Positions 1 through 53,836 of a stretch of DNA of 53,836 bases are shown piece after piece; position 1 is the first letter of the stretch, and the number at the start of each line of letters is the position of its first letter. The position numbers were made by a program, and so were the translations under genes. The DNA comes from Planctomycetota bacterium (lineage in GTDB: Bacteria > Planctomycetota > Phycisphaerae > Phycisphaerales > SM1A02): the NCBI GenBank assembly GCA_024230295.1, contig JAAERN010000074.1, positions 1 through 53,836 of the forward strand, read 5' to 3'. The notes beneath the pieces are model-generated. The model did no database searches. It was not told where the DNA came from and saw nothing but the letters and a program-made list of their open reading frames with translations.

Positions 1-1060
1 AGAAGAGCATCAACAGGCACAGAAGCGAAACGATGATCGCCTGAAGGAGCATCACATTTCGAGGCGCGCCGCCAGGCGTCGTCCGCTGGAATATCGGAGG
101 AATAAGTCCATCGTCTGCCGCAACCCGAAGTGACTCGGTCGGGCCGATCACCCAGACCATGATGTGCCCCGCCATCCCTGCAAGCGCCAGGATGGCCAGC
201 ACCTTGACGATCCAACCGACGCCGAGTGGATCAAGCACGTACTCAAAAACCTGCAATGTGCCAGCAGCGAGGTCGATCTTCTCGATCGGCACAAGCACTG
301 CGACGCTCAACGCGCCGAATATCGAAATTCCGAGTACGAGTAGCCCGGAGAACAGAAGAGACAATGGGATCGAACGCTGAGGACGCTCGACATGACGGAA
401 GTGCACCGCGTTGACTTCGAGTCCGGAGAGAAATGAAAAAATCGCGGTGATTCCAACAATCTCTCCGATTGAATCAAATTTCGGGACCACCCCACCCCAT
501 GAAAGTGGGATCGCCGACTCATGGCCGGATCCGATCCACCATGCCGCCAGCGCAATTGCCAGAGCAACCGGCAGCAGCGTCCCTGCGTAGAGCAAACTGG
601 TCGTCACCCACCCACTGAAGTTCAGGCCTCGAAAGTTGAAGATGGTCGCCGACCAGAACACCGCGAGACTGATGCCGACCACGAATATCCCCATGTCCTT
701 GAGCGTCGGATCTATCGCATACGCAAATGACACTGCACAGACCGCAAGTACTGTCGGATACCAGATCAGTATCTGGAGCCACTGGCACCAGACACCAACA
801 AAGGCCCACCGCTCGCCAAGAGCCTCGCGGATCCAACGGTAGACACCACCGTCGTGCGGCCATCCCACCCCAAGTTCTGCCGCGACCAGTCCGACCGGAA
901 GAAAGAAGACCAGTGTGAAGATCGCGTAGTAGATGATCAGAGGAAGCCCGAATGAGCCGACCTCAGGCATGCCCTCCAGACCGACAACGACAGCTGTGCT
1001 CATCATCGCCAAAACGAACAGGGAAATCGGCCGACGTTTCTTCTTGGTGCTGTCCAGCAT
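1..1060 (-). CDS. APC-family amino acid permease (3' end cut by the window)
   Basis: This reading frame starts at an ATG at 1060, preceded by an AAGGTGG Shine-Dalgarno-like stretch, and runs off the left edge after about 353 residues. It is almost entirely hydrophobic. The N-terminal part reads SLFVLAMMSTAVVVGLEGMP followed by EVGSFGLPLIIYYAIF, typical of TM1-TM2 of APC-superfamily amino acid transporters. A conserved segment near residue 70 (GWPHDGGVYRWIREALGERW) matches the family's GG-Y-W region, and the nearest subgroup looks like the glutamate:GABA antiporter type. It is the last visible gene of a mog-sufE-permease group. The substrate cannot be told from the sequence. The family call is firm, the subgroup is an inference. 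Confidence 0.85.
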   Translation of the reverse strand, partial: MLDSTKKKRRPISLFVLAMMSTAVVVGLEGMPEVGSFGLPLIIYYAIFTLVFFLPVGLVAAELGVGWPHDGGVYRWIREALGERWAFVGVWCQWLQILIWYPTVLAVCAVSFAYAIDPTLKDMGIFVVGISLAVFWSATIFNFRGLNFSGWVTTSLLYAGTLLPVALAIALAAWWIGSGHESAIPLSWGGVVPKFDSIGEIVGITAIFSFLSGLEVNAVHFRHVERPQRSIPLSLLFSGLLVLGISIFGALSVAVLVPIEKIDLAAGTLQVFEYVLDPLGVGWIVKVLAILALAGMAGHIMVWVIGPTESLRVAADDGLIPPIFQRTTPGGAPRNVMLLQAIIVSLLCLLMLF

Positions 1061-1083
1061 CAAGTCCACCTTATCCGAACCGT

Positions 1084-1506
1084 TCAGCACGCGGCCATTT
1101 CAGCGGCCCGAGCCCTCACCTGTTGAATCATTCCGTGCAGTCCATTGCTTCGCGTCGGACTGAGGTGTTCATGTAACTGAAGCGTAGAGAAAAAACCATT
1201 CAAGTCATACCGAACAATCTCTTCGGGAGTCATGCCCTGAATCGCAATCACCACCAAGGCTGCCAGTCCCTTGACAAGGCCCGAGTCGCTGTCGGCGAGC
1301 AGCGTCACGATGCCGTCATCCCGGTGCAGTGAGACCCAGACCACGCTTTGGCAGCCATGAATAAGGTTGTCTTCAACTCGCTCAGCATCCGACATCTCGG
1401 GGAGTTTCTCGCCAAGATCCATGATGTATCTGTAGCGGTCTTCCCAGTCATCGAGGAAAGCAAATGCCTCCTCAACCTCTGCAATGTTCGGCAGCATGTT
1501 GGACAT
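1084..1506 (-). CDS. sufE: SufE-family sulfur acceptor for Fe-S cluster assembly
   Basis: SufE accepts persulfide sulfur from the cysteine desulfurase SufS and passes it to the SufBCD scaffold in the cytoplasm. The 140-residue protein has the family length. It carries the catalytic motif HGCQSVVW with Cys52, matching Cys51 of E. coli SufE, preceded by the usual LGEKLPEMSD...RVEDNLI segment. An upstream in-frame extension exists, but family alignment and length favour the ATG at 1506 (MSNMLPNIAEVEE). An ATG at 1527 is the alternative. Neither start has a clear Shine-Dalgarno sequence. It sits 37 nt after mog and 23 nt before the permease on the same strand. No sufS or sufBCD is in the window. 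Confidence 0.88.
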   Translation of the reverse strand: MSNMLPNIAEVEEAFAFLDDWEDRYRYIMDLGEKLPEMSDAERVEDNLIHGCQSVVWVSLHRDDGIVTLLADSDSGLVKGLAALVVIAIQGMTPEEIVRYDLNGFFSTLQLHEHLSPTRSNGLHGMIQQVRARAAEMAAC

Positions 1507-1543
1507 CGAGCAGGCATGGTAGTACATGCCGCCGCCGCGACCT

Positions 1544-2077
1544 TCAGCGAGCGTGCTTCGGGCGGAAGACCTCACACACATTCGAGTTGGTCTCAAGTCG
1601 CGGTCCGCCGATGAGATCCATGCAGTAAGGAACCGCAGGAAAGATCGCATTTAGGCAGTCAGCAACGGCCGAGGGCTTGCCCGGCAGGTTGACGATGAGC
1701 GATGTTCCCCGCGTGCCGGCGACCTGCCGCGAGAGAATTGCTGTCGGCACGATCTCCAGCGATGCCGCCCTCATGCACTCACCGAATCCGGGGAGCATTC
1801 GATCGCAGACTTGCACGGTCGCCTCGGGCGTGAGATCTCTCGGCGCGGGACCTGTGCCACCCGTTGTCAGCACGAGTGAACAATCTTCAGCATCACACAT
1901 CGAGCGCAGCACCGCCTCAATCCGATCTGTTTCATCCGGCACGATCACCATGACAGGCGTCCAGGCGACCGAGAGGGCCGCATTCAGCCACGACTGCACC
2001 GCTGGACCACCGCGGTCCTCATACTCCCCACGACTGGCGCGGTCGGATACCGTCAGAATGCCGATGTTGGCGGTCAT
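1544..2077 (-). CDS. mog: Molybdopterin adenylyltransferase (MogA/MoaB family)
   Basis: The enzyme adenylylates molybdopterin before molybdate insertion during Mo-cofactor synthesis. The 177-residue protein begins MTANIGILTVSDRASRGEYED, has the nucleotide-binding motif TTGGTGPAPRDLTPEAT near residue 70, and ends with the NLPGKPSAV loop, all typical of MogA/MoaB. The frame stays open upstream, but the ATG at 2077 matches the family start. There is no Shine-Dalgarno sequence. Instead a TATCCT hexamer ends 6 nt upstream, suggesting a leaderless message. It is first in the mog-sufE-permease group. No other moa, mob or moe gene is nearby, so separating MogA from MoaB rests on similarity alone. Confidence 0.88.
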   Translation of the reverse strand: MTANIGILTVSDRASRGEYEDRGGPAVQSWLNAALSVAWTPVMVIVPDETDRIEAVLRSMCDAEDCSLVLTTGGTGPAPRDLTPEATVQVCDRMLPGFGECMRAASLEIVPTAILSRQVAGTRGTSLIVNLPGKPSAVADCLNAIFPAVPYCMDLIGGPRLETNSNVCEVFRPKHAR

Positions 2078-2083
2078 ACGTTC

Positions 2084-2089
2084 AGGATA
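2084..2089 (-). promoter_or_regulatory. Putative -10 element of mog (TATCCT), leaderless start
   Basis: On the minus strand TATCCT lies 6 nt upstream of the mog ATG, with no Shine-Dalgarno sequence between. A transcript starting 6-7 nt after this hexamer would begin at or next to the start codon. No convincing -35 is seen, so this rests on the hexamer, its spacing and the recurrence of the pattern elsewhere in the window. Confidence 0.4.
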
Positions 2090-2110
2090 CTCGGCTGGAA
2101 CCCACCCCCG

Positions 2111-2158
2111 CAAAAAAGAACAAACCCCTCCGCCACGGTGCATCCGCGGCGGAGGGGT
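2111..2158 (-). terminator. Intrinsic terminator after the subtilase gene
   Basis: An 11-bp perfect stem (ACCCCTCCGCC at 2124-2134 with GGCGGAGGGGT at 2148-2158) is followed on the minus strand by a T-rich run (complement of 2111-2120, TTCTTTTTTG). It lies just after the subtilase stop codon and before the mog start region, so it separates these two minus-strand units. Confidence 0.88.
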
Positions 2159-2167
2159 CTGCATCGA

Positions 2168-4603
2168 TCAGCACGCTGCCCCGTAGTTATCAAGCGTGAC
2201 CAGAATGTCGTCGACATCGTAGTCTGTGCCGTATCCGGCCACGGCCTCCAGAATGTCATCAACATTGACAACGCCGTCACCATTCCAGTCACCTGGGCAC
2301 TCAACCTCGTCGCAGTACTTCTGCTCGATGCTGATCGCATCGACAGCTGCTTCGACAACCGATGGATCACCGAGATCCGACGCGGTGAATCGCAGTCGTA
2401 TCGAGTCCGACGGCGTGATGCCGGGGATCGCGGCAAGGTCCCACTCGACATTGAACCAACCTCCGCTGACTTCGCCTCCGGCTGGTCCGACTGTTTCGAG
2501 TTCGGTCCAAGTCGCGCCACCGTCGTCGCTGATATCTACGACGAAGATGTCATTCTGTGGGTCAGCACCACCACACGAGTAACCGTTGTTGTACCAACGG
2601 GCATACCGCAGGGTTCCGCCTTGACCACCATCCATGTTGGGGCTTGTCAGCGTAGTCGATCCGTCATCGATGTCCTCGTCATAGGCGTTGCCCGAGACGT
2701 AGCACATGCCCGAACCATCCGCGTCGCTGGCGTTGTCGCAACGAGCACCGTCGCTTCCGGACGGCACCGCGCGGATCCAGTTGCCTGTCCCTGCACCAGC
2801 AACAACCTCCCAGCCAAGATCGCTGTTGAAGTCGTCTTCGAAACTGATCTCGATGCCGCTCCATGCATCAGATGACCATGAATCGGCGGGAGCGCCATAG
2901 GGGCTACTCACATAGTCGCCGTCCATGCTCTCGACACTAATCCACCAACTCACGGTTGTGCCGCAGTCGAACGCGGGGAAGGTCCCGACCATGCCGCCGG
3001 TCACATCAACCATCGTCTCTTCGCCTGAGTCGGCGCCTGCAGACCAGTGCAGCAAACCGCTTCCGTCCAGAGGTGCGACGTTGCCGCCGATAGTGATGGC
3101 AATCTCGGTTCCGCCGCTAGGATCGACCAGTTCGGGTCGTCCGTCCGGATAGTCGATAGTCATACTTACTGTTTCAAGCGCCGACTCGACCGCAGCGACT
3201 GCGTCGACCAATCCATAGCCGAAATCATTGTCCTTGCCGACGGGCCCCTTTTCTTGCGCGGTGTCATAGATGATCTGCTTGACTTGTTCGCTACTGAGGT
3301 CCTGATTGGCTGAGAGCATGAGTGCCATCACACCATTAACATGCGGCGAGGCCATGGACGTCCCGCTGTAGGACGAGTAGCCACCTGGAACGCTTGAATA
3401 GGTATCAACGCCAGGCGCAGCGATGTCCGGCTTGATTGCACTACTGCCATTGCTGGTGCAGTTCGTCGGGCCGCGAGAGGAAAAACTCGCGATAGAGTCG
3501 CCGTTGTAGGGATCTGTGGCCGCAACGGCCATATTGCGGAAGTCATCGAGGGCACGGTCGCCCGGGCGACGAAGGCCGCTTGGGCCTTCATTGCCTGCTG
3601 AAAAGAGAACGATCACGCCTGCGGCCTCGCAGTTGTCGATGAAAGACCAGAATGTCTGGTCGCACTCGGGATATCCGTGCGCAGTAACCAGTCCCCATGA
3701 GTTCGAGTTCGTGTGAGGGACATCGAAACTTGTAAGCGGGTTACCGTCCGGATCTGCCAGCCACTGGAAGGAAAGGATGGCGTCGGACACCGTTTGTTCG
3801 ATCGTATACCGGTCGATTGGAGCTGCCGCAATCCACTCGGCGCCAGGGGCGACACCGATCTGCCCGCCGGGCGCACCGCCACAGACGGTTCCCATCGTAT
3901 GGGTGCCGTGTGACCCACTGTCGAACGGAAAACTATGGTTGTTCGTGTAGGGATCGTAGAAGGCCCACTCGGGGTGGCCGCTGTACAGCGGGTTGAGTCC
4001 TCGCCATCGGCTGGCAAGCGCTTCGTGCGAGCCTTGAACACCCGTATCCATATTCGAGACAACAATGCCTTGTCCGGTGTACCCCATGGCCCACACTTCG
4101 GGGACGCCGATCGAGACGAGTCCTTGTTCGGGGGCACGGTCGGCCGTCGTGTCGGTTGGAACACCATCACCGGCGGTCGGCTCGATCAATTCGATTCCAT
4201 AGTCTAGGGTCGCAAGCGCGACATCCTCGCGAGCAACAAGTTCTGCTGCGGCCGAGGGGGTTGCCTTCAACGCAATCACGCTGGTGATCCAGAATGGGGT
4301 TACTTCCGAGATCGCAGTCTTTGGTTGGGCATCGATCCAATCGACCACATCGGCTTGCCCATGGGCCGCTGCCTGCTGAAGCGCCGTCACAATCACTGCG
4401 TGGCGGTCGCGGCGAGCCAGCCGATCTGCGAGCATCTGCCCCTCCAGCGTCGCGACATCTGCTTGATGAGTGAGGTAGACCAGCATGCCCACCTGCCCAT
4501 CGGCCGGCGTCCGATCCAATAGGTCCTGAAGATTTACATCGACCTCGCCCGCCAAGGCGCCAAAAGTGAGTGCTGAAGCAGCCACGACGGATAAATATCG
4601 CAT
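2168..4603 (-). CDS. Secreted subtilisin-like (S8) serine protease with C-terminal dockerin-like module
   Basis: This 811-residue protein is probably exported: MRYLSVVAASALTFGALAGE is a signal peptide. An inhibitor-like propeptide spans roughly residues 20-150. The S8 catalytic domain spans about 160-470, with Asp186 (NMDTGVQGSH), His232 (SGSHGTHTMG), oxyanion Asn338 (SAGNEG) and nucleophile Ser416 (SGTSMASPHVNG). A beta-rich region with jelly-roll character (about 500-760) follows. The C-terminus has two EF-hand-like halves, GDWNGDGVVNVDDILEAV and YDVDDILVTLDNYG, resembling type I dockerin. The start has a good AGAGGAG Shine-Dalgarno, and a 7-bp inverted repeat lies just upstream. It is monocistronic, bounded by a strong terminator. 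The substrate is unknown. No cohesin partner is visible in the window. Confidence 0.93.
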   Translation of the reverse strand: MRYLSVVAASALTFGALAGEVDVNLQDLLDRTPADGQVGMLVYLTHQADVATLEGQMLADRLARRDRHAVIVTALQQAAAHGQADVVDWIDAQPKTAISEVTPFWITSVIALKATPSAAAELVAREDVALATLDYGIELIEPTAGDGVPTDTTADRAPEQGLVSIGVPEVWAMGYTGQGIVVSNMDTGVQGSHEALASRWRGLNPLYSGHPEWAFYDPYTNNHSFPFDSGSHGTHTMGTVCGGAPGGQIGVAPGAEWIAAAPIDRYTIEQTVSDAILSFQWLADPDGNPLTSFDVPHTNSNSWGLVTAHGYPECDQTFWSFIDNCEAAGVIVLFSAGNEGPSGLRRPGDRALDDFRNMAVAATDPYNGDSIASFSSRGPTNCTSNGSSAIKPDIAAPGVDTYSSVPGGYSSYSGTSMASPHVNGVMALMLSANQDLSSEQVKQIIYDTAQEKGPVGKDNDFGYGLVDAVAAVESALETVSMTIDYPDGRPELVDPSGGTEIAITIGGNVAPLDGSGLLHWSAGADSGEETMVDVTGGMVGTFPAFDCGTTVSWWISVESMDGDYVSSPYGAPADSWSSDAWSGIEISFEDDFNSDLGWEVVAGAGTGNWIRAVPSGSDGARCDNASDADGSGMCYVSGNAYDEDIDDGSTTLTSPNMDGGQGGTLRYARWYNNGYSCGGADPQNDIFVVDISDDGGATWTELETVGPAGGEVSGGWFNVEWDLAAIPGITPSDSIRLRFTASDLGDPSVVEAAVDAISIEQKYCDEVECPGDWNGDGVVNVDDILEAVAGYGTDYDVDDILVTLDNYGAAC

Positions 4604-4619
4604 TCAAGTCTCCTCTCTG

Positions 4620-4637
4620 GTCCGAACTATTTCGGAC
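4620..4637 (-). promoter_or_regulatory. Inverted repeat in the subtilase leader
   Basis: GTCCGAA-CTAT-TTCGGAC is a perfect 7-bp inverted repeat lying about 16 nt upstream of the subtilase start codon, immediately before its Shine-Dalgarno sequence. It could be an operator or a small 5'-UTR hairpin affecting ribosome access. No regulator can be assigned. Confidence 0.4.
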
Positions 4638-4739
4638 GGTCTCCCCATTGCCGCCTCACTGTACCCTCTCAGCGACTCAATCCAAGAGCGTAAACGGCCA
4701 TTCTGGCCTCTAAGTCACCCTATTTGAGATCCAAATCGC

Positions 4740-6116
4740 GTGAATTCGTCCCTTGACATCCATCTGGCAGGTGCTTCTGGCGAAGTCACCGGCGCCTGCA
4801 CGCTCTTGGAATCAGGCGGGCGGCTTCTCGCTATCGACGTTGGACTCATCCAAGGCACGCCCGAGCGAGAGGCTGCCAACGCCACAATCCCAATCGAGCA
4901 CCCTGAATGGCTCGATGCCGTTGTCATCACTCACGCCCATGCAGACCACTGCGGCAGACTTCCGATGTTGCCGAGGCTCGGATTCAAAGGGCCGGTGATC
5001 GCTTCGCCTGCGACTGCGGAACTCTTGCCGATCGTGCTTCGCGCAGCGGCCCGACTCCAGCAGCGGCTCTATGGCAAACGCTCTGCAACGGAAGATCGCA
5101 TGGGGGTGCTGTTCGATATGCGAGAAGTTGATCGCGTGTGCGAAAGGATCGAACCGCTTCAGTTCGGCGCCACGCGTGAGGTCGCTCCTGGCATCGGGGT
5201 GACCCTTCATCCCGCGGGCCATGTTCTTGGCGCCGCATCCGTCCTCATTGAGGGTCCTGATGGCCGCCGGGTTCTCGTGTCTGGAGATCTGGGGCATGAT
5301 CTGGGTAATCCCCTTCCGCCGCCGCCACCGCCACCGAGCGCCGATCTGGTCGTCATGGAATGCACCCGAGGGGATGTCGAGGATGCCACCCTCGAACACC
5401 CGCCCGAAACGTTGCTCTGGAACATCTTGCAGGAGGCGAGAATCAACGAGCAAGTTGTGATCGTCCCGACATTTGCGATCGGGCGTGCGCAGCAGCTGCT
5501 CTACCGGTTCGGAATTCTCTCGCGTGCGGGGAAGTTGGGTATGCCGGTGATGCTCGATTCCTACATGGCCTCAGTTGTAGCGCCGATGCACGCCGACCAC
5601 CCAACCGACCTCTCCAACTCGGCACAGTCGCTCCTGCGTGAGGGAATTGATCCACTTGACTTCCCAGAACTGCACAGGCTTCGCAGCCGCCAATCAGCGC
5701 AGGTCATCAAAGATCTTCGCGGTCCCGCAATCGTCCTTGCAGGAAGTGGTTTCGGAGACGCCGGTCCGATCGTCGAACACTTCATCAGGTGGCTGCCCTC
5801 ACGCCGCGGCCGGGTCCTGCTGGCTGGGTTCTGTATGCCTGGCACTGTTGTTGGGCGGCTTCTCGACGATCCGCCGCGAATCAAACTCAGAGGCCAGTGG
5901 ATTCCGGTTGAGGCTCCGATTGACATTTTGAAGTGTTTCTCGGGGCACGCAGACTCGCTCGGTCTCGAACGTTGGCTCCGAAGCATGCCCGGCGGACAGC
6001 CCCGCGTTCTGCTACATCACGGTGACCCAGAACCCCGAGCCGCCTTTGCATCAAAGCTTGGCCGCCTTGGATATGACGTCATGACTCCTACGCTCGGTGA
6101 GCGGGTGAGCGTATGA
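4740..6116 (+). CDS. Metallo-beta-lactamase / beta-CASP family hydrolase (YSH1/CPSF-like RNA-processing type)
   Basis: This 458-residue protein has the MBL fold followed by a beta-CASP insertion. Residues 8-60 (LAGASGEVTGACTLLES... LAIDVGLIQG) match the N-terminal strands of CPSF73/YSH1-like proteins. The metal-binding motif HAHADHCGRLP is near residue 63, followed by HPAGHVLGA (about 161) and VSGDLG (about 179). The C-terminal beta-CASP motifs appear as VIVPTFAIGRAQQLLY and FSGHADSLGLERW. The family cleaves RNA, and related members act in DNA repair. The start is a GTG with no clear Shine-Dalgarno. It overlaps the EamA gene by 4 nt, so the two are probably co-translated. RNA as substrate is inferred from the family. 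Confidence 0.9.
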   Translation: MNSSLDIHLAGASGEVTGACTLLESGGRLLAIDVGLIQGTPEREAANATIPIEHPEWLDAVVITHAHADHCGRLPMLPRLGFKGPVIASPATAELLPIVLRAAARLQQRLYGKRSATEDRMGVLFDMREVDRVCERIEPLQFGATREVAPGIGVTLHPAGHVLGAASVLIEGPDGRRVLVSGDLGHDLGNPLPPPPPPPSADLVVMECTRGDVEDATLEHPPETLLWNILQEARINEQVVIVPTFAIGRAQQLLYRFGILSRAGKLGMPVMLDSYMASVVAPMHADHPTDLSNSAQSLLREGIDPLDFPELHRLRSRQSAQVIKDLRGPAIVLAGSGFGDAGPIVEHFIRWLPSRRGRVLLAGFCMPGTVVGRLLDDPPRIKLRGQWIPVEAPIDILKCFSGHADSLGLERWLRSMPGGQPRVLLHHGDPEPRAAFASKLGRLGYDVMTPTLGERVSV

Positions 6117-7021
6117 GTCGATCTGCCTCGGCTAGTTGGGCAATTGCCGCGCTGCTGGCCGGTGTCATTGGCATCTCGTTTGCGTCGCCACTTGCGAAAC
6201 TTGCAGTTCATGGTTCCGACATCGGATGGATTGGCGCCGCATTCTGGAGAACCACCCTCTCCATTCCAATCCTGTGGGCCGTGCTGCTTGCTACGCGGCG
6301 GACATCCACGGCTGATCGGCCTCGTGAGCGCATCAGCTGGTGGCCGCTGCTCATTCCAGGAGTTTTCTTCGCGGGCGACTTGCTGACGTGGCATCTCTCG
6401 TTTGCATGGACGACAGCGGCCAGCGCCACCCTCCTTGCAAATCTCGCCGTCGTCATCGTCGGATTCGCCAGTTGGCTGTGGCTGCGTGAACGCTTTGATG
6501 GCAGGTATGTGCTCGGCGCTCTGCTTGCCATCGGTGGTGTGCTCTGGCTCGTGACGACCGCCACCGGGCCGGCGGATCATCCCCTTCGAATGCGAGGGGA
6601 TCTTCTAGCGATGTCCACCGCCGTTTTTTACGCCGGCTACATCCTGTCAATCAAAGTGCTTCGAGCCAAATATCGAGCGATCACCCTGATGGCCGTTGGC
6701 ACGCTGGCATCAAGCGTCATCCTGCTTGCCGCGGTACTGATCGCAGGCGAGCCGCTCTTCCCTAGCGGCATGGCCACCTGGGGCTGGTTGGTGCTGCTGG
6801 CAATCGTGCCACACTGCCTCGGGCAAGGTCTGATCGTCTGGTCGCTCTCGGCGCTCCCCGCATCAATGGCCGCCGTCACCCTTCTGCTCCAGCCCGTTGC
6901 AACCTCGGTCTGGGGTTGGCTCATGCTCGGGGAGGCGCTCGGCCCAAGTCAGATCGTGGCGGGCCTCGTCGTCATTGCTGGCATCGTGCTTGCGAGGCTG
7001 GGTAGCATGCGCGGCCCATGA
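6113..7021 (+). CDS. EamA/DMT-family transporter
   Basis: The 302-residue protein has about ten hydrophobic segments in two homologous halves, as expected for 10-TM drug/metabolite transporters. The first half includes GVIGISFASPLAKLAVHGSD and LTWHLSFAWTTAASATLLAN, the second begins around MSTAVFYAGYILSIKVLRAK. The glycine-rich end of each half (YVLGALLAIGGVLWLV and GPSQIVAGLVVIAGIVLA) is characteristic of EamA domains. It starts in an ATGA overlap with the beta-CASP gene and ends in another with the esterase gene, forming a three-gene unit. The substrate cannot be predicted from the sequence. Confidence 0.9.
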   Translation: MSRSASASWAIAALLAGVIGISFASPLAKLAVHGSDIGWIGAAFWRTTLSIPILWAVLLATRRTSTADRPRERISWWPLLIPGVFFAGDLLTWHLSFAWTTAASATLLANLAVVIVGFASWLWLRERFDGRYVLGALLAIGGVLWLVTTATGPADHPLRMRGDLLAMSTAVFYAGYILSIKVLRAKYRAITLMAVGTLASSVILLAAVLIAGEPLFPSGMATWGWLVLLAIVPHCLGQGLIVWSLSALPASMAAVTLLLQPVATSVWGWLMLGEALGPSQIVAGLVVIAGIVLARLGSMRGP

Positions 7022-7683
7022 CGACTCTCCCACCGCTTCAAACGATTGTGACCCCTCCATCCCGAGACGGCGCGGCATCCGATGGCTGCCTGGTGCTGCT
7101 GCATGGCTACGGCGCCAATGCCAATGATCTGATGCCGCTGCGTGATGAGATCGCACCCACATGGACGGCTATTGCCGCCGAAGCCCCATACGATCTTGGT
7201 CCCGCGGGAATGCCCGGAGGCAGAGCCTGGTTCCACATCGCCCCCGACACGATGGGAGGCTTCCGGCTCGATATAGACGGGGCCCGAGAAGCACTGTTGC
7301 AACTGGCTGCAGAACTCCCTTTGGCAATCAACGAGGCGGGATGCACGGTCGAAGACACCGTCGTGCTCGGCTTCAGCCAAGGCGCGATGCTGGGGCATGC
7401 CCTCCTACTTCACGAGCACATGCCCATCCGCGGACTGGCTGCGTGCAGCGGACGAATTGTTCAGGAGATCTTTGGCAGCGGCGAAGGCGTCCCGGCCGAA
7501 ACACCGGTCTTTCTCTCGCACGGGACGCACGATGATCTGATCCCCATCACATCGGGGCATGCCATTCGCGCGTTCTACGAAGAGAACACACCGGCCAGTG
7601 TGAGTTGGTGCGAGGAACCGGTCGGTCACGGTATCGGGCCGGTCACACTCAAGGCGCTCCGGGATTGGTGCGACGGGCTGTAG
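7018..7683 (+). CDS. Alpha/beta hydrolase, phospholipase/carboxylesterase family
   Basis: The 221-residue protein matches the short esterase family that includes YpfH-like and acyl-protein thioesterase-like enzymes. It has the LLHGYGANANDL oxyanion loop (residues 27-38), the nucleophile elbow GFSQGA with Ser120, an acid residue at Asp172 or Asp173 in SHGTHDDLIPI, and catalytic His204 in VGHGI. There is no signal peptide, so it is probably cytoplasmic. It overlaps the EamA gene by 4 nt and is the last gene of the unit starting at 4740. The physiological ester substrate is unknown. Confidence 0.9.
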   Translation: MTTLPPLQTIVTPPSRDGAASDGCLVLLHGYGANANDLMPLRDEIAPTWTAIAAEAPYDLGPAGMPGGRAWFHIAPDTMGGFRLDIDGAREALLQLAAELPLAINEAGCTVEDTVVLGFSQGAMLGHALLLHEHMPIRGLAACSGRIVQEIFGSGEGVPAETPVFLSHGTHDDLIPITSGHAIRAFYEENTPASVSWCEEPVGHGIGPVTLKALRDWCDGL

Positions 7684-7686
7684 GGC

Positions 7687-7806
7687 CTACACCAGCATCA
7701 AGAAGCCCACAATCACTGCCAATATCACGATGACCGCAATGAACATGATTGCCCAGCAGCCAAAGCCGCCGCTTTCGTCGCCTTGGGTGTTCTCGGAATC
7801 GCTCAT
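7687..7806 (-). CDS. Small single-span membrane protein (39 aa)
   Basis: This short frame encodes MSDSENTQGDESGGFGCW followed by a strongly hydrophobic helix made of I, V, F, L and M residues up to the C-terminus (ending GFLMLV). The polar, acidic N-terminus and single membrane segment make it a plausible real peptide. AGAGGA lies 12-17 nt upstream of the ATG, which is somewhat far. It lies divergently from the superoxide dismutase gene and its stop is 3 nt beyond the end of the esterase gene. Its function is unknown. The call rests on composition, start signal and the otherwise empty gap. Confidence 0.55.
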   Translation of the reverse strand: MSDSENTQGDESGGFGCWAIMFIAVIVILAVIVGFLMLV

Positions 7807-7852
7807 GAGTCGGTGAATCCTCTCGTGGGTGAATGCGGATGATGATGTCCAC

Positions 7853-7867
7853 TTGACAGTACGTCAA
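7853..7867. promoter_or_regulatory. Short inverted repeat / -35-like site upstream of the superoxide dismutase gene
   Basis: TTGAC-AGTAC-GTCAA is a 5-bp inverted repeat whose left arm is also a perfect TTGACA -35-like hexamer, 55-70 nt before the dismutase start. No matching -10 at 17 nt is convincing. It could be an operator over the promoter of this oxidative-stress gene. The regulator is not identifiable. Confidence 0.3.
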
Positions 7868-7921
7868 ATCGATACGGTAGCATTTGGGATTCAGAACGAC
7901 CAATCAGGAGGAACGCCCCAA

Positions 7922-8560
7922 ATGACATTCACACTGCCAGACCTTCCATATTCATTCGATGCCCTGGAGCCGTTCATCGATGCGCGGACCATGGAGATTC
8001 ATCACGATAAACACCACGCCGGTTACGTCGCCAAACTCAATGCCGCGATCGAGGGGCATGCTGACTTGGCCGAGATGTGCCCAGGCACGATCTGTAGCAA
8101 CCTTGAGAAGGTTCCCGAGAACATTCGCACTGCCGTTCGCAACAATGGCGGCGGACATTTTAATCACTCCGTATTCTGGAAAGTCATGGGGCCCGGCAGC
8201 AGCGAGCCGACCGGAGCGCTGGCCAGTGCCATCGACGCCACCTTTGGCGACCTCGCTTCAATGAAGAAGCAGTTTGCAGCGGCAGCGGCTACGCGATTCG
8301 GCTCGGGCTGGGCGTGGCTGTGCGCGAGCGGCGGTTCTCTCTCGATTTGCACGACCGCGAATCAAGACAATCCCCTGATGTGTCTTGACGGCTACTGCTG
8401 CGGAACGCCCATCCTGTGCTTGGACGTCTGGGAACATGCCTACTACCTCAACTATCAGAACCGACGGCCCGATTACATCGAGGCATGGTGGAATGTTGTG
8501 AATTGGGATGCCGTCGGTGAGCGATTCGACAAGACAGCCTGCTGCTGCGGCGCTTCCTGA
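7922..8560 (+). CDS. sodA: Fe/Mn-type superoxide dismutase, unusually Cys-rich
   Basis: The enzyme converts superoxide to peroxide and oxygen. The 212-residue protein has the standard ligands His27 (EIHHDKHH), His82 ([11 protein letters not shown]), Asp168 and His172 ([19 protein letters not shown]). The GGGH-x-NH pattern and TANQDNPLM with Gln148 point to a manganese or cambialistic type, so the symbol is provisional. The start at 7922 follows a strong AGGAGG, while an upstream in-frame ATG at 7829 lacks family similarity. The protein contains 11 cysteines (53, 58, 134, 143, 154, 159, 160, 166, 207-209), including [13 protein letters not shown] next to the active site and a terminal TACCCGAS. 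Most Fe/Mn dismutases have few cysteines. There is no signal peptide. Confidence 0.93.
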
Positions 8561-8763
8561 CGCGAACGACTGCGTAGCAATCGCGACCGCGATCACTCCA
8601 AGCGCAATGAGCGCCGAGAATGCAAGTTCAACGAGCAAGCCCGACTGTGAGCCGCGCTCATCCTCCAAAAACGGATAGCGCGGCAGCAAGACGAGCATGC
8701 CGGTGAGGTGCGGCGTCACATGTCCTTCGAGGGTTCGCCACCACCATTTGCGAGGAAGATTCA
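8258..8763 (-). CDS. Doubtful hypothetical membrane protein, antisense to the dismutase 3' end
   Basis: An ATG at 8763 opens a frame starting [18 protein letters not shown] with hydrophobic segments [14 protein letters not shown] and [21 protein letters not shown] in its first 70 residues. That part fills the otherwise empty gap 8561-8763. The rest, about 100 residues, lies antisense to the dismutase gene and looks like shadow sequence. Either a short membrane protein has lost its own stop codon, or the whole frame is spurious. No family was recognised. Confidence 0.3.
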
Positions 8764-8785
8764 TGGCAGGACACAGTGGGACAAG

Positions 8786-8813
8786 TTGAGCCGGAACGTG
8801 CCGCGGGTAGGAT
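8786..8813 (+). promoter_or_regulatory. Putative promoter of the first crcB gene
   Basis: TTGAGC (8786-8791) and TAGGAT (8808-8813) are separated by 16 nt. The -10 ends 6 nt before the GTG start codon of crcB at 8820, with no Shine-Dalgarno sequence. The transcript would begin at or within 1-2 nt of the start codon. Confidence 0.5.
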
Positions 8814-8819
8814 GCCTGT

Positions 8820-9203
8820 GTGAGCGTCAGCGACATGGGATTGATCGCCCTCGGTGGCGGGTGTGGAGCCAGCGTCCGCTATGGAATCGTACTGGCGCAA
8901 TCAAGGCTGAGCCGTTGGCCTGGATGGACCGGCGTACTGGCGGCCAACCTTCTGGGATGTCTCATCATCGGAGTCGCAGTCGGAAGCGACAGCCACGGCC
9001 CCTGGGTCGCGGCGATGGTCATCACTGGACTTGCCGGGGCACTGACGACATTCAGCAGTTTCGCACTTGATCTGGCACTGATGAGCGTCACTCGGGCCTG
9101 GGGCCAACTCATCTGGTGCAGCCTGCTCTCGCTGGCCGGGGGAATTCCGCTCGTGCTGCTCGGCCGGGTGATCGGCATCGCGTGGTTCGGAGGGGCAGCA
9201 TGA
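8820..9203 (+). CDS. crcB: Fluoride ion channel CrcB/Fluc, first copy
   Basis: CrcB (Fluc) channels export toxic fluoride through the cytoplasmic membrane as dual-topology dimers. The 127-residue protein has four hydrophobic segments and the family signatures: GGGCGASVRYGI at the N-terminus, AANLLGCLIIG in TM2, and GLAGALTTFSSFALD, containing the TTFSSF stretch that lines the pore. It starts at GTG 8820 and overlaps the second copy by 4 nt. Tandem crcB pairs often make obligate heterodimers, so this is probably one half of a two-subunit channel. No fluoride riboswitch was recognised upstream, where the promoter leaves almost no leader. Confidence 0.93.
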   Translation: MSVSDMGLIALGGGCGASVRYGIVLAQSRLSRWPGWTGVLAANLLGCLIIGVAVGSDSHGPWVAAMVITGLAGALTTFSSFALDLALMSVTRAWGQLIWCSLLSLAGGIPLVLLGRVIGIAWFGGAA

Positions 9204-9715
9204 GCGGTCTCTGGACGGCGCTGCTGGTCATGATCGGCGGAGCACTGGGAGCAGTACTCCGAGGACTTGCCGAGCAGGGTGGAACGTTGATGGGTACGCC
9301 GCCCTGGTGCATCATTCTGGCCGTCAACGTGCTGGGCTGTTTTGCAATTGGTTTCCTTCTGGTGTGGCTGGAGTGCCGCCTGCGGCGTGATGGTGCAAGC
9401 CAACTTGCCGCGCATCCGCGCCGGCATCAATTGGCCAGTTGGCTCGGCGTTCTCACCCCCGACCCCACGCTTCCAGCCCCGGAGGTCGCCCGATCACAGC
9501 AGCGACTTCGCTTTGAGAGCGGTTTTCTCATGACCGGCGTACTCGGTGGATTCACGACGTTCAGTTCCTTCGCGCTGGACGTCGTTACGCTCTGGGAGTC
9601 CGGCCACGTGCTTGAAGCCGCCCTCAACATCGGACTTTCCATGCTGGTGGGAGTTCTTGCGGCGATTGCCGGACTGGAACTCGGTATCCGCTACTTTGGG
9701 GCGCAATATGCGTAG
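9200..9715 (+). CDS. crcB: Fluoride ion channel CrcB/Fluc, second copy with an internal loop insertion
   Basis: This 171-residue second copy is about 45 residues longer than usual. It keeps GGALGAVLRGLAE at the N-terminus, AVNVLGCFAIGFLL in TM2, and GVLGGFTTFSSFALD in TM3. Between TM2 and TM3 it has a hydrophilic, basic, proline-rich insertion (about residues 61-108, starting ECRLRRDGASQLAAHPRRHQ) that should lie in a loop. The start ATG overlaps the stop of the first copy (ATGA), and its 3' end overlaps the next gene by 8 nt, so all three are probably translated together. An upstream in-frame ATG at 9116 lies inside the first copy and is not the start. Confidence 0.92.
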   Translation: MSGLWTALLVMIGGALGAVLRGLAEQGGTLMGTPPWCIILAVNVLGCFAIGFLLVWLECRLRRDGASQLAAHPRRHQLASWLGVLTPDPTLPAPEVARSQQRLRFESGFLMTGVLGGFTTFSSFALDVVTLWESGHVLEAALNIGLSMLVGVLAAIAGLELGIRYFGAQYA

Positions 9716-12700
9716 CCACACGCTCGCTTACATGATCGCAGCGTTCGGCGCACTCACGGCGTCGGTGCCAGCGGCATTATCAGATTCCTCTGAACTCGAT
9801 CGCGTCATTCGTGGCGGGCGGCTGTGGGATTGCTGGTGGGCCGAGACGCAGCAGGCTGCGCCTACCGGAACTCCCCCGTTGGGTACAGATCGGGTGGGCG
9901 AAGAAGCGTTCCGATGCGTGACCTGCCACGGCTGGAACGGTGCGGACATCGTGGTGGCTGATCGCACGGACGCCCAAATCCTGTACTCGCTGAGCCGCCC
10001 GGCTCACGCTGACGGGCACGGGCTCGTTGCCCTCGGACTGACGGAACAGGATCTTGGCGATCTGGTGGCATATCTCCGCAATGGAACAATCGATCCGCAG
10101 CGATTCATCGATGCGAACGGGCAGTTCAAGGGGGATCCAGATCAAGGCCGCCAACACTTTGAGCATGGCCGCGGAGGCCTCATGCAGTGCGTTGTCTGTC
10201 ACGGGCCCGATGGCACGTGGCTCAACTTCGGCACGCACGCCGTTCCCCAATGGATCGGCACAATCGCCTCCGAAATGCCCGAGGCACTGATGCACAAGGT
10301 TCGATTCGGTCAGCCGGGCTCCGTCATGCCCGGCTGGCTCGCTTCCGGAGGCAACGGCCAGGACGTTGCAGACATCGGCGCCTTTGCGCAGGCCGAGTTG
10401 CCCGCTGCCCGAACCGCAGCAGCCACGTATGAGGTTGTGCCAACAGATATCGCGTCGCCACGCCACCTTGATGGCGCCACGCTTCACCTCGCTCCTCCTG
10501 AGCCAATCGGCTGGGACGCCGAACCGGACGGCCAGCCACTCATCGCGCATGTGCTTGCAACCGATCTGGATCGTGACGGCCGTTTGGATGTCGTAGCATG
10601 CGATGTCGCAGGGCATCGCGTGACTTGGCTCCGGCAGACGGCTGACGGAACCTTTTCCGAAATGCCACTCGGCGGTCCGATTGATGCGCCGGTTCATGCC
10701 GAGGTTGCCGACATCGACGCCGACGGCGACCTTGATGTCATTGTCGCTGCGATGGGTGTCATGCTTCCCTCAAACGATGAGATTGGCAGCGTGATCGTGC
10801 TCGAGAATGATGGCGATCAATCATTCCAGTCGCGGACGCTCATTGATGGCATCCGCCGCGTCACCGATGTCAGAGCTGGAGATATCGACGGAGACGGCGA
10901 CCTAGACCTTGCCGTGTCTCAATTCGGCTATGTCCAGGGCGAGATTCGATGGATGGAGAATCTTGGGGACTGGAAGTTCACCAGCCACCATCTCATGGAT
11001 CGATCCGGCGCAATTCACGGCCCGTTGGTCGACCTTGACGCCGACGGCGACCTCGACATGGTCGTGCTCTTCTCACAGGAATGGGAGGCCGTCCACGCCT
11101 TCATCAATGACGGCCGTGGCAGTTTCACGCCCATTGTGCTGCATGACGTTTCGGATGCGGACTTCTCAAGCAGCGGCATCGCCATTGGCGACATCGACTC
11201 AGACGGCGACCCTGACATTGCGTGGACCAACGGAGACGCCTTTGTTTCGGTTGGCTATCGGCCCCTGCCGACCCATGGACTTCAGTGGCTTGAGAATCTC
11301 GGCAACTACAAGTTCGCCTTTCACCGCCTCGGCCACTTCGACGGGGCATATGGCCCGATGATTGCCGACTTTGATGGCGATGGCGATCAAGACATCGCGG
11401 CTGTCAGCGAGTTTGCAAAGTGGGAGCAGCCGCAGACGCCGAGCATCCGGTGGTGGGCGCAGCAGCCGAGTGGCAGGTTTGCACCGCAGGATCTCGGGGG
11501 CTCCCGCACACACCTTGTCACTGCCACAGCTGGCGATTTTGACGGGGACGGGCAGCCGGACATTATCGCCGGAGGCATGGCACTCTATCCCCCATTTGAT
11601 CGCGTACCTCGCATTGCCCGGTGGACCAATCTTGGTCTCACGACCGAGTCCGCTTCTGACGCGGTGTTGCCAAGTCTTCCGGCGAAAGTGGTCGCCGAGG
11701 CCAATGCTGCGGCTTCCCCCGGACACAAGGGCATGATTCTGCACGCCAACGCAGCGAATTCCGAGGCCGACGCTGCTTATCTCGAAGCAGAGCGTTCGGA
11801 ACCAACGAATGCTCGATGGCCCTATTACCGCGGCATCCTGGACTTGAGAGTGGGCGACAGCGGCGCAGCAATCAAGCACTTCGAACGCGCCTCGATGCTT
11901 GCGCCAGAGTACGCGACGCTCCACTCCCGTCTTGGCGAGTTGTATCTGGGGCAGGGCAATCTCTCTGCCGCAGAGGGCGCTTTTCTTCAGGCAGGCAATG
12001 CGCCTGAAGCGCTGACCGGCCTCGCACAACTTGCAGCACTCCAACAGGACTGGCCCGCCGTCATCACGATCCTCGATGGGCAAAGGATTCCTGCCGCCGC
12101 CGCCCTGCTTGCCCACGCACGATCACAATCCGATGGAGCTACGCCCGGCCCATTGGACGCCGTCGACATGGGACTTCAACCAGAAGACCCATGGCTGGAA
12201 GAAGTTCACGATCTGTGCATGCTTGCAGATCCGATCATCGTCCGATCGCACATTGCCTATATCGCTGGGGACATCGAGAAAGCAGAACGCTTGCTCAGGC
12301 GGAGTGCGTCGCTCGCCCCAGATGACGCCGATACAAACCTGGCGCTGGCAACGCTGCTGCTACTTCCAAGCCGCGCCACTGCGGCATCTGTTTCGGAGGC
12401 GGTGTCAATCACGACGCATGCACTCGAGACTTCGCCGACGGATATCGAGCTTCGTTCAAAGAACGCATGGGCTCGCTCGCTGCTCGGACAGACTGATGTG
12501 GCGTCGGCCATGTGGAGTGCAATCCTCGACGAGCAGCCCTCGCACGCTCCGTCGCTCTTTCATCTCGCCCAACTAAACTCGCAGCAGGGAAGCACCGCTG
12601 TCGCCCTGGACTTCTTTCGCAGGGGCGTGGCCGTCCCGCGAGATACTGCGTTTAGCGGTTCCTTCGAAGGCGCAGCACGGGCCATCTGGCTCTTGCAGTA

Positions 12701-13133
12701 TGGAGTTGCCGCTAAGGCAGAGGGCCACATTGACGAAGCGCTCAGCGCATTTGGTGATGCGATCGAGCTGACCCCGAACGATCCCACGCCCCACTTCCGC
12801 TATGGAAATCTACTGATCGGGCGAAAGCGGTTCAGTGATGCCCTTCCGCACCTGCAATTTGCTGCTGCCGCCGAGCCCAACAGCGGCCACATGCAGACAG
12901 CGCTGGGGTATGCATTCCTTCAACTGAACCGCCCCGAAGAAGCAGTCGTCACGCTTGAACGAGCGGTTGTCGCGTCACCAGACTACGCGCTTGCCTGGTT
13001 CCACCTTGCTTCTGCCCAGTTGAAGGTAGGCCAACGTGATGCGGCCATCATCAGTCTGCGGCAAGCGGTGTCGCTCCGGCCGGACTTCCGCCGCGCTCAC
13101 GCTGCGCTCAACGCGTTGCTCGGTGGCTCCTGA
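9708..13133 (+). CDS. Secreted di-haem cytochrome c / VCBS (FG-GAP) propeller / TPR fusion protein
   Basis: The 1141-residue protein starts with a signal peptide (MRSHTLAYMIAAFGALTASV). Two class I cytochrome c modules follow, with CVTCH at residues 70-74 and CVVCH at 161-165. PGSVMPGW near 207 is a plausible Met axial ligand. From about 270 to 640 there are at least seven Asp-rich VCBS/FG-GAP repeats of the form D-x-D-x-DG-D-x-D (DIDADGDLDVIV, DIDGDGDLDLAV, DLDADGDLDMVV and others), predicting a calcium-binding beta-propeller. From about 690 to the end there are roughly ten TPR-like helical repeats. It acts outside the cytoplasm and may link electron transfer to a binding scaffold. The start is the ATG at 9708 overlapping crcB. 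The function of the fusion is unknown. Confidence 0.92.
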   Translation: MRSHTLAYMIAAFGALTASVPAALSDSSELDRVIRGGRLWDCWWAETQQAAPTGTPPLGTDRVGEEAFRCVTCHGWNGADIVVADRTDAQILYSLSRPAHADGHGLVALGLTEQDLGDLVAYLRNGTIDPQRFIDANGQFKGDPDQGRQHFEHGRGGLMQCVVCHGPDGTWLNFGTHAVPQWIGTIASEMPEALMHKVRFGQPGSVMPGWLASGGNGQDVADIGAFAQAELPAARTAAATYEVVPTDIASPRHLDGATLHLAPPEPIGWDAEPDGQPLIAHVLATDLDRDGRLDVVACDVAGHRVTWLRQTADGTFSEMPLGGPIDAPVHAEVADIDADGDLDVIVAAMGVMLPSNDEIGSVIVLENDGDQSFQSRTLIDGIRRVTDVRAGDIDGDGDLDLAVSQFGYVQGEIRWMENLGDWKFTSHHLMDRSGAIHGPLVDLDADGDLDMVVLFSQEWEAVHAFINDGRGSFTPIVLHDVSDADFSSSGIAIGDIDSDGDPDIAWTNGDAFVSVGYRPLPTHGLQWLENLGNYKFAFHRLGHFDGAYGPMIADFDGDGDQDIAAVSEFAKWEQPQTPSIRWWAQQPSGRFAPQDLGGSRTHLVTATAGDFDGDGQPDIIAGGMALYPPFDRVPRIARWTNLGLTTESASDAVLPSLPAKVVAEANAAASPGHKGMILHANAANSEADAAYLEAERSEPTNARWPYYRGILDLRVGDSGAAIKHFERASMLAPEYATLHSRLGELYLGQGNLSAAEGAFLQAGNAPEALTGLAQLAALQQDWPAVITILDGQRIPAAAALLAHARSQSDGATPGPLDAVDMGLQPEDPWLEEVHDLCMLADPIIVRSHIAYIAGDIEKAERLLRRSASLAPDDADTNLALATLLLLPSRATAASVSEAVSITTHALETSPTDIELRSKNAWARSLLGQTDVASAMWSAILDEQPSHAPSLFHLAQLNSQQGSTAVALDFFRRGVAVPRDTAFSGSFEGAARAIWLLQYGVAAKAEGHIDEALSAFGDAIELTPNDPTPHFRYGNLLIGRKRFSDALPHLQFAAAAEPNSGHMQTALGYAFLQLNRPEEAVVTLERAVVASPDYALAWFHLASAQLKVGQRDAAIISLRQAVSLRPDFRRAHAALNALLGGS

Positions 13134-13146
13134 ACCAAGTACGAAA

Positions 13147-13177
13147 GCGGCCCCACGAGTAACACTCGAGGGGCCGC
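13147..13177. terminator. Bidirectional hairpin between convergent genes
   Basis: GCGGCCCC (13147-13154) pairs with GGGGCCGC (13170-13177), with an inner CGAGT/ACTCG stem and a 3-nt loop. It lies between the stop codons of two convergent genes (13133 and 13202). T-runs on either side are short, so it may act as a weak intrinsic or stabilising terminator for both. Confidence 0.65.
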
Positions 13178-13201
13178 CCAAAGTCGCCTATAGAGTTGCG
13201 A

Positions 13202-14635
13202 TCAGGGGCAGGGGCCCCAGTCGCCGATGACCTGAAGCAGATCGTCGACGCCTACGTCGCCACTGCCATCGATGTCGGATGGGCAGACTCCGCTGCAGTC
13301 AACATCGTCGCAGTCCGTGTCGTCGCCGTGATATGTGCCGCCAAATACGAGGCAGTCACTCATCGTCGCAGTCACACAGTCATCGTTCGAACAGCACGCT
13401 CCGGTTGGCAGAGTTGCTACCGCAATATCAAACACGTATGCAGCCCCTGCGTTCTCGTACCCATCAACATCATGCCAGTCGGCACCGACCACAACAGTAT
13501 CGCCTTCGAGCGCTACTGATCGACCGAAGATGTCGATCGTCTCGCCATCACTCGCGCGGAGCATGGCGACCTCGGTCCACTCATCACCGTTTCGGCGCCA
13601 GACCCAGGCTTCGCCCTTGTCCCCATTGCCGTACCAACTGCAGATGACGGCCGTGTCTCCTTCGACCTCACATGATTTGCAGTTGTCCTGTTCGGAACCG
13701 TCTGAAGGCAACAACTTGGCGCTTTGCGTCCAAGAGCCGTCACCTTGTTTGTCCCAGATGTAGCCAGCACCAGCCTGCCACGCGTTGTCATCGTCATAGA
13801 CGCTGGTAGCGATTATCCGGTCACTGCCATCGTCAAGATCGCAGTCCCAGCCGAAGTAGTCCTCCGAGCCGATGTCATCGGGTACCAGCAGATCAGTCTC
13901 AGCCCAGACGCCACCGGCACGTTCGAATACAAAGACACCGCCGCACTTACTGGTGCCACCGCAACTGGCCAGATAGGGCGCGCTGACGAGCGCTGTATCG
14001 CCCTGAATCGCAGCGCTGAAGCCAAATGCGTCGCCAGCGTCAACGCCGGTCCCGATCAACTCACCTTGGCTGACCCAATCGCCGGACGTGTCGCGGGCAT
14101 AGATCCACGCAGCGCCAGCAAGGCTGCCGGCATTACGAGCGCCAACGACAATAGTGTCGCCGTCAATATCAAGTGAAGAGGAGAAGAGCGCGCCTTGTTC
14201 CGGGACGGGGGCAGTGATGATGGCTGTTTCCACCCACTCACCATCCATCCGCTCGAACACGTAGGCAGCTCCGGCATCAACGAGTCCATCGATGACCTTA
14301 ACCTTCGAGCCAACGACCAGGACATCGCCGCTAATCGCAGCGGCATAGCCAAATCGCTCGAACATACCGATGTCACTGCCCATCAGGGTCTGTTGTTGAG
14401 TAAACGTCCCCTCCCAATCGCGTGTCAGAATCCAGCAGAATCCGACATCCATGCCCAGCGTGTCGTTTGATGGGGAACACACCAACAGTGTGTCGCCGTC
14501 AAGCCCGACTTCCGCGCCGAACGCGCCGTACTCCGACGGCGGCGAATTCAACTCCTGCTCCTCGTTGAGAACCTCCGAGGCAATCGCAGCAGACGCAAAC
14601 GCCAATACACCAACTGCCAAGGCAAAGCTACGCAT
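13202..14635 (-). CDS. Secreted FG-GAP propeller protein with GACC module and C-terminal dockerin-like module
   Basis: The 477-residue protein begins MRSFALAVGVLAFASAAIAS, a signal peptide, after a GGAGAG Shine-Dalgarno; an ATG 13 codons upstream is less likely. The body (about 25-390) contains six to seven repeats such as FGYAAAISGDVLVVGS, FGFSAAIQGDTALVSAP and FGRSVALEGDTVVVGA, each followed by GAAYVF/W-type strands, giving an FG-GAP seven-bladed propeller. A Cys-rich GACC module (GACCSNDDC...DC...C..VDC) follows. The last 30 residues (CPSDIDGSGDVGVDDLLQVI) form a single EF-hand-like, dockerin-type half. It is probably a surface or matrix protein. It lies 35 nt downstream of the sorting-tail protein gene, so co-transcription is possible. 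Confidence 0.88.
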   Translation of the reverse strand: MRSFALAVGVLAFASAAIASEVLNEEQELNSPPSEYGAFGAEVGLDGDTLLVCSPSNDTLGMDVGFCWILTRDWEGTFTQQQTLMGSDIGMFERFGYAAAISGDVLVVGSKVKVIDGLVDAGAAYVFERMDGEWVETAIITAPVPEQGALFSSSLDIDGDTIVVGARNAGSLAGAAWIYARDTSGDWVSQGELIGTGVDAGDAFGFSAAIQGDTALVSAPYLASCGGTSKCGGVFVFERAGGVWAETDLLVPDDIGSEDYFGWDCDLDDGSDRIIATSVYDDDNAWQAGAGYIWDKQGDGSWTQSAKLLPSDGSEQDNCKSCEVEGDTAVICSWYGNGDKGEAWVWRRNGDEWTEVAMLRASDGETIDIFGRSVALEGDTVVVGADWHDVDGYENAGAAYVFDIAVATLPTGACCSNDDCVTATMSDCLVFGGTYHGDDTDCDDVDCSGVCPSDIDGSGDVGVDDLLQVIGDWGPCP

Positions 14636-14670
14636 TGTGGGGCTCTCCGAATGTGTCGTCTTCATACCAG

Positions 14671-15366
14671 TCACTCCCCACGGCGTCGTCGAGACGCCAT
14701 TCCAGCAAGACCGAGTACAGCCAGCACTGACGGCGCGGGGACAAACCCGACCGTGAATTCATGACCTTCAACCGACCACGCGTTACCGCCGGCATCAATG
14801 CCTGAGAAGCCGGCATTACCGAGAATCGAGATGTCAAAGTCGCCGAGTACGGTGAGCTGTGCCAGCAGCACACGCCATGTGCCGTCGGGCCCTTCTTCGA
14901 CAGCGCCCTGGCCACTTGCTTCATGGACATACCAGCCGCCGTTGATGACGTACAGCGAACTGCCGTTGTTGAACCCGCTGAATGACACGTTCTCGATCTC
15001 AAGGGAGTTGTCGTACATGCTGTCGGCACCAATCGTGAACCAACTGTCGTAAGGCAGATCGACGTGATCTGGATACGAGTTCGGATCGATGTCGAGTGAT
15101 GTTGGCCCCCCCGCGTAGTGGTTGTAGAACTGGCTCTGGGCGGCCCAGTACATCGGGCTGTCCGAGGTGCCGAACACGCTAAGCAACTGATCGCCTGCAT
15201 CCAGTTCCGCATAGACGCGAGCGGTCCATGTCTCTGGTGGGTCCCAGTTTCCCTGAACACCATTAACGGCCGTCAGGTCGGCGGTGATACCGTGAAAGCC
15301 AGCCGAGGCGGCGGTTGAAGCCAACGTCGCCAAAGCACATGAAAATAACATGGTGCACTTCTTCAT
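14671..15366 (-). CDS. Exported protein with PEP-CTERM-like sorting tail
   Basis: The 231-residue protein starts MKKCTMLFSCALATLASTAA (signal peptide) at the ATG at 15366 with an AGGA Shine-Dalgarno; the longer in-frame extension runs through a folded leader and is not coding. The middle is a beta-rich domain without a recognised family. The C-terminus VPAPSVLAVLGLAGMASRRRR has the layout of PEP-CTERM sorting signals: a short motif (here VPAP instead of VPEP), a hydrophobic helix and a terminal Arg cluster. Exosortase-type enzymes process such tails, and none is encoded in this window. It is probably a surface or exopolymer-associated protein, upstream of the FG-GAP protein gene. Confidence 0.85.
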   Translation of the reverse strand: MKKCTMLFSCALATLASTAASAGFHGITADLTAVNGVQGNWDPPETWTARVYAELDAGDQLLSVFGTSDSPMYWAAQSQFYNHYAGGPTSLDIDPNSYPDHVDLPYDSWFTIGADSMYDNSLEIENVSFSGFNNGSSLYVINGGWYVHEASGQGAVEEGPDGTWRVLLAQLTVLGDFDISILGNAGFSGIDAGGNAWSVEGHEFTVGFVPAPSVLAVLGLAGMASRRRRGE

Positions 15367-15421
15367 TCGATTGATCCTTCCAAAGATGCCCTCTTCGCCA
15401 TCACGCCTCTTCGATCCAGTT

Positions 15422-15481
15422 GGGCACGCCTCTGGCAAGACCCTGCAGGTCTGGCCGAAACGTGCCTCACCGTTGGGTGAG
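15422..15481 (-). promoter_or_regulatory. Strongly structured 5' leader of the sorting-tail protein gene
   Basis: In the leader of the gene starting at 15366, GGCACG (15423-15428) pairs perfectly with CGTGCC (15461-15466). Inside this, GGC/GCC (15434-15436 with 15454-15456) and AGACC/GGTCT (15438-15442 with 15448-15452) continue the stem across an asymmetric internal loop. A second hairpin, TCACC/GGTGA (15467-15471 with 15476-15480), abuts it. The element ends about 55 nt before the start codon. It does not match the TPP, cobalamin or SAM consensus as I can read them. Confidence 0.45.
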
Positions 15482-15890
15482 TCCCGCCCCTTAGATCTCA
15501 ATCCCTTCGAATATAGACCAAGGGCGAGCCCTCCCAAACGGTTTCTCCGGTATTGCCCTAAGTTGAGCGTAAGTTATTATCGGCAGGCGGCTTTCGGCAA
15601 CCCCAGCCCTCCCAAGTTATCAAAGTTCTCCGTTGTGGCCGCGTTCTTGGCCTCCGTGAAGGGGCCGTCGCAGCCAGAAGTACCAGCCCAAGACTCTTCG
15701 CTGATCCGATTGTGAGCCCCCACCAACCGCTGAGGCGGGTGGCGTCGCCACCTTAAAACACAAGGTTTGAACATCTTCGCCGCAGTTGGCGTCCCTTGAT
15801 CCTTGGCTGGCCGCCGAGTGCAGGCCGCAGGCATGGCGACCAGTCGGGCTGCGGCCTCCTGTTCGCCTGCTCGTCTCTTCCCCTGCTCTA
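15482..15890. other. Intergenic stretch with no supported gene
   Basis: Between the folded leader and the tRNA-Val terminator I find no convincing coding frame; the open frames here run through the tRNA or antisense to it. An 11-bp direct repeat, AGCCCTCCCAA, occurs at 15527-15537 and 15605-15615. A short GGTGGCG/CGCCACC inverted repeat is near 15738-15752. The region may hold the promoter and distal leader of the gene at 15366, or a small RNA that I cannot identify. Confidence 0.4.
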
Positions 15891-15924
15891 TTGACACGGC
15901 CGCCCGAGAGGGCGGCCGTGTCAA
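15891..15924 (-). terminator. 15-bp perfect hairpin abutting the tRNA-Val 3' end
   Basis: TTGACACGGCCGCCC (15891-15905), a GAGA loop and GGGCGGCCGTGTCAA (15910-15924) form a perfect 15-bp stem that starts directly at the tRNA discriminator base. There is no T-run on the exit side, so it may act as a transcription stop, a processing signal or both. Confidence 0.7.
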
Positions 15925-15998
15925 TGGGCCATACTGGACTTGAACCAGTGACCTCTTGTGTGTCATACAAGCGCGCTAGCCAACTGCGCCAATGGCCC
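15925..15998 (-). tRNA. tRNA-Val (anticodon GAC)
   Basis: The minus-strand sequence folds as a complete 74-nt tRNA. The acceptor stem pairs GGGCCAT with ATGGCCC, with A as discriminator. The anticodon arm is CTTGT / ATGACAC / ACAAG, placing GAC at 15962-15964, which reads the Val codons GUC and GUU. The T arm is ACTGG-TTCAAGT-CCAGT. The 3' CCA is not encoded. The gene stands alone, with a promoter 12 nt upstream and a hairpin directly downstream. Confidence 0.95.
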
Positions 15999-16010
15999 GA
16001 TATGCCCCGC

Positions 16011-16039
16011 AGGATACATCCCCGCCCTCTCGGCGGCAA
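16011..16039 (-). promoter_or_regulatory. Promoter of tRNA-Val
   Basis: On the minus strand TTGCCG (complement of 16034-16039) and TATCCT (complement of 16011-16016) are separated by exactly 17 nt. The -10 lies 12 nt before the tRNA 5' end. This fits a sigma-70 promoter with a GC-rich discriminator region. Confidence 0.7.
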
Positions 16040-16058
16040 CCTGACGCCAAGGGTCAGG

Positions 16059-16064
16059 TACCTT
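16059..16064 (+). promoter_or_regulatory. Putative -10 element of the mazG-like gene (TACCTT)
   Basis: GGTACCTT ends 7 nt before the ATG at 16072 and no Shine-Dalgarno sequence is present. No good -35 is seen. This suggests a near-leaderless transcript, divergent from the tRNA-Val promoter a few tens of bases away. Confidence 0.4.
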
Positions 16065-16071
16065 TCCCTCC

Positions 16072-16365
16072 ATGCAGGACCCCACCCTCAGCGCTTTTCA
16101 GCAGTTCATCCGAGATCGATACCACGAGACCGATTCTGCCAGAGGTCCAGCCCGAACCTTCCTGTGGTTCATGGAAGAAGTGGGCGAACTCGCTGAAGCC
16201 ATCGCGCTCCGAGAACGCGGCGATGGGGATAATGTCAATCTTCGCGAGGAGTTTGCAGATGTGTTGGCGTGGCTGACCACCCTTGCAAACATCACTGGCG
16301 TCGATCTTGCCCAAGCGGTGCACGAGAAGTACGTCGTCGATGGCGGCCCCGCCGGCACGAAGTAG
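16072..16365 (+). CDS. MazG-like nucleotide pyrophosphohydrolase
   Basis: This 97-residue protein is a single MazG-type all-alpha domain. Such enzymes hydrolyse nucleoside triphosphates to monophosphates with Mg2+, often as house-cleaning of abnormal nucleotides. The metal-binding signature is EEVGELAEAI near residue 36, completed by EEFADVLAW near 61, giving the EExxE...ExxD pattern. The ATG at 16072 (MQDPTLSAFQQFI) lacks a Shine-Dalgarno and follows the TACCTT hexamer. It lies 34 nt upstream of trpA on the same strand, though trpA has its own hexamer. The exact nucleotide substrate is unknown. Confidence 0.9.
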   Translation: MQDPTLSAFQQFIRDRYHETDSARGPARTFLWFMEEVGELAEAIALRERGDGDNVNLREEFADVLAWLTTLANITGVDLAQAVHEKYVVDGGPAGTK

Positions 16366-16385
16366 TACGCCTCTCGCCCAATAGG

Positions 16386-16391
16386 TACCCT
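16386..16391 (+). promoter_or_regulatory. Putative -10 element of trpA (TACCCT)
   Basis: GGTACCCT ends 8 nt before the trpA ATG at 16400, in the short gap after the mazG-like gene. The start codon has no Shine-Dalgarno. The identical GGTACCCTG string also occurs about 60 nt upstream of tig (17214-17222). Confidence 0.4.
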
Positions 16392-16399
16392 GCCCAGCC

Positions 16400-17188
16400 A
16401 TGTCCCGGATCAATCAGATCTTCGATGACTTGCGAAGCCGCCAGCAACGAGCGCTCATGCCCTTCGTTGTCGCGGGCTATCCCGGGCTTGACACAACCGA
16501 GATGCTCTTGTCCACCCTGCATGATGCTGGCGCTGCGATCGCGGAAATCGGCATCCCGTTTTCCGATTCGATTGCAGATGGCCCCATCATCGCTGCGGCC
16601 ATGCACGAGGCGCTCACATCCGGAACGACGATTGACTCCATCCTCGGCACCGTACAACGTATCAGGCCCCACACACCGATTGGCTTGGTCGCCATGGTGA
16701 GCCACTCGATCGTTCACCGTCGGGGAGGAGCAGCGTTCATTGAACAACTTGCTTCCGCTGGATTCGACGGCGTCATCATCCCTGACATCGATCTCCATGA
16801 GGCCGATGCCCTCCTTCCGGCTATCGATGCTGCCGACCTCTCATTCTCGATGCTGATTGCTCCAACGACAACTGAAACGCGGCTACAACAACTTCTGCAA
16901 CGCTGTCGAGGCTTTGTGTACCTGCTTGCACGAACAGGGCTGACAGGAGCACGAGCAGAGCTGCCCGACCTGGGGCCGCGTACTGAGCAGGTTCGCAGGT
17001 TCACCCAACTGCCTATCGCCGCGGGATTCGGCATTTCAACGCCGGAACAGGTCCGCGAGGCCACCACGCACTGTGATGCGGCCATTGTCGGCTCCGCGCT
17101 GGTCCGCCGAATGGAGCACACGGAAGATCCAGCCTCCGCTGGACGTGACTTCGTTGAAATGCTCGCCAGTGGCCTCAGCGGCCCCTGA
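16400..17188 (+). CDS. trpA: Tryptophan synthase alpha chain
   Basis: TrpA cleaves indole-3-glycerol phosphate to indole and glyceraldehyde 3-phosphate in the last step of tryptophan synthesis. The 262-residue TIM barrel keeps catalytic Glu49 and Asp60 at the same numbering as the enterobacterial enzyme, in AEIGIPFSDSIADGP. It also has GYPG (27-30), GVIIPDID, and the phosphate-binding GFGIS (about 213) and IVGSALV (about 233) loops. No trpB or other trp gene lies in the window, although the alpha and beta genes are usually adjacent. It is followed by tig at 89 nt. The start codon lacks a Shine-Dalgarno. Confidence 0.96.
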   Translation: MSRINQIFDDLRSRQQRALMPFVVAGYPGLDTTEMLLSTLHDAGAAIAEIGIPFSDSIADGPIIAAAMHEALTSGTTIDSILGTVQRIRPHTPIGLVAMVSHSIVHRRGGAAFIEQLASAGFDGVIIPDIDLHEADALLPAIDAADLSFSMLIAPTTTETRLQQLLQRCRGFVYLLARTGLTGARAELPDLGPRTEQVRRFTQLPIAAGFGISTPEQVREATTHCDAAIVGSALVRRMEHTEDPASAGRDFVEMLASGLSGP

Positions 17189-17277
17189 TTGCTGGCCCCT
17201 CACAACCCATCTTGGTACCCTGAGCGGTCGCGCCCGGTCTACCCCCATCTCTGCCTTTGCAAGGAAAACATCTCGCC

Positions 17278-18672
17278 ATGTCCGACGACAACGACCAGTA
17301 TGACGGCTATGACTTCAAACTCGAAGAAGCTGGCCCTGCCCGTAAGCGGCTGTTCATCACAATTTCCGCTGATGCCATTCAGGGCAAGGTCGATGCCTCC
17401 ATGGGTACGCTGCAGTTCCAATCTGCGATCCCTGGGTTCCGTAAGGGCAAGGCTCCAAAGGATCTACTAGAGCGACGGTTCGGAACCGCAGTGCGAGAAG
17501 AGACACGCAACGAACTCATGCAGGAGGGATGCAGACTTGCCTTCGAGAAACTCGGAGTCAAGCCGCTGGGCCAACTGGAGCCGGTTGATCCCGACGCGGA
17601 GATCGTGATGGAGATTGGCAAGTCGATGGAGTTCGGCGTCGAGTTTGAAGTCCTTCCCGACTTTGAACTTCCTGACATGAGCACCATTGAGATCCAACGA
17701 CCGCAACTCGAAGTCAATGATGAACATATTGACGAAGAGCTCGAACGACAGTGCATGAGAGCCGGAACAGCCGAAGAACTCACCGGCAAATTCAAGACCG
17801 CCGACCGATTGCTTGGACGCGCCGATTTGTATCTAGAGGACGGCGAAGAACCAATCTTCTCGCATGAGCAGATTCTTGCCGTCATTCCCAAGAAGGGAGA
17901 GCCCGGCCAACTGCTTGGCTTGATGATTGATGGCATGGATTCAATGTTTGCCAAAGCGAGTGTCGGAGATACGATCGAGATCTCCACGACTGGGCCAGAG
18001 GGCCACGAGCGTGAAGACGTTCGCGGCAAGGATCTCAACATCAAATACACGATCTTCCTCGCCGAACGGGTCACCGCCTGCACGCCGGAGGATCTGATTG
18101 AACGATTCTCACTTGCCTCCGCGGATGTGCTGCGAGAGCAAGTCAGACTTGCCCTTGAGCAGCAGCGGGACGAGGAACAGTCGTCCGTCCTGCGAGAACA
18201 AGTCCTCAAGGCAGTTACGGAAGCAGTCGAAATGGAACTGCCCGAGAATCTCTCCGGGCAGCAGGTTGCCTCCGATCTGGAGCAGGTTCGAATGGAACTT
18301 ATGCAGCAGGGCTTGGAAGCGAGCGAAGTTGAGTCCAAACTCGCAGAGGTTCGTGATCGCTCAAGCGAGCAAACGCGATCAAGAATGAAGACATGGTTTG
18401 TCCTCGAGCGTATCGCAAACGAAAACGACATTCAGGTGTCCGAACAAGACATCAATGGTCAAATCGCAACCACCGCCATGCGACAAGGCATACGCCCCGA
18501 CAAGTTGAGAGCCGAGTTGGTCAAGAGCGACCGCATCATGCCCTTGGCCAGATCGATCCGCGAACGGAAGGCTGCTGAGCGATTGGTGGAGGCTGCCAAG
18601 GTGACCGACATCTCGCTCGACGATTGGAATGAGAAGGTCAAGAAGACAAAGGCTCAAGCCGCCGCATCATGA
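17278..18672 (+). CDS. tig: Trigger factor, ribosome-associated chaperone
   Basis: Trigger factor binds near the ribosomal exit tunnel via L23 and shields nascent chains. The 464-residue protein has the N-terminal ribosome-binding domain with the signature GFRKGKAP (residues 53-60). The middle domain (about 155-270) sits where the FKBP-type PPIase lies but is very divergent, so prolyl isomerase activity is doubtful. The C-terminal helical chaperone arms (about 275-450) are rich in Glu and Arg. The start is ATG 17278, 12 nt after AAGGAA; an in-frame TTG seven codons upstream is not needed. Its stop overlaps the next gene, and clpX follows, echoing the common tig-clp order. Confidence 0.94.
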   Translation: MSDDNDQYDGYDFKLEEAGPARKRLFITISADAIQGKVDASMGTLQFQSAIPGFRKGKAPKDLLERRFGTAVREETRNELMQEGCRLAFEKLGVKPLGQLEPVDPDAEIVMEIGKSMEFGVEFEVLPDFELPDMSTIEIQRPQLEVNDEHIDEELERQCMRAGTAEELTGKFKTADRLLGRADLYLEDGEEPIFSHEQILAVIPKKGEPGQLLGLMIDGMDSMFAKASVGDTIEISTTGPEGHEREDVRGKDLNIKYTIFLAERVTACTPEDLIERFSLASADVLREQVRLALEQQRDEEQSSVLREQVLKAVTEAVEMELPENLSGQQVASDLEQVRMELMQQGLEASEVESKLAEVRDRSSEQTRSRMKTWFVLERIANENDIQVSEQDINGQIATTAMRQGIRPDKLRAELVKSDRIMPLARSIRERKAAERLVEAAKVTDISLDDWNEKVKKTKAQAAAS

Positions 18673-18968
18673 TGCCCTGCATCCCGCTGTTTCTGGTGTT
18701 CGGTACATCTTCCGGCCAGCGATCGGGCGATATTTCTCAGATCTATGTTCCGCTCGCAGTCTTGGCTGGCATCATCATCGTTGCGTGGATCTCGCTTGTG
18801 CTTGTACGACGCCAACTGCGATCACGGACGACCCAATCAAGTACCACTTTCACGCTCGCAAACCTCCGTGAAATGCATCGTTCAGGCACACTGAGCGACG
18901 AAGAATTTGAACGAGCCAAGGCGGGGCTCTCTGGCCAGAATCCGCGCCGAAAATCACCCAATCCATGA
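18669..18968 (+). CDS. Small membrane protein with SHOCT-like C-terminus
   Basis: This 99-residue protein starts in an ATGATG overlap with the tig stop. It has one membrane segment (YVPLAVLAGIIIVAWISLVL, about residues 26-45), a basic stretch (RRQLRSR) and a C-terminal segment LREMHRSGTLSDEEFERAKA. That segment matches the SHOCT short-helix motif (L-x-x-L/M-x-x-x-G-x-I/L-T/S-x-E-E-F). SHOCT modules are thought to mediate oligomerisation. It occupies the position between tig and clpX where clpP is commonly found in other bacteria. Its function is unknown. Confidence 0.8.
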   Translation: MMPCIPLFLVFGTSSGQRSGDISQIYVPLAVLAGIIIVAWISLVLVRRQLRSRTTQSSTTFTLANLREMHRSGTLSDEEFERAKAGLSGQNPRRKSPNP

Positions 18969-19112
18969 CCAACTGGCCGGATTGTGTGGCCTTCGATACG
19001 TTTTCATGGCAAGTTCAGGGGTAACCCCACTTGGCCCGAACTGTACACTGGCTCCGGTCGGTGGGGTCGCGAAGTCGCCCATTCACGTTCGCACAGGAGA
19101 GAAGAGACCGCC

Positions 19113-20537
19113 ATGTCTGGTTCAAAACACTCCGGTGGCCCTGATCACAGCAAGGAGACGGACCTCCCAACTGTCATTCATGGGAGTTCAGGCGGTAGCC
19201 CGAAGGGCCCCCAGGACTCAAGTAGTTCGAATGAGAGTGATTCCGGCCCATCAGATGGCAGTGGAAGCGGAGATGATGGCGGATTCCGTGGGAGACGCGT
19301 CACAACGTGTTCGTTCTGCGGAAAAACCAGCCGAGAAGTTGGCCCGATGGTCGAAGGTCCGAGCGATATCTACATCTGCTCGAATTGCACCGACCTCTGC
19401 CAGAATATCTTTCGCCAAGAGAAGCGACGACTGAGCACCAGTCAGCCCCTCTTCACATCCATTCCAGCGCCGAGGCAGATCAACGAGTTTCTGGATCAGT
19501 ATGTGATTGGTCAAGAGATCGCCAAGCGAACGCTCTCGGTCGCTGTTCACAATCATTACAAGCGTCTTGTTCACATTGAAGAGAGCGATGGAGACATCGA
19601 ACTCGACAAGTCCAACGTACTTCTCCTAGGGCCAACCGGAACCGGCAAGACGCTTCTCGCACGAACGCTGTCACGAGTTCTCAACGTGCCTTTCGCAATT
19701 GGTGATGCCACCACCTTGACTGAGGCCGGCTACGTCGGCGAAGACGTCGAGAATCTACTGCTCAAATTGCTTCAGGCCGCAGACTATGACCTCGACGCTG
19801 CTCAGCGGGGCATCATCTACATCGATGAGATTGACAAGATCGGTAAGACGTCCAACAACGTCTCGATTACCCGTGACGTCAGTGGCGAAGGGGTTCAGCA
19901 GTCGCTGCTCAAGATGCTCGAGGGCGTTGTCGCCAATGTGCCTCCTCAAGGAGGTCGCAAGCACCCTGAACAGCAATACATCCAAATGGACACCAGCAAC
20001 ATTCTGTTCATCTGCGGCGGATCGTTTGAGGGGATCGAAAATCTCATTCAGCGCCGGCTTGGGCATAGCCAGATCGGATTCTCGACAGAGTCAACAGAGA
20101 GCAGCCGCCCCGAACGGGAAATACTCGCCGAGGTCAACGCTCACGATGTTCTGCAGTTTGGCTTGATCCCCGAACTCATAGGCCGCCTGCCCGTGATCGC
20201 GCCGCTTCTACCGCTCAACGAAGATGAAATGGTGCGTGTTCTCACCGAGCCAAAGAACGCCATCGTTCGGCAATATCAGCACTTGTTCCAACTTGAGGGG
20301 GCGTCGCTTGAGTTCAGTGAATCCGCGCTCTCGAGCCTCTCGCAAGCCGCGATGGAACGTGGCACCGGCGCTCGGGCACTCCGATCGGTGATCGATGGAT
20401 TCATGCTCGACCTCATGTACGACCTTCCAGATGGGGATCGCTCTGGCCGCACTTATGTCATTGATGAGCGAGCTACCCAGGGGGGCTGCACCCTCAGTAG
20501 CCTAGAACGCCCTCAGGAAGCTAGGGAGTCGGCCTGA
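19113..20537 (+). CDS. clpX: ATP-dependent Clp protease ATP-binding subunit ClpX
   Basis: ClpX is the AAA+ unfoldase that feeds substrates to ClpP. The 474-residue protein has the N-terminal zinc-binding domain with CSFCGK (Cys66, Cys69) and CSNCTDLC (from about 88). Walker A is GPTGTGKT, Walker B is [10 protein letters not shown], the pore loop region is [13 protein letters not shown], and sensor 2 lies in [10 protein letters not shown]. About 60 residues of Ser/Gly/Asp-rich linker precede the zinc finger; in E. coli the finger starts near residue 15. The start at 19113 follows AGGAGAG; the longer upstream frame lacks family similarity. No clpP is in the window. Confidence 0.96.
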
Positions 20538-20564
20538 ACCAGCCACGGTTCCGACGCTCGGCAC

Positions 20565-20593
20565 TTGACGGAAAGCCGAAGTAGCGATATCTT
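20565..20593 (+). promoter_or_regulatory. Promoter of rpmB
   Basis: TTGACG (20565-20570) and TATCTT (20588-20593) are separated by 17 nt, giving a close match to a sigma-70 promoter. It lies 40 nt before the rpmB start and just after the clpX stop. It implies a leader of roughly 30 nt carrying the GGAGG Shine-Dalgarno. Confidence 0.75.
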
Positions 20594-20632
20594 CTGGGAT
20601 TCACCCCCTTTTTTGGCACCGGAGGCACTCAT

Positions 20633-20914
20633 ATGCCGCGTGTATGTCATTTCAGTGGTGCTCGCACCACGACCGGTCGGAAGATTCACTACCGCGGTCG
20701 CCCCAAATATCAGGGCGGCATCGGCCTGAAGCCCAGTGGCATCTCCAAACGCAAGATCAAGCCCAATATTCAGTCCGTACGGGCTGTCATTGACGGGAAG
20801 CCGACTCGGATTAAGGCCACCGCCAAGTCCATTCGCAACGGGCTGGTGGTCAAGCCTTTACGTCGAAAGTACAGCTGGACTCGCAAACAGAACGCTGCAA
20901 GTGCTTCCGCTTGA
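20633..20914 (+). CDS. rpmB: Large ribosomal subunit protein bL28
   Basis: The 93-residue basic protein matches bL28 of the 50S subunit. The N-terminus MPRVCHFSGARTTTGRKIHY contains the family's C-x-x-(S/T)GA segment, followed by KRKIKPNIQSV and the C-terminal KSIRNGLVVKPLRR. The zinc-type C-x-x-C pair of some L28 proteins is not complete (a single N-terminal Cys). A GGAGG Shine-Dalgarno lies 6 nt upstream and a strong promoter 40 nt upstream. A terminator follows, so it is probably transcribed alone. The usual partner rpmG is absent here. Confidence 0.96.
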   Translation: MPRVCHFSGARTTTGRKIHYRGRPKYQGGIGLKPSGISKRKIKPNIQSVRAVIDGKPTRIKATAKSIRNGLVVKPLRRKYSWTRKQNAASASA

Positions 20915-20934
20915 CTTCATGTGCTTTTTGATTG

Positions 20935-20970
20935 AAACCGATCCAGTTAAGTTGTTTTTTCGGTTTTTTC
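20935..20970 (+). terminator. Terminator after rpmB
   Basis: AAACCGA (20935-20941) pairs with TCGGTTT (20960-20966), and the T-run continues to 20969. The loop is long (18 nt) and T-rich. Its position 21 nt after the rpmB stop supports the call. Confidence 0.55.
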
Positions 20971-21225
20971 ATAGAACTGGCCCCAGTTCGAGGCTACTTA
21001 TTCAGACGGTTCAGAGCGTTTTGACTTTACCTGGGTGCATCATCGCCAAACTGGCCTGACTCCCCTCACAACCGCTTCCTCGCTCCCTGATCCACGGTAT
21101 CAACAAATTGCTGGGCCCTCACGCAGCGTTATTTGCACGCAGCGAGCGGGTCCGTTGAACGTGTAGGTGGTCTCGCACGATGCGAGCCTGCCGGGATGTC
21201 GCTCTGGCGGCAATGAGGGTTGTGA
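20971..21225. other. Gap between the rpmB terminator and dnaG
   Basis: No coding frame is supported here. A TTGACT hexamer at 21021 has no convincing -10 at the right distance. A small CTCGCA-CGA-TGCGAG hairpin lies at about 21173-21187, about 40 nt before dnaG. The dnaG promoter probably lies here but I cannot place it. Confidence 0.35.
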
Positions 21226-23070
21226 GTGGCGACTCGAGACGAAATAGAACGGGTACGGGATGCAACTGACCTTGCCAGTTTGATTGGCGAGTTTGTCGCA
21301 TTGCAGCATCGCGGGCGTGAGCACGTCGGGCTGTGTCCGTTCCACGACGATTCTCGTCCCTCCTTCGCTGTCGTGACCCACAAAGAGTCAGCCTTCTACA
21401 AATGCCACGCCTGCGGGGCAGCTGGTGATTGTTTCAGGTTTGTTCAGGAGCACCTAGGCAAGGACTTTGGGGAGTCCCTCCGGTTTCTGGCAGAACGAGC
21501 CGGCATCGAGCTGACCCGAGGCCATGATCCGGAACAAGAGCAAACCGCCTCACGCAAGACCTGGCTTCGTAAGGCACTTGATGCGGGGCATGCCCACTTT
21601 CAACGACAACTTGCCGGTGATGCATCCGGCCGCGATGCCCGCGAAGTGATTGAGGCCCGAGGCATCTCACCTGCCATGGTCGAGGCGTTCGGTATCGGCT
21701 GCGCTGGCGATGGCTGGAGCACCCTTCGCGACGAGCTTGCCTGCGAGGCGCTCCCCGCCAAGGTGTCGGTTGCCGCCGGCCTCCTCAAGCAGCGAGAAGA
21801 TGAACATACCTGGGATGCCTTCAGGCATCGGCTCATGTTCCCGATTTCCGATGACACGGGGAGGCCAATCGCATTTGGCGGACGGATCCTCAGCGAAGAC
21901 GAAGAACCGAAGTATCTCAACTCAAGCGAACATGACCTCTTTCACAAGAGCCGCACGCTCTACGGCCTGCATCTGGCTCGCCGCTCAATCATGGCCGAGG
22001 GGCAGGCCATCGTCGCCGAGGGATACACCGACGTTATCGCTTGCCATCAGGCTGGATTCACGAATGTGGTCGCCACCCTAGGCACTGCAATGACCGAGCA
22101 ACACGCCCGCCATCTTTCCAGGCTGTGCAAAGTGGCGGTCTTGCTCTTTGATGGGGACGAGGCTGGGCAGCGGGCTGCTGAACGAGCCATTCCCATCGTG
22201 CTCGCCCACGACATCGATGTCCTGATTTGTGTACTGCCAGACAACACGGACCCAGACACACTTCTGCGCCAACCCAACGGGCAGAGTCGCTTCCGCCAAG
22301 CGCTCGACGAGTCAGTCGACGCCTTCGAGTTCCTGCTCCGCCGGCTGGAAGTCGACCTGCAAAGCACCAGCGGACTCTCTGCAAGGCAAAAAGCCACCGA
22401 AGACTTTGCGCAAGCCGTTGTTCGCTTCGGCATCCACAAGGCTGCGCCGCTTCGCCGAGCCATGGTGACATCCCGTCTCGCAGAATTGGCAGGTGTTGCA
22501 CCGGCGGTCATTGCTGAGCTTCTTGCTCACAAAGCCGATCGAGATCCAAGTGGACGCACTTCCAATCGCGAAGAGTCCACCGAGCTTCCGGGAATGGAAT
22601 CTGAAGTCGAGGTGGCACCCGCTCTTCGAAGAGCTGAACTCGATGTCCTCGCTGTGGCAATCCATTCGCAGCATGCTGATATCTCAGTTCTCCACTCCGG
22701 GCTACCGTTGGCCGATCCAACGGCAAGGCGGATTGCGCAAGCCATCCAAGAAACCCATCGAAGCGGCGGCGAGCTCACAATGCAAACACTGCTGGACTCG
22801 CTTCCTGCCGAGGATGACCGGAAAATCGCTTCCGATCTCTACTTCGACGGCGAACGATTGATTGAAGCTTCTGAAGGCGATCAAGACGACGCGATCGCAG
22901 CATGCTGCGATGCGCTCGATCGATGCCGCCGCGCACTTGATTCACGACAACGTATGGCTGACTGGAAAGCGTCTGCGGCGAGAGATCCGCAAGCGGCCGC
23001 CAAGGTCATTGAACATCTCAGAGGAATTGGCCCACGTGCTGCGGCGATGCCGCGGCCATCCGGGCAATAG
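21226..23070 (+). CDS. dnaG: DNA primase
   Basis: DnaG makes RNA primers at the replication fork. The 614-residue protein has the N-terminal CHC2 zinc finger (Cys37, His40, Cys60, Cys63 in LCPFHDD...YKCHACG). The primase catalytic core follows, with a TOPRIM domain: [11 protein letters not shown] supplies the catalytic Glu and [13 protein letters not shown] the DxD-type acid residues. The C-terminal third (about 430-600) is a divergent helical helicase-interacting region. It starts at a GTG (21226) behind a GAGGG Shine-Dalgarno. rpoD follows after 34 nt, recalling the rpsU-dnaG-rpoD macromolecular synthesis operon, here without rpsU. Confidence 0.96.
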
Positions 23071-23104
23071 AAGGTCTGCTGATCATCCCAGGAGGACTGC
23101 ACCA

Positions 23105-24937
23105 GTGATTACACCCGACACACCAACCACACACCCGACCATTCGGGACCTCATCCTTTTCGGTCGTGACCGAGGATGGATCTCTTTTGAGGAGCTGAAT
23201 ACTGCTATTCCTGATGAGTACATCCGTCCCGACAAGATGGACGAACTGCTCATCATCACATCTTCCTATGGGATTCAATTTACGAACCACCTGGACAAGC
23301 GTACCTTTGCTGGTCCACACTTCTATGCGCCTTTGCAGACAAACCTGCGGTTCAAACGTGACAATCCAAAGCGAACCTTTAATCTCGCCACCGAGGAAGA
23401 GATCCTCGCCCAAGAGGCGCAGGAGGCTGCCGAACAGCGTGCTGCCGAGGAAGCTGCCGGGAATCACATTGAACCACCAGACCCACTCCTCGATGAAGCA
23501 GAAGCCGCAGCTGTCCAAGAGGCAATCGGCGAGCCTGGGTCTAAGAAGATAGACGACCCCATCCGAATGTATCTGACACAGATGGGAACGATCCCACTGC
23601 TGACTCGTGAAGAAGAAATCCGACTCGCGAAAAAGATCGAGACCACCAGAATGATCTTCCGGCGTCTCGTGCTGGAGTCAGACTTTGCAGCCCGTGCAGC
23701 CTGTGAAGTTCTGCAGCAGGTACACGATGGCGAACTTCCATTCGATAGAACGATGCGGATTTCCACAGCCGAAGAGAATGCAAAGGAAAAGATTGCAAGC
23801 CGGATTCCGGTCAACATGGGATCGGTGCGGCGCATGCTTCAAGCGAATGAGGCCGACTGGAATCGCATCTGCGAGGGTGTCGCGGATCGCACGCGGTCAC
23901 GCCTCATTGAATCGATGAACAGACGGCGGAGACGCATGGCCACGCTGCTCGAGGAGTGCTGCCTACGGACCGCCAAGATCCAGCCCCTGCTTCGAAAGCT
24001 TCAATCAGTCAATCGGAAGTTGCAGGAAGTTCGCGGAGAACTCAAGCGAGCCGAAACTCGCTCCTCACGCTACGACGCTGATGATCTCGCCGTTATGCGA
24101 GAAGAACTGCGAGGACTCGGAGATCTGGTGCTTGAATCACCTGATGAGTTGGCCAGCCGAATCCAGCAGTTGGAAGGTGTCTTTGAAGAGTACGAGCAGG
24201 GCAAGCGTGACCTGAGCGGCGGCAACCTCCGACTCGTCGTGTCCATTGCCAAGAAGTACCGCAATCGAGGCCTCCCGTTCCTGGACATCATTCAGGAAGG
24301 GAACACTGGTCTCATGCGAGCAGTGGACAAGTATGAATACATGCGTGGCTACAAGTTCTCCACCTACGCAACATGGTGGATTCGGCAGGCTATTACTCGT
24401 GCCATTGCCGACCACGCTCGGACGATCCGTGTCCCGGTACACATGATCGAGACCATGTCCAAACTTCGTACGATTCAGAAGCGACTGCTTCAGATCATGG
24501 GCCGAGAGCCCACGATCGAGGAACTGGCAGTCGAAGCAGACATGAGCGTTGATGAGACCAGGCGTGTCATGAACATCTCACGGCACCCGATCAGCCTGGA
24601 TCGTCCAGTTGGAGAGTCTGAGGACTCCCAATTCGGCGACTTCATTGAGGACGAACGGCAGCAGGCTCCCTCTGAGACAGCCACCAGCGAGATGATTCGA
24701 ACTCGAATCAATGATGTGCTGAAAACACTGACGTATCGAGAACGTGAGATTCTCAAGCTTCGATACGGCATTGGTGATGGATACACCTACACGCTGGAAG
24801 AGGTCGGTCGCATCTTCAAAGTGACCCGCGAACGCGTCCGGCAGGTTGAGTCCAAGGCTGTTCGCAAACTGCAGCATCCCGTACGCCGGCGACGATTGGC
24901 CAGCTTTATGGAAGACACCAAGCCGATTGAGGGCTGA
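23105..24937 (+). CDS. rpoD: Primary RNA polymerase sigma factor (sigma-70)
   Basis: The housekeeping sigma factor recognises -35 and -10 promoter elements. The 610-residue protein has region 1.1 (about 1-80), region 1.2 ([20 protein letters not shown]), a non-conserved helical insertion (about 180-370), regions 2.1-2.4 ([40 protein letters not shown]), region 3 and region 4 ([29 protein letters not shown]). The frame is open 81 codons upstream over the dnaG 3' end, but a strong AGGAGG precedes the GTG at 23105, which fits the start of region 1.1. It is followed by an intrinsic terminator and is probably co-transcribed with dnaG. Confidence 0.96.
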
Positions 24938-24982
24938 GTCCCCCCCGTCGTCATTGACGGTGTGATGAACGAGATCTCGTGA

Positions 24983-25017
24983 GCAGGCGGCCTGAATCCA
25001 GGTCGCCTGCTTGTGTT
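24983..25017 (+). terminator. Terminator after rpoD
   Basis: GCAGGCG (24983-24989) pairs with CGCCTGC (25004-25010), with an inner CCTG/CAGG stem and an AATC loop. TTGTGTTCT follows. It lies 45 nt after the rpoD stop and next to the stop of the convergent coaC-like gene. Confidence 0.75.
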
Positions 25018-25587
25018 CTATTGAATCCTGGTAATCGCCGCATCAACAGCGGCGAGTACCGCTGCGGGCTCCGGCATACGACCGCAGCCATCTGCTCGGC
25101 ATGCTTGCCATCCCGTATCCGGCTCCAGCACCTCGAAACCGTCACTGCGAAGCATCTCAATGTTCCGCTGCGTCGCGGGCTGCGCAAGCATGATGGAGTT
25201 CATCGAAGGTGCCAGGAGCACCGGCACTCGGCTTCGATCGATCGCCGCAACCATGAGGGACACTGCGTCCGCGGCATTTCCTGAGGCAAACTTTGCCAGT
25301 GAGTGCATGCTGCAGGGCGCCACCACCATCGCGTCGATGCGGCCAGCGAGCGATACGTGCTGGCTGGTGGGATCATCAATTGTCGTCCAAGGATCTCGAT
25401 AGACCCGCTGGCCAGACAACGCCTCAAGTGTTGCTTGGCCTATGAATCGACTCGCCGCATCGGTCATTGCGACCGTAACAACATCGCCTCTCTTGACGAG
25501 CAGGCTAACGAGTTCCGCAGTCTTGTACGCAGCGATGCCACCGGTGACGCCAACGAGGACATGGCGACGCTCATCGGAGATTGCCAT
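25018..25587 (-). CDS. coaC: Phosphopantothenoylcysteine decarboxylase (CoaC-type flavoprotein)
   Basis: CoaC decarboxylates 4'-phosphopantothenoylcysteine with FMN in coenzyme A synthesis. The 189-residue protein has the flavoprotein start VLVGVTGGIAAYKTAELV, the APCSMHSLAKFASGNAAD active-site segment, the substrate-recognition motif APSMNSIM and the clamp motif QACRADGCGRMPEP with its Cys. Here the highly conserved ACG of the clamp reads ACRADGCGRM, a slight variation. It has only the decarboxylase half; in most bacteria CoaC is fused to the synthetase CoaB (Dfp). No coaB is in the window. It follows rpoZ by 3 nt, the familiar rpoZ-dfp linkage. Confidence 0.9.
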   Translation of the reverse strand: MAISDERRHVLVGVTGGIAAYKTAELVSLLVKRGDVVTVAMTDAASRFIGQATLEALSGQRVYRDPWTTIDDPTSQHVSLAGRIDAMVVAPCSMHSLAKFASGNAADAVSLMVAAIDRSRVPVLLAPSMNSIMLAQPATQRNIEMLRSDGFEVLEPDTGWQACRADGCGRMPEPAAVLAAVDAAITRIQ

Positions 25588-25590
25588 GGC

Positions 25591-25842
25591 TCATTCAGCC
25601 TTGAGTGGCCAGCCAGGGCCCGTCGGTGACGAGTCGTCAGTCGCTCCTACCCACCGTGAAGTGATCTTGTCCTGCACGATCTCTTGGATAACAATCTCCA
25701 AGTCGGTTCTGCCTTCGCGGTCGACCAGAGGACGGGCACCATCCACGGTGATTTCTCGCAGTCGCCGCTGAATCAGCGCACACAACTTGAAGCGGCCACC
25801 GATCTTATTGACGATCTCATCGCTTCGCAGGGCTTCAATCAT
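25591..25842 (-). CDS. rpoZ: RNA polymerase omega subunit
   Basis: Omega helps assemble RNA polymerase by holding the beta-prime C-terminus. The 83-residue protein begins MIEALRSDEIVNKIGGRFKL and continues with a helix corresponding to the VAAKRARQL region of standard omega (here CALIQRRLREIT) and the segment LEIVIQEIVQDKI. This matches the Rpb6/omega fold, although divergent. The AGGAG Shine-Dalgarno lies 12 nt upstream of the ATG. Its position immediately before a Dfp-type gene is the same as in many bacteria, which supports the call. The usual upstream gene gmk is not present. Confidence 0.82.
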   Translation of the reverse strand: MIEALRSDEIVNKIGGRFKLCALIQRRLREITVDGARPLVDREGRTDLEIVIQEIVQDKITSRWVGATDDSSPTGPGWPLKAE

Positions 25843-25983
25843 TGGGGGAGTACTCCTCGGCAGGGCCCAAGATGGGCCGGAATCGGGCCATCCTACCCAA
25901 ACAGAGGGGACCTGTCGAGCAGCCTGTGGGGTAGACTACGCCGCTTTGTGTGCTCTCCGCCTCCCGTCCGGAGCTTCTCAAGG

Positions 25984-27786
25984 ATGCCCAGCACCATACG
26001 AAGGATTCGACGTGCCGGGCTTCGGGTCGGGCTTCAGGGCGATTGGTACCTCTACCTGCTCGCAGCGGTCATCGGCCTGCTCATGGGGGTTGTTGCGACG
26101 CTTTTCCTTGGCCCCCTCCGCAAGATTGAGGCGGTTGAAGCCGCATTGGACCCAACCGTTATCTGGATGTTGGTGCTCCTCGGACCCGCTGTCGGCGGGC
26201 TGCTTGTGGGGCTTGCCCGCCTATGGATCAATGCCCCGTATATAGGCCCGGGTGTCACAACGGTCATTTATGGCGTGCTGAGGCAACGCGGGCGACTTCG
26301 TTTTCGGGTGGGCGTCCAGAAATGGATCTGCAGCACGCTCACCATCGGCTCGGGCGGCTCGGCTGGTGCCGAAGGTCCGATCGTGACGATCGGCAGCGTT
26401 CTTGGATCAAGCATTGGCCGACTGCTCGGTGTCAACACACAGAACATGACCACCTTGCTCGGATGCGGCGCTGCAGCCGGCATCGCCGCCGTGTTCAACG
26501 CCCCTATTGCAGGTGTTCTGTTCGTCATGGAGATTCTGCTTCGAGACTTCTCGCTGCGAACCTTCACGCCCATCGTCATTTCCGCTGTCGTTGCCTCGGC
26601 TTCCATTCAGGGCATCCTGCACGATGCCGCCATCTTCCAGATCGGGGGCGATTTTGTTTCCCTGGAAGGCGATTTTCGCATGCTGTACATGCCTGCGTAC
26701 ATCGTGCTTGGGCTCGCATGCGGCGTCATTGGTGTCGTGTTCATCCGCGGGCTGAACTGCTCCAGCAAACTGGCCACTGCCTTGCCCGGGCCGGTATGGA
26801 TTCGCCCGATGATCGGAGGCATATTGCTTGCCGTACTAGGGTTGGCTTCCCTACTCATACTGGGACCAGAGCTCCCCCCCTTCTACGGCAACGGATATCC
26901 AGAGATCACTCGCCTGCTTTCGCCCGCCGAGTACGAGGTGTCCTCTGAGAGTCCATCAACGGGACCACTCATGCTCCTCCTGCTCTTCATGCTGGCAGTC
27001 AAACTTGTCGGCACATGCATCACCATCGGCTCGGGCGGAGCCGGAGGAATGTTCGCTCCAGCACTCATGATGGGAGCACTCATCGGCGGCATGCTCGGCC
27101 TTGGGCTCGAGTGGGTTGGCCTGCTTGAGCATGGCACTCCCGCCCGCTTTGCGCTGGTTGGCATGGCCGCCATGGTCGCATCTGTCACTCACGCGCCACT
27201 TACAGGCATCCTGATCGTCTACGAACTGACGCAGCACTATCAGATCATTCTTCCGCTCATGCTTGCGGCCGTGATCGCCACGATCGTGGCACGCTGGCTC
27301 TGTCCCGACTCAATTTACTCCGCCAGGCTTCGAGAAGCCGGAATCCGCTTGGGCAATGCTGGAGATTTGACTATTCTCAGCCGCCTGACGGTTCAGGATC
27401 TGATCCTTGAAGAGCCCTCAACAATCTCATCTCGAAGTTCCGTCGCCGCATTGGTCGAGCAGGCAGAGCATGACACTGCAGGAGACTTTGTCGTCATCGA
27501 TGATTCAGGCGAGTATTGCGGAATGGTGACAGACAACGATTTGAAGGCCGCGCTGATGTTCCGCGAAGCGATCCCACTTTTACAGGTCAGCGAATTGCAG
27601 CGAACCGATCTCCCCTTCATTACTCCCGATGAGACACTCGATGTCGTGCTGGAGAAATTCTCGCGATCTGATGTCGATGCACTGCCCGTTCTCGTCGATG
27701 GTGATCCGCATCGCGTTTCAGGCCTTGTCACTCGTACCCGACTCATAAAGCGATATCAAGCTGCCCTGGACCATGACAATGCCTGA
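25984..27786 (+). CDS. ClC-family chloride channel/antiporter with C-terminal CBS pair
   Basis: The 600-residue protein has the ClC membrane domain (about 20-450) with the three anion-pathway motifs: GSGGSAGAEGP (the usual GSGIP and GREGP regions fused by sequence closeness, with the gating Glu kept), and GSGGAGGMFAP (the GxFxP motif). Two CBS domains follow: one from about residue 465 (LTVQDLILEEPSTISS...) and a second near DLPFITPDETLDVVLEKFSR. They probably sense adenine nucleotides. An upstream in-frame extension of 100 codons overlaps the divergent rpoZ; the ATG at 25984 (MPSTIRRIRRAG) is chosen as the first start giving a normal N-terminus. Its 3' end overlaps rnpA by 14 nt. Confidence 0.92.
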   Translation: MPSTIRRIRRAGLRVGLQGDWYLYLLAAVIGLLMGVVATLFLGPLRKIEAVEAALDPTVIWMLVLLGPAVGGLLVGLARLWINAPYIGPGVTTVIYGVLRQRGRLRFRVGVQKWICSTLTIGSGGSAGAEGPIVTIGSVLGSSIGRLLGVNTQNMTTLLGCGAAAGIAAVFNAPIAGVLFVMEILLRDFSLRTFTPIVISAVVASASIQGILHDAAIFQIGGDFVSLEGDFRMLYMPAYIVLGLACGVIGVVFIRGLNCSSKLATALPGPVWIRPMIGGILLAVLGLASLLILGPELPPFYGNGYPEITRLLSPAEYEVSSESPSTGPLMLLLLFMLAVKLVGTCITIGSGGAGGMFAPALMMGALIGGMLGLGLEWVGLLEHGTPARFALVGMAAMVASVTHAPLTGILIVYELTQHYQIILPLMLAAVIATIVARWLCPDSIYSARLREAGIRLGNAGDLTILSRLTVQDLILEEPSTISSRSSVAALVEQAEHDTAGDFVVIDDSGEYCGMVTDNDLKAALMFREAIPLLQVSELQRTDLPFITPDETLDVVLEKFSRSDVDALPVLVDGDPHRVSGLVTRTRLIKRYQAALDHDNA

Positions 27787-28144
27787 TCGCACAGGACGAC
27801 TTAGAAGACGTAATCGCATCCGCTCAAAGCATGATTTTGCAGTGCTCCTACAGCAAGGACAGCGCACACGGTCGGGACCACTTCGGATTCATATGCGGAA
27901 GTCCAGCTCAGGATGCAGCAGACTTGGCATGGCTGTATCCCGCCGAGTTGGAAACGCCGTTCAAAGAAACCGTATCAAGCGGCTAATTCGCGCCGCCTTC
28001 CGAAGTGCACGGCATCAATGTCACGAGGCGACCGATGTTGTCGTCGTCGTCAATCCACATGAGCCTGGACAACTCTCCGACTATGCCCAGTGGCTTGCCG
28101 CCGCCTTCCAAAGCGCAGCGCCCCGGACCGAGCGGAACCCATGA
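27773..28144 (+). CDS. rnpA: Ribonuclease P protein component
   Basis: RnpA binds the catalytic RNase P RNA and helps mature tRNA 5' ends. The 123-residue basic protein contains RLRRRNRIRSKHDFAVLLQQ near the N-terminus and the family signature VSRRVGNAVQRNRIKRLIRA (about 55-74). The start at 27773 overlaps the ClC 3' end, and an ATG two codons later is equally possible. It overlaps yidD by 4 nt. The usual upstream partner rpmH and downstream yidC are not in the window, and no RNase P RNA was recognised. Confidence 0.93.
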   Translation: MTMPDRTGRLRRRNRIRSKHDFAVLLQQGQRTRSGPLRIHMRKSSSGCSRLGMAVSRRVGNAVQRNRIKRLIRAAFRSARHQCHEATDVVVVVNPHEPGQLSDYAQWLAAAFQSAAPRTERNP

Positions 28145-28386
28145 CCCAATCCCCAACACTCCTCGCCCGGCTGCTGATCGGCGGGATCCGACTGTATCAA
28201 TGGATATTGAGCCCACTCGTTGGCGGGCATTGTCGCTTTCAGCCGACATGCTCCCGCTATGCCGCCGAGGCCATCCAAAAGCATGGTGGGTTCAAGGGAG
28301 GCCTTATGGGCATCAAGCGGCTCGCCCGGTGCCATCCATGGGGTGGTGCTGGCTGGGATCCGGTGCCGAAGGACCGTGACTCATGA
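28141..28386 (+). CDS. yidD: Membrane protein insertion efficiency factor YidD
   Basis: YidD is a small membrane-associated protein linked to YidC-dependent insertion. The 81-residue protein has the family core LLIGGIRLYQWILSPLVGGH, then CRFQPTCSRYAAEAI and LARCHPWGGAGWDPVP, with the conserved Cys residues. The ATG at 28141 overlaps the rnpA stop (ATGA), matching the conserved rnpA-yidD order; a start 17 codons earlier lies inside rnpA and is rejected. It overlaps the FAH-family gene by 4 nt. Confidence 0.95.
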   Translation: MTQSPTLLARLLIGGIRLYQWILSPLVGGHCRFQPTCSRYAAEAIQKHGGFKGGLMGIKRLARCHPWGGAGWDPVPKDRDS

Positions 28387-29057
28387 CTGCTCACCCCACA
28401 GCGATTCTCTGCATTGGCCGCAACTACGCATCGCATGCAGTTGAAATGAACGCCGCAGCGACTGAACGGCCAACGGTGTTCATGAAGAACCCGGCATCAG
28501 CCACCGGCCGCGAGAGCCCCATCGTGATTCCCCGGATATGCAATGTCCATGGGCCCCAAGTTGACTATGAGGGCGAGCTCGCTGTCATCATCGGCCGTGA
28601 TTGCCGGGACGCCGATGAGGAATCCGCACGCGACTACATTTCGGGATGGGCCGTCGCGAACGATGTCACGGCTCGTTGGTGGCAGAAGAAGGGCTCCGGC
28701 GGACAATGGATCAGGGGCAAGAGCTTCGACACGTTCTGCCCTCTCTCGCCCCCCGTCCCTACCGATGCGATCGACAACCCACAGGGATTGACGGTGACAA
28801 CAAGAGTCAACGGCGAAGTGAGGCAACATGGCAACACTTCGGACATGCTGTTTCCAGTGGCGACACTCATTGCCGAACTGAGCCGCGGAATGACGCTGCT
28901 CAAAGGAACCGTACTCTTGACCGGAACTCCAGAAGGAGTCGGCGCAGCAAGAACGCCTCCAGTATTTCTGATGCCGGGCGATGTCGTAGAAGTCGAGATC
29001 CCCGGAGTCGGCTCTCTTCACAACACGGTGACCACAGAAGAATCGGCCGCTGATTAG
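28383..29057 (+). CDS. Fumarylacetoacetate hydrolase (FAH)-family protein
   Basis: The 224-residue protein is a full single-domain FAH-fold enzyme. It starts ILCIGRNYASHAVEMN, has the metal-binding acid cluster in QVDYEGELAVIIGRD and SGWAVANDVTAR, then WIRGKSFDTFCPLSP and LTGTPEGVGAARTPP. Members act as acylpyruvate hydrolases, oxaloacetate decarboxylases or in aromatic catabolism, and the sequence alone does not decide which. It overlaps yidD by 4 nt, so it may be co-translated with the rnpA group, though no functional link is obvious. Its 3' end is 10 nt from the convergent operon. Confidence 0.92.
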   Translation: MTAHPTAILCIGRNYASHAVEMNAAATERPTVFMKNPASATGRESPIVIPRICNVHGPQVDYEGELAVIIGRDCRDADEESARDYISGWAVANDVTARWWQKKGSGGQWIRGKSFDTFCPLSPPVPTDAIDNPQGLTVTTRVNGEVRQHGNTSDMLFPVATLIAELSRGMTLLKGTVLLTGTPEGVGAARTPPVFLMPGDVVEVEIPGVGSLHNTVTTEESAAD

Positions 29058-29067
29058 CAGACCGCCG

Positions 29068-31038
29068 CTACTTCCGCTGGACGCCAGCCGCTTCCCGATC
29101 ATCTTCAGCTTGCTTCGTCTTCAAGGCGCGATCCGCGATCGCAGCTCGGAAGGCGGCTAGACCTGGAGGCTCGGGTAATAGTTCATCTACCGTCACGCGA
29201 CCTGCAAGCGGCCCCCACTCAAGTTCGCGAGCGACAGCCGGGCGGATGCGGTCCGCCGTACGAAGCCGCAGTTCGGGCTCAAACTCATCGACTTGGCTCC
29301 AGATTTGAATCCGCTCGTCATATGGAATGGTGGGATCAGTCATGATTTGAATAAACGCCACTTCAGCCGATCCATCCAGAACAGCCACAAGGTCACGCAT
29401 ACGCGCCGACCCCAGTTTTGTCTCAAAGGAAATTCCCTCGTGCGAACGGAAGAAGTCGGTCACCTGACTGGCGAATCGAACGGCGTCTTTGTATATCTCG
29501 GGCCGCCGTTGGCCGATTCCCGCGCGGAATCCATAGCGAAGCGAAGCTACGACGTCGCTCGCCGCCATGTGAGGCTGCCGATCGTATTCGTCCTTGGTCA
29601 GTTCCATTACGAAGACATCGAGATCTCCGTCATACTTGTGATTCGGCGGACTGGCCCCAGTGCCGAACAAGCGATCCAACCTCTCCATCATCGACGTTGC
29701 GCGATCCGTCTCCCCTGCTCGATATGCTTCCCGGATGGCCGACGACATGAAGTTTTCCATGAACGGCAGGAAGGTCTCACCGCCAGCACCACGTGCATCG
29801 ACATACTTGATGTAGAACTCCTCAAAGAGGCGGTCCACAGAATCGATATATCGGGGTTCCGGGAATCGACTGGGCATCACTGGTGAGAATGGGTCGTAGG
29901 TGATCCGGCCTGACCTTGCCAAGGCCTGCAACGAATGGAGTTGCTGCCGATCGATGTTGATCGCGTTGTGAATGTCCTTGCTCTCAACTCGGTGATTCCC
30001 TTGCTCCGAACCACGTCTCGCGAAGTACAAGGCGTGTGCCTGAGGGTGTCGCCAATCCAACGGGCCAAGATCTCGCGTGTATTCGTACATGCGAGTGGGG
30101 TCCATGTTGTACTCGTCCAACAGGATTCGGTGCCGAAGATGTGAGAGAAGCGTCTCCCAGGCCTCGGTGTACTCTTCATCAGCCATCAATTCGTCAAGTG
30201 CAAGAAAGATCCCCTCATCCTTTTCTTCAAGCAACGAAGCTGCGTCCAACTTTTTAGCGATCCATGACTGCTCACGAATCGCATTCCACCAGGCAACTCT
30301 TGTGAGAAGAGATTGGTCAAGCGCGATGTCCTGCTCCCCGGTGAAAGGCTCCATCTGATCACCTAGGTCTGCGATGAGTTCAGCCACCTTGGGCGTACGG
30401 GCAATCGCCGCTTCGAGCGTTGGAGCAGCGTCGGCGACGAGGCGAATCCATTCCGCCCTGGAATCCTGATCAACAGGCGGCTCACCGAGCAATTCATGCC
30501 ATTCCTTCGCAAATTGCTGCTTGTAGTAAGGGTGCGCATCATCCGCGACACCGTCGACCTTGTGCCCGAGCCAGAAGGCAAGATCCTTATACAAGAGCTG
30601 ATCGTTCGGGTTGTAACGCAGTCCCTCATTCCGGACAAGGCGAATGCCCTTGTCAACCCAGTCCCAACGCTCCTCGTTGGTATTGGTCATCACCGAAATG
30701 TTGTACGCCATGTTGTGCCCATGGAAGATCCAGACCTGCGGAAATCTCGGCTGCAGCTTTGTGATCAGCCGAGCGTCCTCAAGCATGTCGTAGTACAGCC
30801 CCTCCTCCTGCTTCATCGTCGCCTTGATCCAGAGGTAGTCGACCACGAGTCCACGGAGCGCGCCGATGGCCGTCCCCAACGCGACGATTGGTGGGGCGTT
30901 CTCGACCGACACGTCCGTGTACCGAAGGCTGTGCCGTTCGGCCTGTTCCACGATGCCGGGAACCATAAAGCCCCCCACCGCCAAACCAGCGACGGCGGTT
31001 CCTATGGCACACACTTGAATCAACCTGTCACGAAGCAT
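29068..31038 (-). CDS. Large membrane-anchored protein of unknown function, last gene of the SPFH/ABC operon
   Basis: The 656-residue protein has one N-terminal membrane segment (VCAIGTAVAGLAVGGFMVPG, about residues 9-28) and then a long soluble, helix-rich region. I do not recognise a family. Residues 60-115 (ALRGLVVDYLWIKATMKQEE, then LQPRFPQVWIFHGHNMAYNI) have the W/Y/A pattern of TPR-like helices. Further helical pairs occur to about residue 450. The soluble part probably lies outside the cytoplasm or is tethered to the membrane. It follows the ABC-2 permease by 11 nt and is the sixth gene of the operon, suggesting a structural or substrate-contact role for the transporter. Function unknown. 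Confidence 0.8.
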   Translation of the reverse strand: MLRDRLIQVCAIGTAVAGLAVGGFMVPGIVEQAERHSLRYTDVSVENAPPIVALGTAIGALRGLVVDYLWIKATMKQEEGLYYDMLEDARLITKLQPRFPQVWIFHGHNMAYNISVMTNTNEERWDWVDKGIRLVRNEGLRYNPNDQLLYKDLAFWLGHKVDGVADDAHPYYKQQFAKEWHELLGEPPVDQDSRAEWIRLVADAAPTLEAAIARTPKVAELIADLGDQMEPFTGEQDIALDQSLLTRVAWWNAIREQSWIAKKLDAASLLEEKDEGIFLALDELMADEEYTEAWETLLSHLRHRILLDEYNMDPTRMYEYTRDLGPLDWRHPQAHALYFARRGSEQGNHRVESKDIHNAINIDRQQLHSLQALARSGRITYDPFSPVMPSRFPEPRYIDSVDRLFEEFYIKYVDARGAGGETFLPFMENFMSSAIREAYRAGETDRATSMMERLDRLFGTGASPPNHKYDGDLDVFVMELTKDEYDRQPHMAASDVVASLRYGFRAGIGQRRPEIYKDAVRFASQVTDFFRSHEGISFETKLGSARMRDLVAVLDGSAEVAFIQIMTDPTIPYDERIQIWSQVDEFEPELRLRTADRIRPAVARELEWGPLAGRVTVDELLPEPPGLAAFRAAIADRALKTKQAEDDREAAGVQRK

Positions 31039-31049
31039 TCCAGCCGCCC

Positions 31050-33158
31050 CTATTCACCGCTATAGATCGCCAACTGGCGCCGGGAGAGAATCAGCCAGCC
31101 AACCGCTAGAGCACCACCACCCCACGTGAGCAACATGACGAGCCCAGCCCAAACCTGCCCCCATTCAATAAGCCGGCCCTGAATCAAACGTTCAACGGGC
31201 TGAAGCTCACCGAAGGCACGAAGTACATACACCATGCTGCTTGCCACGGTTCGTATAAGCCATTGAACTGTGTCCTGAATGAGCTCGCCCACGCCACCAG
31301 ATCCCGGAGGACCGCCACCGTAATAGGGAATAGCCGTAGCAAGCCACGGAGCCATACTCGCCCCGACATAGACGGTAAACACAGCCAAGCACGCCACAGG
31401 AAAGCTCAGGGCCGTAGCCAAGCCACACCCAAGTGCAGCAAGGATCGAGAGTTTGAGCAACACCAAGGTCAAGGCGAGCACGAAGTTGCTGCCAAATGTC
31501 CCGTCGGGATATGTAATCTCCATGCCATCGACCATCCAGACCAGCTCAAACGGGTCAAGTCCACCGCCCTGCAAAGCCATGCCCTCTAAATTGACAGGCC
31601 CTACCCAATCATTGCCACGACCGGCCGGCACATGCGTCAAGTTGACCATCGAAATATCAAGAGTCCCATCGTCCGCAATCGCGGAATTTGGAATCTCCAA
31701 GTCCTGCGGAACAGTCGGAACAAACGCACCGACAATGCCCTCGGTTCGGTCTTCCCCTACTGCGAATCCGATGAGGCGACGCTCATGCTCATCCGACAGC
31801 CCGCCAAGCAATCGAAACCCAAGCCGGACAGTAGACCCAAGTTGTTTCGCATGTTTCAGTCCCTCGAAGTGAATAACTACCCACGGCGGATTTGAACGGT
31901 CCAAGACGGACGGAAGCCGCCGTCGCTGTTGGTCAAACTGGTCTACCACACGATTCCGAAGCGTTCGATAGACTCGCAACGGCACATCTCCGTCTACATA
32001 GTCTTGAAACTCGGGATCTTCTAGGAGTATCTCGTCGATTCGACCACGGACGTCCCCCTCCTCCAACTCTTCGTAGGTCGGAAGCCTCGTGCTTCGAGCA
32101 ACCAGAACGTCCTGCTGAAGCGCCGTAAACTCCTCGAACTCCGACACAGTTTTTGGCGCGGCCGAGCTCTCCAAATACCTGACATAGCCATATGACCAGG
32201 CTCCGGCCAAAACCAATACCGACGCGCCAAGCAGCACAACGCCGATCCATTTGCCGAGAAGGTATTGCAGCCGCCCCAGCGGCTTCGTAGCAATATGCCA
32301 GATGTGGCGATCTCGAATGTCGAACGAAACCGTGCTACAAGCGATCACTAGGACCATGACTGCCGCCAAGGCGTAGGAGAGATCCAAACTGCGGATGAGA
32401 TATGCCTGAACGAACTGATCGATCGGAGCTTCTTTGTCCAATGTCAGTGGCAGCAGTGGAAGTGCAATAAGCAGTGTGATGACGAACCCTAGCGCGAGAC
32501 GAGTCCGTGAACTCTCAGCGAGCACCGTATGAGCCACGGCAGCCCAGCCTTGCCGACCTCCCAACGCCAACTGCAGCATTCGGATGATCAGCAGAAAGGT
32601 CGAGAGCAACATCGCCATTGAAATCGGAACACCCACCCAGCGGTCCCAGCCAATCGCCCCAAACACTAGTGAGAGCGCAAGTCCGGAAGCAAGGAGAGTT
32701 CCAACTCGGACGGCAAGACCTCCCCAGACAATGGCCACCCCCAGCACCATGACCAAGCCCATGAGCATCCACGCCAGTTCAGTTTCCAAAAGCAACCATC
32801 GTGGCGCCCAGGAGGGTATGTCGTCCCGGAGGAGCAGCATGACAAGGCCCTGTGCATTCTGAACAGAACCGCTCTCGTCAATGAGCGTTTCAAGCACTTC
32901 AATGGGCGCGGCGTACTCGCGATCCCCAATGACAACCGCTCCACTCTCCCGAAGCAGGGTGCCAAAAGTCTGCTTGTCATCCCCGGCAAAAGCAATCACG
33001 ATCGCTTTCGCATTCGTATCCCAGCCCTGCCGAATGCCAATGACGGTTCCGAAAAATCCAGCACTGGCGGCAACGATCAAGATCGTCAAGAGGATCCGGA
33101 CCCACCGAAGCCGCTGTATCTCATCGGCGCGGCGGACCACCGCTGTGGCTCCAATCAT
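31050..33158 (-). CDS. ABC-2-type transporter permease with large soluble insertion
   Basis: The 702-residue protein has an N-terminal membrane helix (LLTILIVAASAGFFGTVIG), a soluble segment (about 45-115), then clusters of hydrophobic helices (about 120-345), a second large soluble region (about 345-560) and more helices to the C-terminus. The motif ATKPLGRLQYLLGKWIGVVL near residue 285 is typical of ABC-2 permeases (compare VSKPVGRPVFMVGKFLGVVG in the divergent gene at 39050). It overlaps the ATPase gene by 4 nt, so the two almost certainly form one transporter. The transported substrate is unknown. The soluble insertions may face the periplasm. Confidence 0.85.
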   Translation of the reverse strand: MIGATAVVRRADEIQRLRWVRILLTILIVAASAGFFGTVIGIRQGWDTNAKAIVIAFAGDDKQTFGTLLRESGAVVIGDREYAAPIEVLETLIDESGSVQNAQGLVMLLLRDDIPSWAPRWLLLETELAWMLMGLVMVLGVAIVWGGLAVRVGTLLASGLALSLVFGAIGWDRWVGVPISMAMLLSTFLLIIRMLQLALGGRQGWAAVAHTVLAESSRTRLALGFVITLLIALPLLPLTLDKEAPIDQFVQAYLIRSLDLSYALAAVMVLVIACSTVSFDIRDRHIWHIATKPLGRLQYLLGKWIGVVLLGASVLVLAGAWSYGYVRYLESSAAPKTVSEFEEFTALQQDVLVARSTRLPTYEELEEGDVRGRIDEILLEDPEFQDYVDGDVPLRVYRTLRNRVVDQFDQQRRRLPSVLDRSNPPWVVIHFEGLKHAKQLGSTVRLGFRLLGGLSDEHERRLIGFAVGEDRTEGIVGAFVPTVPQDLEIPNSAIADDGTLDISMVNLTHVPAGRGNDWVGPVNLEGMALQGGGLDPFELVWMVDGMEITYPDGTFGSNFVLALTLVLLKLSILAALGCGLATALSFPVACLAVFTVYVGASMAPWLATAIPYYGGGPPGSGGVGELIQDTVQWLIRTVASSMVYVLRAFGELQPVERLIQGRLIEWGQVWAGLVMLLTWGGGALAVGWLILSRRQLAIYSGE

Positions 33159-34348
33159 GACTCTTCACGCTTCTCGGCGGAGTCATCTTCACCCGAAAGA
33201 AGTCCGTCGATAACGGACCGATCGATATTTTCGTCAACAGTCGATGGTACGGGTGCTTTGTGCGGCACCGCAGGTGCCGCCTCATCGCTTACCAATCGCC
33301 CAAGAACATCCTCCCCCTGACTGCCAGCATCGTCCTGCTCAGCAGCCTCGACGACCTTGGCTCGAACTTCCCGATCGGGAGCCACTTCGAGGTGTTCCAC
33401 AAGATCGGCGCCGGTCTCTGGTTCAGCTGTCAGGAATGCCGCTGTTTGCCCACCTTCGGTCGCGCCTGAGGTCTCTAGCCGTTCTTGGCGCGCCTGCTCA
33501 ACAATGTCCATGAAGAGATCTTCCAGCCGCTGCCGAGGGCTCTCCACTTGCTCAATGGCCGCGCCTTGGCTCCGCAGAACCTCTTCAATCTGATCAATAG
33601 TCGCCTGATTCAGTCGCCCGGTTTGGATGACCGTGCGTTCACTGTCCTGAAGCAGCGATTCAACCGTTCCTTCTGCGCGAATACGGCCGCCATACAACAT
33701 CACCATGCGATCGCAGACATCCTGAACGTCTCCGAGCAAGTGGGAGCTCAGCAGTATCGTCTTGCCTCGCTGACGCAGATCCATAATGAGATCTTTGACC
33801 TGCCGGGTGCCGATGGGATCAAGTCCCGAAGTCGGCTCATCGAGAATCAGAAAGTCAGGATCGTTCACGAGTGCCTGGGCCAGCCCGATCCGACGCATCA
33901 TTCCCTTCGAAAACTCACCGACATGCCGGTGCGCAACACCTGAGAGACCGACCATTTCGAGGAGCTGTTCGGATCGTTTTCGACGGTCCGCTCGGCGGAT
34001 GCCAAACAACCGCCCGTAATAATCAAGCGTCTCGAGCGGGCTCAGGTACCGATACAGATAGGTCTCTTCAGGCAGAAACCCGATGTACTTCTTCACTGCC
34101 ACATCGGTCGGCGGCTTTCCGAAGACCGACAATCGGCCTGCTGTCGGCCGAAGCAAACCGAGAATCATCTTGATGGTCGTACTCTTGCCAGATCCATTCG
34201 GCCCGAGAAGTCCAAACACTTCACCAGGTCGGATTTCAAAGTCAATCTTGTCGACGGCCATTGCGCGAGTACGCATCCAGAAGTCGCGAAACGTCCGGCT
34301 TAGTCCTCGCGCCTCGACGACGGGGCGATCACGTTCAACTCTCTGCAT
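33155..34348 (-). CDS. ABC transporter ATP-binding protein with acidic C-terminal extension
   Basis: The 397-residue protein has a complete nucleotide-binding domain in its first 235 residues: Walker A GPNGSGKST, signature FSKGMMRRIGLAQAL, Walker B DFLILDEPTSGLDP and the switch His in LLSSHLLGD. This is the ABC-2 exporter-type (CcmA-like) ATPase. After about residue 245 there is an unusual 150-residue, acidic, Glu/Ala-rich tail that lacks a known fold and ends SGEDDSAEKREES. It overlaps the permease gene by 4 nt and follows the HflK-like gene by 3 nt. It could also energise the divergent ABC-2 permease at 39050. Confidence 0.95.
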   Translation of the reverse strand: MQRVERDRPVVEARGLSRTFRDFWMRTRAMAVDKIDFEIRPGEVFGLLGPNGSGKSTTIKMILGLLRPTAGRLSVFGKPPTDVAVKKYIGFLPEETYLYRYLSPLETLDYYGRLFGIRRADRRKRSEQLLEMVGLSGVAHRHVGEFSKGMMRRIGLAQALVNDPDFLILDEPTSGLDPIGTRQVKDLIMDLRQRGKTILLSSHLLGDVQDVCDRMVMLYGGRIRAEGTVESLLQDSERTVIQTGRLNQATIDQIEEVLRSQGAAIEQVESPRQRLEDLFMDIVEQARQERLETSGATEGGQTAAFLTAEPETGADLVEHLEVAPDREVRAKVVEAAEQDDAGSQGEDVLGRLVSDEAAPAVPHKAPVPSTVDENIDRSVIDGLLSGEDDSAEKREES

Positions 34349-34351
34349 CCG

Positions 34352-35758
34352 CTAATGATCCTCCCTCATGCCACGGAGGCGACCAGATTCATCAATAACC
34401 ATCTGCCGAGCTGCCTTTTCACCCTTGAGTTCACCAATTCGGCGATACCGATCGACCGCCGAGCCAATCGCCTGCCCCCAGTTGTCGTCACTACGCCGCT
34501 GCATATCCGTTTGCCTTCTTGTATCTCGCACGTGTTGCAATCCCGAAACATCCAAGCGAAGCGAGCCAAGCCCCTTTGGAACCATGACCAACTCTGCTGT
34601 GTTGCTCGCCATGAGCCGACCCTTGGCCGCGAGGATGCGCTGCGCGATGATGAGTTCTGGGTGCTTCTTCCATTCATCCCGCAAGCTTGCAAACCGACGC
34701 GCTTCGCTGCCAAGTGTTCGCTCAATTTCCGTGCGGTATCGATCAGCGGCACCGATCGCCTTTGAAACCGACCCACTGATGCGCCCACTGTCGAGCAACT
34801 CATTGAGCTTGCCCAAGGCGGCGATCCGTGCATCATCATCATTCCATGAAGCCTCATACACTCGCAAGAGTTTCTCGACTTCACTGTAGTGCTCGCCCGC
34901 GACACCGATGAGACGTTCCTGAGCATCCTGCCGCGCCGCCTCCACATCGGCTTCTACCGTTTGCCGGACCTTTGAGAATTCCTCAAAGGACTTCTGCAAG
35001 TACAGGGGAGGCTTGGGATCATCCAACAGACTAATTTCAGCGATACGAATACCGCAGTCGGCCGAGTCCAGCAATTGCTGAGCCTCTGTGCGAAGCATTC
35101 CTCGGAGCGCGTCGGCGGAAAAATCGTTTCGGAGTTGCTCAAGCGTATGTTGCGATGCAATCGCCACAGTCGACTGCTGCAAAGCAAGTCTGACCAATCT
35201 GCCGGCTTGGTCGTTCGAGACTGACTCTAGAAACTTCGTGGCATCAATGATCTCATACCGAGCCTCAGTAGCCAGATGCCCAATCTCTCCAGTGGCGGTC
35301 AAGAAGGAGCCGTCCCGATCCGGTTTGATTCGATCATTGACGTTGGCCTGACGAATCTCCATCTCACGTCCCTTGACGCCGAGCCCGCTTGTACGGAACG
35401 CGTCACCATCATCGACGGTGCGACCTTCTGCTTGAAAGAGCACAAACTCGCCAATTGGCGGAGGCCAATTCATCCGAAGGCCTGGCTCCAGATTGTCTGC
35501 CTCTGTGATCTTTCCCCACAGCGTTGCCACGCCACTTTGGTTGTTCTCCACAGTCTTGAATCCCGAGAAGAAAAACAAGACAAGAAGGACAACAATGGCG
35601 ACTTGGAGAAGCCTGAAACTTAGTTGCAGTGCCTCTGCCAGCGAGCGATTGGCGGGATCCATCGCCTCACGAAGTTGCGCAGCATCGCCAACCTGAGATG
35701 CAACTTCAAGCTGAGCCGATGCCTCGCGTTGGCGACGGGGCTCTTGGTTCTCGCTCAT
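34352..35758 (-). CDS. SPFH/Band 7 membrane protein, HflK-like
   Basis: The 468-residue protein has a cytoplasmic N-terminus, one membrane helix (LLQVAIVVLLVLFFFSGF, about residues 50-67) and a typical SPFH start, FKTVENNQSGVATLWGKITE, followed by EPGLRMNWPPPIGEF. A long coiled-coil-like region rich in E, A, R and Q (about 250-400) follows. HflK and HflC form large complexes that surround FtsH and modulate proteolysis, and other SPFH proteins organise membrane microdomains. The ATG overlaps the HflC-like stop by 4 nt. It differs from classical HflK in lacking a Gly/Pro-rich N-terminus. Its partner here may be the ABC transporter rather than FtsH. Confidence 0.88.
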   Translation of the reverse strand: MSENQEPRRQREASAQLEVASQVGDAAQLREAMDPANRSLAEALQLSFRLLQVAIVVLLVLFFFSGFKTVENNQSGVATLWGKITEADNLEPGLRMNWPPPIGEFVLFQAEGRTVDDGDAFRTSGLGVKGREMEIRQANVNDRIKPDRDGSFLTATGEIGHLATEARYEIIDATKFLESVSNDQAGRLVRLALQQSTVAIASQHTLEQLRNDFSADALRGMLRTEAQQLLDSADCGIRIAEISLLDDPKPPLYLQKSFEEFSKVRQTVEADVEAARQDAQERLIGVAGEHYSEVEKLLRVYEASWNDDDARIAALGKLNELLDSGRISGSVSKAIGAADRYRTEIERTLGSEARRFASLRDEWKKHPELIIAQRILAAKGRLMASNTAELVMVPKGLGSLRLDVSGLQHVRDTRRQTDMQRRSDDNWGQAIGSAVDRYRRIGELKGEKAARQMVIDESGRLRGMREDH

Positions 35759-36675
35759 TGCGTCTGCTCCGAAGCATCCACGTTTGGCAACACGCCCGCT
35801 GACCCATCTGACTCAAGCAGATGCCACGGAGCGTCTGCTGTGTCGATGACATACGTTGTATTGTCAGAAAGCGACCGTTCAAGCGCGTCGATCCACAATA
35901 GGAAGATGGCAAGCTGTTCGTCCTCGCCCATCTCAGCCAAGTAACGAGCACCAAGTTCTTCGCCTTCTGCGCGAATCTCCTGGGCTCGCTGGGCGGCAAA
36001 TGCCAGAATTTTCTCCGCGACGCCGCTGCTGTGCGATCGAATGCGTTCGGCCTCCGCTGACCCTCTCGCCCGCTCGCTGTCCGCCAAAGTGTCTCGCCTC
36101 GCTTGCATTCGCCGAACAACTTCGCTTGTCGTCGACTCTTTGAACGCGATGCGGCTCACACCAACAGTGACCGGATGAATCCCCTCGGCCGCCGATGCTG
36201 ACATTCTCTTGAGAATGCCGTCTTCGGCCTCGGACAGTTTGCTGTCCTTGCCAAGCAAGTCATCGAATTTGTACTCGGACAAAGATGTCATTGCATCACG
36301 AAACTGCGTGCGAAGCGTGTCCCTCGCTGCGGCAAGGTCGGCAAAGGATTGATAAAAGGCCAGTGGCCCGTTCCCTTCCTCTTCGACCCTCCAAAGCAAG
36401 AACCCACGAACGACGATCTGTTGCCCGTCCACTGTTTGAATATTTTCGAGCGGCGATTCCAGAATCTGTATACGCGTGTCGAAGTGGTGCACGGAGTCAG
36501 CGAAGAACGGAAGTCGGAAGTGAAGCCCCGGCTCCCTCACGATGCTTGACTCGTCAACCTTTCCGAAGCGACTCTGTACCGCAACCTGATTGAACGACAC
36601 TGTGAATGTCATACTGAAAATCGCTAGAACGCCCAAGATGACCAGGCCGACGATAATCGCTGCTGCCTTCTTCAT
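35755..36675 (-). CDS. hflC: SPFH/Band 7 membrane protein, HflC-like
   Basis: The 306-residue protein resembles HflC: an N-terminal anchor (AAAIIVGLVILGVLAIFSMT), the SPFH start FNQVAVQSRFGKVDESSIVR and EPGLHFRLPFFADSVHHFDTR. It continues with the long Arg/Glu/Ala-rich helix QARRDTLADSERARGSAEAE that is characteristic of HflC. The Shine-Dalgarno AGAGGAA lies 10 nt upstream. It lies between two other SPFH genes, with a 5-nt gap to the one before and a 4-nt overlap with the one after. The symbol is given for its close HflC likeness; its role in this operon may differ. Confidence 0.85.
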   Translation of the reverse strand: MKKAAAIIVGLVILGVLAIFSMTFTVSFNQVAVQSRFGKVDESSIVREPGLHFRLPFFADSVHHFDTRIQILESPLENIQTVDGQQIVVRGFLLWRVEEEGNGPLAFYQSFADLAAARDTLRTQFRDAMTSLSEYKFDDLLGKDSKLSEAEDGILKRMSASAAEGIHPVTVGVSRIAFKESTTSEVVRRMQARRDTLADSERARGSAEAERIRSHSSGVAEKILAFAAQRAQEIRAEGEELGARYLAEMGEDEQLAIFLLWIDALERSLSDNTTYVIDTADAPWHLLESDGSAGVLPNVDASEQTQ

Positions 36676-36680
36676 TGCGG

Positions 36681-38840
36681 CTATTCCTCTTCCCCGTCCC
36701 CGACGAGGGACTCGCTAAAGACGGTGTTTGGCGAAGCAAGTTCGCGAAGTTCAAGACTCAAATCCACACGGTCCGGGTCAATACCTGTCACATACTTCCG
36801 CATTCTCGGAAGGTTCTGTGCATACAGCCTCATGATCGCCCGCTGGCGAAACAACTCGGGGGCCGCCTTCCAACTGGCTTGTTGGCCTCGCACGCGGGTC
36901 GCCTGCCCTTGGCGGGCAAGCAGTTCGATCCAACGATCTCGCTCTGCCGCGGCAAGAATCTGATATCCGCCACCGCCCCCTTTTCGCACGACTTTCTCCG
37001 CGTCAACAATTGCCGCGTCGAGCTCTGCCTGTACCGACTCTCGCGTTTCCACGGTGGCCGAATCAAGGGACACTCGCAACTCATTGACGCGATCAACGGC
37101 GGCCACAGCAGCCTCGACATACTTCGGGTTACCAACGGCTTCTGTAAGAGTCGTCGTTTCCCGACGCTCGGCATCTGCAACCGTGCGGTCCGCCTGCTGA
37201 ATCGCGACGGGAAGATCCTCGAATGATCGGGCACTGTTCTCTGGCGGCGCGATGATCGGAATGTCAATAGACACCACTTCTATTCCCGACTCCAGTGAGT
37301 CCAAGCGATCTTGGATTTTCTGGCCGAGCATCTCGCCGATATCACCACGCTTCGTCGTCAGCAGATCATCAATTCCAAGCGTCGCAAAGAGTTGCGTCGC
37401 CGCAGCCAGCGAAACTCCCCTTAGAATCTGCTCACGATCTGAGAATCTCCTCCGGCGAGCCTTCTTCTCGGTGCCAAAGGAAAGGTACTGCAGCAGGCCT
37501 CCTCCAGAATCGCCGCCGCGAACCCGCCAGAGCAAACTGAAGCGTGCACCTACAAGCGACCACCGGCCTTCACTCACCACCTCATCATCGGTATCCACGA
37601 GATCGCCGATGAGGTTCTGTGCGGCCGAATCACCCAGAGTTGATGGACGCACAATGAACATCACCTCCTTAGCCTTGTTCACAAGCCGGGATGGATTCGT
37701 CCAGTCGTCGTACCCACTCGGCCGATCTTCCTGCGGTGTGATTGGAAGCGATCTGAGCTCGGATGTGTCATACAGTTCCGCGTACTCAAGAGGCCATGGG
37801 TATTTCCAGAAGGCCCCTGGTTTCTGAACAGTTTGACCATCTACGGAGATGATCTTCCCACTGCGAAGACGAAGCCCCTCCTGCCGGCCATCAACAACAA
37901 CAAACATACTCATTGCCAGGAGTGACACCACACACAAACCAGCGAGCCAGGCACCGCTCCGCAGAACGAGTTGGTATCCCCAAGAGCTCGTAATATCAAA
38001 GCCAAACTGGTAATTGACCGCTTCATTGAGCGTCTTGACGAATGAGTCGGGCCGCGACAGCAAGCTCAACGCGCGGGAATCGAAGCCAGCCCTTGGAAAC
38101 TCGCCAGCGACCCTCGGGCGGTACGCGTTCAACATGATCGCCAGCAGCACTTCTGCAGCAATGATGAACATGAACAGGGCGATGCCCCATGAGACTCCCT
38201 GAAGCACCATTGGCAGATCAAAGAATCGAAAGACCACACCGACGGCAACTGCCAAGCAGACAAGTGAGTTGCCAACCATGATGCCCGCGCCTGCCCGAAG
38301 ATTCCGCCATGCGGGCAACTCGGCCATGCCAGCCAGGAACCTTGAGAAGATGAAAGCGATCACCGAAAACGACAGATCGATGGCGACAATCCATCCCCGA
38401 TGGGAGGACATGAGGAAGTCAGTCTGATTCTCGCCCGGGCTCAGCCGTCCCATGAATGAGACGATCATCCATCCCCCAACAGCCAATCCGACGATGAGTG
38501 CGATACTGAGGCCGGGAAGGAACCACCGGTAGAGCATCCGAAGCCGTCTTGCGGCCACCCCCCCGGCCGCTCCCTCAAAGAGAGATGTCTCGCCGGAAAC
38601 CTGAAGCAACTCATCCGTCTCCAGCGACTCAATTCGTTCAAGTCGATGCTGGTTAAAAATAACCAGCAGACCAAGCCAGACGACGAGTGCCAGCAACATC
38701 CAAACCGATGCGACAACGCTCGCGGTGTCCCCAAGGGATAGACCCAGCACCAATAGGATCGCACCGAAGGCCGCCTGTAGAAATAGGCCCAAGCCCGCAA
38801 CACTCGTAGCACGCTGAAACGCAAGGTGATCGACTCTCAT
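36681..38840 (-). CDS. Polytopic membrane protein with C-terminal SPFH/HflK-like domain
   Basis: The protein is 719 residues if it starts at the ATG at 38840 (MRVDHLAFQRATSV); an ATG 24 codons upstream (38912) is the alternative. About seven hydrophobic helices occupy residues 15-340, for example LGLFLQAAFGAILLVLGLSL and GWIVAIDLSFSVIAFIFS. After the last helix the sequence resembles HflK: EGLRLRSGKIISVDGQTVQK, AFWKYPWPLEYAELYDTSEL, then an SPFH-like core and a long helical region (about 560-690). It is the first gene of the six-gene operon. A polytopic domain fused to an SPFH domain is not the usual HflK layout. Function unknown. Confidence 0.85.
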   Translation of the reverse strand: MRVDHLAFQRATSVAGLGLFLQAAFGAILLVLGLSLGDTASVVASVWMLLALVVWLGLLVIFNQHRLERIESLETDELLQVSGETSLFEGAAGGVAARRLRMLYRWFLPGLSIALIVGLAVGGWMIVSFMGRLSPGENQTDFLMSSHRGWIVAIDLSFSVIAFIFSRFLAGMAELPAWRNLRAGAGIMVGNSLVCLAVAVGVVFRFFDLPMVLQGVSWGIALFMFIIAAEVLLAIMLNAYRPRVAGEFPRAGFDSRALSLLSRPDSFVKTLNEAVNYQFGFDITSSWGYQLVLRSGAWLAGLCVVSLLAMSMFVVVDGRQEGLRLRSGKIISVDGQTVQKPGAFWKYPWPLEYAELYDTSELRSLPITPQEDRPSGYDDWTNPSRLVNKAKEVMFIVRPSTLGDSAAQNLIGDLVDTDDEVVSEGRWSLVGARFSLLWRVRGGDSGGGLLQYLSFGTEKKARRRRFSDREQILRGVSLAAATQLFATLGIDDLLTTKRGDIGEMLGQKIQDRLDSLESGIEVVSIDIPIIAPPENSARSFEDLPVAIQQADRTVADAERRETTTLTEAVGNPKYVEAAVAAVDRVNELRVSLDSATVETRESVQAELDAAIVDAEKVVRKGGGGGYQILAAAERDRWIELLARQGQATRVRGQQASWKAAPELFRQRAIMRLYAQNLPRMRKYVTGIDPDRVDLSLELRELASPNTVFSESLVGDGEEE

Positions 38841-39035
38841 CCTGCTCGCTTTGCTCCTGTGGGAATTCGGAAATCGGGTAGAACCGAGGCCAAAGAACTG
38901 AAAGTCATCCACAGATACGGCATCGGTGGACCCGAGGGTTCTGTGTGAACGAGCAAATTATCACGATATGGCGAACCTCGCCTCCTCCTCCATCGTGGAA
39001 GAACCTCAGAATCCGACGACTTTCTCTCAACGGAC

Positions 39036-39041
39036 TACGAT
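39036..39041 (+). promoter_or_regulatory. Putative -10 element of the divergent ABC-2 permease gene (TACGAT)
   Basis: TACGAT ends 8 nt before the ATG at 39050, in the same arrangement as trpA and mog. There is no Shine-Dalgarno sequence before that ATG. No clear -35 is visible. Confidence 0.35.
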
Positions 39042-39049
39042 GCCCCCCA

Positions 39050-40183
39050 ATGTTTCAGCAGTTGCTCGCTATTTCCCGAAATACCTTCCTCGAGAGTCTC
39101 CGCCAGCCCGTGGTGCTCGTCGTCTTTGTAGCTGCCTCGCTGCTGCTGGTATTGAGCAACCCTCTGGCTGCGTTCACCTTGGGGGAAGACCAGCGAATGC
39201 TGATCGATATCAGCTTGGCCACGATCTTCCTCGCCGGTGCGGTGTTGGCATCGTTTCTTGCCACCAATGTCCTCGGCCGGGAAATCACGAATCGAACTGC
39301 GCTGACGGTGGTCTCCAAGCCTGTGGGGCGACCAGTATTCATGGTTGGCAAATTCCTGGGCGTCGTCGGCGCCCTATTGCTCACATGCCTTGCTCTGACG
39401 CTCGTGTTCATGCTGGTCGAAATGCACTCGGTACTTGAAACTGTCCGAGATCCAATCCATGTTCCGGTACTCGTGTTCGGCTTCGGCGGCGGCATCGCAG
39501 CTGTCCTTGTGGCCTTGTGGTGCAACTACTTCTACTCAACAGCATTCACCAGCACCCTCATCTTTGTGGCTGTGCCAATTCTGCTGATTGCATATTTCGT
39601 GTCACTCAACTTCACGCCGGACTTCTCCTCCAGACCATTTGCCGAGGCATTCAAGGAGAACATCTGGCTTGCAGTCGCCGCGCTCGCTACCTGCATCATG
39701 ATGCTCGCTGCCATTGCAGTCACCGTTTCAACCAGGCTGGGGCAGATGCTGACGCTCGTGACAACCATAGGACTCTTTGTCCTGGGACTGCTGTCCGATT
39801 GGATCTTCGGCAGGATGATTCGATCGTTTGAATCTGACTGGCTCGCCCGCGCTTCCGAAGCAGGCCTCACCGAGGAGATCGAAGTCGTCAATGTCATTGA
39901 GCGGACTTCAGGAGAGGGCAGCCAGATGGCTCAGATGACTGAGATCGCCTCTGTGCCCCTTGCCGACTTTGCTACGTCCGGAGAGCTGTTCGGCTGGACC
40001 CTTCTCAAGATCGGCTATTCGGCTTTACCCAACTTCCAGGTGCTGTGGCTCTCAGATGCCGTGACCCAAAACCTTACAATTCCAACCGACTATCTGATCA
40101 AGACTGTCGCCTACGGACTTCTTTACACCACCGCAGCAATTGCCGTAGGCATCGCGATCTTCCAGCGGCGAGACCTCGGCTGA
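39050..40183 (+). CDS. ABC-2-type transporter permease
   Basis: The 377-residue protein has six or more hydrophobic helices, starting LESLRQPVVLVVFVAASLLL after MFQQLLAISRNTF. The motif VSKPVGRPVFMVGKFLGVVG (about 80-100) matches ABC-2 permeases and resembles the corresponding motif of the permease at 31050-33158. The ATG at 39050 fits the family N-terminus; 35 extra upstream codons have coding-poor composition. No ATPase gene is adjacent on this strand, so it may depend on the ATPase of the divergent operon, about 5-6 kb away. uvrA starts 20 nt downstream. Confidence 0.88.
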   Translation: MFQQLLAISRNTFLESLRQPVVLVVFVAASLLLVLSNPLAAFTLGEDQRMLIDISLATIFLAGAVLASFLATNVLGREITNRTALTVVSKPVGRPVFMVGKFLGVVGALLLTCLALTLVFMLVEMHSVLETVRDPIHVPVLVFGFGGGIAAVLVALWCNYFYSTAFTSTLIFVAVPILLIAYFVSLNFTPDFSSRPFAEAFKENIWLAVAALATCIMMLAAIAVTVSTRLGQMLTLVTTIGLFVLGLLSDWIFGRMIRSFESDWLARASEAGLTEEIEVVNVIERTSGEGSQMAQMTEIASVPLADFATSGELFGWTLLKIGYSALPNFQVLWLSDAVTQNLTIPTDYLIKTVAYGLLYTTAAIAVGIAIFQRRDLG

Positions 40184-40203
40184 GTATCTCATCAGGTGAC
40201 CTC

Positions 40204-43071
40204 GTGAGTGGTGCCGCAAAATCCATCATCGTCAAGGGGGCCGAGGAGCACAATCTTCGGGGAATCGATATCGAGATTCCCCGAGACGAGTTGGTTGTCA
40301 TCACCGGAGTCTCGGGATCCGGCAAGTCCTCGCTTGCCTTTGACACCGTGTTTGCGGAAGGCCAGCGCAAGTACATGGAGTCGCTGACAGCATATGCGCG
40401 TCAGTTTCTCCAGCAGTCCAGCAAGCCGCGACTCGAGTCCATTGAAGGACTCCCTCCCACCATTGCCATTCAGCAGAGGCGTGGCGGACACACACCACGG
40501 TCTACTGTCGCAACCACCACCGAGATACACGACTACCTCAGGCTGCTCTTTGCCCGGTGCGGACAACCTGTGTGCTGGGCAAAGAAAGGCCGCGGGACAT
40601 GCGGGAAAGCCATTGAGCGATCAAACAGTTCGCTCATCATCAACCACATTTGTGCAATGGAACCCGGCACGCGACTCATGCTCTGCGCACCGGTTATTCG
40701 GGGACGCAAAGGATTCCATCGCGATGCTGTAGAGTCGCTCCAAGCCGCTGGCTTTGTACGAGCCCGAGTCGACGGCAAGATCATCGATGTCAGAGAGGCG
40801 TTGGCTCGCGGCGGCGAAAACCCACTGCAACTTGCCCGCCACGAACGGCACGACATCGAGGCAGTGGTCGATCGCATCATTCTCCGCGGAGACGAAACCC
40901 GAGATCGCGTGGCCGATTCCGTCAGCACCGCGCTCTCGGCTGGCGATGGCGTTATTCATGTCCTGATCCAGCAGGGCGAAGCGTGGATTAGCTCAACCTT
41001 CAGTGAACGGATGAGTTGCGCCGACCACCCCGAGTGCAGCCTTGAGGAAATGGAACCCCGGATGTTCTCGTTCAACAGCCCGCATGGGGCGTGCAAGTCG
41101 TGCGACGGACTTGGCACGCAGCGAGAATTCGATCTGGATCTCGTTGTTCCAGACGGCTCTCTCGGAATCGGTGATGGGGCCATCGTGCCATGGACACGCA
41201 ATGGGAGACGGCTCAACACATGGTACGCCCGGCAAATTAGACGTTTTTGTGAGCGCACAGGACATACGCGGGCCACGCCCTATACCAGTCTGTCGGACTC
41301 AGACCGCACGCTGCTACTACTCGGCGCCGCCGCTGCCGACATCAAGAATTTTCGATTCGAAGGTGTTCTTCCCAATCTTCGCCGGCGATATCACGACACT
41401 CAAAGCGAGGCGGTGCAGGCAAGGCTCCAAACGTATATGGCGCAAAGCTCATGCAACGAGTGTGATGGCGCACGGCTGCGACGAGAGAGCCTTCACGTAC
41501 TGCTTCAGAGCGGCGATCGATCGTGGAATATCGCAGATCTCTGCGCGTCCTCGGTAACAGAAGCGGATGCATTTCTCGCAGAGCTCGAGCTCAGTTCCGA
41601 AACCACCGCAATCGCGGAACCAATTTTGCGTGAGCTACGAGCCAGGCTCCGATTTCTCGTGTCTGTCGGTTTGGATTACTTGACGCTCGACCGCGGAAGT
41701 TCCACGCTTTCTGGAGGCGAAGCGCAGCGGATCCGACTCGCTACTCAGGTTGGCTCGGGACTTGTCGGTGTCTGCTATGTCCTCGACGAACCAACGATCG
41801 GCCTGCACCACCGGGACAATGCGAGGCTCATCGATACGCTGCGGCATCTGACTGATATTGGCAACACAGTTCTCGTGGTCGAGCATGACGAAGAGATGAT
41901 CCGCGCAGCAGACCACTTGATTGATATGGGTCCAGGCGCCGGTCGCCACGGAGGGCTCGTCGTCGCGCAGGGCACAGTCGATGAAGTTTGCAGTGATGAT
42001 GATTCATTGACTGGCGCTTACCTCTCCGGCGCACGCACTGTCGTACGTCGGTCCACCTTGCGAGTGCTCGATCAACGGAAGAAGATCGGAATTCGCGGAG
42101 CTGCTGAGCACAATCTCAAGCGAATTGATGTCGATATCCCACTCGGAGGATTGGTATGCGTGACGGGCGTATCGGGCTCAGGCAAGTCCACGCTGATCAA
42201 CGAGATTCTCATGAAGGGAGCCCGTCGCCGCCTCCTCGGGACCGGGGAGGCTCCCGGCAAGCACACCCGGTTGACTGGATTGAACAAGATTGACCGAATC
42301 ATCGAGGTCGACCAATCTCCCATCGGGCGAACACCCCGATCGAATCCGGTGACCTACACCGGGATCTTCGACGCGATGCGCACACTCTTCTCGAAGACAG
42401 CTGAAGCAAGAATGCGAGGTTGGAAGCCCGGCCGATTCAGTTTCAACGTCATCGGTGGCCGATGCGAGGCGTGTCAGGGGCAAGGGGTGCGGCGGATTGA
42501 GATGCACTTCCTTCCAGATGTCTTCGTCATGTGCGATCAGTGCCGTGGAGCCCGATACAACCGGGAGACACTTGAGATCCAATGGCGTGGGCGTTCGATT
42601 GCAGATGTACTCGACATGACCATCGAAGAGGCGGTCGGATTCTTCGAAGCGCACCCATCGGTCCATCGCATGCTTGCCTGCCTCGACGAAGTAGGGCTCG
42701 GCTATATCCAACTCGGGCAAACAGCCCCCACACTCTCGGGCGGCGAGGCCCAACGTGTGAAACTCGCCAAGGAACTGGGCGTTCAGCAGCGTGGTCAGGG
42801 CCTATACATTCTCGACGAACCGACGACGGGGCTCCACATGGCAGATGTGGATCGGCTCATGCATGTCTTGAACCGGCTTGCCGACCGCGGACACACCCTT
42901 GTTGTGATCGAGCACAATCTCGACGTCATCAGATCTGCGGATTGGATCATCGACCTCGGCCCCGAGGGCGGCGGCGGCGGCGGCCAGGTCATCGCTCAGG
43001 GAACACCCGCAGAAATCGCCGCGTGTGTGGACAGCCACACCGGCCGAGCCCTTCGGGCTCTGGCCAACTAG
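40204..43071 (+). CDS. uvrA: Excinuclease ABC subunit A
   Basis: UvrA is the damage-scanning ATPase of nucleotide excision repair. The 955-residue protein has two ABC modules: Walker A GVSGSGKSSL (about 37) and GVSGSGKSTL (about 656), signatures LSGGEAQRIRLA and LSGGEAQRVKLA, and Walker B VLDEPTIGLH and ILDEPTTGLH. The second zinc site RCEACQGQG...MCDQCRG is complete. The first site is altered: CADHPEC precedes GACKSCDGLG instead of the common C-x-x-C pair. The start is GTG 40204 behind an AGGTG Shine-Dalgarno; 53 more upstream codons overlap the permease gene. Its stop codon is shared with the convergent GT2 gene in a CTAG tetranucleotide. Confidence 0.97.
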   Translation: MSGAAKSIIVKGAEEHNLRGIDIEIPRDELVVITGVSGSGKSSLAFDTVFAEGQRKYMESLTAYARQFLQQSSKPRLESIEGLPPTIAIQQRRGGHTPRSTVATTTEIHDYLRLLFARCGQPVCWAKKGRGTCGKAIERSNSSLIINHICAMEPGTRLMLCAPVIRGRKGFHRDAVESLQAAGFVRARVDGKIIDVREALARGGENPLQLARHERHDIEAVVDRIILRGDETRDRVADSVSTALSAGDGVIHVLIQQGEAWISSTFSERMSCADHPECSLEEMEPRMFSFNSPHGACKSCDGLGTQREFDLDLVVPDGSLGIGDGAIVPWTRNGRRLNTWYARQIRRFCERTGHTRATPYTSLSDSDRTLLLLGAAAADIKNFRFEGVLPNLRRRYHDTQSEAVQARLQTYMAQSSCNECDGARLRRESLHVLLQSGDRSWNIADLCASSVTEADAFLAELELSSETTAIAEPILRELRARLRFLVSVGLDYLTLDRGSSTLSGGEAQRIRLATQVGSGLVGVCYVLDEPTIGLHHRDNARLIDTLRHLTDIGNTVLVVEHDEEMIRAADHLIDMGPGAGRHGGLVVAQGTVDEVCSDDDSLTGAYLSGARTVVRRSTLRVLDQRKKIGIRGAAEHNLKRIDVDIPLGGLVCVTGVSGSGKSTLINEILMKGARRRLLGTGEAPGKHTRLTGLNKIDRIIEVDQSPIGRTPRSNPVTYTGIFDAMRTLFSKTAEARMRGWKPGRFSFNVIGGRCEACQGQGVRRIEMHFLPDVFVMCDQCRGARYNRETLEIQWRGRSIADVLDMTIEEAVGFFEAHPSVHRMLACLDEVGLGYIQLGQTAPTLSGGEAQRVKLAKELGVQQRGQGLYILDEPTTGLHMADVDRLMHVLNRLADRGHTLVVIEHNLDVIRSADWIIDLGPEGGGGGGQVIAQGTPAEIAACVDSHTGRALRALAN

Positions 43072-44204
43072 TTTCCCGAACTGGATTCCGACCGGCGGAA
43101 GATGAACGACCGCATGACCAGCCAATTGAACACCACGCCCACAACCGAGCCGGCAAACGCCCCGATTGCTCCGGCCGCTGGGGAGACGTAGTCATCGCCA
43201 ACAAGCCATCGGGTGATCAGAAAGTTCACAATCACCGGGATTGAACACACCGCCAGAAACCCCAACAACTGGGGCAGAAACGGTTGCTTCCTCGCATACC
43301 AGAATGCAAGCCATCGATCGAATGTGAAGTTCCAGAACATGGCGCCAACGATGGCGATGATGATCTGAAGGTCCTGCCCGAGCGTCCCTCCCGAAACGAG
43401 TTCGAGAATCCAGAGCAGCAACACATAGATCCCAATACCCGATACACCCACCATCGCAAATGGCAGGAAACTCGAGAGTCTCGGATACTTCCATCGAGCC
43501 AAACGCACGATGTGATTGAGGTACTGCAACTGCACACGGAGCGACAATTTGCTTTGTCCGTGCCGTCTCGTGGAGAAGTGAATCGGCACTTCTTCAACAT
43601 GCCGACACTCACCCTTCACAATCAACTCCAAGCCGATCTTGTAACCGACGGGGTCCAGCACATCCGAATCGTCGATCAGCGTTCGAGAAAACCCGAGGAA
43701 GCCGCTCATCGGATCTCGAACAGTTGTAAATGGGCGAGCCATCACTGTCGCTACCTTTGAGTTGATCCAACGGAGGACTCCCCAGCCGTCTTCCGTCGAT
43801 CCACCCGGCACATACCGTGATCCAACAACAAAGTCCGCGTCTCCGCGGAGCGCGGCGAGGAAGTCGGGTATCACTTCAGGTGGATGCGAAAGATCCGCGT
43901 CCATCACGACGCACCACTCACCGGTTGCTTCTTGAATACCACACAGAACCGCTGAACTGAGCCCTCTGTCTTCCCGCCTTGTGAGGAGACGCACCCAATC
44001 ACGATCCATTTCCGCGATCACCGCCTCGGTGCCATCCTGCGAATCGTCATCAACGATGAGCACATTCAGGGCGACCCCTCCAGCACGCACCGCCTCCAGG
44101 CGATCGAGCAACCCGGGGAGGCTTTCGGCCTCCTGGTAGGTAGGCACAATGACCGTGACGTCGGGGGCAGGTTGGCGGGTATTCATTGGCTCACATTGCT
44201 CCAT
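43068..44204 (-). CDS. GT2 glycosyltransferase fused to GtrA-like membrane domain (dolichyl/polyprenyl-phosphate sugar synthase type)
   Basis: The 378-residue protein has an N-terminal GT2 domain like dolichol-phosphate mannose synthase: VTVIVPTYQEAESLPGLL, LIVDDDSQDGT, then VMDADLSHPPEVI as the DxD-type motif and GSRYVPGGSTEDGW. From about residue 245 there are four hydrophobic helices (LPFAMVGVSGIGIYVLLLWI and others, ending GVVFNWLVMRSFIFRR) that match GtrA. Such proteins transfer a sugar from a nucleotide donor to a polyprenyl phosphate and may flip it. The ATG at 44204 is used; an ATG six codons later is also possible. Its stop overlaps the uvrA stop. Confidence 0.92.
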   Translation of the reverse strand: MEQCEPMNTRQPAPDVTVIVPTYQEAESLPGLLDRLEAVRAGGVALNVLIVDDDSQDGTEAVIAEMDRDWVRLLTRREDRGLSSAVLCGIQEATGEWCVVMDADLSHPPEVIPDFLAALRGDADFVVGSRYVPGGSTEDGWGVLRWINSKVATVMARPFTTVRDPMSGFLGFSRTLIDDSDVLDPVGYKIGLELIVKGECRHVEEVPIHFSTRRHGQSKLSLRVQLQYLNHIVRLARWKYPRLSSFLPFAMVGVSGIGIYVLLLWILELVSGGTLGQDLQIIIAIVGAMFWNFTFDRWLAFWYARKQPFLPQLLGFLAVCSIPVIVNFLITRWLVGDDYVSPAAGAIGAFAGSVVGVVFNWLVMRSFIFRRSESSSGN

Positions 44205-44289
44205 AGCCGCAACTTCCCGGAATGCCGCCCCACCGCTATCGGTTTCATGACCCGGGTCACTCCCTCAATCCTGTTCAAAGCACGTTGAG

Positions 44290-45048
44290 TCACAGTGTTC
44301 CCGCTGCTCTCAGAATCGCCGTGGCAAGCGGCAAGTCCTCCGCCATGGTCAGTTTGATGTTGTTCGGATCGCCGTCAACCGCATGAACCACGCCCCCAGC
44401 ACGCTCAACAGCCTCGGCCTCATCAGTCGCCCCCTCAGGGGCGCCGTCGTACGCGGCCACCAGGAGATCACGCGTAAAGACCTGAGGAGTCTGCGCCAGC
44501 ACCAACCCTTCTCGCGAAACTGTCCGCTCCACCGGCCTCGCCTTGAGAACGGGGGCTCCAGCGGAGCCCAGAATCGAGTCTGCCAACGCATCGCCCTCAG
44601 CAACATCTTTCCCCTCAGAGGCGTCAACCTTTTTGATTGTGCATCGCACTGCGACTGCAGGAATCACAGCGTCCAGCGAAGCCGCCGCCTCAAACAGGCG
44701 ATCGAGCAGCGCCTCACTCACGCATGGCCTTGCTGCATCATGCACAGCAATGTGCGAACACTCGTCCGCCACGTGCGGCAGCGCCAATCGCACGGTATCC
44801 CAGCGGTCGATCGTGCTTCCTGGCACAACAACAGCGCCATGAAACCCGAGCACTGGACCGTACCGATCCTTGAAGGCATCGAACTGCTCGGGCGGCCCAG
44901 CCACGATGATCTGAGCAACCTCGGCTCGGCGAGTCATGGCCTCCACAGTCCTCACCAAGACTGGCCGACCACCAAGATCCTGAGCGAGCTTGTCGCTGCC
45001 AAACCTCGCTGAAGCACCAGCGGCAGGAATAATGACGGCGACCTTCAC
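44290..45048 (-). CDS. ispD: 2-C-methyl-D-erythritol 4-phosphate cytidylyltransferase
   Basis: IspD couples CTP to methylerythritol phosphate in the non-mevalonate isoprenoid pathway. The 252-residue protein starts VAVIIPAAGASARFGSDKLA (the nucleotide-binding loop with the conserved Arg and Lys) and has HIAVHDAARPCVSEALL, LAQTPQVFTRDLLVAAY and ATDEAEAVERAG, ending GDPNNIKLTMAEDL. These match IspD along its whole length. About 15 extra residues occur in the middle (KKVDASEGKDVAEGDALAD). The ATG overlaps the stop of the DUF1573 gene by 4 nt. No ispF is adjacent. Confidence 0.95.
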   Translation of the reverse strand: MKVAVIIPAAGASARFGSDKLAQDLGGRPVLVRTVEAMTRRAEVAQIIVAGPPEQFDAFKDRYGPVLGFHGAVVVPGSTIDRWDTVRLALPHVADECSHIAVHDAARPCVSEALLDRLFEAAASLDAVIPAVAVRCTIKKVDASEGKDVAEGDALADSILGSAGAPVLKARPVERTVSREGLVLAQTPQVFTRDLLVAAYDGAPEGATDEAEAVERAGGVVHAVDGDPNNIKLTMAEDLPLATAILRAAGTL

Positions 45049-46253
45049 TGGCTGGTCGATCGTGCAGCGTGAGCGATAGTCGGAACCGCCGCGGTGAAGA
45101 GCCTGCCGTCAATCACCACATCACCGGAGATGGGCCCCTCGACGCCCTCGGCAGGTGTAATTCGAATTCTCGCAAGCGTTTCTCGTCCCTTGATCTTGGC
45201 CTCTACTAGTTTTGCTGAGAACTGATCTGACTCGGAATGGACTCCCAGAATCTCGTCGGCGGTGTTCGGTTTGCCGCCTTGCCACTTGATCGGGAGAACA
45301 TATTCCCCATATCCGCCCGGGGGGATCCCACCCACATTGACCCGCTGCTCCACAAAGAACCACGGTCGCTCACCTCTGGGTTCGGGACGCTGCGCGCGAT
45401 GCCGCACCATGATTTCCATGACCGGAGTCTCGGGATGATTCGTCTCGACCAACCAGTATGCGGGAATCAAGTCGCCGTCTGCATCGAGGCCGGTGACTGC
45501 GTCATAGCCGCTGACGTCCCATGGAATGACGTGCGTCAGCTTGGATGCAGTTTCCATTTGTTCGCCATTCACCGATAGGATCCGGAACGGCACGCCTTCA
45601 GGCGCGTCCAGTACCACTCGCCCGTTGGGAATGTAATTGCCCTCCGCCCCGCGATACCGATAAGTATCGATGTCTCGCGGCCTGGCCCGAACACCCCGGA
45701 TGATCTCTCCCTTGACCGGCAATACGATGGGCGGACGACCTACCAACTCAAGCTTGATGGTTGAGTCCTTGGTTGTCGGCGTCAGCCCTGCGGTCATCGT
45801 TGCAGGTACGTCAATTGACTCCCCAGATTGCAGAATCTTCGGTCGAACGTCCAGCTTGGTGCACGAGCAGCCCCGCCACGTCCCCTTCAGGCGAATCGGC
45901 TCGGGATCGAGATTCGTCACTCGAATCGACCGAACAGCCACATCCTGGGGCCGCATGAAGCCGTACTCATAGGCTGGAGGATCCAACAGAACTTCTACTG
46001 GTCGCTCCGCCAATGCTGGGTCGACGGCTGGGGAGACCGGATCTGCTTGGGGGACATTCTTCGGTACTACTGGCTCAGAAATTGGCTTGGGGGGAGCCAG
46101 TTTCTCCGCTACTGGCACTCGGGGAGGTGCCTCCTGATCAAATACCCCCCCTCCGATCGCTACCAGAACGATGAGAAGAACTGCACCCCCGCAGAGCTGC
46201 AAGATCACACGCATGGAGAGGCCACCGGATTCCTTTGCTTCCTGATTGCTCAT
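45045..46253 (-). CDS. Membrane-anchored DUF1573-type protein
   Basis: The 402-residue protein has an N-terminal membrane helix (VILQLCGGAVLLIVLVAIGG, about residues 15-34) after a short cytoplasmic head, a Pro-rich linker, and an Ig-like DUF1573/ASH domain (about 85-190). That domain has VEVLLDPPAYEYGFMRPQDV, LKGTWRGCSCTKLDVRP with the typical G-C-x-C, and a following beta-rich half repeating the fold (about 195-395). Such domains are common in planctomycete and Bacteroidetes exported proteins. The start at 46253 lacks a Shine-Dalgarno but has a TACACT hexamer 9 nt upstream; a start 32 codons earlier would add no recognisable sequence. Function unknown. Confidence 0.82.
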   Translation of the reverse strand: MSNQEAKESGGLSMRVILQLCGGAVLLIVLVAIGGGVFDQEAPPRVPVAEKLAPPKPISEPVVPKNVPQADPVSPAVDPALAERPVEVLLDPPAYEYGFMRPQDVAVRSIRVTNLDPEPIRLKGTWRGCSCTKLDVRPKILQSGESIDVPATMTAGLTPTTKDSTIKLELVGRPPIVLPVKGEIIRGVRARPRDIDTYRYRGAEGNYIPNGRVVLDAPEGVPFRILSVNGEQMETASKLTHVIPWDVSGYDAVTGLDADGDLIPAYWLVETNHPETPVMEIMVRHRAQRPEPRGERPWFFVEQRVNVGGIPPGGYGEYVLPIKWQGGKPNTADEILGVHSESDQFSAKLVEAKIKGRETLARIRITPAEGVEGPISGDVVIDGRLFTAAVPTIAHAARSTSQ

Positions 46254-46262
46254 GGGGACGAC

Positions 46263-46268
46263 AGTGTA
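46263..46268 (-). promoter_or_regulatory. Putative -10 element of the DUF1573 gene (TACACT)
   Basis: On the minus strand TACACT ends 9 nt before the ATG at 46253 and there is no Shine-Dalgarno between. This supports the shorter start and a leaderless or nearly leaderless transcript. No -35 is clear. Confidence 0.35.
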
Positions 46269-46380
46269 CAGGGGGCCGATTGATAGCCGGTCGAGTACCA
46301 GAGGCGTGGCGAAAGCGACTATCGCGTGGCCTGCTTGCTCAGTCACCATGGTTCTTGACCAACCCGCGGTGCCTTAGGTG

Positions 46381-46410
46381 TTGTCAAGCAGGCCCCTCCT
46401 ATGGGAGAAT
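46381..46410 (+). promoter_or_regulatory. Putative promoter of tRNA-Leu
   Basis: TTGTCA (46381-46386) and GAGAAT (46405-46410) are separated by 18 nt, and the tRNA starts 10 nt after the -10. The -35 is good and the -10 moderate. Confidence 0.45.
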
Positions 46411-46420
46411 GCTCGCAGAT

Positions 46421-46504
46421 GCCGGAGTGGCGGAATTGGCAGACGCGACGGATTCAAAATCCGTTTCCCGCAAGGGAGTGAGGGTTCGAGTCCCTCCTCC
46501 GGTA
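46421..46504 (+). tRNA. tRNA-Leu (anticodon CAA)
   Basis: The 84-nt sequence folds as a class II tRNA. The acceptor stem pairs GCCGGAG with CTCCGGT (a terminal G-U pair), with discriminator A. The anticodon arm is ACGGA / TTCAAAA / TCCGT, with CAA at 46455-46457 reading UUG. A long variable arm (TTCCCGCAAGGGAG) and the T arm with GGTTCGAGTCC complete it. The 3' CCA is not encoded. Confidence 0.96.
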
Positions 46505-46648
46505 TTGCACGGCTGGTCGCGACAGACCGCTGCGTGCCTGCGCAATCCGCACGATTGAGTGAACCTTTCCGTTTCTTTTGCGCCACTGCTGGCCGAACTC
46601 GCAGTAACGTGCCATACAAGGCATGGGGGGTCTGGGAGTACACCAGCC

Positions 46649-47221
46649 ATGCTGTCAGAAGAATCCGCGGGTGATACACCTCTTGGTTGTATGGGAAAAC
46701 ATCTGCAGGCGAGAGATCAAGCAACGCTCGCCGAATCCTACTTGGGAATGCTTGGCGGCCATATTCGCCTCAATCTCTTGCGGGCCTTGGCCGAACAGGC
46801 GGGGAGTGTCACTGACCTCTCGATTCGGCTTGGAGCCAGTGTTCCATTGGTGAGCCACAACCTTCGGCGCATGCAGGATGCCGGACTCGTCCAAGGGCAA
46901 TCCCTCGGACGAAGGCGGATCTACTCGCTCGATAACCGCGTCGCGATTGGCCGCGATGGGCGTCTCCATGTGAGCGTTACCCTTGAGGGGGGCTGGCAAA
47001 TCCGCATCGAAGCTCCAATGCTGCCCCCTGAGCGGACCTTCCCACCCCAAACACACACAACCCCGCTGGTGATCCTTGCAGAACCGGCAAGGAAGCTGGC
47101 AGAGCGGGCGGGCCCGCCCAGCCAGAGTCGGCAATCACAATCAAGTACCACAGAAAGTGCCCTACAAAGGCCCTTCAACCCCCAAACCCCAGAAGAGGCG
47201 CAACCCGGCATCCAAACATAA
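46649..47221 (+). CDS. ArsR-like winged helix-turn-helix regulator
   Basis: The 190-residue protein has a winged HTH domain at about residues 28-90: LGMLGGHIRLNLLRALAEQA, SVTDLSIRLGASVPLVSHNL, RRMQDAGLVQGQSLGRRRIY. This is the ArsR pattern, with the recognition helix in SVPLVSHNLRR. After the wing, a beta-rich stretch (VAIGRDGRLHVSVTLEGGWQ) and a Pro/Gln/Ser-rich tail of about 75 residues follow without a known fold. No Cys metal-site motif is seen in the recognition helix, so metal sensing is doubtful. The start at 46649 has a GGGAG 12 nt upstream; an ATG at 46691 is the alternative. It stands alone after tRNA-Leu. Its target is unknown. Confidence 0.82.
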   Translation: MLSEESAGDTPLGCMGKHLQARDQATLAESYLGMLGGHIRLNLLRALAEQAGSVTDLSIRLGASVPLVSHNLRRMQDAGLVQGQSLGRRRIYSLDNRVAIGRDGRLHVSVTLEGGWQIRIEAPMLPPERTFPPQTHTTPLVILAEPARKLAERAGPPSQSRQSQSSTTESALQRPFNPQTPEEAQPGIQT

Positions 47222-47434
47222 GTTTGATTGAGAAACGGGGCTTGGAACATGGCCAGCACGCTGTAGCATGAATACGCGTGACCCCTCTTGTGGGGCCGCG
47301 CATCGGAATGAGAGAGAACAAGGCAGGTGGCCCCCGCCGCCATAGATTGAATAAGAAGATTAAAGAGCAGGACGTCTTTGGCGGCCTGAAGGTCCGAGAA
47401 TCAACACATCGTTCTAAGACAGAGAGAGAGCATC

Positions 47435-50400
47435 GTGAACACTATTTTCCTTACTGGCGCCATTGGTTTCACGGCATTTGCGGTCGGCACTGCTGCGGGC
47501 CAAGCAACCCCGTGCAGCGGCGATTCCACGCTTGTCACCGAGAATGTCGATCCCGTGACCATCACGTTCAACGGATCAGTCTCCTGCTTTAATGGTTCAG
47601 GCACACCGGGACACGTCTACGGTCGATCGCATGACCTCGGCCTGCTCGGGCTGAGTGGTGATCTCGACATTGCGTGCGTTCACTGGGGCATCGAGTCCTG
47701 TGATGTCGCCCTCTCAATGACAGTCGCCGTCTATCAAGACACCGATGGCGATCGAGTACCGGGAAGTTCCGCTGGTGACCTTGTGCTGCTCGGATCGACT
47801 GTCGTCGCCGAGTCCGGCGACACCTCGGCGCACTGGCTCACCGCTTTATTTGATCCCCCGCTTACAGCGGGTGCGAGCGATCTTGTCTTTATCACAATTG
47901 AAACCCCGGACACCTCGGGCTACCCCACCATCGGTGCCAACGCGGCTGGCGAGGCCTCCCCGAGCTACCTGCGAACGGTCAATGGTGACTGTGGAATCGC
48001 CAACTGGGCGACGACTGCTGGCATTAGTTTCCCCAATACTCACTGGGTGGAAGTGATCGAAGTTGCCGAGGCAGCCGCGTCTGACCCCTGCGATGATCCT
48101 TTGCCCGTATGTCATACGGACCTCACTGGCCCTACCGGCACGCCTGACGGCACGACCGATGTCAACGATGTCCTGCACGTCATCAGCGGCTTCGGCCAGG
48201 CAGGCGACGGCACCTTCCGTCCAGCGGGTGATGCGTTCCCGCTTCCGAATGGTGACTGCGAAACGACTGTCGATGACCTTCTTGAAGTGATTGCGTCATT
48301 CGGCACCGACTGCGTTGCGGATCCAACCGGCGCCTGCTGCGACATCGCAGACGACTGCGAGATCCATACGCTGGCCGATTGCGTCAGCCTCGACGGCGAA
48401 TACATGGGTGATGGCACCGTCTGTACTGACTGCTTCCAGCCAGACGATGTGCTGTTCAACGAAACACGCCTGAACCAACCCGGCAGCGACGATGACGAAT
48501 ACGTCGAAATCGTCGGCGATGCCGGGACGTCCCTTGATGGACTCACGCTGATCGTGATCGGCGATGGATCCAGCACGGGCTTCGGCGTTGTCGAAGAAGT
48601 AGTCTTGCTCGATGGCCTGGCCATCACCGCGAGCGGCCGCTTCCTGATCGGCGAGCCGACGCTGACGCTCGCAACGCCCGATCTGGCGATCGCCCTGAAC
48701 TTTGAGAGCAGCGACCAGACGACCCACATGCTCGTCTCCGACTTCACCGGGCTGCTCGCTGATGATCTTGACACCGATGATGATGGCATCTTGGACATCG
48801 AGCCATGGACTGCGATCGCAGACTGCGTGGCCTTTATCGGCGAAGATGTTGCCGCCGGCGACCACGTCTACTGCGACACCCAGGTCGGCCCCGATGGCAT
48901 CTATACGCCAGGCCAGGCCTATCGCTGCCCTGATGGTGTGGGCGACTGGAATGTCGGCACCTTCGCGCTCTCGGTGCTTGATACTCCGGGTGCCGCGAAC
49001 AATTGCGACACCACCGACTCCGACGGAGACGGCGTCTTCGACATTGTCGACAACTGCCCTGACCTCGCCAACCCCGATCAGGCCGACTGTGACGGCGATG
49101 GCTACGGCGATGCCTGCGCAATCGCCGATGGTGTTTCCTCGGACTGCAACGAGAACGGCATTCCCGACGAGTGCGAGAACGATTGCAACAGCAACGGCTC
49201 ACCGGATGACTGCGACATCGCCGACGGAACCAGTTCCGACTGCGACGAGAACGGCAATCCCGATGAGTGCGATCCCGACTGCAATAGCAACGGCGTCCCC
49301 GACGTCTGCGACATCGCTGATGGAACGAGCGAGGACACCGATGGGAATGGTGTCCCGGATGAGTGCGAAGGCGATGCCTTCGTGATCAATGAGATCAACG
49401 CCGACCCAGACTCCGCCCTTGGCGATGCCAACGGCGACGGCGCAGCACACTACAGCGAGGACGAATTCGTCGAAATCGTCAACATGAGTGGCGACGATAT
49501 CGATATGAGCGGCTGGACGCTGAGTGATGGCTTCGGACTTCGCCATACATTCGACTTTGGAATGATCGTGGGCAACAGCTGCGCGGTCGTCGTCTTCGGC
49601 GGCGGAACCCCCACCGGCGAGTTCGGTGGAGCCATCGTTACGACATCATCAACGGGAAGCCTCGGCCTGAACAACGGCGGTGACACGATCACCATCGCTG
49701 ATGGGGACGGTGCGGTCCAGTTGACGATTGACTACGGCTCCGCTGGCAACAACCAGTCGATTACCCGTAACCCGGATGTCTATGGCACCGACTGGGCGAA
49801 CCACTCCGATGTGGCTCCAGACGCTGCCCTTTTCTCACCAGGCACGCGGCTCGACGGCGTCGGCTTTGGCGGTGATTGCGGTGGCGGAAGCTTGCCGGAC
49901 GCCGATGGCGATGGCATCCCAGACGAATACGACAACTGTGATCTTCCGAATCCGGATCAGGCCGACTGCAACGAGAACGACATTGGTGATGTCTGCGATA
50001 TCGCCGATGGCACAAGTCTCGATGAAAACGCCAACGGCATCCCGGACGAGTGCGAGCAGACCGTATCCGGCGGGTGGGTCAATGAGTTCCACTATGACAA
50101 TGCCAGCAGCGACCTCAACGAGTTCGTGGAGATTGTGCTGCTTGACGGTGTCGATCTGGCCAGCGTCACCCTGTCCTTCTATAACGGCAGCAATGGCACG
50201 GTCTATGCCTCCTATACGGGCTCAGAACTGACCGCTGGAGAGGTTGGAGCCGGATACGCCATCTATTACATCTTCCATAGTGGTATTCAGAATGGGGCCC
50301 CAGATGGATTCTCCCTCGATATCGGCGGATCGATCGCCCACTTCATCTCCTACGAAGGTGCCCTGACGGCCACTGACGGCCCCGCTGCTGGGCTCACTGC

Positions 50401-50557
50401 AGAGGATGTGGGTGTCTCCGAGGGCGGCGGGACCAATGAGTTCAGCTCTCTGGGCCTCACCGGCACGGGCAGTGACCACACCGCCTTTATCTGGACCATC
50501 CTGACGGATCTGGCCAATGCTGGGACTACCAATGATGGCCAAACCATCACGCCCTGA
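47435..50557 (+). CDS. Large secreted protein with dockerin-like, GACC, lamin-tail and thrombospondin-type 3-like modules
   Basis: The 1040-residue protein starts at a GTG after GAGAGAGAG, with a signal peptide (MNTIFLTGAIGFTAFAVGTA). An N-terminal beta-rich domain is followed by a split dockerin-like module (about 235-290, TTDVNDVLHVISGFGQAGDG then TTVDDLLEVIASFG) and a GACC module (about 298-332). Two lamin-tail-like (LTD) domains follow (DVLFNETRLNQPGSDDDEYV, and AFVINEINADPDSALGDANG with EFVEIVNMSGDDIDMSGW), and a third LTD-like one begins GGWVNEFHYDNASSDLNEFV. Between them are Asp/Asn-rich repeats (DSDGDGVFDIVDNCPD, NSNGVPDVCDIADG) like thrombospondin type 3. It is probably a calcium-binding surface or matrix protein. 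Confidence 0.9.
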   Translation: MNTIFLTGAIGFTAFAVGTAAGQATPCSGDSTLVTENVDPVTITFNGSVSCFNGSGTPGHVYGRSHDLGLLGLSGDLDIACVHWGIESCDVALSMTVAVYQDTDGDRVPGSSAGDLVLLGSTVVAESGDTSAHWLTALFDPPLTAGASDLVFITIETPDTSGYPTIGANAAGEASPSYLRTVNGDCGIANWATTAGISFPNTHWVEVIEVAEAAASDPCDDPLPVCHTDLTGPTGTPDGTTDVNDVLHVISGFGQAGDGTFRPAGDAFPLPNGDCETTVDDLLEVIASFGTDCVADPTGACCDIADDCEIHTLADCVSLDGEYMGDGTVCTDCFQPDDVLFNETRLNQPGSDDDEYVEIVGDAGTSLDGLTLIVIGDGSSTGFGVVEEVVLLDGLAITASGRFLIGEPTLTLATPDLAIALNFESSDQTTHMLVSDFTGLLADDLDTDDDGILDIEPWTAIADCVAFIGEDVAAGDHVYCDTQVGPDGIYTPGQAYRCPDGVGDWNVGTFALSVLDTPGAANNCDTTDSDGDGVFDIVDNCPDLANPDQADCDGDGYGDACAIADGVSSDCNENGIPDECENDCNSNGSPDDCDIADGTSSDCDENGNPDECDPDCNSNGVPDVCDIADGTSEDTDGNGVPDECEGDAFVINEINADPDSALGDANGDGAAHYSEDEFVEIVNMSGDDIDMSGWTLSDGFGLRHTFDFGMIVGNSCAVVVFGGGTPTGEFGGAIVTTSSTGSLGLNNGGDTITIADGDGAVQLTIDYGSAGNNQSITRNPDVYGTDWANHSDVAPDAALFSPGTRLDGVGFGGDCGGGSLPDADGDGIPDEYDNCDLPNPDQADCNENDIGDVCDIADGTSLDENANGIPDECEQTVSGGWVNEFHYDNASSDLNEFVEIVLLDGVDLASVTLSFYNGSNGTVYASYTGSELTAGEVGAGYAIYYIFHSGIQNGAPDGFSLDIGGSIAHFISYEGALTATDGPAAGLTAEDVGVSEGGGTNEFSSLGLTGTGSDHTAFIWTILTDLANAGTTNDGQTITP

Positions 50558-50591
50558 CCGGTTCTCCTGACCGCCCATTTCATGCCCCTTT

Positions 50592-50632
50592 CCACGGCCC
50601 TTCTTCTATAGAAGGGCCGTGGTGTTCTATTT
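50592..50632 (+). terminator. Terminator after the 1040-residue protein gene
   Basis: A perfect 13-bp stem (CCACGGCCCTTCT at 50592-50604 with AGAAGGGCCGTGG at 50610-50622) and a 5-nt loop are followed by TGTTCTATTT. It lies 35 nt after the stop codon. Confidence 0.85.
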
Positions 50633-50698
50633 GGACCCCTTTGGTCTACTTGAAGCAAAAAACACAGGCAGATACCTACAGAACAATGAGACAAGTCC

Positions 50699-50728
50699 TT
50701 GACAGGCTTCCTCTTGCCGATCACATTA
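50699..50728 (+). promoter_or_regulatory. Putative promoter of the 878-residue protein gene
   Basis: A perfect TTGACA (50699-50704) is followed after 17-18 nt by CACATT/ACATTA (50722-50728) as a moderate -10. This would give a long leader of about 230 nt before the start codon at 50964, containing the inverted repeat described separately. Confidence 0.5.
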
Positions 50729-50790
50729 GGGGGTCGCCACTGCGTACACTGGTGGCGTTCCGGCGGTCTGGAAGAGAGTCTGCGACCCGT

Positions 50791-50871
50791 CGCGGCATGA
50801 GAGTAGGAGTCCGAGAACACCTCGACCGTCTTCAAACATGAGAGTGACCGCGTCATGACGTTCATGCCGCG
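50791..50871 (+). promoter_or_regulatory. Large inverted repeat in the leader of the 878-residue protein gene
   Basis: CGCGGCATGA (50791-50800) pairs perfectly with TCATGCCGCG (50862-50871), enclosing 61 nt. The enclosed part contains a GTCATGAC palindrome, and CATGAGAG occurs twice, once overlapping the left arm and once inside. The repeat ends 92 nt before the start codon. I see no coding frame in the 406-nt gap 50558-50963. Confidence 0.45.
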
Positions 50872-50963
50872 GTAAATGCGTGGGTGGTAAACCATCCAAA
50901 ACTAGAGAGCGTGGCTGGCATACCGTCATCCACATAACCCGTCTTAGGAGGGGAATCCAAGAC

Positions 50964-53600
50964 ATGAAAACTCTACCGTCCTGTCTCTGTATATTTGGCC
51001 TCGCTGGTCTCGCGACCGCTGGCGGTGCAGCAGCCTTGATGGACCAAATTGGTCCTGACACCGGCGCTGACATCGATACCAGCAACATGCTTGCGAACCA
51101 GATCTTCGAAGCCTCATTTAGCGGCTATGACATTGCTTGCGTCGATGACTTTGACAATCCTACCGGCATGCCTGCTGGTGGTGTTGACCTCGTCATGGGC
51201 GGCTGGAACGGATACGTCAGCGTTGACGGCGTCGCCGGCATGCAAGTGAACTTCTACACCGACGAAAACGCTGCTGGCGCAAGCCTTGCTGGCGATGTCG
51301 CCAGCCAAGACTACGCAGGCTCCCCAGTTGGCGACCCCAACTGGACCCTCGCAGGGTATGACCTCGTCGGCGTTAGCGGCATGTGGTCCCTCAACACTGG
51401 CATGAACTATGTCGCGTTGATTCCAATCAACGAGTTTGGCGTCAACGGCCAGACCGGCGCTGCGATCAGCTTCGTCGGCAATCTCGAGGCTTGGCAGGCC
51501 AACCCCGCTGGTGGATTCGGCTTCGGTCCGCTCCAATTGATGCCCAACAACATCGCGCTTCGCGTGATTGGTGGCTCCAGCGATCCGTGCGATATTCCGC
51601 TCCCAGCTTGCTGGGGCGACATCACCGGACCGATGGGCGTTCCAGATGGCCTCATCAACGTCGATGACGTTCTTGGTGTCATTGGTTCGTTCGGCCAGGT
51701 CGGCGACGGCACCAGCCGTCCGCTTGGCGACATCGCTCCGCTGCCCGCGGGCAACTGCGAAGTCGATGTCGATGACCTTCTCGCCATGCTCGGCGTGTTC
51801 AACGGCGATTGCCTGCCACGCGGCGCCTGCTGCTTTGGCATTGATGGTTGCTACGAGGATGTCAAAGAAGGCGACTGCACTGGCTCTTGGCTCGGCGAAG
51901 GCTCTGCCTGCTCCGAGTGCGTCGTTGGCGCTTGCTGCTTCGCTGATGGCTCCTGTGACTTCGTCTATGAGCCTGACTGCACTGGCGCGTTCCAAGGCCA
52001 AGATGTCCTTTGCGCCGACGTGACCTGCGTCGAAGCTCCAGCAAACACCGTTTGCTCGGGTGCCGTGACGATATCCGAAGGCGACACTGGCATTGATAAC
52101 ACAGCTGCCCTGACCGATGGCCCTGCCGACTTCACGCTGTGTGACAACTTCGATGTAGAGCAGATCCACAATGACCTCTGGTATCGCTATGTCGCTTCGT
52201 GCGACGGTACCGTCACGATCTCGACCTGCGATACAGTCGACTTCGACAGCCGCTTGGCCGTCTATGACGTCTGTGATGGCACCATGATCGTCTGTAACGA
52301 CGACTGCGGTGGGGCCAACAACACCCTGTCCTCAGAGCTTGCTCTGGACATGGTTGCTAGCGAAGAGATCGTCATTCGTGTCGGCAGCTTCGCCGAAGGC
52401 GGAACTGGCACTGGTGTCCTGAGCGTTTCGTGCGTGACCCCGGCCCCAGGTGCTTGCTGCTTGGTCGAGGATTGCCTCGATGGCCTGATGCCGACGGACT
52501 GCGCCGACTTTGGTGGCGTGTACCAGGGCGCTGGCACCACTTGCGATGGCGTGTCCTGCGTTGCTGAAGGCAACACTTGCGATGAGGCCATGGACTTCGT
52601 AGATGGCGCCAACTCATTCGACACATCTGACGCCTCGGACAGTGGCTTCGGTGAGCCGGATGAGACAATGTGCGAAGGCACATATCTTGAGTGGGCAGCC
52701 AGTCCTGACCAATGGGGCAAGTACCTAGTCGTTGGCGACGGTACGCTCACGGTCAGCCTCTGCGACTCTGCTTCCTATGACACGTCTCTCGTGCTCTACG
52801 AGGGCCCTGACTGCAACAGCCTCACGCAGGTTGCATGCAACGGTGACACCACTGTCGAAACTGGATGTCAGAGTTACTACTCTGGTGTCTACGACATGCC
52901 CGTCACTGGTGGCAGCACCATCTACATCCGCATGGGCGGTTGGCAGGCTGCAACTGGTCCTGGTACCTGCACCATCACCTTCACCAGTGCTGGCGCCGTC
53001 GGTGCCTGCTGCTCGGGTGGCACTTGCATCGGTGAAATGACTGCAAGCGACTGCGCCGACTTCGGTGGCATGTGGTACGCAGGCGAGACTTGCAGTAGCG
53101 TGGATTGCCCGCAGGATGTCTCCTGCAACACGGGCAATGGCGCAAGCCCAACTGGCGTGGACGGCGCTTGGACTGCTGGTACGTCGGACACTGGCTCGGG
53201 TTATATCCGTGCTGCCGACTGCTCGGCACCAAGTGTTGCTGATGTAACCGTCTATGGTCTGGCGCTCATCTACAGTGGCGGCTGGGGCGATTGCGCCGAC
53301 GCCGATACGATGGGAATGACCATGGATGTCATGGACTCCAGTTACACCACACTCGCTACAGCGAGTGCGAGTTACTCCGCCACCAACCTGGTCTATGCAG
53401 GCGTCTACGCCCTGCATGGCTGGACCGCTGCACCGGGCTACTCCGGCAGCGTTGGTGCCGTCTCTGCCTACTCTGGCAGTGGAGGCCAAGGCGAGTGCTG
53501 GTTCTTGTGGATGTCGGCTGACGCGGGAACTTCCGCGATCAACGACGGTACGGGTTGGCTTGCCGAAGCATTCGGCGTCAACTACTGCATCACCGAGTGA
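50964..53600 (+). CDS. Large secreted Cys-rich protein with split dockerin-like module and four GACC modules
   Basis: The 878-residue protein starts at an ATG after AGGAGGGG, with a signal peptide (MKTLPSCLCIFGLAGLATAG). An N-terminal beta domain (about 25-205) precedes a split dockerin-like module (PDGLINVDDVLGVIGSFGQV ... CEVDVDDLLAMLGVF). Two tandem GACC modules follow (about 288-355). Next come a PPC-like beta domain (CDGTVTISTCDTVDFDSRLA), a third GACC module (from about 493), a second PPC-like domain (DGTLTVSLCDSASYDTSLVL), a fourth GACC module and a C-terminal beta region. Codon use is more C/T-ending and regular than in neighbours, which may mark high expression. It has its own promoter and terminator. 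Probably a surface or matrix protein; function unknown. Confidence 0.9.
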   Translation: MKTLPSCLCIFGLAGLATAGGAAALMDQIGPDTGADIDTSNMLANQIFEASFSGYDIACVDDFDNPTGMPAGGVDLVMGGWNGYVSVDGVAGMQVNFYTDENAAGASLAGDVASQDYAGSPVGDPNWTLAGYDLVGVSGMWSLNTGMNYVALIPINEFGVNGQTGAAISFVGNLEAWQANPAGGFGFGPLQLMPNNIALRVIGGSSDPCDIPLPACWGDITGPMGVPDGLINVDDVLGVIGSFGQVGDGTSRPLGDIAPLPAGNCEVDVDDLLAMLGVFNGDCLPRGACCFGIDGCYEDVKEGDCTGSWLGEGSACSECVVGACCFADGSCDFVYEPDCTGAFQGQDVLCADVTCVEAPANTVCSGAVTISEGDTGIDNTAALTDGPADFTLCDNFDVEQIHNDLWYRYVASCDGTVTISTCDTVDFDSRLAVYDVCDGTMIVCNDDCGGANNTLSSELALDMVASEEIVIRVGSFAEGGTGTGVLSVSCVTPAPGACCLVEDCLDGLMPTDCADFGGVYQGAGTTCDGVSCVAEGNTCDEAMDFVDGANSFDTSDASDSGFGEPDETMCEGTYLEWAASPDQWGKYLVVGDGTLTVSLCDSASYDTSLVLYEGPDCNSLTQVACNGDTTVETGCQSYYSGVYDMPVTGGSTIYIRMGGWQAATGPGTCTITFTSAGAVGACCSGGTCIGEMTASDCADFGGMWYAGETCSSVDCPQDVSCNTGNGASPTGVDGAWTAGTSDTGSGYIRAADCSAPSVADVTVYGLALIYSGGWGDCADADTMGMTMDVMDSSYTTLATASASYSATNLVYAGVYALHGWTAAPGYSGSVGAVSAYSGSGGQGECWFLWMSADAGTSAINDGTGWLAEAFGVNYCITE

Positions 53601-53653
53601 TGCGGTTCCGGACCTGATCGTCCTTCGGGACGATTTGATCCAACGTTCTTACC

Positions 53654-53690
53654 AGCCCCCCGATCTTCGGATCGGGGGGCTGTTCTTTTT
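53654..53690 (+). terminator. Terminator after the 878-residue protein gene
   Basis: AGCCCCCCGATC (53654-53665), a TTCG tetraloop and GATCGGGGGGCT (53670-53681) form a perfect 12-bp stem followed by GTTCTTTTTG. The rest of the window (53691-53836) shows no supported gene. Confidence 0.93.
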
Positions 53691-53836
53691 GAATCCCCAA
53701 CTCGTTCCACTTGGTCGCGTCCGCTCATACCGCTGCCTGCGACGCGCATAGATCGCTCACCGGAGAGAGGCAGAAGAAGTGAAGAGGCAAGCGTAAGAAC
53801 ACCATCCGATCGGACCCCTGAGGACCGCTTCGGACT

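Follow-up and report, generated by a model that had tools for sequence, protein, structure and literature searches.

Start-adjacent TAnnnT hexamers as probable -10 elements of leaderless genes in an uncultivated marine Phycisphaerales genome

In the genome of an uncultivated marine member of the Phycisphaerales (Planctomycetota), a hexamer of the form TAnnnT recurs 6-9 nt before start codons that lack a Shine-Dalgarno sequence. On the sequence evidence, we consider it highly probable that these hexamers are sigma-70 -10 elements that abut the start codon and give leaderless mRNAs. This leaderless-promoter reading, which the original prediction had put forward, is supported at the sequence level by the dependence of the hexamer on operon position, by a depletion of purines just before the start codon, and by the conservation of the arrangement at mazG, mog and trpA. 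The housekeeping sigma-70 factor (RpoD) would read the -10 element, and RNA polymerase would begin on the first nucleotide of the start codon. The resulting mRNAs would presumably be bound via their 5'-terminal start codon by ribosomes carrying initiator tRNA, and operon-internal and other genes would use a Shine-Dalgarno sequence or coupling to the preceding gene.

Six start-adjacent hexamers in the window

The window, that is, the whole stretch of DNA that we analysed, is an entire contig (C74) of 53,836 bases, from a genome of 2.695 Mb in 180 contigs. Its G+C content is 56-61% (in 5-kb steps), and the nearest relatives of its RpoD are found in uncultivated Phycisphaerales MAGs, with 95% identity to the RpoD of Arabian9_MAG_11. 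The original prediction named six genes with TAnnnT 6-9 nt before the start, and all six hexamers are found at those gaps. The gene identities match the names given: we find MoCF_biosynth (mog), CrcB twice, MazG, Trp_syntA and ribosomal L28. The ABC2_membrane_4 (weak) and DUF1573 matches are both below the curated cut-offs.

Two of the six hexamers lie close together on the plus strand. TACCTT (16059..16064), the predicted -10 element of the mazG-like gene, is 7 nt before ATG 16072, and the gene (16072..16365, PF03819, E 7.9e-10) is predicted to be leaderless. So is trpA (16400..17188, plus strand, PF00290), with its predicted -10 element TACCCT (16386..16391) 8 nt before ATG 16400. Also on the plus strand are TACGAT (39036..39041), the predicted -10 element of an ABC-2 permease-like gene, 8 nt before ATG 39050, and TAGGAT (8808..8813), a candidate -10 element of crcB-1 (PF02537), 6 nt before GTG 8820. 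On the minus strand, TATCCT (2084..2089) is the predicted -10 element of mog (PF00994), 6 nt before ATG 2077, and TACACT (46263..46268) that of the DUF1573 gene, 9 nt before ATG 46253. The tRNA-Val (15925-15998, minus strand) and mazG are divergent, and both the mazG hexamer and any promoter of the tRNA fall within the 73 bases that separate them.

Five of the six starts are supported. The start codons of mazG, trpA, mog and the ABC-2 gene are backed by their closest orthologues, with alignments beginning at residues 1-5. For the DUF1573 gene, the spacing is valid only for ATG 46253, the alternative ATG 46349 having no hexamer; in the orthologue from the same genus (L323), TACACT likewise stands at gap 9, and the alignment starts at residue 5 of the shorter form. 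The start of crcB-1 is ambiguous, and its spacing needs GTG 8820 and not ATG 8835. In this gene, the AGGA within TAGGAT also scores as a Shine-Dalgarno core.

The gene caller flags two further starts in the window. The sufE-like gene after mog (1084-1506, minus strand) has TACCAT 9 nt before ATG 1506 and may be a seventh leaderless candidate that the original prediction missed; ATG 1527 and ATG 1497 are also possible starts. The TAnnnT at the start of the gene at 7018-7683, which overlaps its upstream gene by 4 nt, is probably there by chance.

Enrichment in the genome sample

The genome sample consists of 20 pieces, none shorter than 1 kb (767,960 bases, or 28% of the genome, the window included). 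Gene calling relied on coding score and start-codon type alone, used no upstream information, and gave 516 genes with 513 usable starts, clpX and dnaG being cases in which the caller still starts too late. The motif is scored when its first T precedes the start by 12-15 nt, which is a gap of 6-9 nt. TAnnnT is found at 77 of the 513 starts (15.0%), against a mean of 2.7% in four windows further upstream and against 14 of 3816 internal ATGs. The peak is sharp, with 5.1, 3.7, 2.5 and 3.7% of starts at 12, 13, 14 and 15 nt, 1.0% at 16 nt, and at most 0.8% at the remaining distances from 6 to 28 nt. The 6-9 nt range originally noted by eye coincides exactly with the enriched one.

That these hexamers result from chance, from base composition, or from a biased choice of examples or starts is an explanation to which we give almost no weight. 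It is true that the examples were chosen by a reader, that TAnnnT is short, and that some starts in the genome are uncertain, but outside the window the motif is still found at 70 of 479 starts, and the upstream windows and internal ATGs are negative. TAnnnT comes top of 640 gapped patterns of three letters (77 vs 13.8), the following ranks being mostly pieces of the Shine-Dalgarno sequence, and in the same count the sampled starts show no enrichment of permuted patterns (ATnnnT, TTnnnA and AAnnnT, for example). With the hexamers restricted to those with C or T as third base, which cannot be stop codons, there are 57 cases vs 8.5. The excess survives three other start rules: 44/512 for the longest open reading frame (controls 10-18), 60/511 for the first ATG (controls 11-18) and 30/509 for the second ATG (controls 7-9). 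In genes with a single possible start, the motif is within 11-16 nt in 13 of 61, compared with 3 and 0 in two upstream windows. The same pipeline run on 150 kb of Escherichia coli K-12 as a negative control gives 3/102 with a background of 5.6%. As a positive control, 200 kb of Deinococcus deserti plasmid 1 gives 9/105 with a background of 1.7%, and there the hexamer is found in 0/19 operon-internal genes and 0/38 genes with a Shine-Dalgarno sequence. In this pipeline, the present genome behaves like Deinococcus.

A Shine-Dalgarno core is present at 33% of the starts; in an upstream window the figure is 11%, and ahead of internal ATGs it is 7%. The check proposed with the original prediction, a genome-wide count of TAnnnT at 6-9 nt with and without a Shine-Dalgarno sequence, comes out as expected on the 28% sample: the hexamer is at 76 of 345 starts without the core and at 1 of 168 with it (Fisher 1.5e-13). 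For operon position, we inferred transcription units from strand and gap only; operon-first genes are divergent or have a tandem gap above 20 nt, operon-internal genes have a tandem gap of 20 nt or less, and 10 genes with no called upstream neighbour are excluded. The hexamer is found in 73/392 operon-first genes and in 3/111 operon-internal ones (Fisher 4e-6). Each contrast persists within the other. The Shine-Dalgarno contrast is 72/264 without the core vs 1/128 with it amongst operon-first genes, and the operon contrast is 72/264 vs 3/75 amongst genes without the core.

These counts bear on a different reading, in which the hexamer is a translation signal in the mRNA, for example an A/U-containing contact site for ribosomal protein S1 or the ribosome that replaces the Shine-Dalgarno sequence. 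The hexamer does replace the Shine-Dalgarno sequence at nearly the same place, and for the non-Shine-Dalgarno genes of one planctomycete the text of an earlier study leaves the choice between leaderless initiation and S1 undecided (Nakagawa et al. 2017, PMC5397173); that study includes one planctomycete genome, for which its passages give no hexamer, spacing or operon test. A translation signal, however, should serve operon-internal genes too, and only the 3 of 75 above have it. Its fixed letters T, A and T are exactly those of a -10 element, other A/T patterns are not enriched, and a translation signal does not predict the purine depletion 7-9 nt downstream that we describe below. We therefore judge a translation signal to be very unlikely.

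The anti-Shine-Dalgarno sequence looks normal in this genome, where a 13-base pattern for the 16S tail is found at G000:C143:20-32; of the 61 genomes searched, 41 (the present one among them) contain the pattern. A search of the genome with RF00177 gives no match, which proves little because the same search is positive in only 9 of 14 control genomes, and the 13-base pattern was used instead. The 16S 3' tail lies 20 bases from the start of its contig, as expected if the assembly broke inside the 16S gene.

The claim that leaderless transcription is common in this organism is thus supported by the sequence, where "common" means an excess of the strict hexamer of about 63 in 513 sampled genes (12%) and its presence, among operon-first genes that lack a Shine-Dalgarno core, in 72 of 264. 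In the remaining 192 the strict hexamer is absent, and therefore other initiation must exist or their starts must be wrong. A weight-matrix model places about a third of the 264 at the right spacing (fraction 0.459, with 0.71 of it at the four main positions); such estimates of the leaderless fraction are approximate, and true cases would be missed where the start is wrong. We dropped an estimate of the total fraction that adds a TAnnnT bonus to the choice of starts. The rise from 77 to 118 that it produces is uninformative because seven decoy motifs also gained, by 19-57.

Transcript start and promoter form

In bacteria, RNA polymerase usually initiates some 7-10 nt downstream of the -10 element, with a preference for purines and with 7-8 nt as the commonest distance. 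Gaps of 6, 7, 8 and 9 nt put the first base of the start codon at position 7, 8, 9 and 10 after the hexamer. The hexamer could then be a true -10 element from which transcription starts 1-5 nt before the start codon, to give very short leaders, and that the gap varies over 6-9 nt while the commonest initiation distance is 7-8 nt speaks for this possibility. The purines speak against it. Counting from position 7 up to the last base before the start codon, 19 of 102 bases are purines, vs 43.5% at equal distances in genes without the hexamer. The depletion follows the spacing of each gene: when the spacings are shuffled among the same genes, a value as low occurs in 1 of 5000 trials. Random draws of non-hit genes for the 51 genes with a testable position give 44.4 +/- 4.7, and 19 or fewer in 0 of 10000. 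We consider this resampling the better test, as the Fisher p for the depletion reuses the same non-hit genes many times. The trend is the same in 64 Phycisphaerales rpoD loci (14/72 vs 43%) and in 15 other planctomycete genomes pooled (14/56 vs 42%). Because purines are depleted ahead of the start codon, transcription probably begins at its first base. The purine depletion is the best sequence evidence pointing to leaderless transcripts over short leaders, which we regard as unlikely.

For the leaderless promoters, we find a biased flank upstream of the aligned TAnnnT (C in 55% four bases before it and G in 57% two bases before) and a modest excess of the extended -10 TGn (14/77 vs 7%, p 9e-4). 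A -35 element is not enriched at the leaderless starts: the mean best match is 2.77 vs 2.65 +/- 0.10 when shuffled, 31 of 200 shuffles are as high, and a match of 5/6 or better occurs in 2 of 77 hexamer starts. With the -35 element weak or absent, recognition would therefore rest on T-12, A-11 and T-7, with some help from the extended -10. Motif EM on all operon-first genes returns a blend of two signals, and on control sets codon-like patterns.

The primary sigma factor presumed to read these -10 elements is encoded in the window by rpoD (22862..24937, plus strand), with Sigma70 regions 1.1, 1.2, 2, 3 and 4 by Pfam; its true start is uncertain, and the caller chose GTG 23105. The sequence of region 2.4 is ordinary for -10 recognition, and we take it to resemble that of E. 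coli sigma-70. The N-terminal part of RpoD is long, with region 1.1 from residue 92 and region 1.2 from residue 232 of the longest frame.

The original prediction set these genes beside rpmB (PF00830), described as having a clear Shine-Dalgarno sequence and a normal leader, and the sequence agrees with this description. A promoter-like pair TTGACG-17-TATCTT (20565..20593, plus strand) is followed by a leader with GGAGG (20621-20625) before ATG 20633. This is one example and not proof of a second promoter class, because -35/-10 pairs are not enriched in any group of operon-first genes: they occur in 3/128 with a Shine-Dalgarno sequence (1 on the opposite strand; shuffle mean 1.7, maximum 5), in 2/72 with a start-adjacent TAnnnT (2 on the opposite strand; shuffle mean 0.5) and in 1/192 with neither signal (shuffle mean 3.6).

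Conservation and occurrence in other organisms

We set the starts of orthologues by a rule blind to upstream sequence and counted TAnnnT at 12-15 nt. The hexamer is present in 22 of 36 orthologues of mazG, in 8 of 19 of mog (including the 7 closest of 7), in 13 of 44 of trpA (including the 5 closest of 5, with 31 of 44 lacking it) and in 3 of the 7 alignable orthologues of the DUF1573 gene, and eight control windows per gene have 0-3 matches each. The hexamer and its spacing are often kept in mazG, mog and trpA orthologues, and the flanking DNA is otherwise mostly unalike. For the ABC-2 gene, 4 of 29 orthologues have it at 12-15 nt, which is not above the control windows (0-3); by eye, TACCAT at gap 10 is seen in a further four. 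The comparison genes have no start-adjacent TAnnnT, with 0/27 orthologues of tig, 0/49 of dnaG and 0/28 of FAA hydrolase. Rows were excluded when the N terminus was unalignable, when no start codon was near the projected start, or when the upstream sequence was a duplicate (mazG 14/50, trpA 13/57, mog 10/29, DUF1573 22/29, ABC-2 0/29, tig 12/39, dnaG 8/57, FAA hydrolase 0/28 and clpX 42/43). The tig orthologues (17278 in the window) have TAnnnT 32-35 nt before the start in 7/27 and a Shine-Dalgarno core in 15/27, perhaps a conserved leadered promoter.

The linkage of mazG and trpA is seen in the window (16072-17188) and in loci L002-L063, L066, L073 and L233-L261. Amongst 39 mazG-linked trpA orthologues, the hexamer is found in 0/19 that lie 15 nt or less from the mazG stop and in 10/20 further away. 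Part of this contrast is a constraint of space, since near the mazG stop the hexamer would lie over the end of mazG. Thus trpA either abuts or overlaps the mazG stop or stands apart, and half of those that stand apart have their own start-adjacent TAnnnT.

We surveyed other genomes for TAnnnT at 12-15 nt, with the background given in brackets; the samples are small. In the same order or class the counts are 5/60 (2.1%) for G095, 2/49 (2.6%) for G034, 4/59 (0.4%) for G002, 8/69 (3.6%) for G077 and 0/36 (14.6%) for G127. For other members of the phylum, they are 7/55 (3.2%) for G056, 8/68 (1.8%) for G136, 1/55 (2.3%) for G121, 2/61 (1.6%) for G066, 1/37 (5.4%) for G069, 2/43 (12.8%) for G122, 1/38 (11.2%) for G107, 2/23 (7.6%) for G015, 6/60 (15.8%) for G017 and 2/36 (4.9%) for G040. 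The 64 Phycisphaerales rpoD loci together give 48/508 (2.6%), and 16 loci from Chlamydiae, Lentisphaerae, Verrucomicrobia and others give 13/113 (7.3%). In these small samples, some high-GC planctomycete genomes are above background, and the low-GC planctomycetes have no TAnnnT excess over it. Genomes G056 and G136 (loci L208-L215), both above background, are outside the class of the window.

Leaderless genes led by TANNNT have been described in Actinobacteria, Deinococcus-Thermus and others (Zheng et al. 2011, PMC3160421). The genes reported here are like those in motif, in its position about 12 bp before the start, in lacking a Shine-Dalgarno sequence and in being operon-proximal only. The groups with more than 20% leaderless genes in that study include Actinobacteria and Deinococcus-Thermus, and its text does not mention "Planctomycet". 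In Deinococcus-Thermus, a TANNNT adjoining the start codon and needing no -35 element is experimentally a promoter (Zhong et al. 2025, PMC12340547). Here too TANNNT is beside the start codon, and D. deserti has the same signature in our pipeline; the phylum is a different one, and the domain-wide survey of that paper (Fig. S7, Tables S6-S7) may include planctomycetes. An extensive leaderless transcriptome is reported for Mycobacterium tuberculosis, in a text that contains TANNNT (Cortes et al. 2013, PMC3898074); in that organism, from another phylum, 5' ends were measured, whereas the present case is predicted from sequence. GeneMarkS-2 is reported to predict leaderless transcription in 21.6% of bacterial species (PMC9581028), and Phycisphaerae appear in a table of anti-Shine-Dalgarno types (PMC10783764). 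Our literature search of titles, abstracts and passages has no report of leaderless genes in Phycisphaerae among the matches listed, and domain-wide supplementary tables may contain one.

The leaderless start is a known mechanism, and its probable signature is seen here, in sequence, in this uncultured marine group. A controlled sequence signature of leaderless transcription is thereby extended to that group, and it gives start-codon prediction in these genomes a usable rule: tools that look for a Shine-Dalgarno sequence would misplace some starts. We think it fairly likely that, in Phycisphaerales and some other high-GC Planctomycetota, leaderless initiation from a -10 element only is a major and conserved mode, and that single genes like trpA have switched between leaderless initiation and translational coupling with the preceding gene, depending on whether the two are a few tens of bp apart. 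The mazG-trpA pair serves as a natural experiment on the passage of a gene between upstream coupling and its own leaderless promoter.
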